From positions 1 through 32,546 of the forward strand of contig CANRPE010000017.1 of NCBI GenBank assembly GCA_947632405.1: DNA of 32,546 nucleotides, read 5' to 3'. A program made the translations under genes and the position numbers. A model generated the notes under the pieces. It ran no database searches. It had not been told where the DNA came from and was given only the letters and a program-made list of their open reading frames with translations. Of this stretch, positions 1 to 32,546 are shown piece by piece. This DNA is from an uncultured Bacilli bacterium. Lineage in GTDB: Bacteria; Bacillota_I; Bacilli_A; RF39; UBA660. Position 1 is the stretch's first letter; each line of letters opens with the position of its first letter.

Positions 1-732
1 TTCATCACTTAATTTCTTTAGAATATCAGCAATAAATTGCATAGAATACCTGGTTCTATCTTCACGATATATAATAGATAATTTACTTGTAACTTTTACA
101 AAATTTCTAGCTATTTTTTTAGTTTTAAATCCTAGTTCTATTTCATTTTCTTCATTACTTTGAATTTCTATATCATTATATATTTCTTTAATACTTTGTA
201 AATCCAATAATTTGTAAGTAAATAAGGCATTAGATAATGAATATTCTAATCTATCAGCAGATAATTTAGGAGTATCATTATCAGCTATTGGATAAAGATG
301 ATAATTATCAACTTCAGATACTTCAATATTATCTCTTTTTAATAATATCATTATTTCTTTAGAATTATTTATAATTTCAGTAGTTAAATCTTCGGTTGAT
401 TCTTGAGTCATATAATCTCCATTCAAGAAATCTACACAATGCTTAAAAGCAGGTACTGCTATATCATGAAATAATCCAGATAAGGTTTGCTTTTTATCAT
501 GAGTAAAATGCCATACAATTAAAGCAACAGCAACTGAATGATCAAGACTAGAAAAGAAAAAATCACTTTCAAATAAATTTGAATAAATTGTACCACAAGT
601 AATACTAATATATTGTTGCGATAGCAGTTCCTTTGTATCAATATATTCATTTAACCATTTAGGAAAGTTTGGCTCTAAAATTTCAAAATAATCTTTGATT
701 TCTTTGCTAATATTACTATAATATTTACTCAT
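1..732 (-). CDS. HD-domain phosphohydrolase-like protein, C-terminus cut by window edge
   Basis: This is an open frame of 244 codons with no stop before base 1, so the 3' end of the gene lies outside the window. The start is ATG at 732, preceded by an AAGGA Shine-Dalgarno about 9 nt upstream. The translation shows an HD-type metal site: H65 in LDHSVAVAL, H89-D90 in LFHDIAVP, and a later Asp at D160 in SADRLEY, the usual H...HD...D spacing of HD phosphohydrolases. A conserved FKHCVDFLNGDY stretch follows the HD pair. Proteins of this superfamily hydrolyse phosphomonoesters or phosphodiesters of nucleotides, but the substrate cannot be told from the sequence. The next genes upstream in transcription include a second HD protein with a kinase domain, which hints at a nucleotide-related neighbourhood. 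The HD assignment is reasonably firm; the function is unknown. Confidence 0.75.
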   Translation of the reverse strand, partial: MSKYYSNISKEIKDYFEILEPNFPKWLNEYIDTKELLSQQYISITCGTIYSNLFESDFFFSSLDHSVAVALIVWHFTHDKKQTLSGLFHDIAVPAFKHCVDFLNGDYMTQESTEDLTTEIINNSKEIMILLKRDNIEVSEVDNYHLYPIADNDTPKLSADRLEYSLSNALFTYKLLDLQSIKEIYNDIEIQSNEENEIELGFKTKKIARNFVKVTSKLSIIYREDRTRYSMQFIADILKKLSDE

Positions 733-847
733 ATATTTTATTCCTTATTTTCTATTAAATTCTACCTTTACTTTTTAACAAAGTCTTTTTACAATCATTT
801 ACATATTAAAGTCTATATATAAATTAAGAATTGTTTTAGAACCTTAT

Positions 848-1765
848 TTAATTGTATAAAACATTAAAATCAATATTTTTTCCATTTTCACAGTGGTTAT
901 AAAATTTTTGTGCTGAAATATGATATTTTGGCTTTTTATATTCATATAATACTAAATTTTCAATATTATATGAATTATTTAATTCATATTTAATAAATTT
1001 ATTTCTAATATCTAACAATAAATTTTGTTTTGTATTATATTCATGAATACCTCTAAATTTTTGCCATGCATGCTCAAACCAATAAAATTTATCATTCTTT
1101 TCATAGGTTAAGAATGTATGAGTTGGACATTTATCATCATCATAATGTACTATAAAATAAGTTTTTATATTCCAATCATTTCCTTTGAAATAGTATCTTT
1201 CAAGTTCTACTTGATCCCAGCATACACCAATTTTATTAGTTATTACTTCTTTTGGAGATTGCAGTATATAATTAGTTGAATATGATTTATCAACAAAACT
1301 ATGTTTATTATTATCTTTATCTAACCAACCATACTCTACATTTTTCATTAAATTCATAACTTCCAATTCATTATAATAATTCCATATATTTAGCTGTCCT
1401 TTAGCTTTTATTGGTTTATTTAATGGTGTTATATCTTCTAAGATCCAAGCATATCTTCCTTCTTCATATATACCACAAATATATTCTTGATAATTATTTT
1501 TTTTAATATTTTCTACATAATCTTTTGTCATATAAATACAGTCAACTAAATTACATTTACAGATGATATTACCAAAATGTAGCGATATATTATCAATTAA
1601 TTTCATTAATTCTTTATTTTCTTTAAATGTTTTGGGAATTTTAGTAGCACTAGCATGAATATATAATTCACCTCTGTAATCTGTTTTCCAACTTCTTGTT
1701 TCGATTAATTTTTTCTTTTCTTTTACTAAAGTTGCATATGGCTCCATGAAACTTAATACTTTCAT
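848..1765 (-). CDS. ASCH domain fused to transglutaminase-like domain
   Basis: This 305-aa protein has two recognisable parts. Residues 1-130 look like an ASCH (PUA-like) domain: an MKVLSFMEPYA start, the E22-TRSW / YRGELYIHAS core, and a terminal KAKGQLNIWN strand. ASCH domains bind RNA or modified nucleosides; some are amidohydrolases acting on acetylcytidine. Residues 140-305 look like a transglutaminase/papain-like catalytic domain with C182 in GVCWDQVELERYYF, H216 in CPTHTFL, and an acidic residue E231 in FEHAWQKFRGIHEY, which could form a Cys-His-Glu triad. A GGAAGG Shine-Dalgarno supports the ATG at 1765. The reaction is not known. Finding the two domains in one chain is odd and could be a natural fusion or a missed frameshift joining two genes; the frame is continuous with no sign of a lesion. 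The domain calls are from motif recognition only. Confidence 0.7.
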   Translation of the reverse strand: MKVLSFMEPYATLVKEKKKLIETRSWKTDYRGELYIHASATKIPKTFKENKELMKLIDNISLHFGNIICKCNLVDCIYMTKDYVENIKKNNYQEYICGIYEEGRYAWILEDITPLNKPIKAKGQLNIWNYYNELEVMNLMKNVEYGWLDKDNNKHSFVDKSYSTNYILQSPKEVITNKIGVCWDQVELERYYFKGNDWNIKTYFIVHYDDDKCPTHTFLTYEKNDKFYWFEHAWQKFRGIHEYNTKQNLLLDIRNKFIKYELNNSYNIENLVLYEYKKPKYHISAQKFYNHCENGKNIDFNVLYN

Positions 1766-1867
1766 ATCATTTTCCTTCCAATTTATTTATTAAATATAGT
1801 TTTAATAATAAATATTTATTCTAGAAACTCTATTTTCAGTTACTACTAATAGAGCAAAATTTATTAA

Positions 1868-3820
1868 TTATTGGTTATATTTTTGTTGAAATGCTTTAAT
1901 ATATTTTTTTCTCATAACTGGAAGTATCTGGGATGCAATTTCAATAGAAGTTTCATTTATATTAGCATTAGAAGTATCAAAAAAGATCTTAGAATCAACA
2001 CTTTCTGAAAATAAATTTTGTAAAGATTTTAAACTATTATTATATTCATCAATATTAGCTTCATTTAGAAAGCTTCTATTTTCTAAAGCTAAACTAGATG
2101 TATAATCCCTTCTTAAAGAAACTAATGAATCTGCATAAGTAATTACTAAAAAATCTATTAATTTTTTAGAAAGTTTTGAATATTTTTCTCTTGCATTTAA
2201 ATACAAATCTTCTGGCATATCTCCTCTAACTAAACGTCTATAATTCCATATTTGACGATCATTTAAAGATCTATCAATTAAAATTAAATCTTTTTTTGTC
2301 AAAACAGCATTTTGTAATTGTTTATATATTTCTCCAAATATTGCTAAGTCTCTATCTGAATAACTCATACTATCAAATTTACTTTTTAATTCTTCTTTGT
2401 AATATTTAGAAGTTGTAAATTCTCCTACTAAAGAAACTTCAAAGCCACCTTTTTTAAAGAAATCATATAAGTTATTTATTACTGTAGTTTTTCCTGTTCG
2501 AGGTGTACCTGTAAATTCTATAACAAAAGGCTTAGGAAGTGTTACTAATGATTTTAGTCTTTGCAATTCAGTCTTCCCGGCATGTAATTTTCTTAATTTT
2601 GCATAGTAATCTTGATTATTAGCAAAAATTGTATCTTTTAAATATAAATCTTCTTTTTTGTAAAATACTTTATCTAAAATATCTTTTAATCTTAAAAATA
2701 TAGGCAAATCTTTATCTTCTCCTGTTATTAAACTTTCATAGATACTTGTATAATACCATTTTTGAGCATCTTCTCCTCTTTTAAAAGCACTAAAATCTCT
2801 TTCACCATTTTTTTCAAATTTTAAAAATAAATCTTCTAAATTGTTAATTTTATCTGCTCCAATTACTAATTTATTTCTAAGTGGTAATTTTTTAGTTTCT
2901 TCAATTGTATGTTTTTTTCTTTCTTCCCATGATAATGATTTATCAGGTTCAGAAGCACCCACTACAAGATTAGCAATATCTTTACCAAATTCTCTTTCAA
3001 TATCCTCAATAGTATATTTTGTATCTTCAACAACATCATGTAAATAACCAGCTGCTACTACATTGTCATCATAGCCAAATGATTCTAAAAGTTGACCAAC
3101 TCCAATTGGATGAATTATCATAGGCTTATCAGGTTCACTTTTTCTAATTTGTCCCATGTGAGCTTGCACAGCAAATAATTTTGCTTTTTCTTTAATGTCC
3201 ATAATTCCATTTACCTCCATATATTTTACTGCAAACCCATATTTATTCTTTATCAAAGTTTCTACATTCTTTTTAAAATCTTCAAATTCTTTATCATAGT
3301 AATATGTTTTAGCATATCCATCGCTACCAAATTTTTTTGATATATGATTATATGCTCTATTAATAATTTCATCTAAATCTAGATTAGGATAATGTTTAAG
3401 TGTATAACTATGCGTTCTTTTTAGAGCTAAAATTATATCTATATTTTTATCAGCTGAAGAAATTATTTTGCCATAATTACTTCTTGGTTCATGTTTTAAG
3501 ATTGATCTATGATCTTCAATAGCTTCTTTTATTATTTTTCTTTGAGTCTGATTAAAAAATTTTTTCATTTCTTTATTTTCATAAAAAAGTTTAGCTGATA
3601 ATACTTCATGATTATCTTTATCAATATAATGAGCCAAATCATGAAATGACGCTATTGCATACACCATATCAAAATTAATATCATCGAATTGCTTGGCAAA
3701 TTTTAAACTTCTTGTAATAACATATTTTATATGATCAATTTGATGGCCTAAATCATTTTTCTGATATAAAGGAAAAATATTATTTTCAATATATTCTTGT
3801 AACTGTTTGCTTATTTCCAT
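1868..3820 (-). CDS. Three-domain protein: HD hydrolase, RelA/SpoT-type HD, P-loop nucleoside/nucleotide kinase-like
   Basis: Reading from the N-terminus, residues 1-200 form an HD domain (HQIDHIKYV, FHDLAHYID, EDHRSI, SSADKNID). Residues 205-375 form a second HD domain of the (p)ppGpp-hydrolase type (HPIGVGQLL, YLHDVVEDT, GADKINNL). Residues 425-650 form a P-loop domain with Walker A GTPRTGKTT and a DRSLNDRQIW motif like that of deoxynucleoside or thymidylate kinases. I chose ATG at 3820 because an AGGAGG at 3829-3834 sits 8 nt upstream; the longer TTG start at 3826 would leave only 2 nt. The (p)ppGpp-synthetase domain is absent, so this is not a normal RSH protein. Hydrolase and kinase parts in one chain suggest a nucleotide-processing or signalling enzyme, but the substrate is unknown. 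The HD gene at the left edge and the ASCH protein lie directly downstream. Confidence 0.75.
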   Translation of the reverse strand: MEISKQLQEYIENNIFPLYQKNDLGHQIDHIKYVITRSLKFAKQFDDINFDMVYAIASFHDLAHYIDKDNHEVLSAKLFYENKEMKKFFNQTQRKIIKEAIEDHRSILKHEPRSNYGKIISSADKNIDIILALKRTHSYTLKHYPNLDLDEIINRAYNHISKKFGSDGYAKTYYYDKEFEDFKKNVETLIKNKYGFAVKYMEVNGIMDIKEKAKLFAVQAHMGQIRKSEPDKPMIIHPIGVGQLLESFGYDDNVVAAGYLHDVVEDTKYTIEDIEREFGKDIANLVVGASEPDKSLSWEERKKHTIEETKKLPLRNKLVIGADKINNLEDLFLKFEKNGERDFSAFKRGEDAQKWYYTSIYESLITGEDKDLPIFLRLKDILDKVFYKKEDLYLKDTIFANNQDYYAKLRKLHAGKTELQRLKSLVTLPKPFVIEFTGTPRTGKTTVINNLYDFFKKGGFEVSLVGEFTTSKYYKEELKSKFDSMSYSDRDLAIFGEIYKQLQNAVLTKKDLILIDRSLNDRQIWNYRRLVRGDMPEDLYLNAREKYSKLSKKLIDFLVITYADSLVSLRRDYTSSLALENRSFLNEANIDEYNNSLKSLQNLFSESVDSKIFFDTSNANINETSIEIASQILPVMRKKYIKAFQQKYNQ

Positions 3821-3898
3821 TATCAAAACCTCCTAAATATCTATTGATTATTTTTTTCTACCATGACCATAAAAATATATCATTATTTTAAAAATATA

Positions 3899-4786
3899 TT
3901 ATATTTCAATTAGTTCATAATCAGTAGAACCTAAACCTAATTTTTCTGCATAAGGTAAAATTTCTCTACCAAGTTGGCGATCAATTCTTTCTTGTAAAAG
4001 TTTTGCTCCTGCTTCTTTACTGTTCCATACAAAATCTATAAAAGCTTGATCAACTGCAACAGGATCTAATGAAGCAACAATTCCTAAATCATTCATAACA
4101 GGTTCTGATTGATGTGCATCACAATCACAATCAACTGATAAATAATTCATAACTGCTATATAGACAATTTGCTTATTATTTTTTTCTAAATAGTCAGCTA
4201 CTGCTTTTGAAGCCTCAGCCATAGATTCAATAAAGTCAATTTGTTGATATGGTCTTCCCCATGCTGTTTTTGGATCTTCATCTTGTCCACAACTATGTAT
4301 ATAAGCTTTTCCATTACGTGATGCAATTCCAATTGATTGATTTTTTAGACAAGCTCCAAATCCTCCCATCATATGTCCTTTTGCATGTGCAAGATTAACT
4401 ATTGAATCATAATTTTCAAAATTTTTACCGACAATGTCATATTTTAGATGCTTTCCATTTTCTACTGGGATTTTAAATTCACCATCTGCATCCATAATAT
4501 CTACATCAGCAAATGATGTAAATCCATGTTTTTCTGCTACTTTTATATGATCTTGTGCTGTATTTCTAGCGCCATCATAAGCTGTATTACATTCAATGAT
4601 TGTTCCATTTAACTTTTGAACAAGTGGACCTATTAAATCTGCTTTTAAATAACCTTTAGAACCATCTTCTCCTGTTGATACTTTTACTCCAACTTTTCCT
4701 TTTAATTCAACACCTAAACTTTCATATATTTTAATAAGATTTTCTGATGTTATATTTTTTGTAAAATATACTTTTGATTTTTCCAT
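3899..4786 (-). CDS. DUF362 domain protein
   Basis: This 295-aa protein matches the DUF362 family by overall pattern: an N-terminal strand with KVGVKVSTGE, a middle section NLAHAKGHMMGGFGACLKNQSIG, and the C-terminal GIVASLDPVAVDQAFIDFVW, where the family normally has a DPVAxD motif. DUF362 proteins often carry 4Fe-4S ferredoxin motifs; here only scattered Cys are present (HSCGQD near residue 167 and DCDCD near 215), so no complete ferredoxin domain is seen. The biochemical role of the family is not established. The start ATG is preceded by AAAGGAG at good spacing, and a TATAAT-like -10 lies at 4819-4824 without a convincing -35. There is no signal peptide, so it is probably cytoplasmic. Confidence 0.8.
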   Translation of the reverse strand: MEKSKVYFTKNITSENLIKIYESLGVELKGKVGVKVSTGEDGSKGYLKADLIGPLVQKLNGTIIECNTAYDGARNTAQDHIKVAEKHGFTSFADVDIMDADGEFKIPVENGKHLKYDIVGKNFENYDSIVNLAHAKGHMMGGFGACLKNQSIGIASRNGKAYIHSCGQDEDPKTAWGRPYQQIDFIESMAEASKAVADYLEKNNKQIVYIAVMNYLSVDCDCDAHQSEPVMNDLGIVASLDPVAVDQAFIDFVWNSKEAGAKLLQERIDRQLGREILPYAEKLGLGSTDYELIEI

Positions 4787-4850
4787 ATTTATTCTCCTTT
4801 TTTAATATTAAATTATTAATTATAGTATATCATATATATTAAAATTATGC

Positions 4851-5417
4851 TTACTTACTTTTTAATAATAAAGAAATAATCTCAGCTTTATCTTTAAAAA
4901 TAGAATTACTTAAAATATATTTTTGTCTTAAATTAAAAAAATAATTTAACAAAGGTATTTCTTTTATAGGATATTTAACTTTATTTGCTTTTAAATATCT
5001 ACAAGTAAATAATTTACAAGAGATTGATTTTATACTACATTTTCCATTCTTCATATGTTCACATAATCCTCTTTTTGGACCGTAGCAACAACCATATTTT
5101 GAACTAGGACAATGACTATTATTTCTAACTGAAATACATTGATTATTTTGAAATTGACATAAATTTTTATGACTAAATTCATCATCTAAATATTTGCATA
5201 CAGTATCATAAATATATTCATATCTTTTTTTGATATCTTTAATATTTAAAGCATTAATTGCTTGAATTTTTATTTTTTCATTAGGAAAATTAGATATATA
5301 AGAATCATCTATAATATCACAATTTTGATAGATAAAGTGAATTACTTTTTTTGAATTATTATATTTACGTACATTCTTATAAAAATTTTTATCATTTGTT
5401 ATATAAATTTCTTTCAT
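4851..5417 (-). CDS. Cysteine-rich protein of unknown function
   Basis: I do not recognise a named family. The 188-aa protein has a Lys/Asn-rich N-terminal half and a central Cys-rich block from about residue 73 to 145 with a dozen Cys, including CQFQNNQC, CPSSKYGCCYGPKRGLC, CSIKSISC and FTCRYL. The spacing suggests a zinc or Fe-S cluster binding domain, though disulfides cannot be ruled out. No signal peptide or membrane segment is seen, which favours metal binding in the cytoplasm. A promoter with a 17-bp spacer (5440-5468) and an AGAGG Shine-Dalgarno precede the ATG, so it can be transcribed on its own; the DUF362 gene follows 64 nt downstream. Confidence 0.65.
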   Translation of the reverse strand: MKEIYITNDKNFYKNVRKYNNSKKVIHFIYQNCDIIDDSYISNFPNEKIKIQAINALNIKDIKKRYEYIYDTVCKYLDDEFSHKNLCQFQNNQCISVRNNSHCPSSKYGCCYGPKRGLCEHMKNGKCSIKSISCKLFTCRYLKANKVKYPIKEIPLLNYFFNLRQKYILSNSIFKDKAEIISLLLKSK

Positions 5418-5439
5418 AAATACCTCTAACTACTTATTA

Positions 5440-5468
5440 AGTATAGCTTCAAATATAAAAAATTACAA
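5440..5468 (-). promoter_or_regulatory. Sigma-70-type promoter for the Cys-rich protein gene
   Basis: Read on the minus strand, TTGTAA (5463-5468) and TATACT (5440-5445) are separated by exactly 17 bp, followed by AGAGG and the ATG at 5417. Matches to the consensus are good but not perfect. Confidence 0.5.
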
Positions 5469-5579
5469 CTTATAATTATTTTTTTAATAGATTATATAGC
5501 AAACTAAATTATATAGTAATTAGCTAAATTTTAATTTTAAATCAATATATAAAATAGTATCACTAGCTATAGTAAATAA

Positions 5580-5624
5580 CAAAAAAAGTAAAGCTTTTTC
5601 ATTTATAAATTTTAAACTTTACTT
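5580..5624 (-). terminator. Rho-independent terminator after the 202-aa protein gene
   Basis: An 8-bp stem (5586-5593 paired with 5617-5624) closes a long 23-nt loop and is followed on the minus strand by a run of T (5580-5585). It lies just after the stop of the gene at 5648-6256. The long loop makes it weaker than the other terminators here. Confidence 0.5.
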
Positions 5625-5647
5625 GTAATTATTTTTTATTATTAATA

Positions 5648-6256
5648 TTATTTTCTTGCTTTTATATCAAAAGGAATAACATTATTATTTGTTCCTTCTT
5701 TCAACATTGTTTCTAATTCTTTATTATTAGAAGAATCATCTTCAATTAGTTGTTTTTTATCTGCTAATAAATATGCTTGATAAGCATTTCTAACTGCACT
5801 ACTTCCACTAATTAAATTTTGTCTTATACTATTAAAAATAACTCTATTTTGATCACAATATTGGAAATTATAATCATAGTTATCTCTATTTTTAGTCATA
5901 ATATTTAAAAATTGAATAACTTGCGTATCGTTTAAAGAAACATAAACATCTAAGAAATTATAGAATTTATTATTTCTTGTTACTTTAAAGAATTCTTCTT
6001 TTTCAGCAAATGTATCAAAATAAACTTCATATTCATTTATAATATTTTTAGCTAAACATATTGTTTTATCTACAGCATTTTCTTTATCTCTTACTTTTAA
6101 ATAAATAGATTCATCTTTTCTATTTTCCCAATATTCATCATGGTCTTTACAATAATGATTTGTTCTTACAAAAGTAACATCAATAATTTCATCAGTTCTT
6201 TTTAATTTGGTTTTTTCATCTTCTTTAATATAAAAATCAATATCTGCACGTCTCAT
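5648..6256 (-). CDS. Conserved-looking protein of unknown function, 202 aa
   Basis: No family is recognised. The protein starts MRRADIDFYIKEDEK, has a charged N-terminal half with HYCKDHDEYW near residue 34, aromatic-rich middle segments (NEYEVYFDTFAEKEEFF, NKFYNFLDVYV) and an Asn/Asp/Lys-rich tail that looks disordered. There is no signal peptide or membrane helix, so it is probably cytoplasmic. The ATG is preceded by AAAGGAG. It lies 53 nt downstream of the DUF3419-like gene and is followed by a hairpin terminator, so the two may be co-transcribed. Confidence 0.6.
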   Translation of the reverse strand: MRRADIDFYIKEDEKTKLKRTDEIIDVTFVRTNHYCKDHDEYWENRKDESIYLKVRDKENAVDKTICLAKNIINEYEVYFDTFAEKEEFFKVTRNNKFYNFLDVYVSLNDTQVIQFLNIMTKNRDNYDYNFQYCDQNRVIFNSIRQNLISGSSAVRNAYQAYLLADKKQLIEDDSSNNKELETMLKEGTNNNVIPFDIKARK

Positions 6257-6309
6257 ATAAATATTCTCCTTTATATTTATTATATCTTATTATTTTCTAA
6301 ATTAATACC

Positions 6310-7146
6310 CTATTTTTTTTGATAAACCATTATACCTTCTTCGCTAGTTTCAAATTGATGAAAGGTAAAATTTTTAGTAGTAAACTCTTTTTTAAAATGA
6401 CTAGAAGCTTTATATAAATATGTAATAATTTGTCCATTTGGAGTTAACATAAAAGCATTTAATAATTTTTGATAAACTAGAGGATTATTTAATTTACCAT
6501 AGTAAATAATACTAGAGAGATTAACTAAATCATAGACTTTATTGCTAGGTAAAGATAAAGTACTTAAATCTTGGCAATAATAATTAATATCTGCATAATA
6601 TAAATTTTTTCTTAGTTTATTATATTGGTCTTCCTCTAAAAATAAATTTCTTTCTTGTACTATTTTTTTATTTACGACTTCATGTGAAAATAATAATGAT
6701 TTATAAATTTCATCTCCTGAAAAAAAGTTAAATAATGAATCCCAAAATTTCTTATGATTAATATTTAAATTATCTCTAAATTTAATATAATAGTCATAAC
6801 TAAATTCTTTTTTATTTTCATCTGTGTCAATAAAAAAATTAATATATTCGTCTAAAGATAAAGAAAGAATAGCTCCTATTTTAAGTGCCAAAAAATAATT
6901 AGGAAATCTACTAATATCGCAAGCTATTACTTTTTTTGTTCCTAATAATATACTATTTAAAATTTGATCTCCTGAAGCTGTAATTGAAAAAATTGATCTT
7001 TTATTTTCTAAAAATTTTTGATATGCCCTAATATTTTCATTTGATGCTTTATACATAAATGATTTACTATGAAAACTTTCTTTTTGGAGTGGATTATAAC
7101 TTCCTGTTATAATTTGTTGCGCAATACGAATATCTTCATTTAACAT
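6310..7146 (-). CDS. DUF3419 / BtaA-like SAM-binding protein
   Basis: The region around residues 50-90 (SIFSITASGDQILNSILLG, then KKVIACDISRFPNYFLALK) resembles the DUF3419/BtaA family: a glycine-containing SAM-binding loop, an acidic end of strand two (ACDIS) and a following helix that ends in SLSLDEYINFF. BtaA proteins transfer the 3-amino-3-carboxypropyl group of S-adenosylmethionine to diacylglycerol in betaine-lipid synthesis, but many bacterial members are uncharacterised. At 278 aa this one is shorter than typical BtaA (about 380-400 aa), so I call only the family-like fold. There are no membrane segments. TAGGAGG precedes the ATG, and the gene starts 33 nt after the stop of the thioredoxin/DsbD-like gene, so it is likely in the same transcript. 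Confidence 0.55.
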   Translation of the reverse strand: MLNEDIRIAQQIITGSYNPLQKESFHSKSFMYKASNENIRAYQKFLENKRSIFSITASGDQILNSILLGTKKVIACDISRFPNYFLALKIGAILSLSLDEYINFFIDTDENKKEFSYDYYIKFRDNLNINHKKFWDSLFNFFSGDEIYKSLLFSHEVVNKKIVQERNLFLEEDQYNKLRKNLYYADINYYCQDLSTLSLPSNKVYDLVNLSSIIYYGKLNNPLVYQKLLNAFMLTPNGQIITYLYKASSHFKKEFTTKNFTFHQFETSEEGIMVYQKK

Positions 7147-7179
7147 AAGAAACCTCCTATAATCATATTGATTATTATA

Positions 7180-8394
7180 TTAAAAATTAAACATTAACCA
7201 TTCAGGTTTTAATAATAAAAGTATTCCTATTATAAGCATAATAATACCACCAATTAAATGTGAATATTTATTATATTTTGTTGAAAGAGCATGAATTTTA
7301 GTAGTTGAAAGGGCAATTAAAAAAATAATAATATCATCAATTAAAAAGAAAATAATATAAATAAGTGTATAGAAAAATGATCCAAGTGAAGAAACATTAT
7401 TTAGAGCTAAAAGTTGAGTATATACCAAAGGAAGTCCTGCTGAACATGCTAGTTCAACAACATTGACACTAATAGCTAAGCCTATAACACCTATAAGTGC
7501 TAACCATAAACTTTTTTCTCTTGAAAATTTCTTTATTTTACTTATTACTTTTTTACGTTTTTTATCATCAATTACTTCACAACCACTATCATTACTTTTA
7601 AAATATCCTCTCAAATTAATAATAGATCCTATGATTGCTACTACAGCAATAATGTTTCTAAATATATTAGATGCCATAATATGTATAACTAAATTAAACC
7701 AAGATAGCATAATGGCCATATAAACTAAGCCTGAAGTAAATAGAAAGACTAAGCCTAAAATTAACATTCTTTTTCTATCTTTCATTCCTAGAAGCATACT
7801 AATTAAAAATAACAATACCCACATTGCACAAGGATTAAAACCATCTACCAAACCAATGATAGCTGCCGCTGATGGAAGTGAAAAATTTTTAAGATTAACT
7901 TCACCAAATATTGGCAGTTTTATTCTAGTAGAAGAATCTGTTTTTTTATCATATTGAGAAAAAGAATCTTCAATTTTTTCTTCTGTAAAAGTTCCATTTT
8001 TAATTTTAGATACATAATCAATATTTTCAGTTTTATTTTTTTGATAATACTTAATAATTCTTTCTATTTTTATACCTATACTTTCAGAAAAACCTGAAAC
8101 AGCAGTACCATCAATAATAGTAAGAGGCACTGAATTAGTAGAAACATTATATTTATTTCCAACTCGTTTCATTAATAAAGCATTACTATTATTATGCCAA
8201 ACCTCATATTTAATTAAATTAACATTAGAATATTTCTTTTCTAGTTTATTTAAAAATTTAATTTCTTCAGCACAATGAGGACAACCATCTCCATGGAAAA
8301 AATAAATATTTATTTTTTCTTTTGCCCATGTATTTTTATATGAAAATATTACTAGAAAAAGAAATATAAATATAAATAGTTTTTTTATTTTCAT
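7180..8394 (-). CDS. Exported thioredoxin-like domain fused to DsbD/CcdA-like membrane domain
   Basis: This 404-aa protein has a signal/anchor peptide (residues 1-24), a thioredoxin-fold domain with the redox motif GDGCPHC near residues 36-42 and a cis-Pro loop SVPLTIIDG near 87-95, and a linker to about 165. A multi-helix membrane domain follows with features of the CcdA/DsbD type: GLVDGFNPCAMWVLLFL near 181-197 and a second Cys in NVVELACSAGLPLVYTQ near 310-326. Such proteins carry electrons from cytoplasmic thioredoxin across the membrane to external thiols. The small thioredoxin gene immediately upstream (2-nt gap) is a plausible electron donor, and the cysteine desulfurase heads the same operon. 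It could serve disulfide reduction of secreted Cys-rich proteins such as those at 26-30 kb; that link is inference. Confidence 0.8.
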   Translation of the reverse strand: MKIKKLFIFIFLFLVIFSYKNTWAKEKINIYFFHGDGCPHCAEEIKFLNKLEKKYSNVNLIKYEVWHNNSNALLMKRVGNKYNVSTNSVPLTIIDGTAVSGFSESIGIKIERIIKYYQKNKTENIDYVSKIKNGTFTEEKIEDSFSQYDKKTDSSTRIKLPIFGEVNLKNFSLPSAAAIIGLVDGFNPCAMWVLLFLISMLLGMKDRKRMLILGLVFLFTSGLVYMAIMLSWFNLVIHIMASNIFRNIIAVVAIIGSIINLRGYFKSNDSGCEVIDDKKRKKVISKIKKFSREKSLWLALIGVIGLAISVNVVELACSAGLPLVYTQLLALNNVSSLGSFFYTLIYIIFFLIDDIIIFLIALSTTKIHALSTKYNKYSHLIGGIIMLIIGILLLLKPEWLMFNF

Positions 8395-8396
8395 TT

Positions 8397-8657
8397 TTAA
8401 TCACCTAATTCATTTATAATTGTAATCATTTCCCTAACTGATTTTTCTCCAGTTACTCTTTTTATTTCTTTATTATTTTTGAAAAAAATAAATACTGGTA
8501 AAACTTTGCCTGGATTATATTTAGCAACTTCTTCTTCATCAATATCATAATCTAAACTAATAGTTTCTATTGGTTTTTGCTGCATTACTTGATTCCAAAC
8601 TTTATTCATAATAAGACAGCCACTACACCATAGGGCTGTAATTTTAATTACTTTCAT
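8397..8657 (-). CDS. Small thioredoxin-like protein
   Basis: The 86-aa protein starts MKVIKITALWCSGCLIMNKVW, with a WCSGC active site in place of WCGPC, and has a KVLPVFIFFKN cis-Pro segment and a short C-terminal helix. It is shorter than classical thioredoxin (about 105 aa), lacking the first strand-helix. It overlaps the end of the cysteine desulfurase gene by 14 nt and is 2 nt from the DsbD-like gene, so the three are translationally linked. It probably passes electrons to the membrane protein or recycles the desulfurase persulfide; both are inference. Confidence 0.8.
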   Translation of the reverse strand: MKVIKITALWCSGCLIMNKVWNQVMQQKPIETISLDYDIDEEEVAKYNPGKVLPVFIFFKNNKEIKRVTGEKSVREMITIINELGD

Positions 8658-9777
8658 GTACTAAATTCAACTCCTGTAATTTGTTTTTGAATTTTTCTAT
8701 GAAAATATCTATTTCTTCCTTAGTTGTCAGATGACTAAGACTAATTCTTAAACTATGTGAAGCATAATCATTATTTTTAGTTAATGCTAAAACAGCTATT
8801 GAAGTGGAACTAGTAGAACAAGCTGTTTGAGTTGAAATATAGATATTTTCTTGTTCTAAAGCATGAAGCATTACTTCTGATTTAATATTTTTGATACTAA
8901 TATTAATAATATATGGACTACAATATTCATTACTATTTAGATGAACTTCTTGAATTGTTTCTAATTGATTTTTTAAATATTTACTTAAATCAGAAACATA
9001 TTGATATTTCTCATTAAAATCTTCTAAAACTAACCTAAGTGCCTTTGAAATAGAAGCTATTAAAGAAGTTGCTGGTGTTCCACTTCGATATACTGTAGTT
9101 GATTTTCCACCATGAATTAAAGGTTCAATATTAATATGATCCTTTTTTATTAAACAACCAATACCTTTTAAGCCATAAATTTTTTGAGCAGAAAAAGACG
9201 CTAAATCTATATCTTCTAAATTTATTTTTATTTTTCCAATAGCTTGAGTAATATCACTATGAAAGATAATTTTTTTATTATTTTTTAAATATTTACCAAT
9301 CTTATCAATAGGTTGAATTATTCCAATTTCACTATTAACTGCACCTATACTTACTAAGATAGTATCATCTCTTATTAATTTTTCAAGATTTTCAATAGTT
9401 ACTAATCCATGGTCATCTAAATCAACAAAATCAATTTCATAACCATTATCTTGTAAATAAGCCATTGTTGCTGTTACAGAAGAATGTTCTAGGCGTGTAG
9501 TTATAATATGTTTTCCTCTATTTGAATATTTATGAGCAACACCTATGATTGCTGTATTATTAGATTCAGTAGCTCCACTAGTATAAATAACTTCTTTTTC
9601 TTTTACACCAAGTAGACTAGCAAGTTGTTTTGTAGATGCTTCTATTAATTCTTTTGATTCTATACCTAATTTATGTAATGAATTAGGATTACCAATAAAT
9701 TTTTTAGTAACTTCTGAAAAAGTTTTTAAAACAGCATCATTTACTGGTGTTGTTGCCGCATAATCTAAATAAATCAT
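8644..9777 (-). CDS. Cysteine desulfurase (NifS/IscS-like)
   Basis: A PLP-dependent class V aminotransferase-fold enzyme that removes sulfur from cysteine as an enzyme persulfide for Fe-S clusters, tRNA thiolation or other sulfur acceptors. Visible landmarks are the YLDYAATTP start, the SGATESNN motif (67-74), H98 in LEHSS, D175 and Q178 in HSDITQAIG, the PLP lysine K199 in SAQKIYGLKGIG, and a catalytic loop TACSTSSTS near residue 320. The length (377 aa) is normal. The usual His before the PLP lysine (SAHK) is Gln here. A GGGAG Shine-Dalgarno and an extended -10 promoter precede it. No IscU/SufU gene is adjacent; instead it is coupled to thioredoxin-family genes, which is less common. Confidence 0.92.
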   Translation of the reverse strand: MIYLDYAATTPVNDAVLKTFSEVTKKFIGNPNSLHKLGIESKELIEASTKQLASLLGVKEKEVIYTSGATESNNTAIIGVAHKYSNRGKHIITTRLEHSSVTATMAYLQDNGYEIDFVDLDDHGLVTIENLEKLIRDDTILVSIGAVNSEIGIIQPIDKIGKYLKNNKKIIFHSDITQAIGKIKINLEDIDLASFSAQKIYGLKGIGCLIKKDHINIEPLIHGGKSTTVYRSGTPATSLIASISKALRLVLEDFNEKYQYVSDLSKYLKNQLETIQEVHLNSNEYCSPYIINISIKNIKSEVMLHALEQENIYISTQTACSTSSTSIAVLALTKNNDYASHSLRISLSHLTTKEEIDIFIEKFKNKLQELNLVHESN

Positions 9778-9800
9778 ATTATCACACTCCCAACAACAAT

Positions 9801-9809
9801 ATTATAGCA
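9801..9809 (-). promoter_or_regulatory. Extended -10 promoter of the cysteine desulfurase operon
   Basis: On the minus strand TGCTATAAT gives an extended -10 (TG at 9808-9809, TATAAT at 9801-9806). There is no good -35. GGGAG and the ATG at 9777 follow. Confidence 0.5.
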
Positions 9810-9849
9810 TAAATGTATTTAAGAATAAATACTAATAAAATTTCATTAT

Positions 9850-9889
9850 AAAAGATAAAATCACAATTCAATCTAAAATTGAATTGTGA
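9850..9889 (-). terminator. Rho-independent terminator after the 3D-domain gene
   Basis: A perfect 11-bp stem (9861-9871 with 9879-9889) and 7-nt loop are followed on the minus strand by TTTTATCTTTTAT. It lies 24 nt after the stop of the gene at 9914. Confidence 0.75.
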
Positions 9890-9913
9890 CTAATGTATTA
9901 TCTATATAATTTT

Positions 9914-10606
9914 TTATCTTCCTTTTCGTAATACTTCAACACTAATTCCTCGATCTACGCCACCTTTTGATTCAGTAGAGTTTGTTAAAACATCAATAAG
10001 AAATTTTCTTCCTTGACCAATATTACTACCACGATCAAGAACAATTGCTAAAACATTACTTCCTAAAGATGAATTTTTAATTCTAACAATAGAGTATAAT
10101 GAAATTTCTTTTCCAGCAGCAATAATTCTAACATTGCCATAAGTAGCATCACTATAATATAAATTACCATTTCGTACATCTAAACCTGTAGCTGTATAAC
10201 CTGAACAATCACTACAATTTGCATAATAATAACTTAAATTTCCTGTATAAGTTTCTAAAACATCTGATTCTTCTTTTATAACTGGTTTAGGTGCTGGTAA
10301 TTCTTCCTTAGGTGAATCTTCTACTTCTTCTTTTTCATTATTATCTTCTATAACTTCATTTTTTATTGGAATTTCTTCTATTTTCACATCTTGCTCTAAT
10401 TCTTTTTCTTGTTCATCTATTGTACTAATAGGAGTTACTTCTGATTGTTGATTTTCCAATATTTTTGTAAATAAGCTTGTCTGTAAATTTTTAGTATCAA
10501 CAGTAGAATTAACTACACTTGTATCTACTTTAGTAGTTACTAACATAATAGGAATCGAAAATACTAATAACCAATTTACAATACGTAAAATTTTATATTT
10601 ATTCAT
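9914..10606 (-). CDS. Secreted/anchored 3D-domain (RlpA-like double-psi barrel) protein
   Basis: The 230-aa protein has an N-terminal hydrophobic segment (residues 8-25, IVNWLLVFSIPIMLVTTK) serving as signal or anchor, a Glu/Pro/Lys-rich linker (about 50-115), and a C-terminal domain from about 118. That domain has the landmarks of 3D/RlpA-like barrels: YYANCSDCSGYTATGLDV, YGNVRIIAAG, a Ser-Ile-Val-Arg strand, VLDRGSNIGQGRKFLIDVL. Related domains (YuiC, YabE, Sps-type) act on or bind peptidoglycan. A disulfide between the two Cys of NCSDCSG is possible. GAGGAG precedes the ATG, and a TTGTAA / TAATAT pair with a 17-bp spacer lies just upstream. It is monocistronic, ending at the strong hairpin 9850-9889. 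Confidence 0.75.
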   Translation of the reverse strand: MNKYKILRIVNWLLVFSIPIMLVTTKVDTSVVNSTVDTKNLQTSLFTKILENQQSEVTPISTIDEQEKELEQDVKIEEIPIKNEVIEDNNEKEEVEDSPKEELPAPKPVIKEESDVLETYTGNLSYYYANCSDCSGYTATGLDVRNGNLYYSDATYGNVRIIAAGKEISLYSIVRIKNSSLGSNVLAIVLDRGSNIGQGRKFLIDVLTNSTESKGGVDRGISVEVLRKGR

Positions 10607-10691
10607 ATTTATCTCCTCGTATTAACATATTATCATATTGACTACCATTTTACAATCACTTGACAATATTTACCAGTTGTATTTACGTAAA

Positions 10692-10717
10692 CAAAAAATC
10701 AGTTAACTACTGACTTT
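10692..10717 (-). terminator. Rho-independent terminator overlapping the end of the 282-aa membrane protein gene
   Basis: A 9-bp stem with one G-T pair (10695-10703 with 10709-10717) and 5-nt loop is followed on the minus strand by a T run. The stop codon (10703-10705) lies inside the hairpin. Confidence 0.65.
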
Positions 10718-11551
10718 TTCACATTTATAACCAGAAGAATTCATTTTTGATTCAACTGAATTAATTGCATCTTTATACTTAAATTGAGGATATACACCTC
10801 CTGCTTCACTATATGCAGCACTTACTTCTTTTATGTTTATACTTGCATAATTAAAAATTTGCTTAACCGAGTTAATACCATTATTTAAACTACAAACAAT
10901 TGAAATACCATCATAATCTTTTATTTCTTCTTTTAAAATATCACATTGTTCCTTTAATGACTCTAATTCCTTCTTATCTTCTAATTTATCTCCTGTTGAA
11001 GTAGTGATATAAGTTAACTGATTAATTTTTTTATTTTCAAAAGTAAAAGTTGCACTTACTTTTATATCTAATGTATCTGTTTGTTTTGTACTAGTACACA
11101 TTAATTTACCAGAATCAAGTTCAGCCATTTGTTTATCTAATTTTCTTTGATTTAAATAATCTGTAATATCTCCTAAAAAATAGACAAATGCGAATAAAAA
11201 TATGAATAGTAAAACTGTCATAATTTTCCCAAATGTACTTGGACCTTTATTATTACTATTATTTAAGTTTGAATTAGGTTCTTGAGGATTATTAGTAGGA
11301 GCATCTTTAATAGCTTCATTACTTACCACATTTGAAGTAGTAGTTTCATTTACTACAGTTTGATTTTCATTGCTTAGAGGTTGAACTTGAGTTTGCTCCT
11401 CTTTCACAAGTTCTTGATTTACTTGATTTTCCAATTTTTCTTGTTCAACACTTTCGATATTTTTTTCTTCTGTTAGTGGTGTAACAGGAGGAGTTGTTGG
11501 CTCTGAATTTTCTGGAATTACTGGCATATCTTTTTCTTCATTTTGATTCAT
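10703..11551 (-). CDS. Single-pass membrane protein with long acidic N-terminal tail
   Basis: The 282-aa protein has a low-complexity Glu/Pro/Asn/Thr-rich N-terminal part (1-104), one transmembrane helix at about 107-127 (IMTVLLFIFLFAFVYFLGDI), and a C-terminal domain of about 150 residues with four Cys (LMCTSTKQ, EQCDILK, IVCSLNN, YKCEKVS). The C-terminal strand pattern loosely recalls the YehR/DUF1307 lipoprotein fold, but there is no lipobox, and I would not assign the family. With no signal peptide before the tail, the N-terminal part is expected inside and the Cys-bearing domain outside. AAAGGGAG precedes the ATG. It lies 23 nt after rpe and may be the last gene of that operon. Confidence 0.65.
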   Translation of the reverse strand: MNQNEEKDMPVIPENSEPTTPPVTPLTEEKNIESVEQEKLENQVNQELVKEEQTQVQPLSNENQTVVNETTTSNVVSNEAIKDAPTNNPQEPNSNLNNSNNKGPSTFGKIMTVLLFIFLFAFVYFLGDITDYLNQRKLDKQMAELDSGKLMCTSTKQTDTLDIKVSATFTFENKKINQLTYITTSTGDKLEDKKELESLKEQCDILKEEIKDYDGISIVCSLNNGINSVKQIFNYASINIKEVSAAYSEAGGVYPQFKYKDAINSVESKMNSSGYKCEKVSS

Positions 11552-11574
11552 ACTTTCATCTCCCTTTTTATTCT

Positions 11575-12201
11575 TTATCTTAATGAATTAATTTTTTCTT
11601 CAAAATTATCACTATTTATAATATAACTTCCAGATACTATAATATCACTTTCACTACAAAATTTTTTAGTATTATTATTAATTCCACCATCTACACTAAT
11701 TTTAACATTACTCTGATATTCATTCAATAAAATTCTAATTTCTTTTATTTTATTTTCTGTTTCTTCAATAAATTCTTGTCCTCCTTTACCTGGTTCAACA
11801 GACATAATTAAAATCATATCTAATAGAGGTAAATAAGGTACTAATTCATTTACTTTTGTATCTGGATTAATGGCTAATCCACATTTAATTCCATAATTTT
11901 TTATTTGAGTTAAATATCTATCTATATTTTCTGCTAATTCTAAATGAATTGTAATATATTCAGTATTAAGTGTAGAATAATTATCAATATATTTTTTAGG
12001 ATTCTTAACCATAAGATGCACATCTAAACGCTTTGATGTATATTTATAAATGTTTTTCATTTCTTTAAAGGGCATTGTCTTATTCTTAACAAATTTACCA
12101 TCCATAACATCAACATGAATATAATCTGTTGAAGTTTCATTTAATTTTAATAAATCTTTAGGAATATTTTTACTACTCAAAAAAGAAGTAGAAATGAGCA
12201 T
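11575..12201 (-). CDS. rpe: Ribulose-phosphate 3-epimerase
   Basis: A TIM-barrel enzyme interconverting ribulose 5-phosphate and xylulose 5-phosphate in the pentose phosphate pathway. Family motifs are all present: a start MLISTSFLSS in the place of the usual ISPSILSADF, HVDVMDGKFVKN (metal ligands His and Asp), LDVHLMV, GLAINP, MSVEPGKGGQEF, and VDGGINNNT near the phosphate-binding end. I start it at ATG 12201 (208 aa) because the family begins there; the upstream ATG at 12219 lies within the end of rsgA and adds MKESDN. A GAAAG Shine-Dalgarno overlaps the rsgA stop, so the two genes are coupled. The order rsgA-rpe is the Firmicutes norm. Confidence 0.9.
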   Translation of the reverse strand: MLISTSFLSSKNIPKDLLKLNETSTDYIHVDVMDGKFVKNKTMPFKEMKNIYKYTSKRLDVHLMVKNPKKYIDNYSTLNTEYITIHLELAENIDRYLTQIKNYGIKCGLAINPDTKVNELVPYLPLLDMILIMSVEPGKGGQEFIEETENKIKEIRILLNEYQSNVKISVDGGINNNTKKFCSESDIIVSGSYIINSDNFEEKINSLR

Positions 12202-12205
12202 ATTA

Positions 12206-13033
12206 TCACTTTCTTTCAATAAATTTTAAATAATTTTCATATCTTTGCTTCATAATATTATTATTATTTACTGCTACTTTTACTTGACATTCCTGTTCAT
12301 TTTTATGCATACAATCTTTATAAATACATGGATAATTTGCAAATTCTATAAAACTATCTCTAATTTCACTTGCACTATATTTATCTAAATCAAGTGCAGA
12401 AAATCCTGGCGTATCTAAAACTTTTCCTCCGTCAATTTCGAATAATTCTACTACCCTTGTTGTATGTTTACCTCTACCCAAGGAAATAGAAACTTCTCCT
12501 GTTTTTAAATTCCACATATTATTTATTTTATTTAACAATGTACTTTTACCTGCTCCTGTTTGTCCTGTAAAAACACTTGTCTTATTTTTTAATAATGATT
12601 TAATTTTATCAATTTGAGTATTTTCAATTACTTGATAACCTATTTTTTTATAATAATTTAAAGATTTATCAATCTCTTTTAATTCTTCTTTAGTTAGTAA
12701 ATCTCTTTTAGTAATACATATAATTGGAACTACATTATGTAATTCCATTAAGACAATTAATTTATCTAATAAATTAAGAGAAAAATTAGGAAGTTTTAAA
12801 CTTGTAATTAAAAAGGCTTGATCAATATTAGAAACACTAGGTCTATCAAAAATATTTTTTCTTGGAAGAATTTCTTCTATAACTTTGTTACTTGGATTAA
12901 AAATAACATAATCTCCAACTTTAGGAATTAGTTTTTCTTTACGAAATTTTCCTCGACATTTACAATCATATTTTTCACCTTTGCAGCTAACAATATGTAA
13001 ATCACTTACAATTTTAATAATTTGTCCTTCCAT
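12206..13033 (-). CDS. rsgA: Ribosome small-subunit-dependent GTPase A
   Basis: A circularly permuted GTPase that helps mature the 30S subunit. The order of motifs is that of the family: an N-terminal OB-fold (1-65), then the G4 motif TKRDLL near 107-112, the Walker A/G1 GQTGAGKST near 156-164, the G2 RGKHTTR region near 188-194, and G3 DTPGF near 206-210. The C-terminal zinc site is CIYKDCMHKNEQEC (three Cys plus His). At 275 aa it is slightly short but complete. The start ATG has AAAAGGAG ahead of it, 21 nt after the prkC stop. It belongs to the rlmN-prpC-prkC-rsgA-rpe operon. Confidence 0.95.
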   Translation of the reverse strand: MEGQIIKIVSDLHIVSCKGEKYDCKCRGKFRKEKLIPKVGDYVIFNPSNKVIEEILPRKNIFDRPSVSNIDQAFLITSLKLPNFSLNLLDKLIVLMELHNVVPIICITKRDLLTKEELKEIDKSLNYYKKIGYQVIENTQIDKIKSLLKNKTSVFTGQTGAGKSTLLNKINNMWNLKTGEVSISLGRGKHTTRVVELFEIDGGKVLDTPGFSALDLDKYSASEIRDSFIEFANYPCIYKDCMHKNEQECQVKVAVNNNNIMKQRYENYLKFIERK

Positions 13034-13054
13034 ATTTCTCCTTTTAACTTATTA

Positions 13055-14839
13055 CTATTCTTTAGTTTCAGGTATCTTTGTAGTTGTTTGTTTTTGTTCT
13101 GTTGTTGTAGTTTCTTTTTCTTCTTCTGTTGTTTTTGACTTTTCAGTTGACTTTTCAGTTGGCTTAGTTGCTATCTCAACAGTTAGAGTTGTTCCTTCCA
13201 AAATTTCTGTTCCAGCAATACGAGATTGGCTAATTACTTTTCCCTGAGCATACTCTGTTGTTTCAACATAACTTGTTTTTAATTCTAGATTATATTTCTT
13301 ACAAAATGCAGTTACATCATCATAACTATAGCCTAATGCAACCATATCTGGGAAAGTATCAATTAAATTTGGAATATATAATGTAATTGAATCTCCTTCT
13401 TTTACTTCAGATTTTGCAGCAAGTGACTGACCAATAATTTCTTGCTCATCATAATCACTATTTTCAACATCTTTTTTATCAATTGTAACTACTAATTTAT
13501 ATTTAGTTTCCAAAATAGTTTGTACTTCAATATAATTTTTACCTGTATAATCTTCTAAAATAAAAGTTTGTTCTCCACTAGATTTATATAAAGTAATAGA
13601 ACTTCCTTTCTTTAATTTTTTACCCTTTGCTGGGCTTGTTTTGACAATACGTCCTTTATCTATTTTTTTACTTTCTACTTTTTCAATTTTTGCTTTAACT
13701 ACAAAACCTAAATCCTCTAGTTTTTCTGTAGCTTTACTAACTGTAAGTCCTGTTACATCAGGAATTGTTATTTCTTTTGGTTTTGTAAGAGCTGGTACTA
13801 CAAATATAACAAGAAGTAAAATTAAGACAAGTAATGTAAAAACAGTTGCTAAAATTATTATAATCTTTTTATTTTTCTTATCAATTTTATCTTCAGGATC
13901 TATTTTTTCAGCTATTTCTTCTTCTTTTTCTAATTCTTCTAATTTTTGTAATCTTTTAGTATTTTCCATTTCATGTTCTGAATATTTATAAACAAGTGGT
14001 TCTTCATTCATTCTGTCATCATCTAATGCTGTTAATAAATCTTGATGCATACTTCTAGCATCATCATAACGATTCTTTGGATTCTTTGCAGTTGCCTTTA
14101 AAATAATATTTTCAATACTTTGAGGAATACTTTCATTATCTTCTCTAATATTAGGAAGTGGATCTTTCATATGTTTTAATGCTATTTCAACAGCATTATC
14201 ACCTTTAAATGGTAATTTCCCAGTTAATAATTCATAAAAGATAATACCCATGGAATAGATATCACTTTTAATTGTAGAACCTTTTCCTGCTGCTTGTTCA
14301 GGTGGAAGATAGTGAACAGAGCCCATGACTGAATTAGTTTGTGTAAGTTGGGTTGAATTTAAAGCCATTGCAATCCCAAAATCAGTAATTTTAATCTGTC
14401 CATCATCTTGAATCATAATATTTTGTGGTTTTAAATCTCTATGAATAATATAAGAATCATGAGCATGAGCCATTCCATCAGTAAGTTGAAGCATAATATC
14501 AATAGCTTCAGATAAAGTTAAACTTCCCCTTCTTTTTAATAACTGCTTCAAAGTTTTTCCATCAACAAATTCCATAATAATGTAATATAAACCATTATCT
14601 TCACCAACATCATACATTTCTACAATATTTGGATGAGAAAGACTTGAAGCTGATAATGCTTCTCTTTGAAAGCGTCTTACAAATTTTTCATCATTAGATA
14701 AATCACCACGTAGTATCTTAATAGCCACATTACGATCTAATATTTCATCATAACCAAGATAGACATTAGCCATTCCCCCTTCACCAATGCTTTTAATTAT
14801 TTCATAACGATCGTTAATTTTTTGCCCCTTTGAAATCAT
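13055..14839 (-). CDS. prkC: PASTA-domain Ser/Thr protein kinase (PrkC/StkP type)
   Basis: A membrane eukaryotic-like kinase that senses peptidoglycan fragments or lipid II and controls growth and division. The kinase domain spans about 12-275 with the glycine loop G19-A24 (GEGGMA), K41 in VAIKIL, HRDLKPQN at 133-140, and DFG at 153-155. A single membrane helix follows (about 325-350). The extracellular part has three PASTA repeats beginning near IPDVTGLTVSKATEKL, EDYTGKNYIEVQ and FPDMVALGYSYDDV, and a Thr/Lys/Glu-rich tail. Its start directly abuts the stop of prpC (0 nt), so kinase and phosphatase are made together, as is typical. Three PASTA units match the usual range of two to four. Confidence 0.95.
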   Translation of the reverse strand: MISKGQKINDRYEIIKSIGEGGMANVYLGYDEILDRNVAIKILRGDLSNDEKFVRRFQREALSASSLSHPNIVEMYDVGEDNGLYYIIMEFVDGKTLKQLLKRRGSLTLSEAIDIMLQLTDGMAHAHDSYIIHRDLKPQNIMIQDDGQIKITDFGIAMALNSTQLTQTNSVMGSVHYLPPEQAAGKGSTIKSDIYSMGIIFYELLTGKLPFKGDNAVEIALKHMKDPLPNIREDNESIPQSIENIILKATAKNPKNRYDDARSMHQDLLTALDDDRMNEEPLVYKYSEHEMENTKRLQKLEELEKEEEIAEKIDPEDKIDKKNKKIIIILATVFTLLVLILLLVIFVVPALTKPKEITIPDVTGLTVSKATEKLEDLGFVVKAKIEKVESKKIDKGRIVKTSPAKGKKLKKGSSITLYKSSGEQTFILEDYTGKNYIEVQTILETKYKLVVTIDKKDVENSDYDEQEIIGQSLAAKSEVKEGDSITLYIPNLIDTFPDMVALGYSYDDVTAFCKKYNLELKTSYVETTEYAQGKVISQSRIAGTEILEGTTLTVEIATKPTEKSTEKSKTTEEEKETTTTEQKQTTTKIPETKE

Positions 14840-15583
14840 CTATACTTCACCTTCCATATCACGGATTAAATAAGCTACTGATATATTATCAGTTCCACCT
14901 CTATTATTAGATTTTTGAATTAATTTAATTACTTTTTCTTCAATTTCTATTTGTTCTAATAAGACCTTTTCTATTTGCTCTTGATCTAACATATTAGTAA
15001 GACCATCACTTGAAAGTAGAATTTCTGTTACGTCCATATCACAGTCAAAGATATCGACATCTACTTTCGGTGAAGCTCCAAGCGCTTTCATTAATACATT
15101 TTTCTTTGGATGAACACTTGCTTCTTCTTTGGTAAGTTCTCCTGCCGAAACTAATAAATTTACTAATGTATGATCATAAGTTACTTTATGAAGTTTTCCA
15201 TCTTTCATAACAAATCCTGAAGAATCACCTATATTTCCAAATAATAAATATTCATTAGTTAATATTGCCATAACTAAAGTAGTTCCCATACCTTTACTTT
15301 CTGGATGAGTTTTTTCATGTTGAAAGATTAATGTATTAATTTCATTTACACAATCTCTAATCCAATTAACTGCATCTACTTTACTCATATTTAAAAATGT
15401 TTCATTAAAATGTTTCCCTAAATAGCTAATTGCAATGGAAGAAGCTACCTCTCCAGCAGAATGACCACCCATTCCATCTGCAATTGCCATTAAATAATCA
15501 TTATTTGCATTTTTAGTAATAATCACGCTATCTTCATTATGATCTCTTACTTTACCAGCATCCGTTAAATAAAATGACTTCAT
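14840..15583 (-). CDS. prpC: PP2C-family Ser/Thr phosphatase, partner of PrkC
   Basis: A metal-dependent PPM phosphatase that reverses PrkC phosphorylation. The signature residues are clear: LTDAGKVRDHNEDS at the N-terminus, ADGMGGHSAGEVAS (metal-binding Asp), GNIGDSSGF, SSDGLTNML near 190, and RGGTDNISVAYL near the C-terminus. The length (247 aa) is standard, and no membrane segment is present. Its ATG overlaps the rlmN stop in an ATGA arrangement, and its stop abuts the prkC start, showing tight coupling. Confidence 0.95.
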   Translation of the reverse strand: MKSFYLTDAGKVRDHNEDSVIITKNANNDYLMAIADGMGGHSAGEVASSIAISYLGKHFNETFLNMSKVDAVNWIRDCVNEINTLIFQHEKTHPESKGMGTTLVMAILTNEYLLFGNIGDSSGFVMKDGKLHKVTYDHTLVNLLVSAGELTKEEASVHPKKNVLMKALGASPKVDVDIFDCDMDVTEILLSSDGLTNMLDQEQIEKVLLEQIEIEEKVIKLIQKSNNRGGTDNISVAYLIRDMEGEV

Positions 15584-16602
15584 TTACATTCCTCCTTACT
15601 TCTTAGTTGTCCACAAGCAGCACTAATTTTACCACCAAACTCACGTCGAATTGTAACTTGAATTTTATTCTTCTTTAGTATATCATAAAACTTCATAATT
15701 TGTATAGTTTTACTCCGATGAAATTGAATATTTTCTGTAGTATTATAAGGAATTAAATTTACATACGCATTCATATCTTTAATTAATTTCGAAAGTTCTT
15801 CTGCATCTTTTGCTCTATCATTAATACCATCTAATAAAATATATTCAAAAGTTAGTCTTCTACCAGTCTTTTCTTGATATTTTTTTAATACTTTCATCAA
15901 ATCTTTAATAGGATATACCTTATTAATAGGCATAATTTGACTTCTTATTTTATCATTTGGGGCATGAAGGGAAATAGCTAAATTGACTTGTAATTTAAAA
16001 TTCATAAATTCTTCTATTTTAGGTATAATCCCACAAGTAGATACAGTAATGTGCCTACTACCAATTGCTAAACCTTTAGCATAATTAATAATTTTTAATA
16101 ATTTTATAATGTTTTCATAATTATCAAAAGGTTCTCCAATTCCCATAATTACAACGTGTGAAATTCTTTCTTTTATATCTTTTTCAACTTGTAAAATTTG
16201 CAGAACCATTTCTCCTGTTTTTAAATTTCTAACTTTTTTTCTTCTTCCACTTTCACAAAAACAACACCCCATGTTACAGCCTACTTGACTAGAAATACAA
16301 ATACTATTTCCATAATCATGTTTCATTAAAACTGCCTCGATATGTTCATTATCACTTAATTTAAATAAATATTTGCACACATCAGTATCTTTTTCAACTT
16401 TAACGATTTCTAATGGTTCAATAGAAAAATCTTGTTCTAATTGTTTTATAACATCTTTTTTTAAATTAGTTATTTCAGAAAAGGTAGAGATTTTTTTCTG
16501 ATAAAGCCATTCAAATAATTGTTCAGCATGAAATTTTTTTTGGTTATTGCTTAAAAAATATTCTTGCAGCATCTCAATATCTAAACTATATATGCTTTCC
16601 AT
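15580..16602 (-). CDS. rlmN: Dual-specificity 23S rRNA/tRNA adenine-C2 methyltransferase
   Basis: A radical SAM enzyme that methylates C2 of A2503 in 23S rRNA and A37 of some tRNAs. The cluster motif is QVGCNMGCCFCESG, with CX3CX2C spacing, in the first half of the protein; GIGEPFDNYENI provides the SAM-side GEP motif; the methyl-carrier Cys is in ISAACGQL near the C-terminus. The length of 340 aa is normal. AGGTGA and the ATG at 16602 give the start. It is the first gene after the terminator at 16642-16679 and probably heads the rlmN-prpC-prkC-rsgA-rpe transcript from a TATAAT at about 16627-16632. Confidence 0.95.
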   Translation of the reverse strand: MESIYSLDIEMLQEYFLSNNQKKFHAEQLFEWLYQKKISTFSEITNLKKDVIKQLEQDFSIEPLEIVKVEKDTDVCKYLFKLSDNEHIEAVLMKHDYGNSICISSQVGCNMGCCFCESGRRKKVRNLKTGEMVLQILQVEKDIKERISHVVIMGIGEPFDNYENIIKLLKIINYAKGLAIGSRHITVSTCGIIPKIEEFMNFKLQVNLAISLHAPNDKIRSQIMPINKVYPIKDLMKVLKKYQEKTGRRLTFEYILLDGINDRAKDAEELSKLIKDMNAYVNLIPYNTTENIQFHRSKTIQIMKFYDILKKNKIQVTIRREFGGKISAACGQLRSKEECK

Positions 16603-16641
16603 TTATATCACCTGCTAATAGAATTATTATACTCTGATTTT

Positions 16642-16679
16642 AAAAAAAAAGATACCTTACTATAAAAAGTTAAAATATC
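16642..16679 (-). terminator. Rho-independent terminator after the membrane protein gene that follows fmt
   Basis: A 9-bp stem including two G-T pairs (16651-16659 with 16671-16679), an 11-nt loop, and nine T on the minus strand. It separates the fmt-side operon from rlmN. Confidence 0.65.
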
Positions 16680-16694
16680 ATTTCCAATAATAGC

Positions 16695-17414
16695 TTAACT
16701 TTCTGTAGTAGTCTCTGTTTTAGATAATAAAGTATATTCAATTTCAATTGTCCCTTTATTTTTTGCTAAATTTTTATAAATTGTATAAGGTGTTAATTCA
16801 TATTTAATATTACTAATTTCTTTATTTTTATTAGTAGTAACAGTAATAATATTAGGCATATCAGCAATATCTATATCTAAATTATCAATTAATTTTACTA
16901 GTGTCGTTGTTGAAACTTGATAATCATAACTTCTATTTTTATTTTCATATTCTGTTTTTGAAATTAACTTTGCATTTTCTAAAATTTTTTCTAAATTAGA
17001 AATATCACGAAAATAAGGTAATATATATGGATTAGCTAAAGGCTTAAAATTATTTTCTTGTTTTAAATAAAAGGTATTGTTACTTTGATAAAATTTTTCG
17101 ATAGTATCTTGACTAGTCTTTGTAAAATTAGAGGTATTTTTTTCTTGATTACCTTCATAAATTGTTTTTATTTCATCTAAATTTATGGAATATTTAAAAT
17201 AATAAGGCTCATTCAAAATATTTTCAATATCAAAATATTTTGAACTTTCAAATGTTTCTTGATATTTATTTTGATTATTTCCTGCTCGTACTAAAATAAC
17301 AACCAAAAAAAAGAACAGAAAATATCCAACTAAAACAATCCAAGCTTTTTTCTGTGGATCTGATTTTATCTGTTCTATTATTTTATTAATAGATTTTGAT
17401 TTATTATTTTTCAT
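16695..17414 (-). CDS. Single-pass membrane protein of unknown function
   Basis: The protein (239 aa from the chosen start) has a Lys/Asn-rich cytoplasmic head, one membrane helix near residues 27-43 (AWIVLVGYFLFFFLVVILVR), and an outside domain of about 190 residues rich in Asn, Tyr and Thr and free of Cys. No family is recognised. I start at ATG 17414, which has AGGTGAG at good spacing; the GTG at 17423 overlaps that Shine-Dalgarno. It starts within a few nt of the fmt stop and ends before a terminator, at the place where rsmB lies in Bacillus, but there is no similarity to a methyltransferase. Confidence 0.6.
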   Translation of the reverse strand: MKNNKSKSINKIIEQIKSDPQKKAWIVLVGYFLFFFLVVILVRAGNNQNKYQETFESSKYFDIENILNEPYYFKYSINLDEIKTIYEGNQEKNTSNFTKTSQDTIEKFYQSNNTFYLKQENNFKPLANPYILPYFRDISNLEKILENAKLISKTEYENKNRSYDYQVSTTTLVKLIDNLDIDIADMPNIITVTTNKNKEISNIKYELTPYTIYKNLAKNKGTIEIEYTLLSKTETTTES

Positions 17415-17423
17415 GATACTCAC

Positions 17424-18353
17424 CTATTTTAATATTTTTCCAATTATTTCTTCTTTCTTAATACCATTTAAATAGTCTTTTACAAGCATTTTCTTTTTTC
17501 CAAATGGTTTTATTTCTGTTAAAATAATTTCCCCATCACTGGTACACACTCCAATTCCATCTTTATAAATATTAATAATTTTACCAGGTGTTTCTATAAC
17601 TTTTGCTGTTCCTATTTTACTAGAATACACTTTTATTTCATCTGAATCTAATATACAAAAAGCTGAAGGAGTAGGATTTAAACCTCTAATTAAATTAAAA
17701 ATTTCTCTTGATGTTTTTGAAAAGTCAATATGTTCTTCCTCTCTTGTTATGTTGTATGCATAAGTAACTTCTTCTTGATTTTGAGAAATTCTAGAATTTG
17801 TTTTTTCAAAAATACTTGGAAGGGTTTTCAACAATAAATCTTTTCCCATCAAACTTAAACGATCATGTAAAGTTTCTAAAGTATCAGTATCTTCAATCGT
17901 GGTTTTTTGCATATCTATAATATCTCCACTATCCATTTTAGTATCCATGTACATAATAGTAATTCCTGTTTCATGATAGCCATTTATTATAGCTTTATGA
18001 ATTGGTGCACCACCTCTTAATTTTGGTAAAAGTGAAGCATGAACATTAATACAGCCATAGTAAGGATAATTTAATAATTCCTTTGGAATAATTTGACCAT
18101 AAGCACACGTAATAATAATATCAGGTTGATAAGTAATAATTTTTTGATAATCCTCTTTTATATTTTCAGGTTGAAAAATATCAATATTATATTCTAATGC
18201 TTTTTGCTTTACAGGAGTAGGAGTTATAATCTGTTTCCTTCCTATTTTTTTATCAGGTTGACTTACAACTAATACAACATTGTACTTATCAATTAATCCT
18301 TCTAAAATAGGAACTGCAAAATCTGGAGTTCCCATGAACACAATTTTTTTCAT
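17424..18353 (-). CDS. fmt: Methionyl-tRNA formyltransferase
   Basis: Formylates initiator Met-tRNA using 10-formyl-tetrahydrofolate. Landmarks are the start KIVFMGTPDFAVPILEGL, CAYGQIIPKELL near residue 87, the catalytic block INVHASLLPKLRGGAPIHKAI near 104-124 (Asn, His and the SLLPxxRG loop), and the D-containing YMDTKMDSGDII. The C-terminal half (about 205-309) is the tRNA-binding barrel domain. The length is normal (309 aa). It begins 4 nt after the stop of the 388-aa protein gene. The partner deformylase gene def, normally just upstream, is not in this cluster. Confidence 0.95.
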   Translation of the reverse strand: MKKIVFMGTPDFAVPILEGLIDKYNVVLVVSQPDKKIGRKQIITPTPVKQKALEYNIDIFQPENIKEDYQKIITYQPDIIITCAYGQIIPKELLNYPYYGCINVHASLLPKLRGGAPIHKAIINGYHETGITIMYMDTKMDSGDIIDMQKTTIEDTDTLETLHDRLSLMGKDLLLKTLPSIFEKTNSRISQNQEEVTYAYNITREEEHIDFSKTSREIFNLIRGLNPTPSAFCILDSDEIKVYSSKIGTAKVIETPGKIINIYKDGIGVCTSDGEIILTEIKPFGKKKMLVKDYLNGIKKEEIIGKILK

Positions 18354-18357
18354 TCTA

Positions 18358-19524
18358 TCATCTTCCTATCATAATAATTGTTATAATAATTCCAATTGTA
18401 ATCAATAATACCCCAATTAACGCTATGATAGTAGTATTACCATAATCATTCATAAAACTTTCTGATTTAGAATTATCTTCTTCTTTAATAGCTAAATCCT
18501 TAGAAAATCCTAATTCTTCTATTGTTGGTAGATATAATATCTCAAAATTATCTTTTGAAATATTGTCAAACACTTTTTCTTGATTAAATCTAAATTCTAA
18601 TATCTTTGTAACACTAGTAACTAAATCTTCTGAATCTAAACTTTCAATAATTGAATCAATTTCATTTAAAGAATTATGATTTAAAACACTTCTTTTAATG
18701 CAACACATTATTGGTCTTGTTTGATTTAGAGAAAAAAGATTCCACTCTTTATCTAAAAAATTAATAACTTTTTCCATATCATAATGAAATAAATCTTTCT
18801 TTTTCATAAAATACATAATATTATTTGTACATTCATTTTTATCTTTCTTAAAAAAAGCATCTAGTTTATAATTAATATTATTTTCCATTAAATCAGTACA
18901 CATCTCATTTAAAAAATATGGTGTATGATATGCATAATAACAGCCCATGAAAGGAGAATCACATACTGTAAAATATGGCTTTTCTACTTCTAATTCTTTT
19001 GAAAATACATGAAATATTTTATTTTTTTCAAAAACTTGGTTCACTTCTTTAAGTGCCTCTAATTCAAAATTATAATTATTAACATTAAGTCCTTGATTTA
19101 AAACTTCATCCTTAAATACAGAAGGAAAACTATGAAAGAAATATCCCTCAGTAATATATTTTCGATAAATATATTGTAAAATTATTTTTTTATTTTCTGG
19201 GCTATCTAAATTTAAAAGTCCTAATTTTTTCTGGCAACATGAAATAATTAACTTATGGATACCAATTTTAATTTCATGATGCTGATCTATTTTTCTTAAT
19301 AATAGTTGAACTTGTGTTAAATATTCATCAAATTGATCCATATCTTTTACAATGATTGCATATTTTATAATTGCATCCATTCCCATTAAAATTGAATAAT
19401 AACTAGAATCTATTCTTTCATCACTAATTGTATTAGGAATATTCTTTTTTTGATAAACGATTCCCAAAACCATATCTTTAAAAAAATTAAGTACATTTTC
19501 TTTTCTAAAAATATCTTGAATCAT
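18358..19524 (-). CDS. C-terminally anchored protein of unknown function
   Basis: The 388-aa protein has a large, mostly helical soluble part and a C-terminal membrane helix (about residues 364-386, TIIALIGVLLITIGIIITIIM) that would make it a tail-anchored protein facing the cytoplasm. There is no signal peptide. A middle segment (EGYFFHSFPSVFKDEVLNQG, near residue 140) weakly recalls the start of ADP-ribosyltransferase-like domains, but the rest does not confirm it and I do not assign one. Eight or more Cys are scattered. AGGTTGG precedes the ATG. It sits between a small membrane protein and fmt in the operon, where def is found in Bacillus. Confidence 0.6.
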   Translation of the reverse strand: MIQDIFRKENVLNFFKDMVLGIVYQKKNIPNTISDERIDSSYYSILMGMDAIIKYAIIVKDMDQFDEYLTQVQLLLRKIDQHHEIKIGIHKLIISCCQKKLGLLNLDSPENKKIILQYIYRKYITEGYFFHSFPSVFKDEVLNQGLNVNNYNFELEALKEVNQVFEKNKIFHVFSKELEVEKPYFTVCDSPFMGCYYAYHTPYFLNEMCTDLMENNINYKLDAFFKKDKNECTNNIMYFMKKKDLFHYDMEKVINFLDKEWNLFSLNQTRPIMCCIKRSVLNHNSLNEIDSIIESLDSEDLVTSVTKILEFRFNQEKVFDNISKDNFEILYLPTIEELGFSKDLAIKEEDNSKSESFMNDYGNTTIIALIGVLLITIGIIITIIMIGR

Positions 19525-19546
19525 TTTTTCACCAACCTTTATCTAT

Positions 19547-19801
19547 TTAAATAATTCCAAGACCAGTTAAAATATAGTAAATGGAACCAATTGCTGCGAA
19601 AAGTCCTAAAAGCCATAAAATTATTCTAACTAATGGATTATTTCTATCATATAATCTTTCTTTATTTGGACTTTCGCTTACATAAATGTGATTAGAATAC
19701 TCATTATGTTCTTCTTCAGTATCTTTAGAAGTTATTCCTTTTTCAAAATTATAAATATCAGAATCATTTTGCTCTTGATTAATAAATTTTTTACGTCTCA
19801 T
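19547..19801 (-). CDS. Small membrane protein
   Basis: An 84-aa protein with an acidic/Asn-rich head (1-55) and one C-terminal membrane helix (about 61-82, IILWLLGLFAAIGSIYYILT). GGAGG precedes the ATG. It lies 53 nt after priA and 22 nt before the 388-aa tail-anchored protein, whose topology is similar. No family is recognised. Confidence 0.6.
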   Translation of the reverse strand: MRRKKFINQEQNDSDIYNFEKGITSKDTEEEHNEYSNHIYVSESPNKERLYDRNNPLVRIILWLLGLFAAIGSIYYILTGLGII

Positions 19802-19854
19802 AATTAGCCTCCAATTATTAATTATTATATAATAAAATTCATTTTCTGTAAATA

Positions 19855-22020
19855 TTAGAAGTGGGTTGGTTCAAAATAAACATCAATAGTAATTTTATTA
19901 TTATGTAAATAGTGATTAAGTATTTTCTCTATAGTGTCATACAAAATATCTTCTTTCTTATATTTTAAAATAATACCATAACGAAGTGTAGATTTTAGTC
20001 TAAAAATAGCACATGGACTTGGTCCTAAAATAATTGTATTTTTTAAATTACGTTCTAAAGCTCTTTTTATTTTTAATACTTCTTGTGATAATATTTGTTC
20101 ATCTACACTACTTATTTTTAGATAACATATGTAGTAGTATGGTGGATACTTTAATTTTCTTCTAATATTCATCTCAGTTTGATAAAAATTAATATAATCA
20201 TGATTTGTAGAAAGTTTAATAGCATAATGAGTTGGATTAAATGTTTGAATAATAACTTTTCCCTCTTTAGTACTTCGACCACTTCGTCCAGAAACTTGGC
20301 ATAATAATGAAAAAGTATTTTCACTACTCCTAAAATCAGGAATATTAAGAGTAGTATCAGCATTAATTACTCCAACTAAAGTAACTAGAGGAAAATCAAG
20401 ACCTTTGGAAACCATTTGAGTTCCTAATAATATGTCATATTCATGATCTTTAAATGATGAAATCATTTTTCTATGCATACCTTTTCTACTTGTTGTATCC
20501 ATATCCATTCTTAGTACTCTAGCACTAGGTAAAAATCTTTTTAATTCTTCTTCTATTTTTTCTGTACCAACACCAATACTAGATAAAGATTTTTCATGAC
20601 AAGAAGGACAATCTTTAGGAAATACTGTAGCATAACCACAATAATGACAGCGTAATACATTGGAACTTTTATGAAAAGTAAGACTAATATCACAATGTGG
20701 ACATTTTATAGTATAAGAACAGTTTTTGCAACTAACAAATGATGAATAGCCTCTCCTATTTAGTAAAAGAATAACTTGTTCTTTATTTCTAATTGTATTT
20801 TCAATTGCAGTCAATAATTTTTGAGAAAAATGACCTTGACTATATTTCATTTCATAGTTCATATCAATAAGTTCAACAGAAGGCATACTCTTACCATTAA
20901 CTCGATTAGGTAACTCTAATAATTGGTAAACCCCTTTTTTGGCACGGGCATAACTTTCTAATAGAGGTGTGGCACTTCCCATAAGAACTGGACAATTATG
21001 CGTAGAGCTTCTTGTAATAGCAATTTTTTTTGCATCATATCTAGGATTATGTTCTTGCTTATAAGATTCACTATGTTCCTCATCAATTATAATAATACCA
21101 ATATTAGAAAGGGGCGCAAATATTGCACTACGGGCTCCAATAACAATTGAAACTTCACCTCTGCTTATTCTTCTCCATTCATCATATTTCTCCCCTTCAG
21201 ACAAAGCTGAATGAAGTGCAGCAATTTTTTGTCCAAAAACTTGTTCAAAACGATAAACCATTTGAGGAGTTAATGAAATTTCTGGAACTAAAACAATAGC
21301 TGTCTTTTTTTTAGCAATTACTTTTTGAATTAATTTTAGATAAACTTCCGTTTTACCACTACCAGTAACTCCATGTAATAAATATACTTCATTTTTTTCT
21401 AAATTAACTTTAGAAACAACTTTTTCTTGCTCACTAGTTAATTTATTAATAACATTATTCTTATCAAAATAACTAGTTCTATAATGTTCTTTTTTTTCTT
21501 CTATTAATATTTCTTTTTTTACTAAAGTTTTTAAACTACTAGGTGAAATAGCTAATAATTCTTCTTTTAAAATACAATCGTTATTTTCAAATTTATCAAT
21601 AATCTTTTGTTGAGAAATATTTAATTTATATTCTGAAACTATTTGCTTATTTAAGCGATAAAATATATCGTATTTTTTTGAAATAGAAAATTTATTTTTA
21701 GCTTTCAAAGCTTTTGGAAGCATAGCTTGATAACAAGAAATTAAAGGAGCAAGTGTTTCTTTTTTCATCTGTTGTCCTAATTTTATCAATTCTTCATTTA
21801 AAATAATATCTTCATCTACAATTCTAATCATTTCTTTTAAATTTTCAAATTCACTAGTTTGTTTTATTTCTAAAACAAAACCCTCTAATCGTTGCTTTCC
21901 AAAAGGCACTTCAACTCTAACTCCAATATTAATCATTTTTTCTAAAGATTGAGGCACTTTATAATCAAATGTTCTATCAACATTTTTATTTGCAAGTTCT
22001 ACTAATACACCAATAATCAT
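19855..22020 (-). CDS. priA: Primosomal replication helicase PriA
   Basis: A superfamily-2 helicase that restarts replication at stalled forks by loading the primosome. The 721-aa protein has the N-terminal DNA-binding domain (1-110, with VPFGKQRLEGFV), Walker A GVTGSGKTEVYL near 218-229, a DEEH box in IIDEEHSESYKQE, the SATPLLES motif, and the zinc-binding insertion with paired Cys (CKNCSYTIKCPHC, CHYCGY, CPSCHEK). The helicase C-terminal motifs follow in ILLGTQMVSKGLDFP and QVSGRSGRSTKEG. The length is about normal. AAAAGGAGG precedes the ATG, with an extended -10 upstream. Confidence 0.96.
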   Translation of the reverse strand: MIIGVLVELANKNVDRTFDYKVPQSLEKMINIGVRVEVPFGKQRLEGFVLEIKQTSEFENLKEMIRIVDEDIILNEELIKLGQQMKKETLAPLISCYQAMLPKALKAKNKFSISKKYDIFYRLNKQIVSEYKLNISQQKIIDKFENNDCILKEELLAISPSSLKTLVKKEILIEEKKEHYRTSYFDKNNVINKLTSEQEKVVSKVNLEKNEVYLLHGVTGSGKTEVYLKLIQKVIAKKKTAIVLVPEISLTPQMVYRFEQVFGQKIAALHSALSEGEKYDEWRRISRGEVSIVIGARSAIFAPLSNIGIIIIDEEHSESYKQEHNPRYDAKKIAITRSSTHNCPVLMGSATPLLESYARAKKGVYQLLELPNRVNGKSMPSVELIDMNYEMKYSQGHFSQKLLTAIENTIRNKEQVILLLNRRGYSSFVSCKNCSYTIKCPHCDISLTFHKSSNVLRCHYCGYATVFPKDCPSCHEKSLSSIGVGTEKIEEELKRFLPSARVLRMDMDTTSRKGMHRKMISSFKDHEYDILLGTQMVSKGLDFPLVTLVGVINADTTLNIPDFRSSENTFSLLCQVSGRSGRSTKEGKVIIQTFNPTHYAIKLSTNHDYINFYQTEMNIRRKLKYPPYYYICYLKISSVDEQILSQEVLKIKRALERNLKNTIILGPSPCAIFRLKSTLRYGIILKYKKEDILYDTIEKILNHYLHNNKITIDVYFEPTHF

Positions 22021-22039
22021 AAAATACCTCCTTTTTAAT

Positions 22040-22048
22040 ATTATAGCA
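22040..22048 (-). promoter_or_regulatory. Extended -10 promoter of priA
   Basis: On the minus strand TGCTATAAT (TATAAT at 22040-22045) lies 20 nt before the ATG, directly after the rseP terminator. It is the same extended -10 as that of the cysteine desulfurase operon. Confidence 0.5.
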
Positions 22049-22053
22049 TAAAG

Positions 22054-22078
22054 AAAAAAAGTTACCGTATGTAACTTT
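22054..22078 (-). terminator. Rho-independent terminator after rseP
   Basis: A perfect 8-bp stem (22058-22065 with 22071-22078), 5-nt loop and T run. The last stem base touches the rseP stop codon. Confidence 0.75.
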
Positions 22079-23115
22079 TAAAATAACTTTATAATATCAT
22101 TAAATGTAACATATATCATTAATGCCATCAATAGAAATAAGCCAATTGTATGAAACATATTTTCAGTTTTTTGAGATACTGGTGAACCTTTTATTTTCTC
22201 AATAATAATAAATAATATATGACCTCCATCAAATGCTGGAATTGGAAGTAAATTTAAGAATCCTACATTTATACTTAAAAATGCCATTAAATATAAAATA
22301 CTTTCTAAACCTTGTTTACTTTGCTCTCCAACAATAGAATAAATTCCAACAGGTCCAGACAATTGATTTACTTTTACACCACCAGTAAATAAACTACCTA
22401 CAGTAATAAACATTTGTTTAAACAAAGATTGAGTTTTAACAATAGTATATTTAACAGAATTTACAAATCCATATTTAATTTTACTTTGTAAACCTATACC
22501 ATATTTATATGAAACTTCTTTATTTTCAGTTACTTTTTTTGGTTTTAAACGATAACTAACAATATCTCCTGTTTCTTTTTTTACTTTAATTAGAGTATTT
22601 TTTTTCTTATCAGAAATTGTTAAATAAATTGATACATCATCTAAAGTTTTAATTTTTTTATTATTAATTTGTAAAATTTTATCGCCTTTACTAAGACCAA
22701 CTTCATAAGCTGGATAATTTTTTTCTACAGATGAAATAATTGGTTCATAGCTTGCACTTCCGCAAAATATTGCTATAGAAAATAGTAAAATAATTGCAAA
22801 TAAAAAATTAAAGCCTGGACCAAAAAACATAATTAAAAATCTTTGCCAAGGTTTTTTATCTTGTAATCTTCTGTTTTTAGGAACCTCAATCTGACTTTCA
22901 TCAATTTCTTCACCTGCTAAAGAACAAAAACCACCAATTGGAATTAATCTTAAACAATATTCTGTTTCCTTACCTTTTTTTCCAAATAATTTAGGTCCCA
23001 TACCAAGAGAAAATTCATAAACATATACATTCATCAACTTTGCAAATAAAAAATGCCCAAATTCATGAATAAATACTATTGTACCAAGTACTAAAATAAA
23101 AATAATGATTGTCAT
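22078..23115 (-). CDS. rseP: Site-2 protease / RIP metalloprotease RseP (RasP)
   Basis: An intramembrane zinc protease that cleaves anti-sigma factors and membrane-embedded signal peptides. Helix 1 carries the HEXXH motif in FIHEFGHFLFAK near residues 17-28. A PDZ domain spans about 120-200 (GLSKGDKILQINNKKI). The second zinc-ligand motif NLLPIPAFDGGHILF is near 288-302. The order and 345-aa length match the family. It starts 9 nt after cdsA with AAGGAGG. In Bacillus dxr lies between cdsA and rasP; here it does not. Confidence 0.94.
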   Translation of the reverse strand: MTIIIFILVLGTIVFIHEFGHFLFAKLMNVYVYEFSLGMGPKLFGKKGKETEYCLRLIPIGGFCSLAGEEIDESQIEVPKNRRLQDKKPWQRFLIMFFGPGFNFLFAIILLFSIAIFCGSASYEPIISSVEKNYPAYEVGLSKGDKILQINNKKIKTLDDVSIYLTISDKKKNTLIKVKKETGDIVSYRLKPKKVTENKEVSYKYGIGLQSKIKYGFVNSVKYTIVKTQSLFKQMFITVGSLFTGGVKVNQLSGPVGIYSIVGEQSKQGLESILYLMAFLSINVGFLNLLPIPAFDGGHILFIIIEKIKGSPVSQKTENMFHTIGLFLLMALMIYVTFNDIIKLF

Positions 23116-23124
23116 AATTCCTCC

Positions 23125-23925
23125 TTAAATAATGCCTAAAAATAATACAGATGCTAAAACAACAAATATAATACTATCAAAGCGATCTAAAATTCCTCCA
23201 TGACCAGGAATTAAGTCAGAAAAATCTTTCTTATTATAATATCTTTTTATTGAAGAAAATACTAAATCTCCAATTTGACCTACACAGGCTAAGAAAAATG
23301 TGATTAATATTAAAGCAACAAGAGGTAAACTAGGATTTATAGCAACATGATAAAAAACAACTGGAATAACTGTTCCTATAAATAATCCTCCTAAAGTACC
23401 TTCTATTGTTTTATTAGGTGATATATCTTTTGCTAATTGGTGTTTACCAACTAATTTTCCTGTAAATAAAGCAAAGGTATCTGTTAAAATAGTAATTAGC
23501 AATAAGTATATAATATATAATATGTCATAATTTCGTGTAATAATAATCAAATTGAAACTTAATCCAATAAATAAAGTAGATCCTGTTAAAAATAAAGCAT
23601 CATTCAAATTATATTTTTTTGTATTATTAATAAATATCATAGGCATTAAAAATGCAAATATAATAAAAGTCATTACTTTATAATCTAAGGCAGAAATGAA
23701 TTCAATAGAAGTAAAATTTCTTAACGCAAAGAATACAACTAAAATATAAGCAAATACTTTCATTAAAAATGGAAAGTCTTTTTTTGTTTCTCTAATATTT
23801 AATAATTCATATAAACCAAATACTGCTAAAATAGACATAAAAATGGCAAATGGTTGTCCTCCTACTACTAATAAGGGGATAAAAAGCGCAAGCATAACTA
23901 TTGCACTAATAATTCTAGTTATCAT
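23125..23925 (-). CDS. cdsA: Phosphatidate cytidylyltransferase
   Basis: A membrane enzyme that makes CDP-diacylglycerol from phosphatidate and CTP for phospholipid synthesis. The 266-aa protein has about seven to eight hydrophobic helices and ends with the family signature GQIGDLVFSSIKRYYNKKD, SDLIPGHGGILDRFDS near residues 213-250; the preceding D-T-F-A-L-F-T-G-K-L segment with KDISPNKTIEGTLGG is also typical. GGAGG precedes the ATG, and a promoter with an 18-bp spacer is upstream. It is co-transcribed with rseP. Confidence 0.94.
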   Translation of the reverse strand: MITRIISAIVMLALFIPLLVVGGQPFAIFMSILAVFGLYELLNIRETKKDFPFLMKVFAYILVVFFALRNFTSIEFISALDYKVMTFIIFAFLMPMIFINNTKKYNLNDALFLTGSTLFIGLSFNLIIITRNYDILYIIYLLLITILTDTFALFTGKLVGKHQLAKDISPNKTIEGTLGGLFIGTVIPVVFYHVAINPSLPLVALILITFFLACVGQIGDLVFSSIKRYYNKKDFSDLIPGHGGILDRFDSIIFVVLASVLFLGII

Positions 23926-23952
23926 ATAATTCCTCCATTCTCATCTATACTA

Positions 23953-23982
23953 AGTATAATACTAAATACAATTTAAAGGCAA
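23953..23982 (-). promoter_or_regulatory. Promoter of cdsA-rseP
   Basis: On the minus strand TTGCCT (23977-23982) and TATACT (23953-23958) are 18 bp apart, immediately after the T run of the khpA terminator. Confidence 0.5.
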
Positions 23983-23983
23983 G

Positions 23984-24006
23984 AAAAAAAGCAACAAATG
24001 TTGCTT
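23984..24006 (-). terminator. Rho-independent terminator after khpA
   Basis: A 7-bp stem (23989-23995 with 24000-24006), 4-nt loop and a T run on the minus strand, directly after the khpA stop. Confidence 0.8.
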
Positions 24007-24007
24007 A

Positions 24008-24256
24008 CTAAAATTTATCAATATCAATTTTTACATACTTATTTTCTTTTAGTGCACTACTTGCTTGAACTAAAGTTCTAATTGCATTAGAAGTTCGACC
24101 AGATTTTCCAATAACTCTACCCATGTCATCTTCACTAACCATAACTTGAATTAAAATGACATTTTCCTCATCTGTTGGAAATTCTTTTACACTAACAGAT
24201 TCTTCATCTTTCACAATTGATTTGACAATTTTTTCCGTTAAAGATACTAAATCCAT
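24008..24256 (-). CDS. khpA: KH-domain RNA-binding protein KhpA
   Basis: A small KH protein (82 aa) that binds RNA and, with KhpB/EloR in other Firmicutes, affects cell elongation. The KH loop is IGKSGRTSNAIRTLV near residues 46-60, in place of the classical GXXG. I start at ATG 24256, which lies 1 nt past the rpsP stop and has AAGAAGG within the end of rpsP; the longer frame from 24289 overlaps rpsP and adds residues not typical of the family. The pair rpsP-khpA is the usual Firmicutes arrangement, but rimM, trmD and rplS do not follow. Confidence 0.92.
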   Translation of the reverse strand: MDLVSLTEKIVKSIVKDEESVSVKEFPTDEENVILIQVMVSEDDMGRVIGKSGRTSNAIRTLVQASSALKENKYVKIDIDKF

Positions 24257-24257
24257 A

Positions 24258-24533
24258 TTACTTTGCCTTCTTATCTTTAGTTTCAGCAAATTTTTTCATA
24301 ATTCCTGCTTTACTAAATAAGTTTTTAACAGTATCTGTTGGAATAGCTCCATTATTTAACCATTTTAATGCTACTTCTTCATTAATTTTTACACTAGCTT
24401 CCCCTACTGGACTATATGTTCCAATTAATTCTAAATATTGTCCATCACGACTTCTTCTAGAATCTGTTGCAACAATTCTATAAGTAGGATGCTTTTTAGC
24501 ACCCATTCTTGTTAATCTTAATTTTACTGCCAT
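24258..24533 (-). CDS. rpsP: 30S ribosomal protein S16
   Basis: The 91-aa protein begins [20 protein letters not shown] and includes the family blocks [21 protein letters not shown] and [24 protein letters not shown], with a Lys-rich tail. S16 binds 16S rRNA during 30S assembly. AAAGGAAGG lies before the ATG, and a near-consensus promoter is 30 nt upstream, fitting a highly expressed ribosomal gene. Confidence 0.97.
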
Positions 24534-24562
24534 AATAGCACCTTCCTTTCTTCAGTGCTTTT

Positions 24563-24591
24563 ATTATAGCTCACTTTCAATTTGCTGTCAA
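24563..24591 (-). promoter_or_regulatory. Near-consensus sigma-70 promoter of rpsP-khpA
   Basis: On the minus strand TTGACA (24586-24591) and TATAAT (24563-24568) are both perfect matches with the ideal 17-bp spacer. This is the best promoter in the window and a useful reference for the 19-bp spacers in the repeat array. Confidence 0.9.
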
Positions 24592-24607
24592 CCTTTTTTT
24601 GATAACA

Positions 24608-25162
24608 CTAAATAACTTCGTTATCAATAACATCTTCTTTAATAAAATCTTCTTTTACTTCTTCATCTATTTTTTCTTCCACTTTTCCTGGATCTTCAAT
24701 AATTTCATCCCATGGTTCTTCTTCTTCATCTATTAAAATTTTTACTTTTAAATCTCCAACTAATTCAATTCCTAATTCTTTTTCAATTGTATAAACAATA
24801 TTATTTCCTTCTATATCAACTTTTACACAACTAGGTTGTTTTAAACTTCTTACAATAATTTCTTCTTGATCACTGTCAGCATCTTCCCTTCTTCTAACAT
24901 TTACAATTTCTTGATAAGTATTTCTATCTTTTAATACTTCTGTTTTAGTATCATTATCATAAGAATACCAAATATTAACATCATAAGAACCATCTATAAT
25001 AATAGAATCTCCCTGTTTTTGACCTTTAAATTGGTGATTAATTACCCAACAACCTAAAATAGTAGTAGGCTTAGTATCTACACCTTTTTTACTCGTCGTT
25101 GTAAATGTTTTCTTCCCTTTTCCAATTACTGCCTTAGTAACAATCTCTTTATAACTAGACAT
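24608..25162 (-). CDS. cotE: CotE-like outer spore coat protein
   Basis: The 184-aa protein matches CotE by pattern: YKEIVTKAVIGKGKKTF at the start, TTILGCWVINHQFKGQ near 33-48, GSYDVNIWYSYDNDTKTEV near 58-76, then the middle and an acidic Glu/Asp-rich tail (about 145-184). B. subtilis CotE (181 aa) organises the outer spore coat. No other sporulation gene is in this window, and this kind of reduced-genome lineage is usually thought not to sporulate, so the protein may have another role. GAGGAGGAG precedes the ATG. A CATAAATTA matching a sigma-K-like -10 occurs at about 25183-25191, but no matching -35 is present. Confidence 0.8.
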   Translation of the reverse strand: MSSYKEIVTKAVIGKGKKTFTTTSKKGVDTKPTTILGCWVINHQFKGQKQGDSIIIDGSYDVNIWYSYDNDTKTEVLKDRNTYQEIVNVRRREDADSDQEEIIVRSLKQPSCVKVDIEGNNIVYTIEKELGIELVGDLKVKILIDEEEEPWDEIIEDPGKVEEKIDEEVKEDFIKEDVIDNEVI

Positions 25163-25389
25163 ATTACTCCTCCTCTAGTCTAATTTATGCATAAAGTTTA
25201 GAAAACTACACAAAAAAATTAAAAATATAGAATAGACTCCAGTTATTTAGAAACTTCAATACCTAGTTCATTAACAGCAAATTCCATATTACATGTGCTA
25301 TGGAGTATTTTTTTGAGATTACTTGGCAAGTGTAGTATCTTTTTCAAAGATAATATGAAAGATAAAATTATACTATTATCTAATAATAC
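25163..25389. other. Intergenic stretch between cotE and the repeat array
   Basis: Nothing can be assigned. In the same frame as the upstream 178-aa gene, the reading stays open for 48 codons past its stop (TAA at 25390-25392), down to another TAA near 25246, with an internal repeat of LKKILH. This may be chance, or the remains of a longer C-terminus. No transposon ends or clear terminator are visible. Confidence 0.3.
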
Positions 25390-25926
25390 TTATATTGAAT
25401 ACGTAAGAGTACCACCCACTTGAGCTCCAACTGGAATTTCTTGATAAACCCAAGCAATAGATAAACTACCACTATCAACCATACATAAGTTCATTATTGC
25501 TTGATTTGAAAATACTATATTTTGACAAACACGTTCTTTTGGAGCATATTTTGAATCAATATGAATTAAAGATTTAGTAGTAGCAACTGCAACTTTTTCC
25601 GTAACTTTAATAGTATATGCTGTTACTGTAACAACATGTCCTACTCTATAAACAGTAAATTTTATACCTTGCCATGTTGTTGTTCCAAGAAGTTCATAAC
25701 TGCTTAAACTATTTTCTAAATCTGTAACACTAGAAGATATATTACTTATTTTACTACATGTTCCATCTATTGCTGCTTGAACATTAGTTACTCCTAATTT
25801 TGAATTATCGGTATAACTTACATCTCTACTATTTATTACCGTTGCTGCTACTACATAACTTGTTCCTGCTGAAATAATTACTCCTATTATTATTCCTACT
25901 ATTAATTTATAATTTTTCTTTATCAT
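25390..25926 (-). CDS. Array member 0: shared N-terminal module with an unrelated C-terminal domain
   Basis: The 178-aa protein starts like the four proteins upstream (MIKKNYKLIVGIIIG, a membrane/signal segment, then V-x-Y-x-N-x-S-x-L and N-V-Q-x-A-I-D), so residues 1-60 are homologous to them. The rest (a short coiled segment SSSVTDLENSLSS, then a strand-rich domain from about 80 with TWQGIKFTVYRVGHVVTVTAYTI) is unlike them and carries none of the YWTMS or GARAVVEI landmarks. It resembles a phage-type or appendage beta domain only in general texture; I do not assign it. It has the same promoter, inverted repeat and Shine-Dalgarno as the other members. A signal anchor and ectodomain imply a surface protein. 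Confidence 0.6.
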   Translation of the reverse strand: MIKKNYKLIVGIIIGVIISAGTSYVVAATVINSRDVSYTDNSKLGVTNVQAAIDGTCSKISNISSSVTDLENSLSSYELLGTTTWQGIKFTVYRVGHVVTVTAYTIKVTEKVAVATTKSLIHIDSKYAPKERVCQNIVFSNQAIMNLCMVDSGSLSIAWVYQEIPVGAQVGGTLTYSI

Positions 25927-25993
25927 CTTAGATCACTCACCTATTTTTATTTATCTAAGATTATTATACCCTCCCCCGTTTATATTTTTGCAA
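25925..25993 (-). promoter_or_regulatory. Cassette promoter 0 with interrupted G tract and inverted repeat
   Basis: On the minus strand: TTGCAA (25988-25993), a 19-bp spacer that ends in GGGGGAGGG (25969-25977), TATAAT (25963-25968), then inverted-repeat arms ATCTTAGAT (25953-25961) and ATCTAAGAT (25925-25933) with a 19-nt loop holding AGGTG. The A inside the G tract distinguishes it from the other four copies. Confidence 0.7.
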
Positions 25994-25994
25994 G

Positions 25995-26019
25995 AAAAAT
26001 TTACAACGAAGTGCAATTT
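25995..26019 (-). terminator. Degenerate hairpin after array member 1
   Basis: The position matches the terminators of the other members and the TTCG is kept, but one arm has changed (TTGTAAA rather than GTGTAAT), so the stem is imperfect. A T run follows. Confidence 0.45.
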
Positions 26020-26950
26020 ATGTTTTGTTTATTTCGACAACGGCACGTGCACCCATATGATTGGCAATCATTGTATCATATGTTATATCTCCAGCCCTAC
26101 GAACTATCCAAATAGCATCGTGATAAGATGCAGAAATGGATACTGACATTGTCCAGTAATCAAAATTATATTCACCAGATTCATCTAATGTATTGTCGTT
26201 ATAACTACCACCAAAATTTATCGAATTATACAAATAATTGAACATAAAATCAGGACATGTATTATGTATATCATATTTACATCCTGTACTTACTACCTCT
26301 AGAGCAGTAATCATTCGTGCTCTTACTTTTTTAGTTTCTAAAATATAATTATTATCTTCACATTTTATCTTTTTATCTTCTGTTAAAGTACATCCTGTAA
26401 ATTTATTCCCATTTAATTCAGTTACACCTGGAGTATATTCTAGTACATTTACATTTGTCCATGTAGAGGTTGCTTGTTCTAAAGCTTTTAATATTATAAG
26501 TGGACCTTTTGAACTGCTACTATCTTTTTCATTCCAAATTATATTTCTTACCGTATTTTCTCTTTGCTGCATCGTTATTGTTGTTCCATTATCATGTAAT
26601 ACATAAAAATAATGATATTCGTTTTCTTTGACATAATATTTTATTACTGTTCCTTGAGAACATGTTTTACCTTTTTTATAACAATCTGTTTTAACACAGG
26701 TTTTTTCTTCTCCATTTATACATTTTGGATCTTCTTCACTATATTCATATGCAGTTATTAAGTCTTTATTAAAACTTTTATCATACACTTCATCTATGGC
26801 ATCTTGAACATTATCTGCTACTAGATTTGAGCTTTCATTACTATATCCAACATTTATACTTGAGATGATAGTTGCTGCGTATACTGTTGTTCCTGTTAAT
26901 ATTGCTCCTATTATTATTCCTACTATCAATTTATAATTTCTCTTTATCAT
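26018..26950 (-). CDS. Array member 1: surface protein with variable C-terminal segment
   Basis: This 310-aa protein belongs to a family of four paralogs. Residues 1-26 are a signal/anchor peptide ending in VYAAT; 27-58 is the shared linker (NVGYSNESSNLVADNVQDAIDEVYDKSF). A Cys-rich stretch follows (CINGEEKTCVKTDCYKKGKTC), then IKYYVKENEYHYFYVL, and a long domain with ARMITALEV, CPDFMFNYLY and GGSYNDNT, ending in DYWTMS - variable segment - GARAVVEINK. The pattern of aromatic, Trp and Gly near the C-terminus recalls the C-type-lectin/FGE-like folds found in DUF6273-type proteins; this is inference. The variable segment is 30 codons, two more than in the others, and the gene lacks two insertions seen in its sisters, so it is the most divergent. 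ATG is at 26950 with AGGTG inside the inverted repeat loop. Confidence 0.75.
   Translation of the reverse strand: MIKRNYKLIVGIIIGAILTGTTVYAATIISSINVGYSNESSNLVADNVQDAIDEVYDKSFNKDLITAYEYSEEDPKCINGEEKTCVKTDCYKKGKTCSQGTVIKYYVKENEYHYFYVLHDNGTTITMQQRENTVRNIIWNEKDSSSSKGPLIILKALEQATSTWTNVNVLEYTPGVTELNGNKFTGCTLTEDKKIKCEDNNYILETKKVRARMITALEVVSTGCKYDIHNTCPDFMFNYLYNSINFGGSYNDNTLDESGEYNFDYWTMSVSISASYHDAIWIVRRAGDITYDTMIANHMGARAVVEINKT
26054..26143 (-). other. Hypervariable segment of array member 1
   Basis: Thirty codons between the conserved YWTMS (before) and GARAVVEI (after). This copy aligns poorly with the other three and is two codons longer. Confidence 0.6.
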
Positions 26951-27017
26951 CTTAGATCACTCACCTATTTTTATTTATCTAAGATTATTATACCCCCCCC
27001 CGTTTATATTTTTGCAA
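26949..27017 (-). promoter_or_regulatory. Cassette promoter 1 with G9 tract and inverted repeat
   Basis: On the minus strand: TTGCAA (27012-27017), 19-bp spacer ending in nine G (26993-27001), TATAAT (26987-26992), inverted-repeat arms at 26977-26985 and 26949-26957 with a 19-nt loop containing AGGTG. The second arm enters the ATG at 26950. Confidence 0.75.
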
Positions 27018-27018
27018 G

Positions 27019-27043
27019 AAAAAATTACACCGAAGTGCAATTT
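27019..27043 (-). terminator. TTCG hairpin at the end of array member 2
   Basis: A 9-bp stem (27022-27030 with 27035-27043) with TTCG loop and T run; the stop codon forms part of the first arm. Confidence 0.7.
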
Positions 27044-28043
27044 ATGGCTTGGTTATTTCGACAACAGCTCGTGCACCAATGCCAGTATCAAGAACAAGAT
27101 CGCTGTATAAATAGCCAGCTCGATTTATATACCATACAAAAGTATAGCCACCAGAACGAGCAGACATGGTCCAATAATCATAATCATATGCTCCATTTTC
27201 ATTTAATGTATCATTATTATAACTTCCTCCATAATTTTTTGATTGCCATAAGTAGTTATGCATAAAGTCTGGACATGAACCGTGATTATAAGAATCTAAA
27301 CTTGGTGATATAACTCTGCTATCAGTAGATCCATCTTTGTATACTAAGCAACCTGTTGATGAGGCTTCTTGTGCTGTGATCATTCTTGCTCTAGCTTTTC
27401 TTGTTCCTAATACTGAATTTGTATATGTATTTGTTTCGCATCTTATTTTATAATCAGAAGTTTCACTTGCTGTATATGTACAACCTGTATAAGCATTTTC
27501 ATATAATGTTGTTACTCCTGGTTCATATTCTAAGACATTTACATTTACCCAGGTGGAGGTTGCTTGTTCTAAAGCTGGTAAGATTGTATCTGGTCCTTTA
27601 GTATTATCATTTGTTCCTGCATGCCATGGTATATTTCTTATTGTATTTTCTCTTTGTTGCATTGTTATTGTTGTTCCATCATCACGTAAAACGTAAAAGT
27701 AATGAAATTCACTATCATTTACATAGTATTTTATTACTGTTCCTTGAGAACATGTTTTTCCCTTTTTATAACAATCTGTTTTTACACACGTCTTTTCTTC
27801 GCCATTTATACATTTATTTGGTTCTTGTTCACTATATTCATAGGCTACTATCAAAGGTTTTGAAAAACTTTTGTCATACACTTCATCTATGGCATCTTGA
27901 ACATTATCTGCTATTAATTTTGAATCTTCATTACTATATTCTACATTTATACTTGATATTATGGTTGCGGCATATACTGTTGTTCCTGTTAATATTGCTC
28001 CTATTATTATTCCTACTATTAATTTATAATTTCTCCTTATCAT
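27042..28043 (-). CDS. Array member 2: surface protein with variable C-terminal segment
   Basis: A 333-aa paralog of the other members. The N-terminal signal/anchor and NVQDAIDEVYDKSF linker, the Cys-rich KCINGEEKTCVKTDCYKKGKTC block and the domain with MQQRENTIRN, KGPDTILPALEQATSTW, KARARMITAQEAS, and GSCPDFMHNYLWQSKNYGGSYNNDTLN are nearly identical to those of members 3 and 4. Differences collect in the last tenth of the protein, between YDYWTMS and GARAVVEITKP. At least eight Cys are present, suggesting disulfide-stabilised folding outside the cell. Start at ATG 28043 with AGGTG 7 nt upstream. It is probably anchored by the uncleaved N-terminal helix or secreted after cleavage near VYAAT. 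Function is unknown; adhesin or surface receptor is a guess. Confidence 0.78.
   Translation of the reverse strand: MIRRNYKLIVGIIIGAILTGTTVYAATIISSINVEYSNEDSKLIADNVQDAIDEVYDKSFSKPLIVAYEYSEQEPNKCINGEEKTCVKTDCYKKGKTCSQGTVIKYYVNDSEFHYFYVLRDDGTTITMQQRENTIRNIPWHAGTNDNTKGPDTILPALEQATSTWVNVNVLEYEPGVTTLYENAYTGCTYTASETSDYKIRCETNTYTNSVLGTRKARARMITAQEASSTGCLVYKDGSTDSRVISPSLDSYNHGSCPDFMHNYLWQSKNYGGSYNNDTLNENGAYDYDYWTMSARSGGYTFVWYINRAGYLYSDLVLDTGIGARAVVEITKP
27078..27161 (-). other. Hypervariable segment of array member 2
   Basis: Twenty-eight codons between YWTMS and GARAVVEI. By hand alignment it shares 11 of 28 residues with member 3 and 6 of 28 with member 4, while the flanks are almost unchanged. Confidence 0.7.
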
Positions 28044-28106
28044 CTTAGATCACCTATTTTTATTTATCTAAGATTATTATACCCCCCCCCGTTTGTAATT
28101 TTGCAA
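28042..28106 (-). promoter_or_regulatory. Cassette promoter 2 with G9 tract and inverted repeat
   Basis: On the minus strand: TTGCAA (28101-28106), 19-bp spacer ending in nine G (28082-28090), TATAAT (28076-28081), inverted-repeat arms 28066-28074 and 28042-28050 with a 15-nt loop holding AGGTG. Confidence 0.75.
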
Positions 28107-28132
28107 GAAAAAATTGCACCGAAGTGTAATTT
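28107..28132 (-). terminator. TTCG hairpin at the end of array member 3
   Basis: Stem 28111-28119 with 28124-28132, TTCG loop, one A-C mismatch as RNA, T run after. It overlaps the stop codon. Confidence 0.65.
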
Positions 28133-29126
28133 ATGGCTTAGTTATTTCGACGACTGCTCGCGCACCACTGCCAGTATAAGTAGTTGCTGGGTCACTCAAA
28201 TTACCACCACGATTCACATACCATGCAGAAGTAGTATTGCCAGTGTCAGCAGACATGGTCCAATATTCATAATCATATGATTCATTTTCATTTACTGTAT
28301 CGTTATTATAACTACCACCATAATTTTTTGATTGATATAAATAGTTATGCATCCAGTCTGGACATGAGCCTTGGTTATATGCATTTATACTTGGTGGTAT
28401 GACTCTATTGTCTGTTTTTCCATCTTTAGCTACTAAACAGCCTGTTGCTGAGGTTTCTTGTGCTGTGATCATTCTAGCACGAGCTTTTCTTATTTCTAAT
28501 ACAGTACTTGTATATGCGTTCTTACTGCATCTTATTTTATAATCAGAAGTCATGCTTTTAGTATATGTACAACCCGTATTGGCATTTTCATATAAATTAG
28601 TTACTCCTGGCTCATATTCTAGTACATTTACATTTACCCAGGTGGAAGTTGCTGCTTCTAGTTGTGGCAAGATTGTATCAGGTCCTTTACTATTATCATT
28701 TGCTCCTGCATGCCATGGTATATTTCTTATTGTATTTTCTCGTTGCTGCATGATTATCTTAGTGCCATCATCTCTTAAAACGTAAAAGTAATGATATTCA
28801 TTATCTTTGACATAATATTTGATTACTGTTCCTTGTTTACATGTTTTTCCTTTTTTATAACAATCTGTTTTTACACATGTTTTTTCTTCTCCATTTATAC
28901 ATTTTGGTTCTTGTTCACTATATTCATAAGCAGCTATTGGATTTTTTGAAAAACTTTTATCATATACTTCGTCTATAGCTTCTTGAACATTATCTGCTAC
29001 TAATTTAGAACTCTCATTACTATATCCTACATTTATACTTGATATTATAGTTGCGGCATATACGGTTGTTCCTGCTAATAGTAAACCCAATATAAATGCA
29101 GTTATTACTTTTATTCTTTCTTTCAT
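28131..29126 (-). CDS. Array member 3: surface protein with variable C-terminal segment
   Basis: A 331-aa paralog. The signal peptide differs from its sisters (MKERIKVITAFILGLLLAG in place of MIKRNYKLIVGIIIGAIL), but from TTVYAATIISSINVGYSN onward the proteins are nearly the same, so only the first 20 residues have been replaced. The Cys-rich block, MQQRENTIRNIPWHAGANDNSKG, LEAATSTWVNVNVLEYEPG, ARMITAQETSATGC and CPDWMHNYLYQSKNYGG follow. The tail is YEYWTMS - variable - GARAVVEITKP. The changed signal segment points to past recombination or gene conversion among array members and related genes elsewhere. Same promoter, inverted repeat and Shine-Dalgarno as members 2 and 4. Confidence 0.78.
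   Translation of the reverse strand: MKERIKVITAFILGLLLAGTTVYAATIISSINVGYSNESSKLVADNVQEAIDEVYDKSFSKNPIAAYEYSEQEPKCINGEEKTCVKTDCYKKGKTCKQGTVIKYYVKDNEYHYFYVLRDDGTKIIMQQRENTIRNIPWHAGANDNSKGPDTILPQLEAATSTWVNVNVLEYEPGVTNLYENANTGCTYTKSMTSDYKIRCSKNAYTSTVLEIRKARARMITAQETSATGCLVAKDGKTDNRVIPPSINAYNQGSCPDWMHNYLYQSKNYGGSYNNDTVNENESYDYEYWTMSADTGNTTSAWYVNRGGNLSDPATTYTGSGARAVVEITKP
28167..28250 (-). other. Hypervariable segment of array member 3
   Basis: Twenty-eight codons; shares 8 of 28 residues with member 4 and 11 of 28 with member 2 by hand alignment. Many codons are NNT or NNC, with changes at the first two bases. Confidence 0.7.
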
Positions 29127-29189
29127 CTTAGATCACCTATTTTTATTTATCTAAGATTATTATACCCCCCCCCGTTTATAATTTTGCAA
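29125..29189 (-). promoter_or_regulatory. Cassette promoter 3 with G9 tract and inverted repeat
   Basis: On the minus strand: TTGCAA (29184-29189), 19-bp spacer ending in nine G (29165-29173), TATAAT (29159-29164), inverted-repeat arms 29149-29157 and 29125-29133 with a 15-nt loop holding AGGTG. Confidence 0.75.
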
Positions 29190-29215
29190 GAAAAAATTAC
29201 ACCAAAGTGCAATTT
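29190..29215 (-). terminator. Hairpin at the end of array member 4
   Basis: Stem 29194-29202 with 29207-29215; the loop is TTTG instead of TTCG. T run follows. It overlaps the stop codon. Confidence 0.65.
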
Positions 29216-30212
29216 ATGGTTTGGTTATTTCAACAACAGCGCGTGCACCAGTGCGTAAACCAGTAGTAACGTAATTTGTCAAAATGCCTACCCGACTCAC
29301 TATCAACGCATTAGTAGGACCTACAGAGCTAGTAGACATGGTCCAGTAATCATAATCATATTCTCCTTTTTCATTTTTTGTATCGTTATTATAACTTCCA
29401 CCAAAACTTTTTGATTGCCATAAGTAATTATGCATAAAGTCTGGACACGAACCGTGATTATATTTATCTATGCTTGGTGGTATAACTCTATCATCTATCG
29501 TTCCAGCTTTACCACCTAAACATCCTGTTGCTGAGGCTTCTTGTGCTGTTATCATTCTTGCTCGTGCTTTTCTTATGCCTAATACTGAACTTGTATATGT
29601 GTTTGTTTCGCATTTTATTTTATAGTTAGAAGTTGTGCTTTCAGTCCATGTACAACCTGTATTGGCATTTTCATATAATGTTGTTACTCCTGGTGTATAC
29701 TCTAGTACATTTACATTTACCCAGGTTGAAGTTGCTGCTTCTAATTGTGGCAAGATTGTATCAGGGCCTTTACTATTATCATTTTCTCCTGCATGCCATG
29801 CTATATTTCTTATTGTATTTTCTCTTTGTTGCATCGTTATCTTAGTGCCATCATCACGTAAAACGTAAAAGTAATGATATTCGTTTTCTTTGACATAATA
29901 TTTTATTACTGTTCCTTGAGAACAAGTTTTACCTTTTTTATAACAATCTGTTTTTACACATGTCTTTTCTTCTCCATTTATACATTTTGGTTCTTGTTCA
30001 CTATATTCATATGCTGTTATTAATTCTTTATTAAAACTTTTATCATATACTTCATCTATTGCTTCTTGAACATTATCTGCTACTAGCTTTGAACTTTCAT
30101 TACTATATCCAACATTTATACTTGATATTATGGTTGCGGCATATACTGTTGTTCCTGCTAATATTGCTCCTATTATTATCCCTACTATTAATTTATAATT
30201 TCTCTTTATCAT
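29214..30212 (-). CDS. Array member 4: surface protein with variable C-terminal segment
   Basis: A 332-aa paralog and the first of the array in transcription order. Signal/anchor MIKRNYKLIVGIIIGAILAG, linker NVQEAIDEVYDKSF, Cys-rich CINGEEKTCVKTDCYKKGKTC, then IKYYVKENEYHYFYVLRDDG, MQQRENTIRNIAWHAGEND, LEYTPGVTTLYENANTGC, ARMITAQEASATGC, CPDFMHNYLWQSKSFGG and the tail YDYWTMS - variable - GARAVVEITKP. In the variable segment the Trp seen in members 2 and 3 (AWYV or VWYI) is replaced (ALIV), so even aromatic core positions can change. No enzyme motif is recognised; the fold may be C-type-lectin-like. Confidence 0.78.
   Translation of the reverse strand: MIKRNYKLIVGIIIGAILAGTTVYAATIISSINVGYSNESSKLVADNVQEAIDEVYDKSFNKELITAYEYSEQEPKCINGEEKTCVKTDCYKKGKTCSQGTVIKYYVKENEYHYFYVLRDDGTKITMQQRENTIRNIAWHAGENDNSKGPDTILPQLEAATSTWVNVNVLEYTPGVTTLYENANTGCTWTESTTSNYKIKCETNTYTSSVLGIRKARARMITAQEASATGCLGGKAGTIDDRVIPPSIDKYNHGSCPDFMHNYLWQSKSFGGSYNNDTKNEKGEYDYDYWTMSTSSVGPTNALIVSRVGILTNYVTTGLRTGARAVVEITKP
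29250..29333 (-). other. Hypervariable segment of array member 4
   Basis: Twenty-eight codons between YWTMS and GARAVVEI. It shares only 6 of 28 residues with member 2 and 8 of 28 with member 3 by hand alignment. Confidence 0.7.
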
Positions 30213-30275
30213 CTTAGATCACCTATTTTTATTTATCTAAGATTATTATACCCCCCCCCGTTTGTATTTTTGCAA
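30211..30275 (-). promoter_or_regulatory. Cassette promoter 4 with G9 tract and inverted repeat
   Basis: On the minus strand: TTGCAA (30270-30275), 19-bp spacer ending in nine G (30251-30259), TATAAT (30245-30250), inverted-repeat arms 30235-30243 and 30211-30219 with a 15-nt loop holding AGGTG. Confidence 0.75.
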
Positions 30276-30301
30276 GAAAAAATTACACCGAAGTGTAATT
30301 T
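30276..30301 (-). terminator. Perfect TTCG hairpin after the 593-aa protein gene
   Basis: Fully paired 9-bp stem (30280-30288 with 30293-30301), TTCG loop, T run. It lies 17 nt past the stop at 30319, not overlapping it, and is the most regular copy of the repeated hairpin. Confidence 0.8.
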
Positions 30302-30318
30302 ATAAACTACTTTTTATT

Positions 30319-32100
30319 TTAAGCTACTTTCTGATATTGAAATGAATTATCATTGCTATCTAAATATGATAAGCCTTCATCTGAATCATATGTAGGCGTA
30401 AATATATTATTTGCTTCTGCTACAGCATTTCCCAAAGCTGTAATACCAGCTACTTGTTCTTTTAAAGTATTATTTTGATTTTTTAAATGTTCAATCATAT
30501 CTTCGTGTCTAGTTGAGATTGATTTTAATCTATTATTTTCTCTAGATAATTCATTTATTTGATTACGATATTTTCCCATTGAATTGCGAAGTGATACTAT
30601 TTCTTTTGTTTTAGAATTATTATCTTCTGTTAAAATTTCATTACTTGATTTTAATGATTCTAATTCCGTTTCTTGATGATCAATCATTTGTCTTTGTTTT
30701 CTATTTTCTTCTAATAATTTTCTTATTGTGTTAGTTGCATTTGCAATTACAGGATTAGTTATTTGTTCTTCAAAATCTGCCTCTTTTTCTTCTTCTGTTC
30801 TATCATCAATTTCTTCATTATCGTGTTCGTCTTTTTCTTTATCTGTGGTATCTTCCTTTTCTTCTTCATCAGTATCTTCTTTATCATCTGAATCATCGCT
30901 ATCATCTGATTCGCTTTCTATTTCTGTAGTATCATCCTCACTGTCGTCAGATTCAACTTCTTCTGGAACAGTATTATCATCTGAATTTTCTTCTTCATTA
31001 TCTTGATCTGAATCTTCTACTGTTGAATTATTTTCTGCTAAATTCATATCTTCTTCGATATTTAGTGTTGTTGAAGAATCAGTATCAAGATCTTCTTGTT
31101 GACTAGTATCTTCAGTATCTAAACTAGGAAGTATATTTTCTTGAGCAGTATTATCATTAGCATCTTCTTCATTTGAATTTGATTGATTTTGAAATAAGGG
31201 AATATCAATACCTAACTGAGGCTGAGAATTATCAGTTGAAGATTGTTCTGGATTATTTTGAATATTTTCTTCATTAATACTTGGAACTAATGGCGTTTGA
31301 TCATTATTTTCTAATGTTTGATTTTGAGGATCAACTATATCTTGAGATTGTTCTTGACTATCTAAATTACTATTATTTTGTGTATCAACTGTTTCTTGAT
31401 TTCCTTCTTGCATTGGTACTTCTGCTGAATTTTGATCAGTTTGAGGTACTTGTGAAGTCATATCAGTATTTTCTTCTTGAGTAGTAATATTATTTTCAGA
31501 TTCTTCTGAATTTTCATTTTGTTCATCTGCCATTGCATTAGCGTATGGATCATATTTAACAATTGAATCTCCTACAATATTTTTACTCATATAATAAGCA
31601 CCATCATTTACTCCTATAAAACTAAAATAATTATTTGCCAAATTGACACCATCTGTTGTATATAATGCTGCTTCTGAAAATTGATTATCAAATACATATG
31701 TACCATTCATACCCATGACACTTTTAATTTGTTCTTTAATTGTATTAGCATTTTGAACTAAATCATTTGCTGATAAAGGATCATTTTGTTTTTTTATTGC
31801 TTCAACTACAGAATCTGTTATTGGTGTATTCCTTTCAACAAGTAATAAATCAGAAGATAAAACTTGGATATTTTTATTTTCAAAAGGAATTAAGATATCT
31901 CCTTGAGGTGTAATAAGACCTAAAGAAGTATATGGAGCATGACCTATTCCTTCTTTTAAATTAGGAGTAGAAATAATATTTCCATTTTTTAAAGTTCCGT
32001 TCTCAATAAAGAAATAAGTTTTTCCATCATCTGTTTTTATATATGTAATTTCTGTATCAGGAAATCCTGGATCCTGAACTTTTCCTTTCAATATCTCCAT
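30319..32100 (-). CDS. Large acidic protein with C-terminal coiled coil, unknown function
   Basis: The 593-aa protein has three parts. Residues 1-190 form a folded-looking domain (KGKVQDPGFPDTEITYIKTDDGKTYFF start, YTSLGLITPQGDILIPFENK, LLLVERNTP, NDPLSANDLV, YVFDNQFSEAALY). Residues about 195-455 are low complexity, rich in Gln, Asn, Glu, Asp and Ser, becoming highly acidic near 365-450. Residues 460-560 form a coiled coil (NTIRKLLEENRKQRQMI to MIEHLKNQNNTLKEQV). There is no signal peptide or membrane helix. I know no function. It follows the YukD-like gene, has AAGGTGG before the ATG and its own promoter, and ends at the repeated hairpin that begins the array, so its position next to a possible secretion locus is the only hint. 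Confidence 0.7.
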   Translation of the reverse strand: MEILKGKVQDPGFPDTEITYIKTDDGKTYFFIENGTLKNGNIISTPNLKEGIGHAPYTSLGLITPQGDILIPFENKNIQVLSSDLLLVERNTPITDSVVEAIKKQNDPLSANDLVQNANTIKEQIKSVMGMNGTYVFDNQFSEAALYTTDGVNLANNYFSFIGVNDGAYYMSKNIVGDSIVKYDPYANAMADEQNENSEESENNITTQEENTDMTSQVPQTDQNSAEVPMQEGNQETVDTQNNSNLDSQEQSQDIVDPQNQTLENNDQTPLVPSINEENIQNNPEQSSTDNSQPQLGIDIPLFQNQSNSNEEDANDNTAQENILPSLDTEDTSQQEDLDTDSSTTLNIEEDMNLAENNSTVEDSDQDNEEENSDDNTVPEEVESDDSEDDTTEIESESDDSDDSDDKEDTDEEEKEDTTDKEKDEHDNEEIDDRTEEEKEADFEEQITNPVIANATNTIRKLLEENRKQRQMIDHQETELESLKSSNEILTEDNNSKTKEIVSLRNSMGKYRNQINELSRENNRLKSISTRHEDMIEHLKNQNNTLKEQVAGITALGNAVAEANNIFTPTYDSDEGLSYLDSNDNSFQYQKVA

Positions 32101-32126
32101 TATTACACCACCTTATTATATAAAGT

Positions 32127-32155
32127 ATCATATCATATTTTTTTTCTTTTAACAA
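32127..32155 (-). promoter_or_regulatory. Promoter of the 593-aa protein gene
   Basis: On the minus strand TTGTTA (32150-32155) and TATGAT (32127-32132) are 17 bp apart; AAGGTGG and the ATG at 32100 follow. Confidence 0.5.
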
Positions 32156-32183
32156 TATGCAAATCAATTTTACATAATTTTCT

Positions 32184-32216
32184 AAAAAAAATATTGAATC
32201 TATCAAAGATCCAATA
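32184..32216 (-). terminator. Rho-independent terminator after the YukD-like gene
   Basis: A 9-bp stem with one G-T pair (32192-32200 with 32208-32216), 7-nt loop and eight T on the minus strand, 7 nt after the stop at 32223. Confidence 0.8.
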
Positions 32217-32222
32217 ATTTAT

Positions 32223-32483
32223 TTAAATTAATAAAAGTCTTGCTCCATTTGTTAATCCTGAAAATTTAACAATATTGTTACTATTAATAATATTTCCATC
32301 AATTCCATTATAAAGTAATGCTTTTGAATTGATTTTATAATAATCACCTGATAATTCCTTTACTGCATTTTGAATTAAATCTACTAGATTAGAAACTTTT
32401 TCATTAATAGGAATATACATATCATATTCTTCATCAATTGCTAAAACATACACACTGACTAAAATTTTATCCATACTAACCAC
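32223..32483 (-). CDS. YukD/EsaB-like ubiquitin-fold protein
   Basis: A small protein (86 aa from GTG 32483; 83 aa from ATG 32474) whose strand-helix-strand pattern, with DKILVSVYVLAIDEEYDMYIPINEKV, the helix NLVDLIQNAVKELS, and the closing LTNGARLLLI, resembles YukD/EsaB. These ubiquitin-like proteins are components or regulators of type VIIb secretion in Firmicutes. AAAGGA lies 4 nt before the GTG and 13 nt before the ATG, so the start is uncertain. It ends at a strong terminator. If the assignment is right, other secretion genes (WXG100 protein, EssC-type ATPase) should lie beyond the right edge. Confidence 0.55.
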   Translation of the reverse strand: MVSMDKILVSVYVLAIDEEYDMYIPINEKVSNLVDLIQNAVKELSGDYYKINSKALLYNGIDGNIINSNNIVKFSGLTNGARLLLI

Positions 32484-32546
32484 ACATTCCTTTCACTTCG
32501 TTCAAGGCACACATAGTCATGAAACTTGAACAAAATTTATTTTATA

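Follow-up and report, generated by a model that had tools for sequence, protein, structure and literature searches.

The window analysed here, a stretch of 32,546 nt, contains a tandem array of four paralogous genes on the minus strand, recognized as open reading frames (ORFs) belonging to one paralog family. They encode proteins of 310 (member 1, 26018..26950), 333 (member 2, 27042..28043), 331 (member 3, 28131..29126) and 332 amino acids (member 4, 29214..30212); member 1 is the most diverged of the four, and member 4 has an N-terminus that looks exported and a C-terminal variable region (VR). The VRs of members 4, 3 and 2 occupy 28 codons (29250..29333, 28167..28250 and 27078..27161, respectively) and that of member 1 occupies 30 (26054..26143), in agreement with the coordinates in the preliminary description. 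Each VR closes with an IMH-like end on the same strand, at 29233..29249 in member 4, where it codes for GARAVV, and at 28150..28166, 27061..27077 and 26037..26053 in members 3, 2 and 1. All four genes are also provided with a promoter that carries a run of G, with the form TTGCAA-N10-G9-TATAAT in member 4 (30245..30275, minus strand, as are the others), and lying at 29159..29189, 28076..28106 and 26987..27017 in members 3, 2 and 1. An interrupted version (GGGGGAGGG; 25963..25993, minus strand) belongs to the next gene. The 178-amino-acid ORF at 25390..25926 (minus strand) has the family promoter and N-terminal leader, with a different C-terminal domain and no VR; it is a module-swapped member of the family.

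Outside the VR, the amino-acid identity of the window paralogs is 69–86%, so that their earlier characterization as nearly identical was overstated; within the VR it is 14–39%. For members 2–4, codon positions 1, 2 and 3 are the same in all three copies at 10, 8 and 13 of the 28 codons that separate YWTMS from GARAVV, an exact recount that agrees with the 13 third and eight second bases reported previously. Likewise, the 6–11 shared residues and the abundance of NNT/NNC codons were borne out, with pairwise identities of 11, 6 and 8 of 28 residues, and 23, 22 and 18 NNY codons of 28. Amongst 55 full-length paralogs, nucleotide diversity at codon positions 1, 2 and 3 is 0.52, 0.49 and 0.43 in the VR and 0.17, 0.15 and 0.30 in the gene body. 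The hypervariability of the VR is real and far above chance.

The preliminary description had called for a search of the full genome for a reverse transcriptase (RT) and a template repeat (TR). Both are present, together with Avd, on a separate contig of the same genome, C3, which bears a complete diversity-generating retroelement (DGR) consisting of a noncoding TR, a MutS-like (MSL) gene, Avd and a DGR-type RT. The RT is the one RVT_1 match in the genome; in the PDB it matches the DGR RT 8ub7 best (E=1e-29), and it has the motifs IGNMTSQ and YMDD. Avd exceeds the Pfam cut-off for bAvd (PF22296) and matches the NCBIfam entry DivGenRetAVD with E=2e-14. A further ORF of the cassette matches MutS_I (PF01624) and is of the MSL type, a known DGR accessory. 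The TR lies upstream of MSL–Avd–RT (L002:8752-8855) and is the only full match in the genome. The part at L002:8752-8838 (C3:16751-16837) contains 33 adenines and 13 AAY codons, none of its codons being convertible to a stop; the coding capacity computed from it is ~1e19 proteins per VR. The TR region is strongly structured (z=-5.95), and neither it nor the window has a match in Rfam. Its GC-rich end, GGTGCGCGTGCCGTCGT, is the IMH; 13 genome sites besides the TR match it with 0–1 mismatch, and the window ends deviate from it at two (members 1 and 3) or four (members 2 and 4) of 17 bases.

There are 59 GARAVV-type ends in the genome, and the VRs of 56 can be aligned to this one TR. In these 56, template adenines are changed at 914 of 1838 positions and other bases at 754 of 3007 (p=6e-68). 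The bias is far sharper in the 14 youngest VRs, with 219/462 adenines (47%) and 35/756 other bases (4.6%) changed (p=3e-72), and two VRs have 17 adenine changes each and none at any other base. Tested one VR at a time, the bias reaches p<0.05 in 37 of the 56 and is Bonferroni-significant in 22, and the gene bodies, used as a control, have the opposite bias (0.134 for A, 0.219 for non-A). Conversion showed no gradient starting at the 3' end of the VR. Adenine specificity as such would also be expected of some other adenine-targeting mutator, such as a deaminase; however, the latter should produce mainly A to G, and in the 14 youngest VRs the replacements by G, T and C number 89, 74 and 56. As the RT and Avd of a DGR are also present, we regard such a mutator as having practically no claim.

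Cassette-shuffling systems, of which vlsE, pilE and TprK are examples, suggest another route to variable ends, in which short-tract gene conversion among paralogs combined with divergent selection operates without reverse transcription. Tandem arrays are suited to recombination, and the neighbouring genes C3:15408 and C3:16494 have part of their VR in common, so that some exchange does occur. Donor cassettes would not, however, confine the differences to the adenines of a single noncoding repeat next to an RT, and the young VRs match the template at non-A sites and differ from it at A sites. Nor, leaving aside the TR and the VRs, was any further template-like sequence found in the genome. Gene conversion is therefore hardly credible as the source of the variation.

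It is also necessary to consider whether the DGR acts on remote genes at all. Diversification might be restricted to the target adjoining the RT, with the copies that moved away carrying frozen snapshots of its VR. The age of a VR and that of its gene body are indeed moderately correlated (rho 0.49), and the three genes nearest to the cis target in their bodies (93–95% identical) also have young VRs. Against this, ten genes on other contigs have bodies diverged by 21–32% at third positions and VRs only 0–11% off the TR. The edge is also abrupt: in the young set, third-position divergence is 0.049 in the VR, 0.218 in the 20 codons directly upstream (p=3e-11) and 0.223 in the body. The frozen-copy explanation is contradicted for these ten genes, and we consider it very unlikely overall. 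That young VRs sit in old-bodied genes shows rewriting to be limited to the VR and to work in trans.

The window genes give a weaker signal. Mismatches to the C3 TR affect 18/33 adenines and 16/54 other bases in member 4 (p=0.019), 16/33 and 10/54 in member 3 (p=0.0034), and 22/33 and 16/54 in member 2 (p=0.00076); in member 1, the TR-specific signal has gone (20/33 and 31/54, p=0.47). Because the bias in three members is only moderate and member 1 has lost it, present-day rewriting of the window genes has not been demonstrated. We infer that these copies are older DGR targets that are little rewritten at present. Support from a second species comes from the congener G003, which has an orthologous cassette with its own TR (90% identity between the two species in the TR region); its VRs follow that TR, with seven A and no non-A changes in one, and 14 A and one non-A changes in another. 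In both species, the cis targets have a hairpin of 9–10 bp on the downstream side of the VR, not the same hairpin but in the same position. In most other copies the hairpin is terminator-like, and the one following the window genes resembles a standard terminator.

We conclude, with very high confidence, that the window genes belong to a large family encoding exported surface proteins, and that the one DGR on C3 diversifies the C-terminal ends of these proteins in trans. What this rests on is a complete cassette with its template, differences specific to adenines, rewriting limited to the VR, targets on many contigs, and the same arrangement in the congener. The preliminary description had proposed targets of such a trans-acting system, while noting that the window itself has no RT or template, and this proposal is supported. 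It was to be refuted by the absence of an RT or template together with no excess variation among strains, or by differences not enriched at template adenines; as far as these could be tested, neither was the case. The biochemical steps are inferred by analogy with known DGRs. The template RNA would be reverse transcribed by an RT–Avd complex, with random errors at adenines, and the cDNA would take the place of the VR in which a target gene ends, guided there by the shared GC-rich end; one DGR would serve many targets in this manner. Surface display of the targets is likewise inferred.

The target family comprises ~55 full-length genes, ~5% of the 1.35-Mb genome. It should be noted that this genome is a metagenome-assembled draft, and that one genome per species and no reads were available. 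Strain mixing was rejected as the origin of the copies: no pair of target bodies exceeds 94.5% identity, and the genome is of usual size for its genus. The fold of the targets was not resolved. AlphaFold gave a pLDDT of 37 for the full target and 44 for the C-terminal 238 residues (five input sequences), and a profile of 32 targets compared with PDB and Pfam returned nothing reliable and no C-type-lectin (CLec) match. A search of a viral collection gave distant RTs only and, for the target, a short leader motif only; there is therefore no sign of a phage element.

Almost all copies of the family have nine G within a 19-nt spacer between the -35 and -10 elements, an arrangement like that of poly-G phase variation. 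Genome-wide, there are 76–78 poly-G promoters (a control pattern gave 0 matches), the spacer being 19 nt in 64 of 66 true spacers, whereas canonical promoters of the same genome have 17 nt in 14 of 24 and 19 nt in none. It is somewhat more likely than not, although inferred without transcription data, that slippage of the G9 tract allows single copies to be switched on and off. Alternatively, the tract might be a fixed promoter element, either a regulator site or part of a 19-nt spacer that needs a MerR-type activator. G9 is nearly invariant over ~70 copies although the neighbouring spacer bases vary, the assembly shows no variation in length other than a few G8, and a spacer of 19 nt is found again in other genera. 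Yet in other genera the tract differs in length among copies (G8–G10 in genome G140, G10–G11 in genome G067), and the length of a poly-G spacer controls transcription of Treponema pallidum tp0126 and Neisseria porA (PMC7864442). A fixed element is thus possible, if not what we would expect. If slippage does occur, copies would go on and off, and the part of the diversified repertoire that a cell displays would keep changing. Opinion could go equally either way on the fuller proposal that two systems of variation are joined, a trans-acting DGR rewriting dozens of surface proteins and poly-G tracts slipping from a spacer two bases too long (19 rather than 17 nt), with few copies on at once. A further point against switching is that, across the bacterial family, poly-G promoters and Avd are not associated (Avd in 6/17 poly-G genomes, 51/145 overall).

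Most known DGRs have a single target or a small number of them. The RT described here appears to serve dozens, giving ~5% of a reduced genome over to a diversified repertoire, and the target family exceeds every DGR target set found in the literature. The co-occurrence of the DGR with poly-G promoters raises the question of whether a bacterium combines making new binding ends with choosing the copy displayed; if so, this would be a repertoire for surface variation that both generates new sequences and selects amongst them. DGR genes are common in the bacterial family, as judged from Avd in 51 of 145 genomes, which makes it suited to studying trans targeting and the retirement of targets. Metagenome surveys limited to the neighbourhood of the RT overlook remote targets (PMC8144416).

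A close comparison is with Treponema denticola, in which one RT and TR serve 2–7 targets per genome, including remote TvpA-like ones (PMC4891356). Both cases involve several remote surface lipoproteins with a C-terminal VR, presumed old leftovers being among the targets in each; by contrast, there are 56 TR-alignable VRs here (22 significant singly after Bonferroni correction), and poly-G promoters are not reported in T. denticola. Target paralogs are also dispersed through the genome in cyanobacteria, Trichodesmium erythraeum having 18 TR/VR-homologous loci for two DGRs, although cyanobacterial targets are mostly cytosolic and kinase-type, and fewer per DGR (PMC8867640, PMC7517822). In Thiohalocapsa PB-PSB1, action in trans was similarly inferred, the VRs there agreeing with a distant TR at every non-A site, but nine loci serve 15 targets there, which are putative sensor proteins of conflict systems (PMC10907252). 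The DGR of Bordetella phage BPP-1 (PDB 8ub7) has a homologous RT and Avd, the same TR/VR logic and a GC-rich VR end; it is phage-borne with a single cis target, whereas the present system is cellular and includes the MSL gene. Finally, homopolymeric G is found in the promoters of T. pallidum tp0126 and tprL and of Neisseria porA, lying between -35 and -10 in tp0126 and porA; those are separate single genes, whereas here ~75 copies, with a modal spacer of 19 nt, are joined to a family diversified by a DGR (PMC7864442).

The four tandem paralogs of the window (minus strand, 26018-30212) diverge strongly in a stretch of 28-30 codons near the C-terminus, as had been described, with protein identities of 14-39% in this variable region (VR). 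For members 2-4, the counts in the preliminary description are exact, both for residues (6-11 of 28 identical) and for codon positions 1, 2 and 3, which agree in all copies at 10, 8 and 13 of 28 codons. It overstated the remainder of the genes, the bodies, as nearly identical; their protein identity is 69-86%, although the contrast with the VR is genuine. Probable past rewriting also accounts for the odd codon pattern, since template adenines fall at the first two positions of AAY codons. The suggestion that these genes are targets of a diversity-generating retroelement (DGR) acting in trans is borne out by a complete DGR on contig C3 of the same genome, by adenine-biased VRs and by a rewriting edge at the VR in remote genes.

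The genome that includes the window contig C17 is a 1.35-Mb draft, 96.5% complete. On C3, a target gene (the cis target) is followed by a noncoding template repeat (TR; L002:8752-8838, with a GC-rich end, GGTGCGCGTGCCGTCGT, extending to 8855), a 141-aa MutS-domain-I ORF, a 114-aa Avd and a 377-aa reverse transcriptase (RT). Known DGR accessories include MutS_I (MutS-like, MSL) and Avd (PMC10053308). The Avd here is above the Pfam cut-off and matches the NCBIfam model DivGenRetAVD with E=2e-14, though under that model's cut-off. Apart from the RT, nothing in the genome matches RVT_1, and the TR sequence likewise occurs once; the best solved relative of the RT is 8ub7, which we take to be the Bordetella DGR RT. 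Close relatives of the RT belong to uncultured Bacilli/Tenericutes/Erysipelotrichaceae MAGs, from which the lineage of this genome is inferred, and the RT is accompanied by MSL homologs in 29 and by Avd homologs in 19 of 56 related loci. No change of A in the TR codons can yield a stop, and the TR region of this genome folds more strongly than shuffled sequences (z=-5.95), as expected for a DGR RNA. In one related DGR locus (L077:7742-8815) the likely target combines a prepilin-type N-terminus (N_methyl) with a VR-like C-terminus.

When 56 VRs were aligned codon-wise to the TR with a base-neutral score, 49.7% of cells were changed at template A and 25.1% at other bases (p=6e-68). Restricting the count to the 14 VRs with no more than four non-A mismatches, the young ones, gives 47.4% and 4.6% (p=3e-72). 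Bodies compared with the cis target, as a negative control, change less at A (0.134) than elsewhere (0.219). Tested singly, 37 VRs reach p<0.05 and 22 pass Bonferroni correction; 16 satisfy the criterion of Roux et al. that at least 75% of mismatches fall on A (PMC8144416). Two VRs, C3:16494, which adjoins the TR, and C25:2117, on a different contig, are changed at A only, 17 times in each. A deaminase is excluded as the mutator by the changes of A to G, T and C in the young VRs, at 89:74:56. Across the genome, VRs come in lengths (84, 87, 90, 93, up to 120 nt) that are offset from the TR length in steps of three, a wider spread than plain DGR copying would give; template slippage in AAC/ACT runs, or earlier TR versions, may be responsible. 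Two very old VRs (C39:1449 and C19:18979) nevertheless match the TR perfectly over the 17 bases of their ends, which may be a relic of very brief conversion tracts.

Mere duplication of the cis gene should have left copies whose VR and body are of equal age. Among the 14 young VRs used for this test, however, third-position divergence amounts to 4.9% within the VR (relative to the TR), 21.8% over the adjoining 20 upstream codons and 22.3% for the body (p=3e-11), and in 10 of the 14 genes (contigs C7, C8, C10, C11, C13, C24 and C37) the bodies are clearly old. Judged from sequence, the sharp edge at the VR is the trace that replacement of the VR alone would be expected to leave. Identity between any two target bodies is at most 94.5%, which rules out strain duplicates as the source of the copies.

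The cassette found in the congener G003 is orthologous to this one and its TR is different; the noncoding TR flanks show ~90% conservation between these species. Measured against the G003 TR, two G003 VRs carry 7 A and no other changes, and 14 A and one other, respectively; all six VRs pooled give 85/174 changes at A and 61/348 at non-A (p=3e-13). Both G003 RT copies (L162:6527-7549 and L163) have a stop close to the C-terminus, despite VRs that look recently rewritten; the stops may reflect decay or assembly error.

Window members 2, 3 and 4 retain adenine bias (p=0.0008, 0.003 and 0.019), with non-A changes at 10-16 of 54, chiefly at third positions. No such bias is left in member 1 (p=0.47), and in each of the four VR ends 2-4 of the 17 bases depart from the TR end. 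On these grounds the window genes are probably older family members, rewritten in the past and now rarely or never. The hairpin after them is terminator-like, whereas that after the cis target is of a non-terminator type in both species. Predicted models did not resolve a C-type-lectin fold in the targets, and their putative surface location, for which the only basis is an N-terminal hydrophobic segment, is not settled. A 178-aa gene at 25390-25926 of the window has the family leader and promoter (with an interrupted poly-G, GGGGGAGGG) and a different C-terminal domain, which represents module swapping inside the array.

Nearly all target copies are preceded by TTGCAA-N10-GGGGGGGGG-TATAAT, found at 76-78 places in the genome; a reversed control pattern had no matches. 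Of 66 spacers, 64 measure 19 nt; two additional readings of 11 nt arise from a second TTGCAA within the spacer. Among 24 perfect TTGACA/TATAAT promoters of the same genome, by contrast, 14 have a 17-nt spacer and none has one of 19 nt. In Treponema pallidum tp0126, with poly-G at the same promoter site, transcription is highest at 17 nt (PMC7864442). From this optimum and the 19-nt spacers it is inferred, in the absence of expression data, that most copies are held in a weak state and that slippage could turn single copies on. Within the genome, no variation in G-tract length was found beyond a few G8; one of these very few exceptions is the promoter of the cis target (C3:15469-15498; G8, spacer 18), the gene with the youngest VR. 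Apart from this genome, in which they are most numerous, such promoters number up to 34 per genome, and 17 of the 145 family genomes have them (G140, G067, G126, G139 and others, L191-L210, as G(8-11)-TATAAT). In other genera the number of Gs differs although spacers mostly total 18-19 nt, and the promoters stand before several unrelated multi-copy exported protein families. Avd is no commoner in poly-G genomes (6/17) than overall (51/145), and the two systems are therefore separable. In G140 (L191-L196) a multi-copy family behind poly-G promoters has a VR-like C-terminus, WWTESARSxDS..VW.V.GY...GFRPAIDVLK, hypervariable at codon positions 1 and 2; Avd was not found in this genome, and its only RT sits within a 628-aa frame. 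The family is possibly an orphaned DGR target set.

The target family comprises 82 tblastn matches and 55 full-length targets, an estimated ~5% of the genome at ~1.1 kb per copy. Fewer targets are reported for Treponema denticola (2-7; PMC4891356) and Thiohalocapsa (15 for nine loci; PMC10907252), and Trichodesmium, whose two DGRs account for 18 loci (PMC8867640), likewise falls short of the 56 TR-alignable VRs here. By the strictest count (16-22) the set is on a par with the largest found in the open-licence literature; by TR-alignable VRs it is about three times that size, with one RT serving all.
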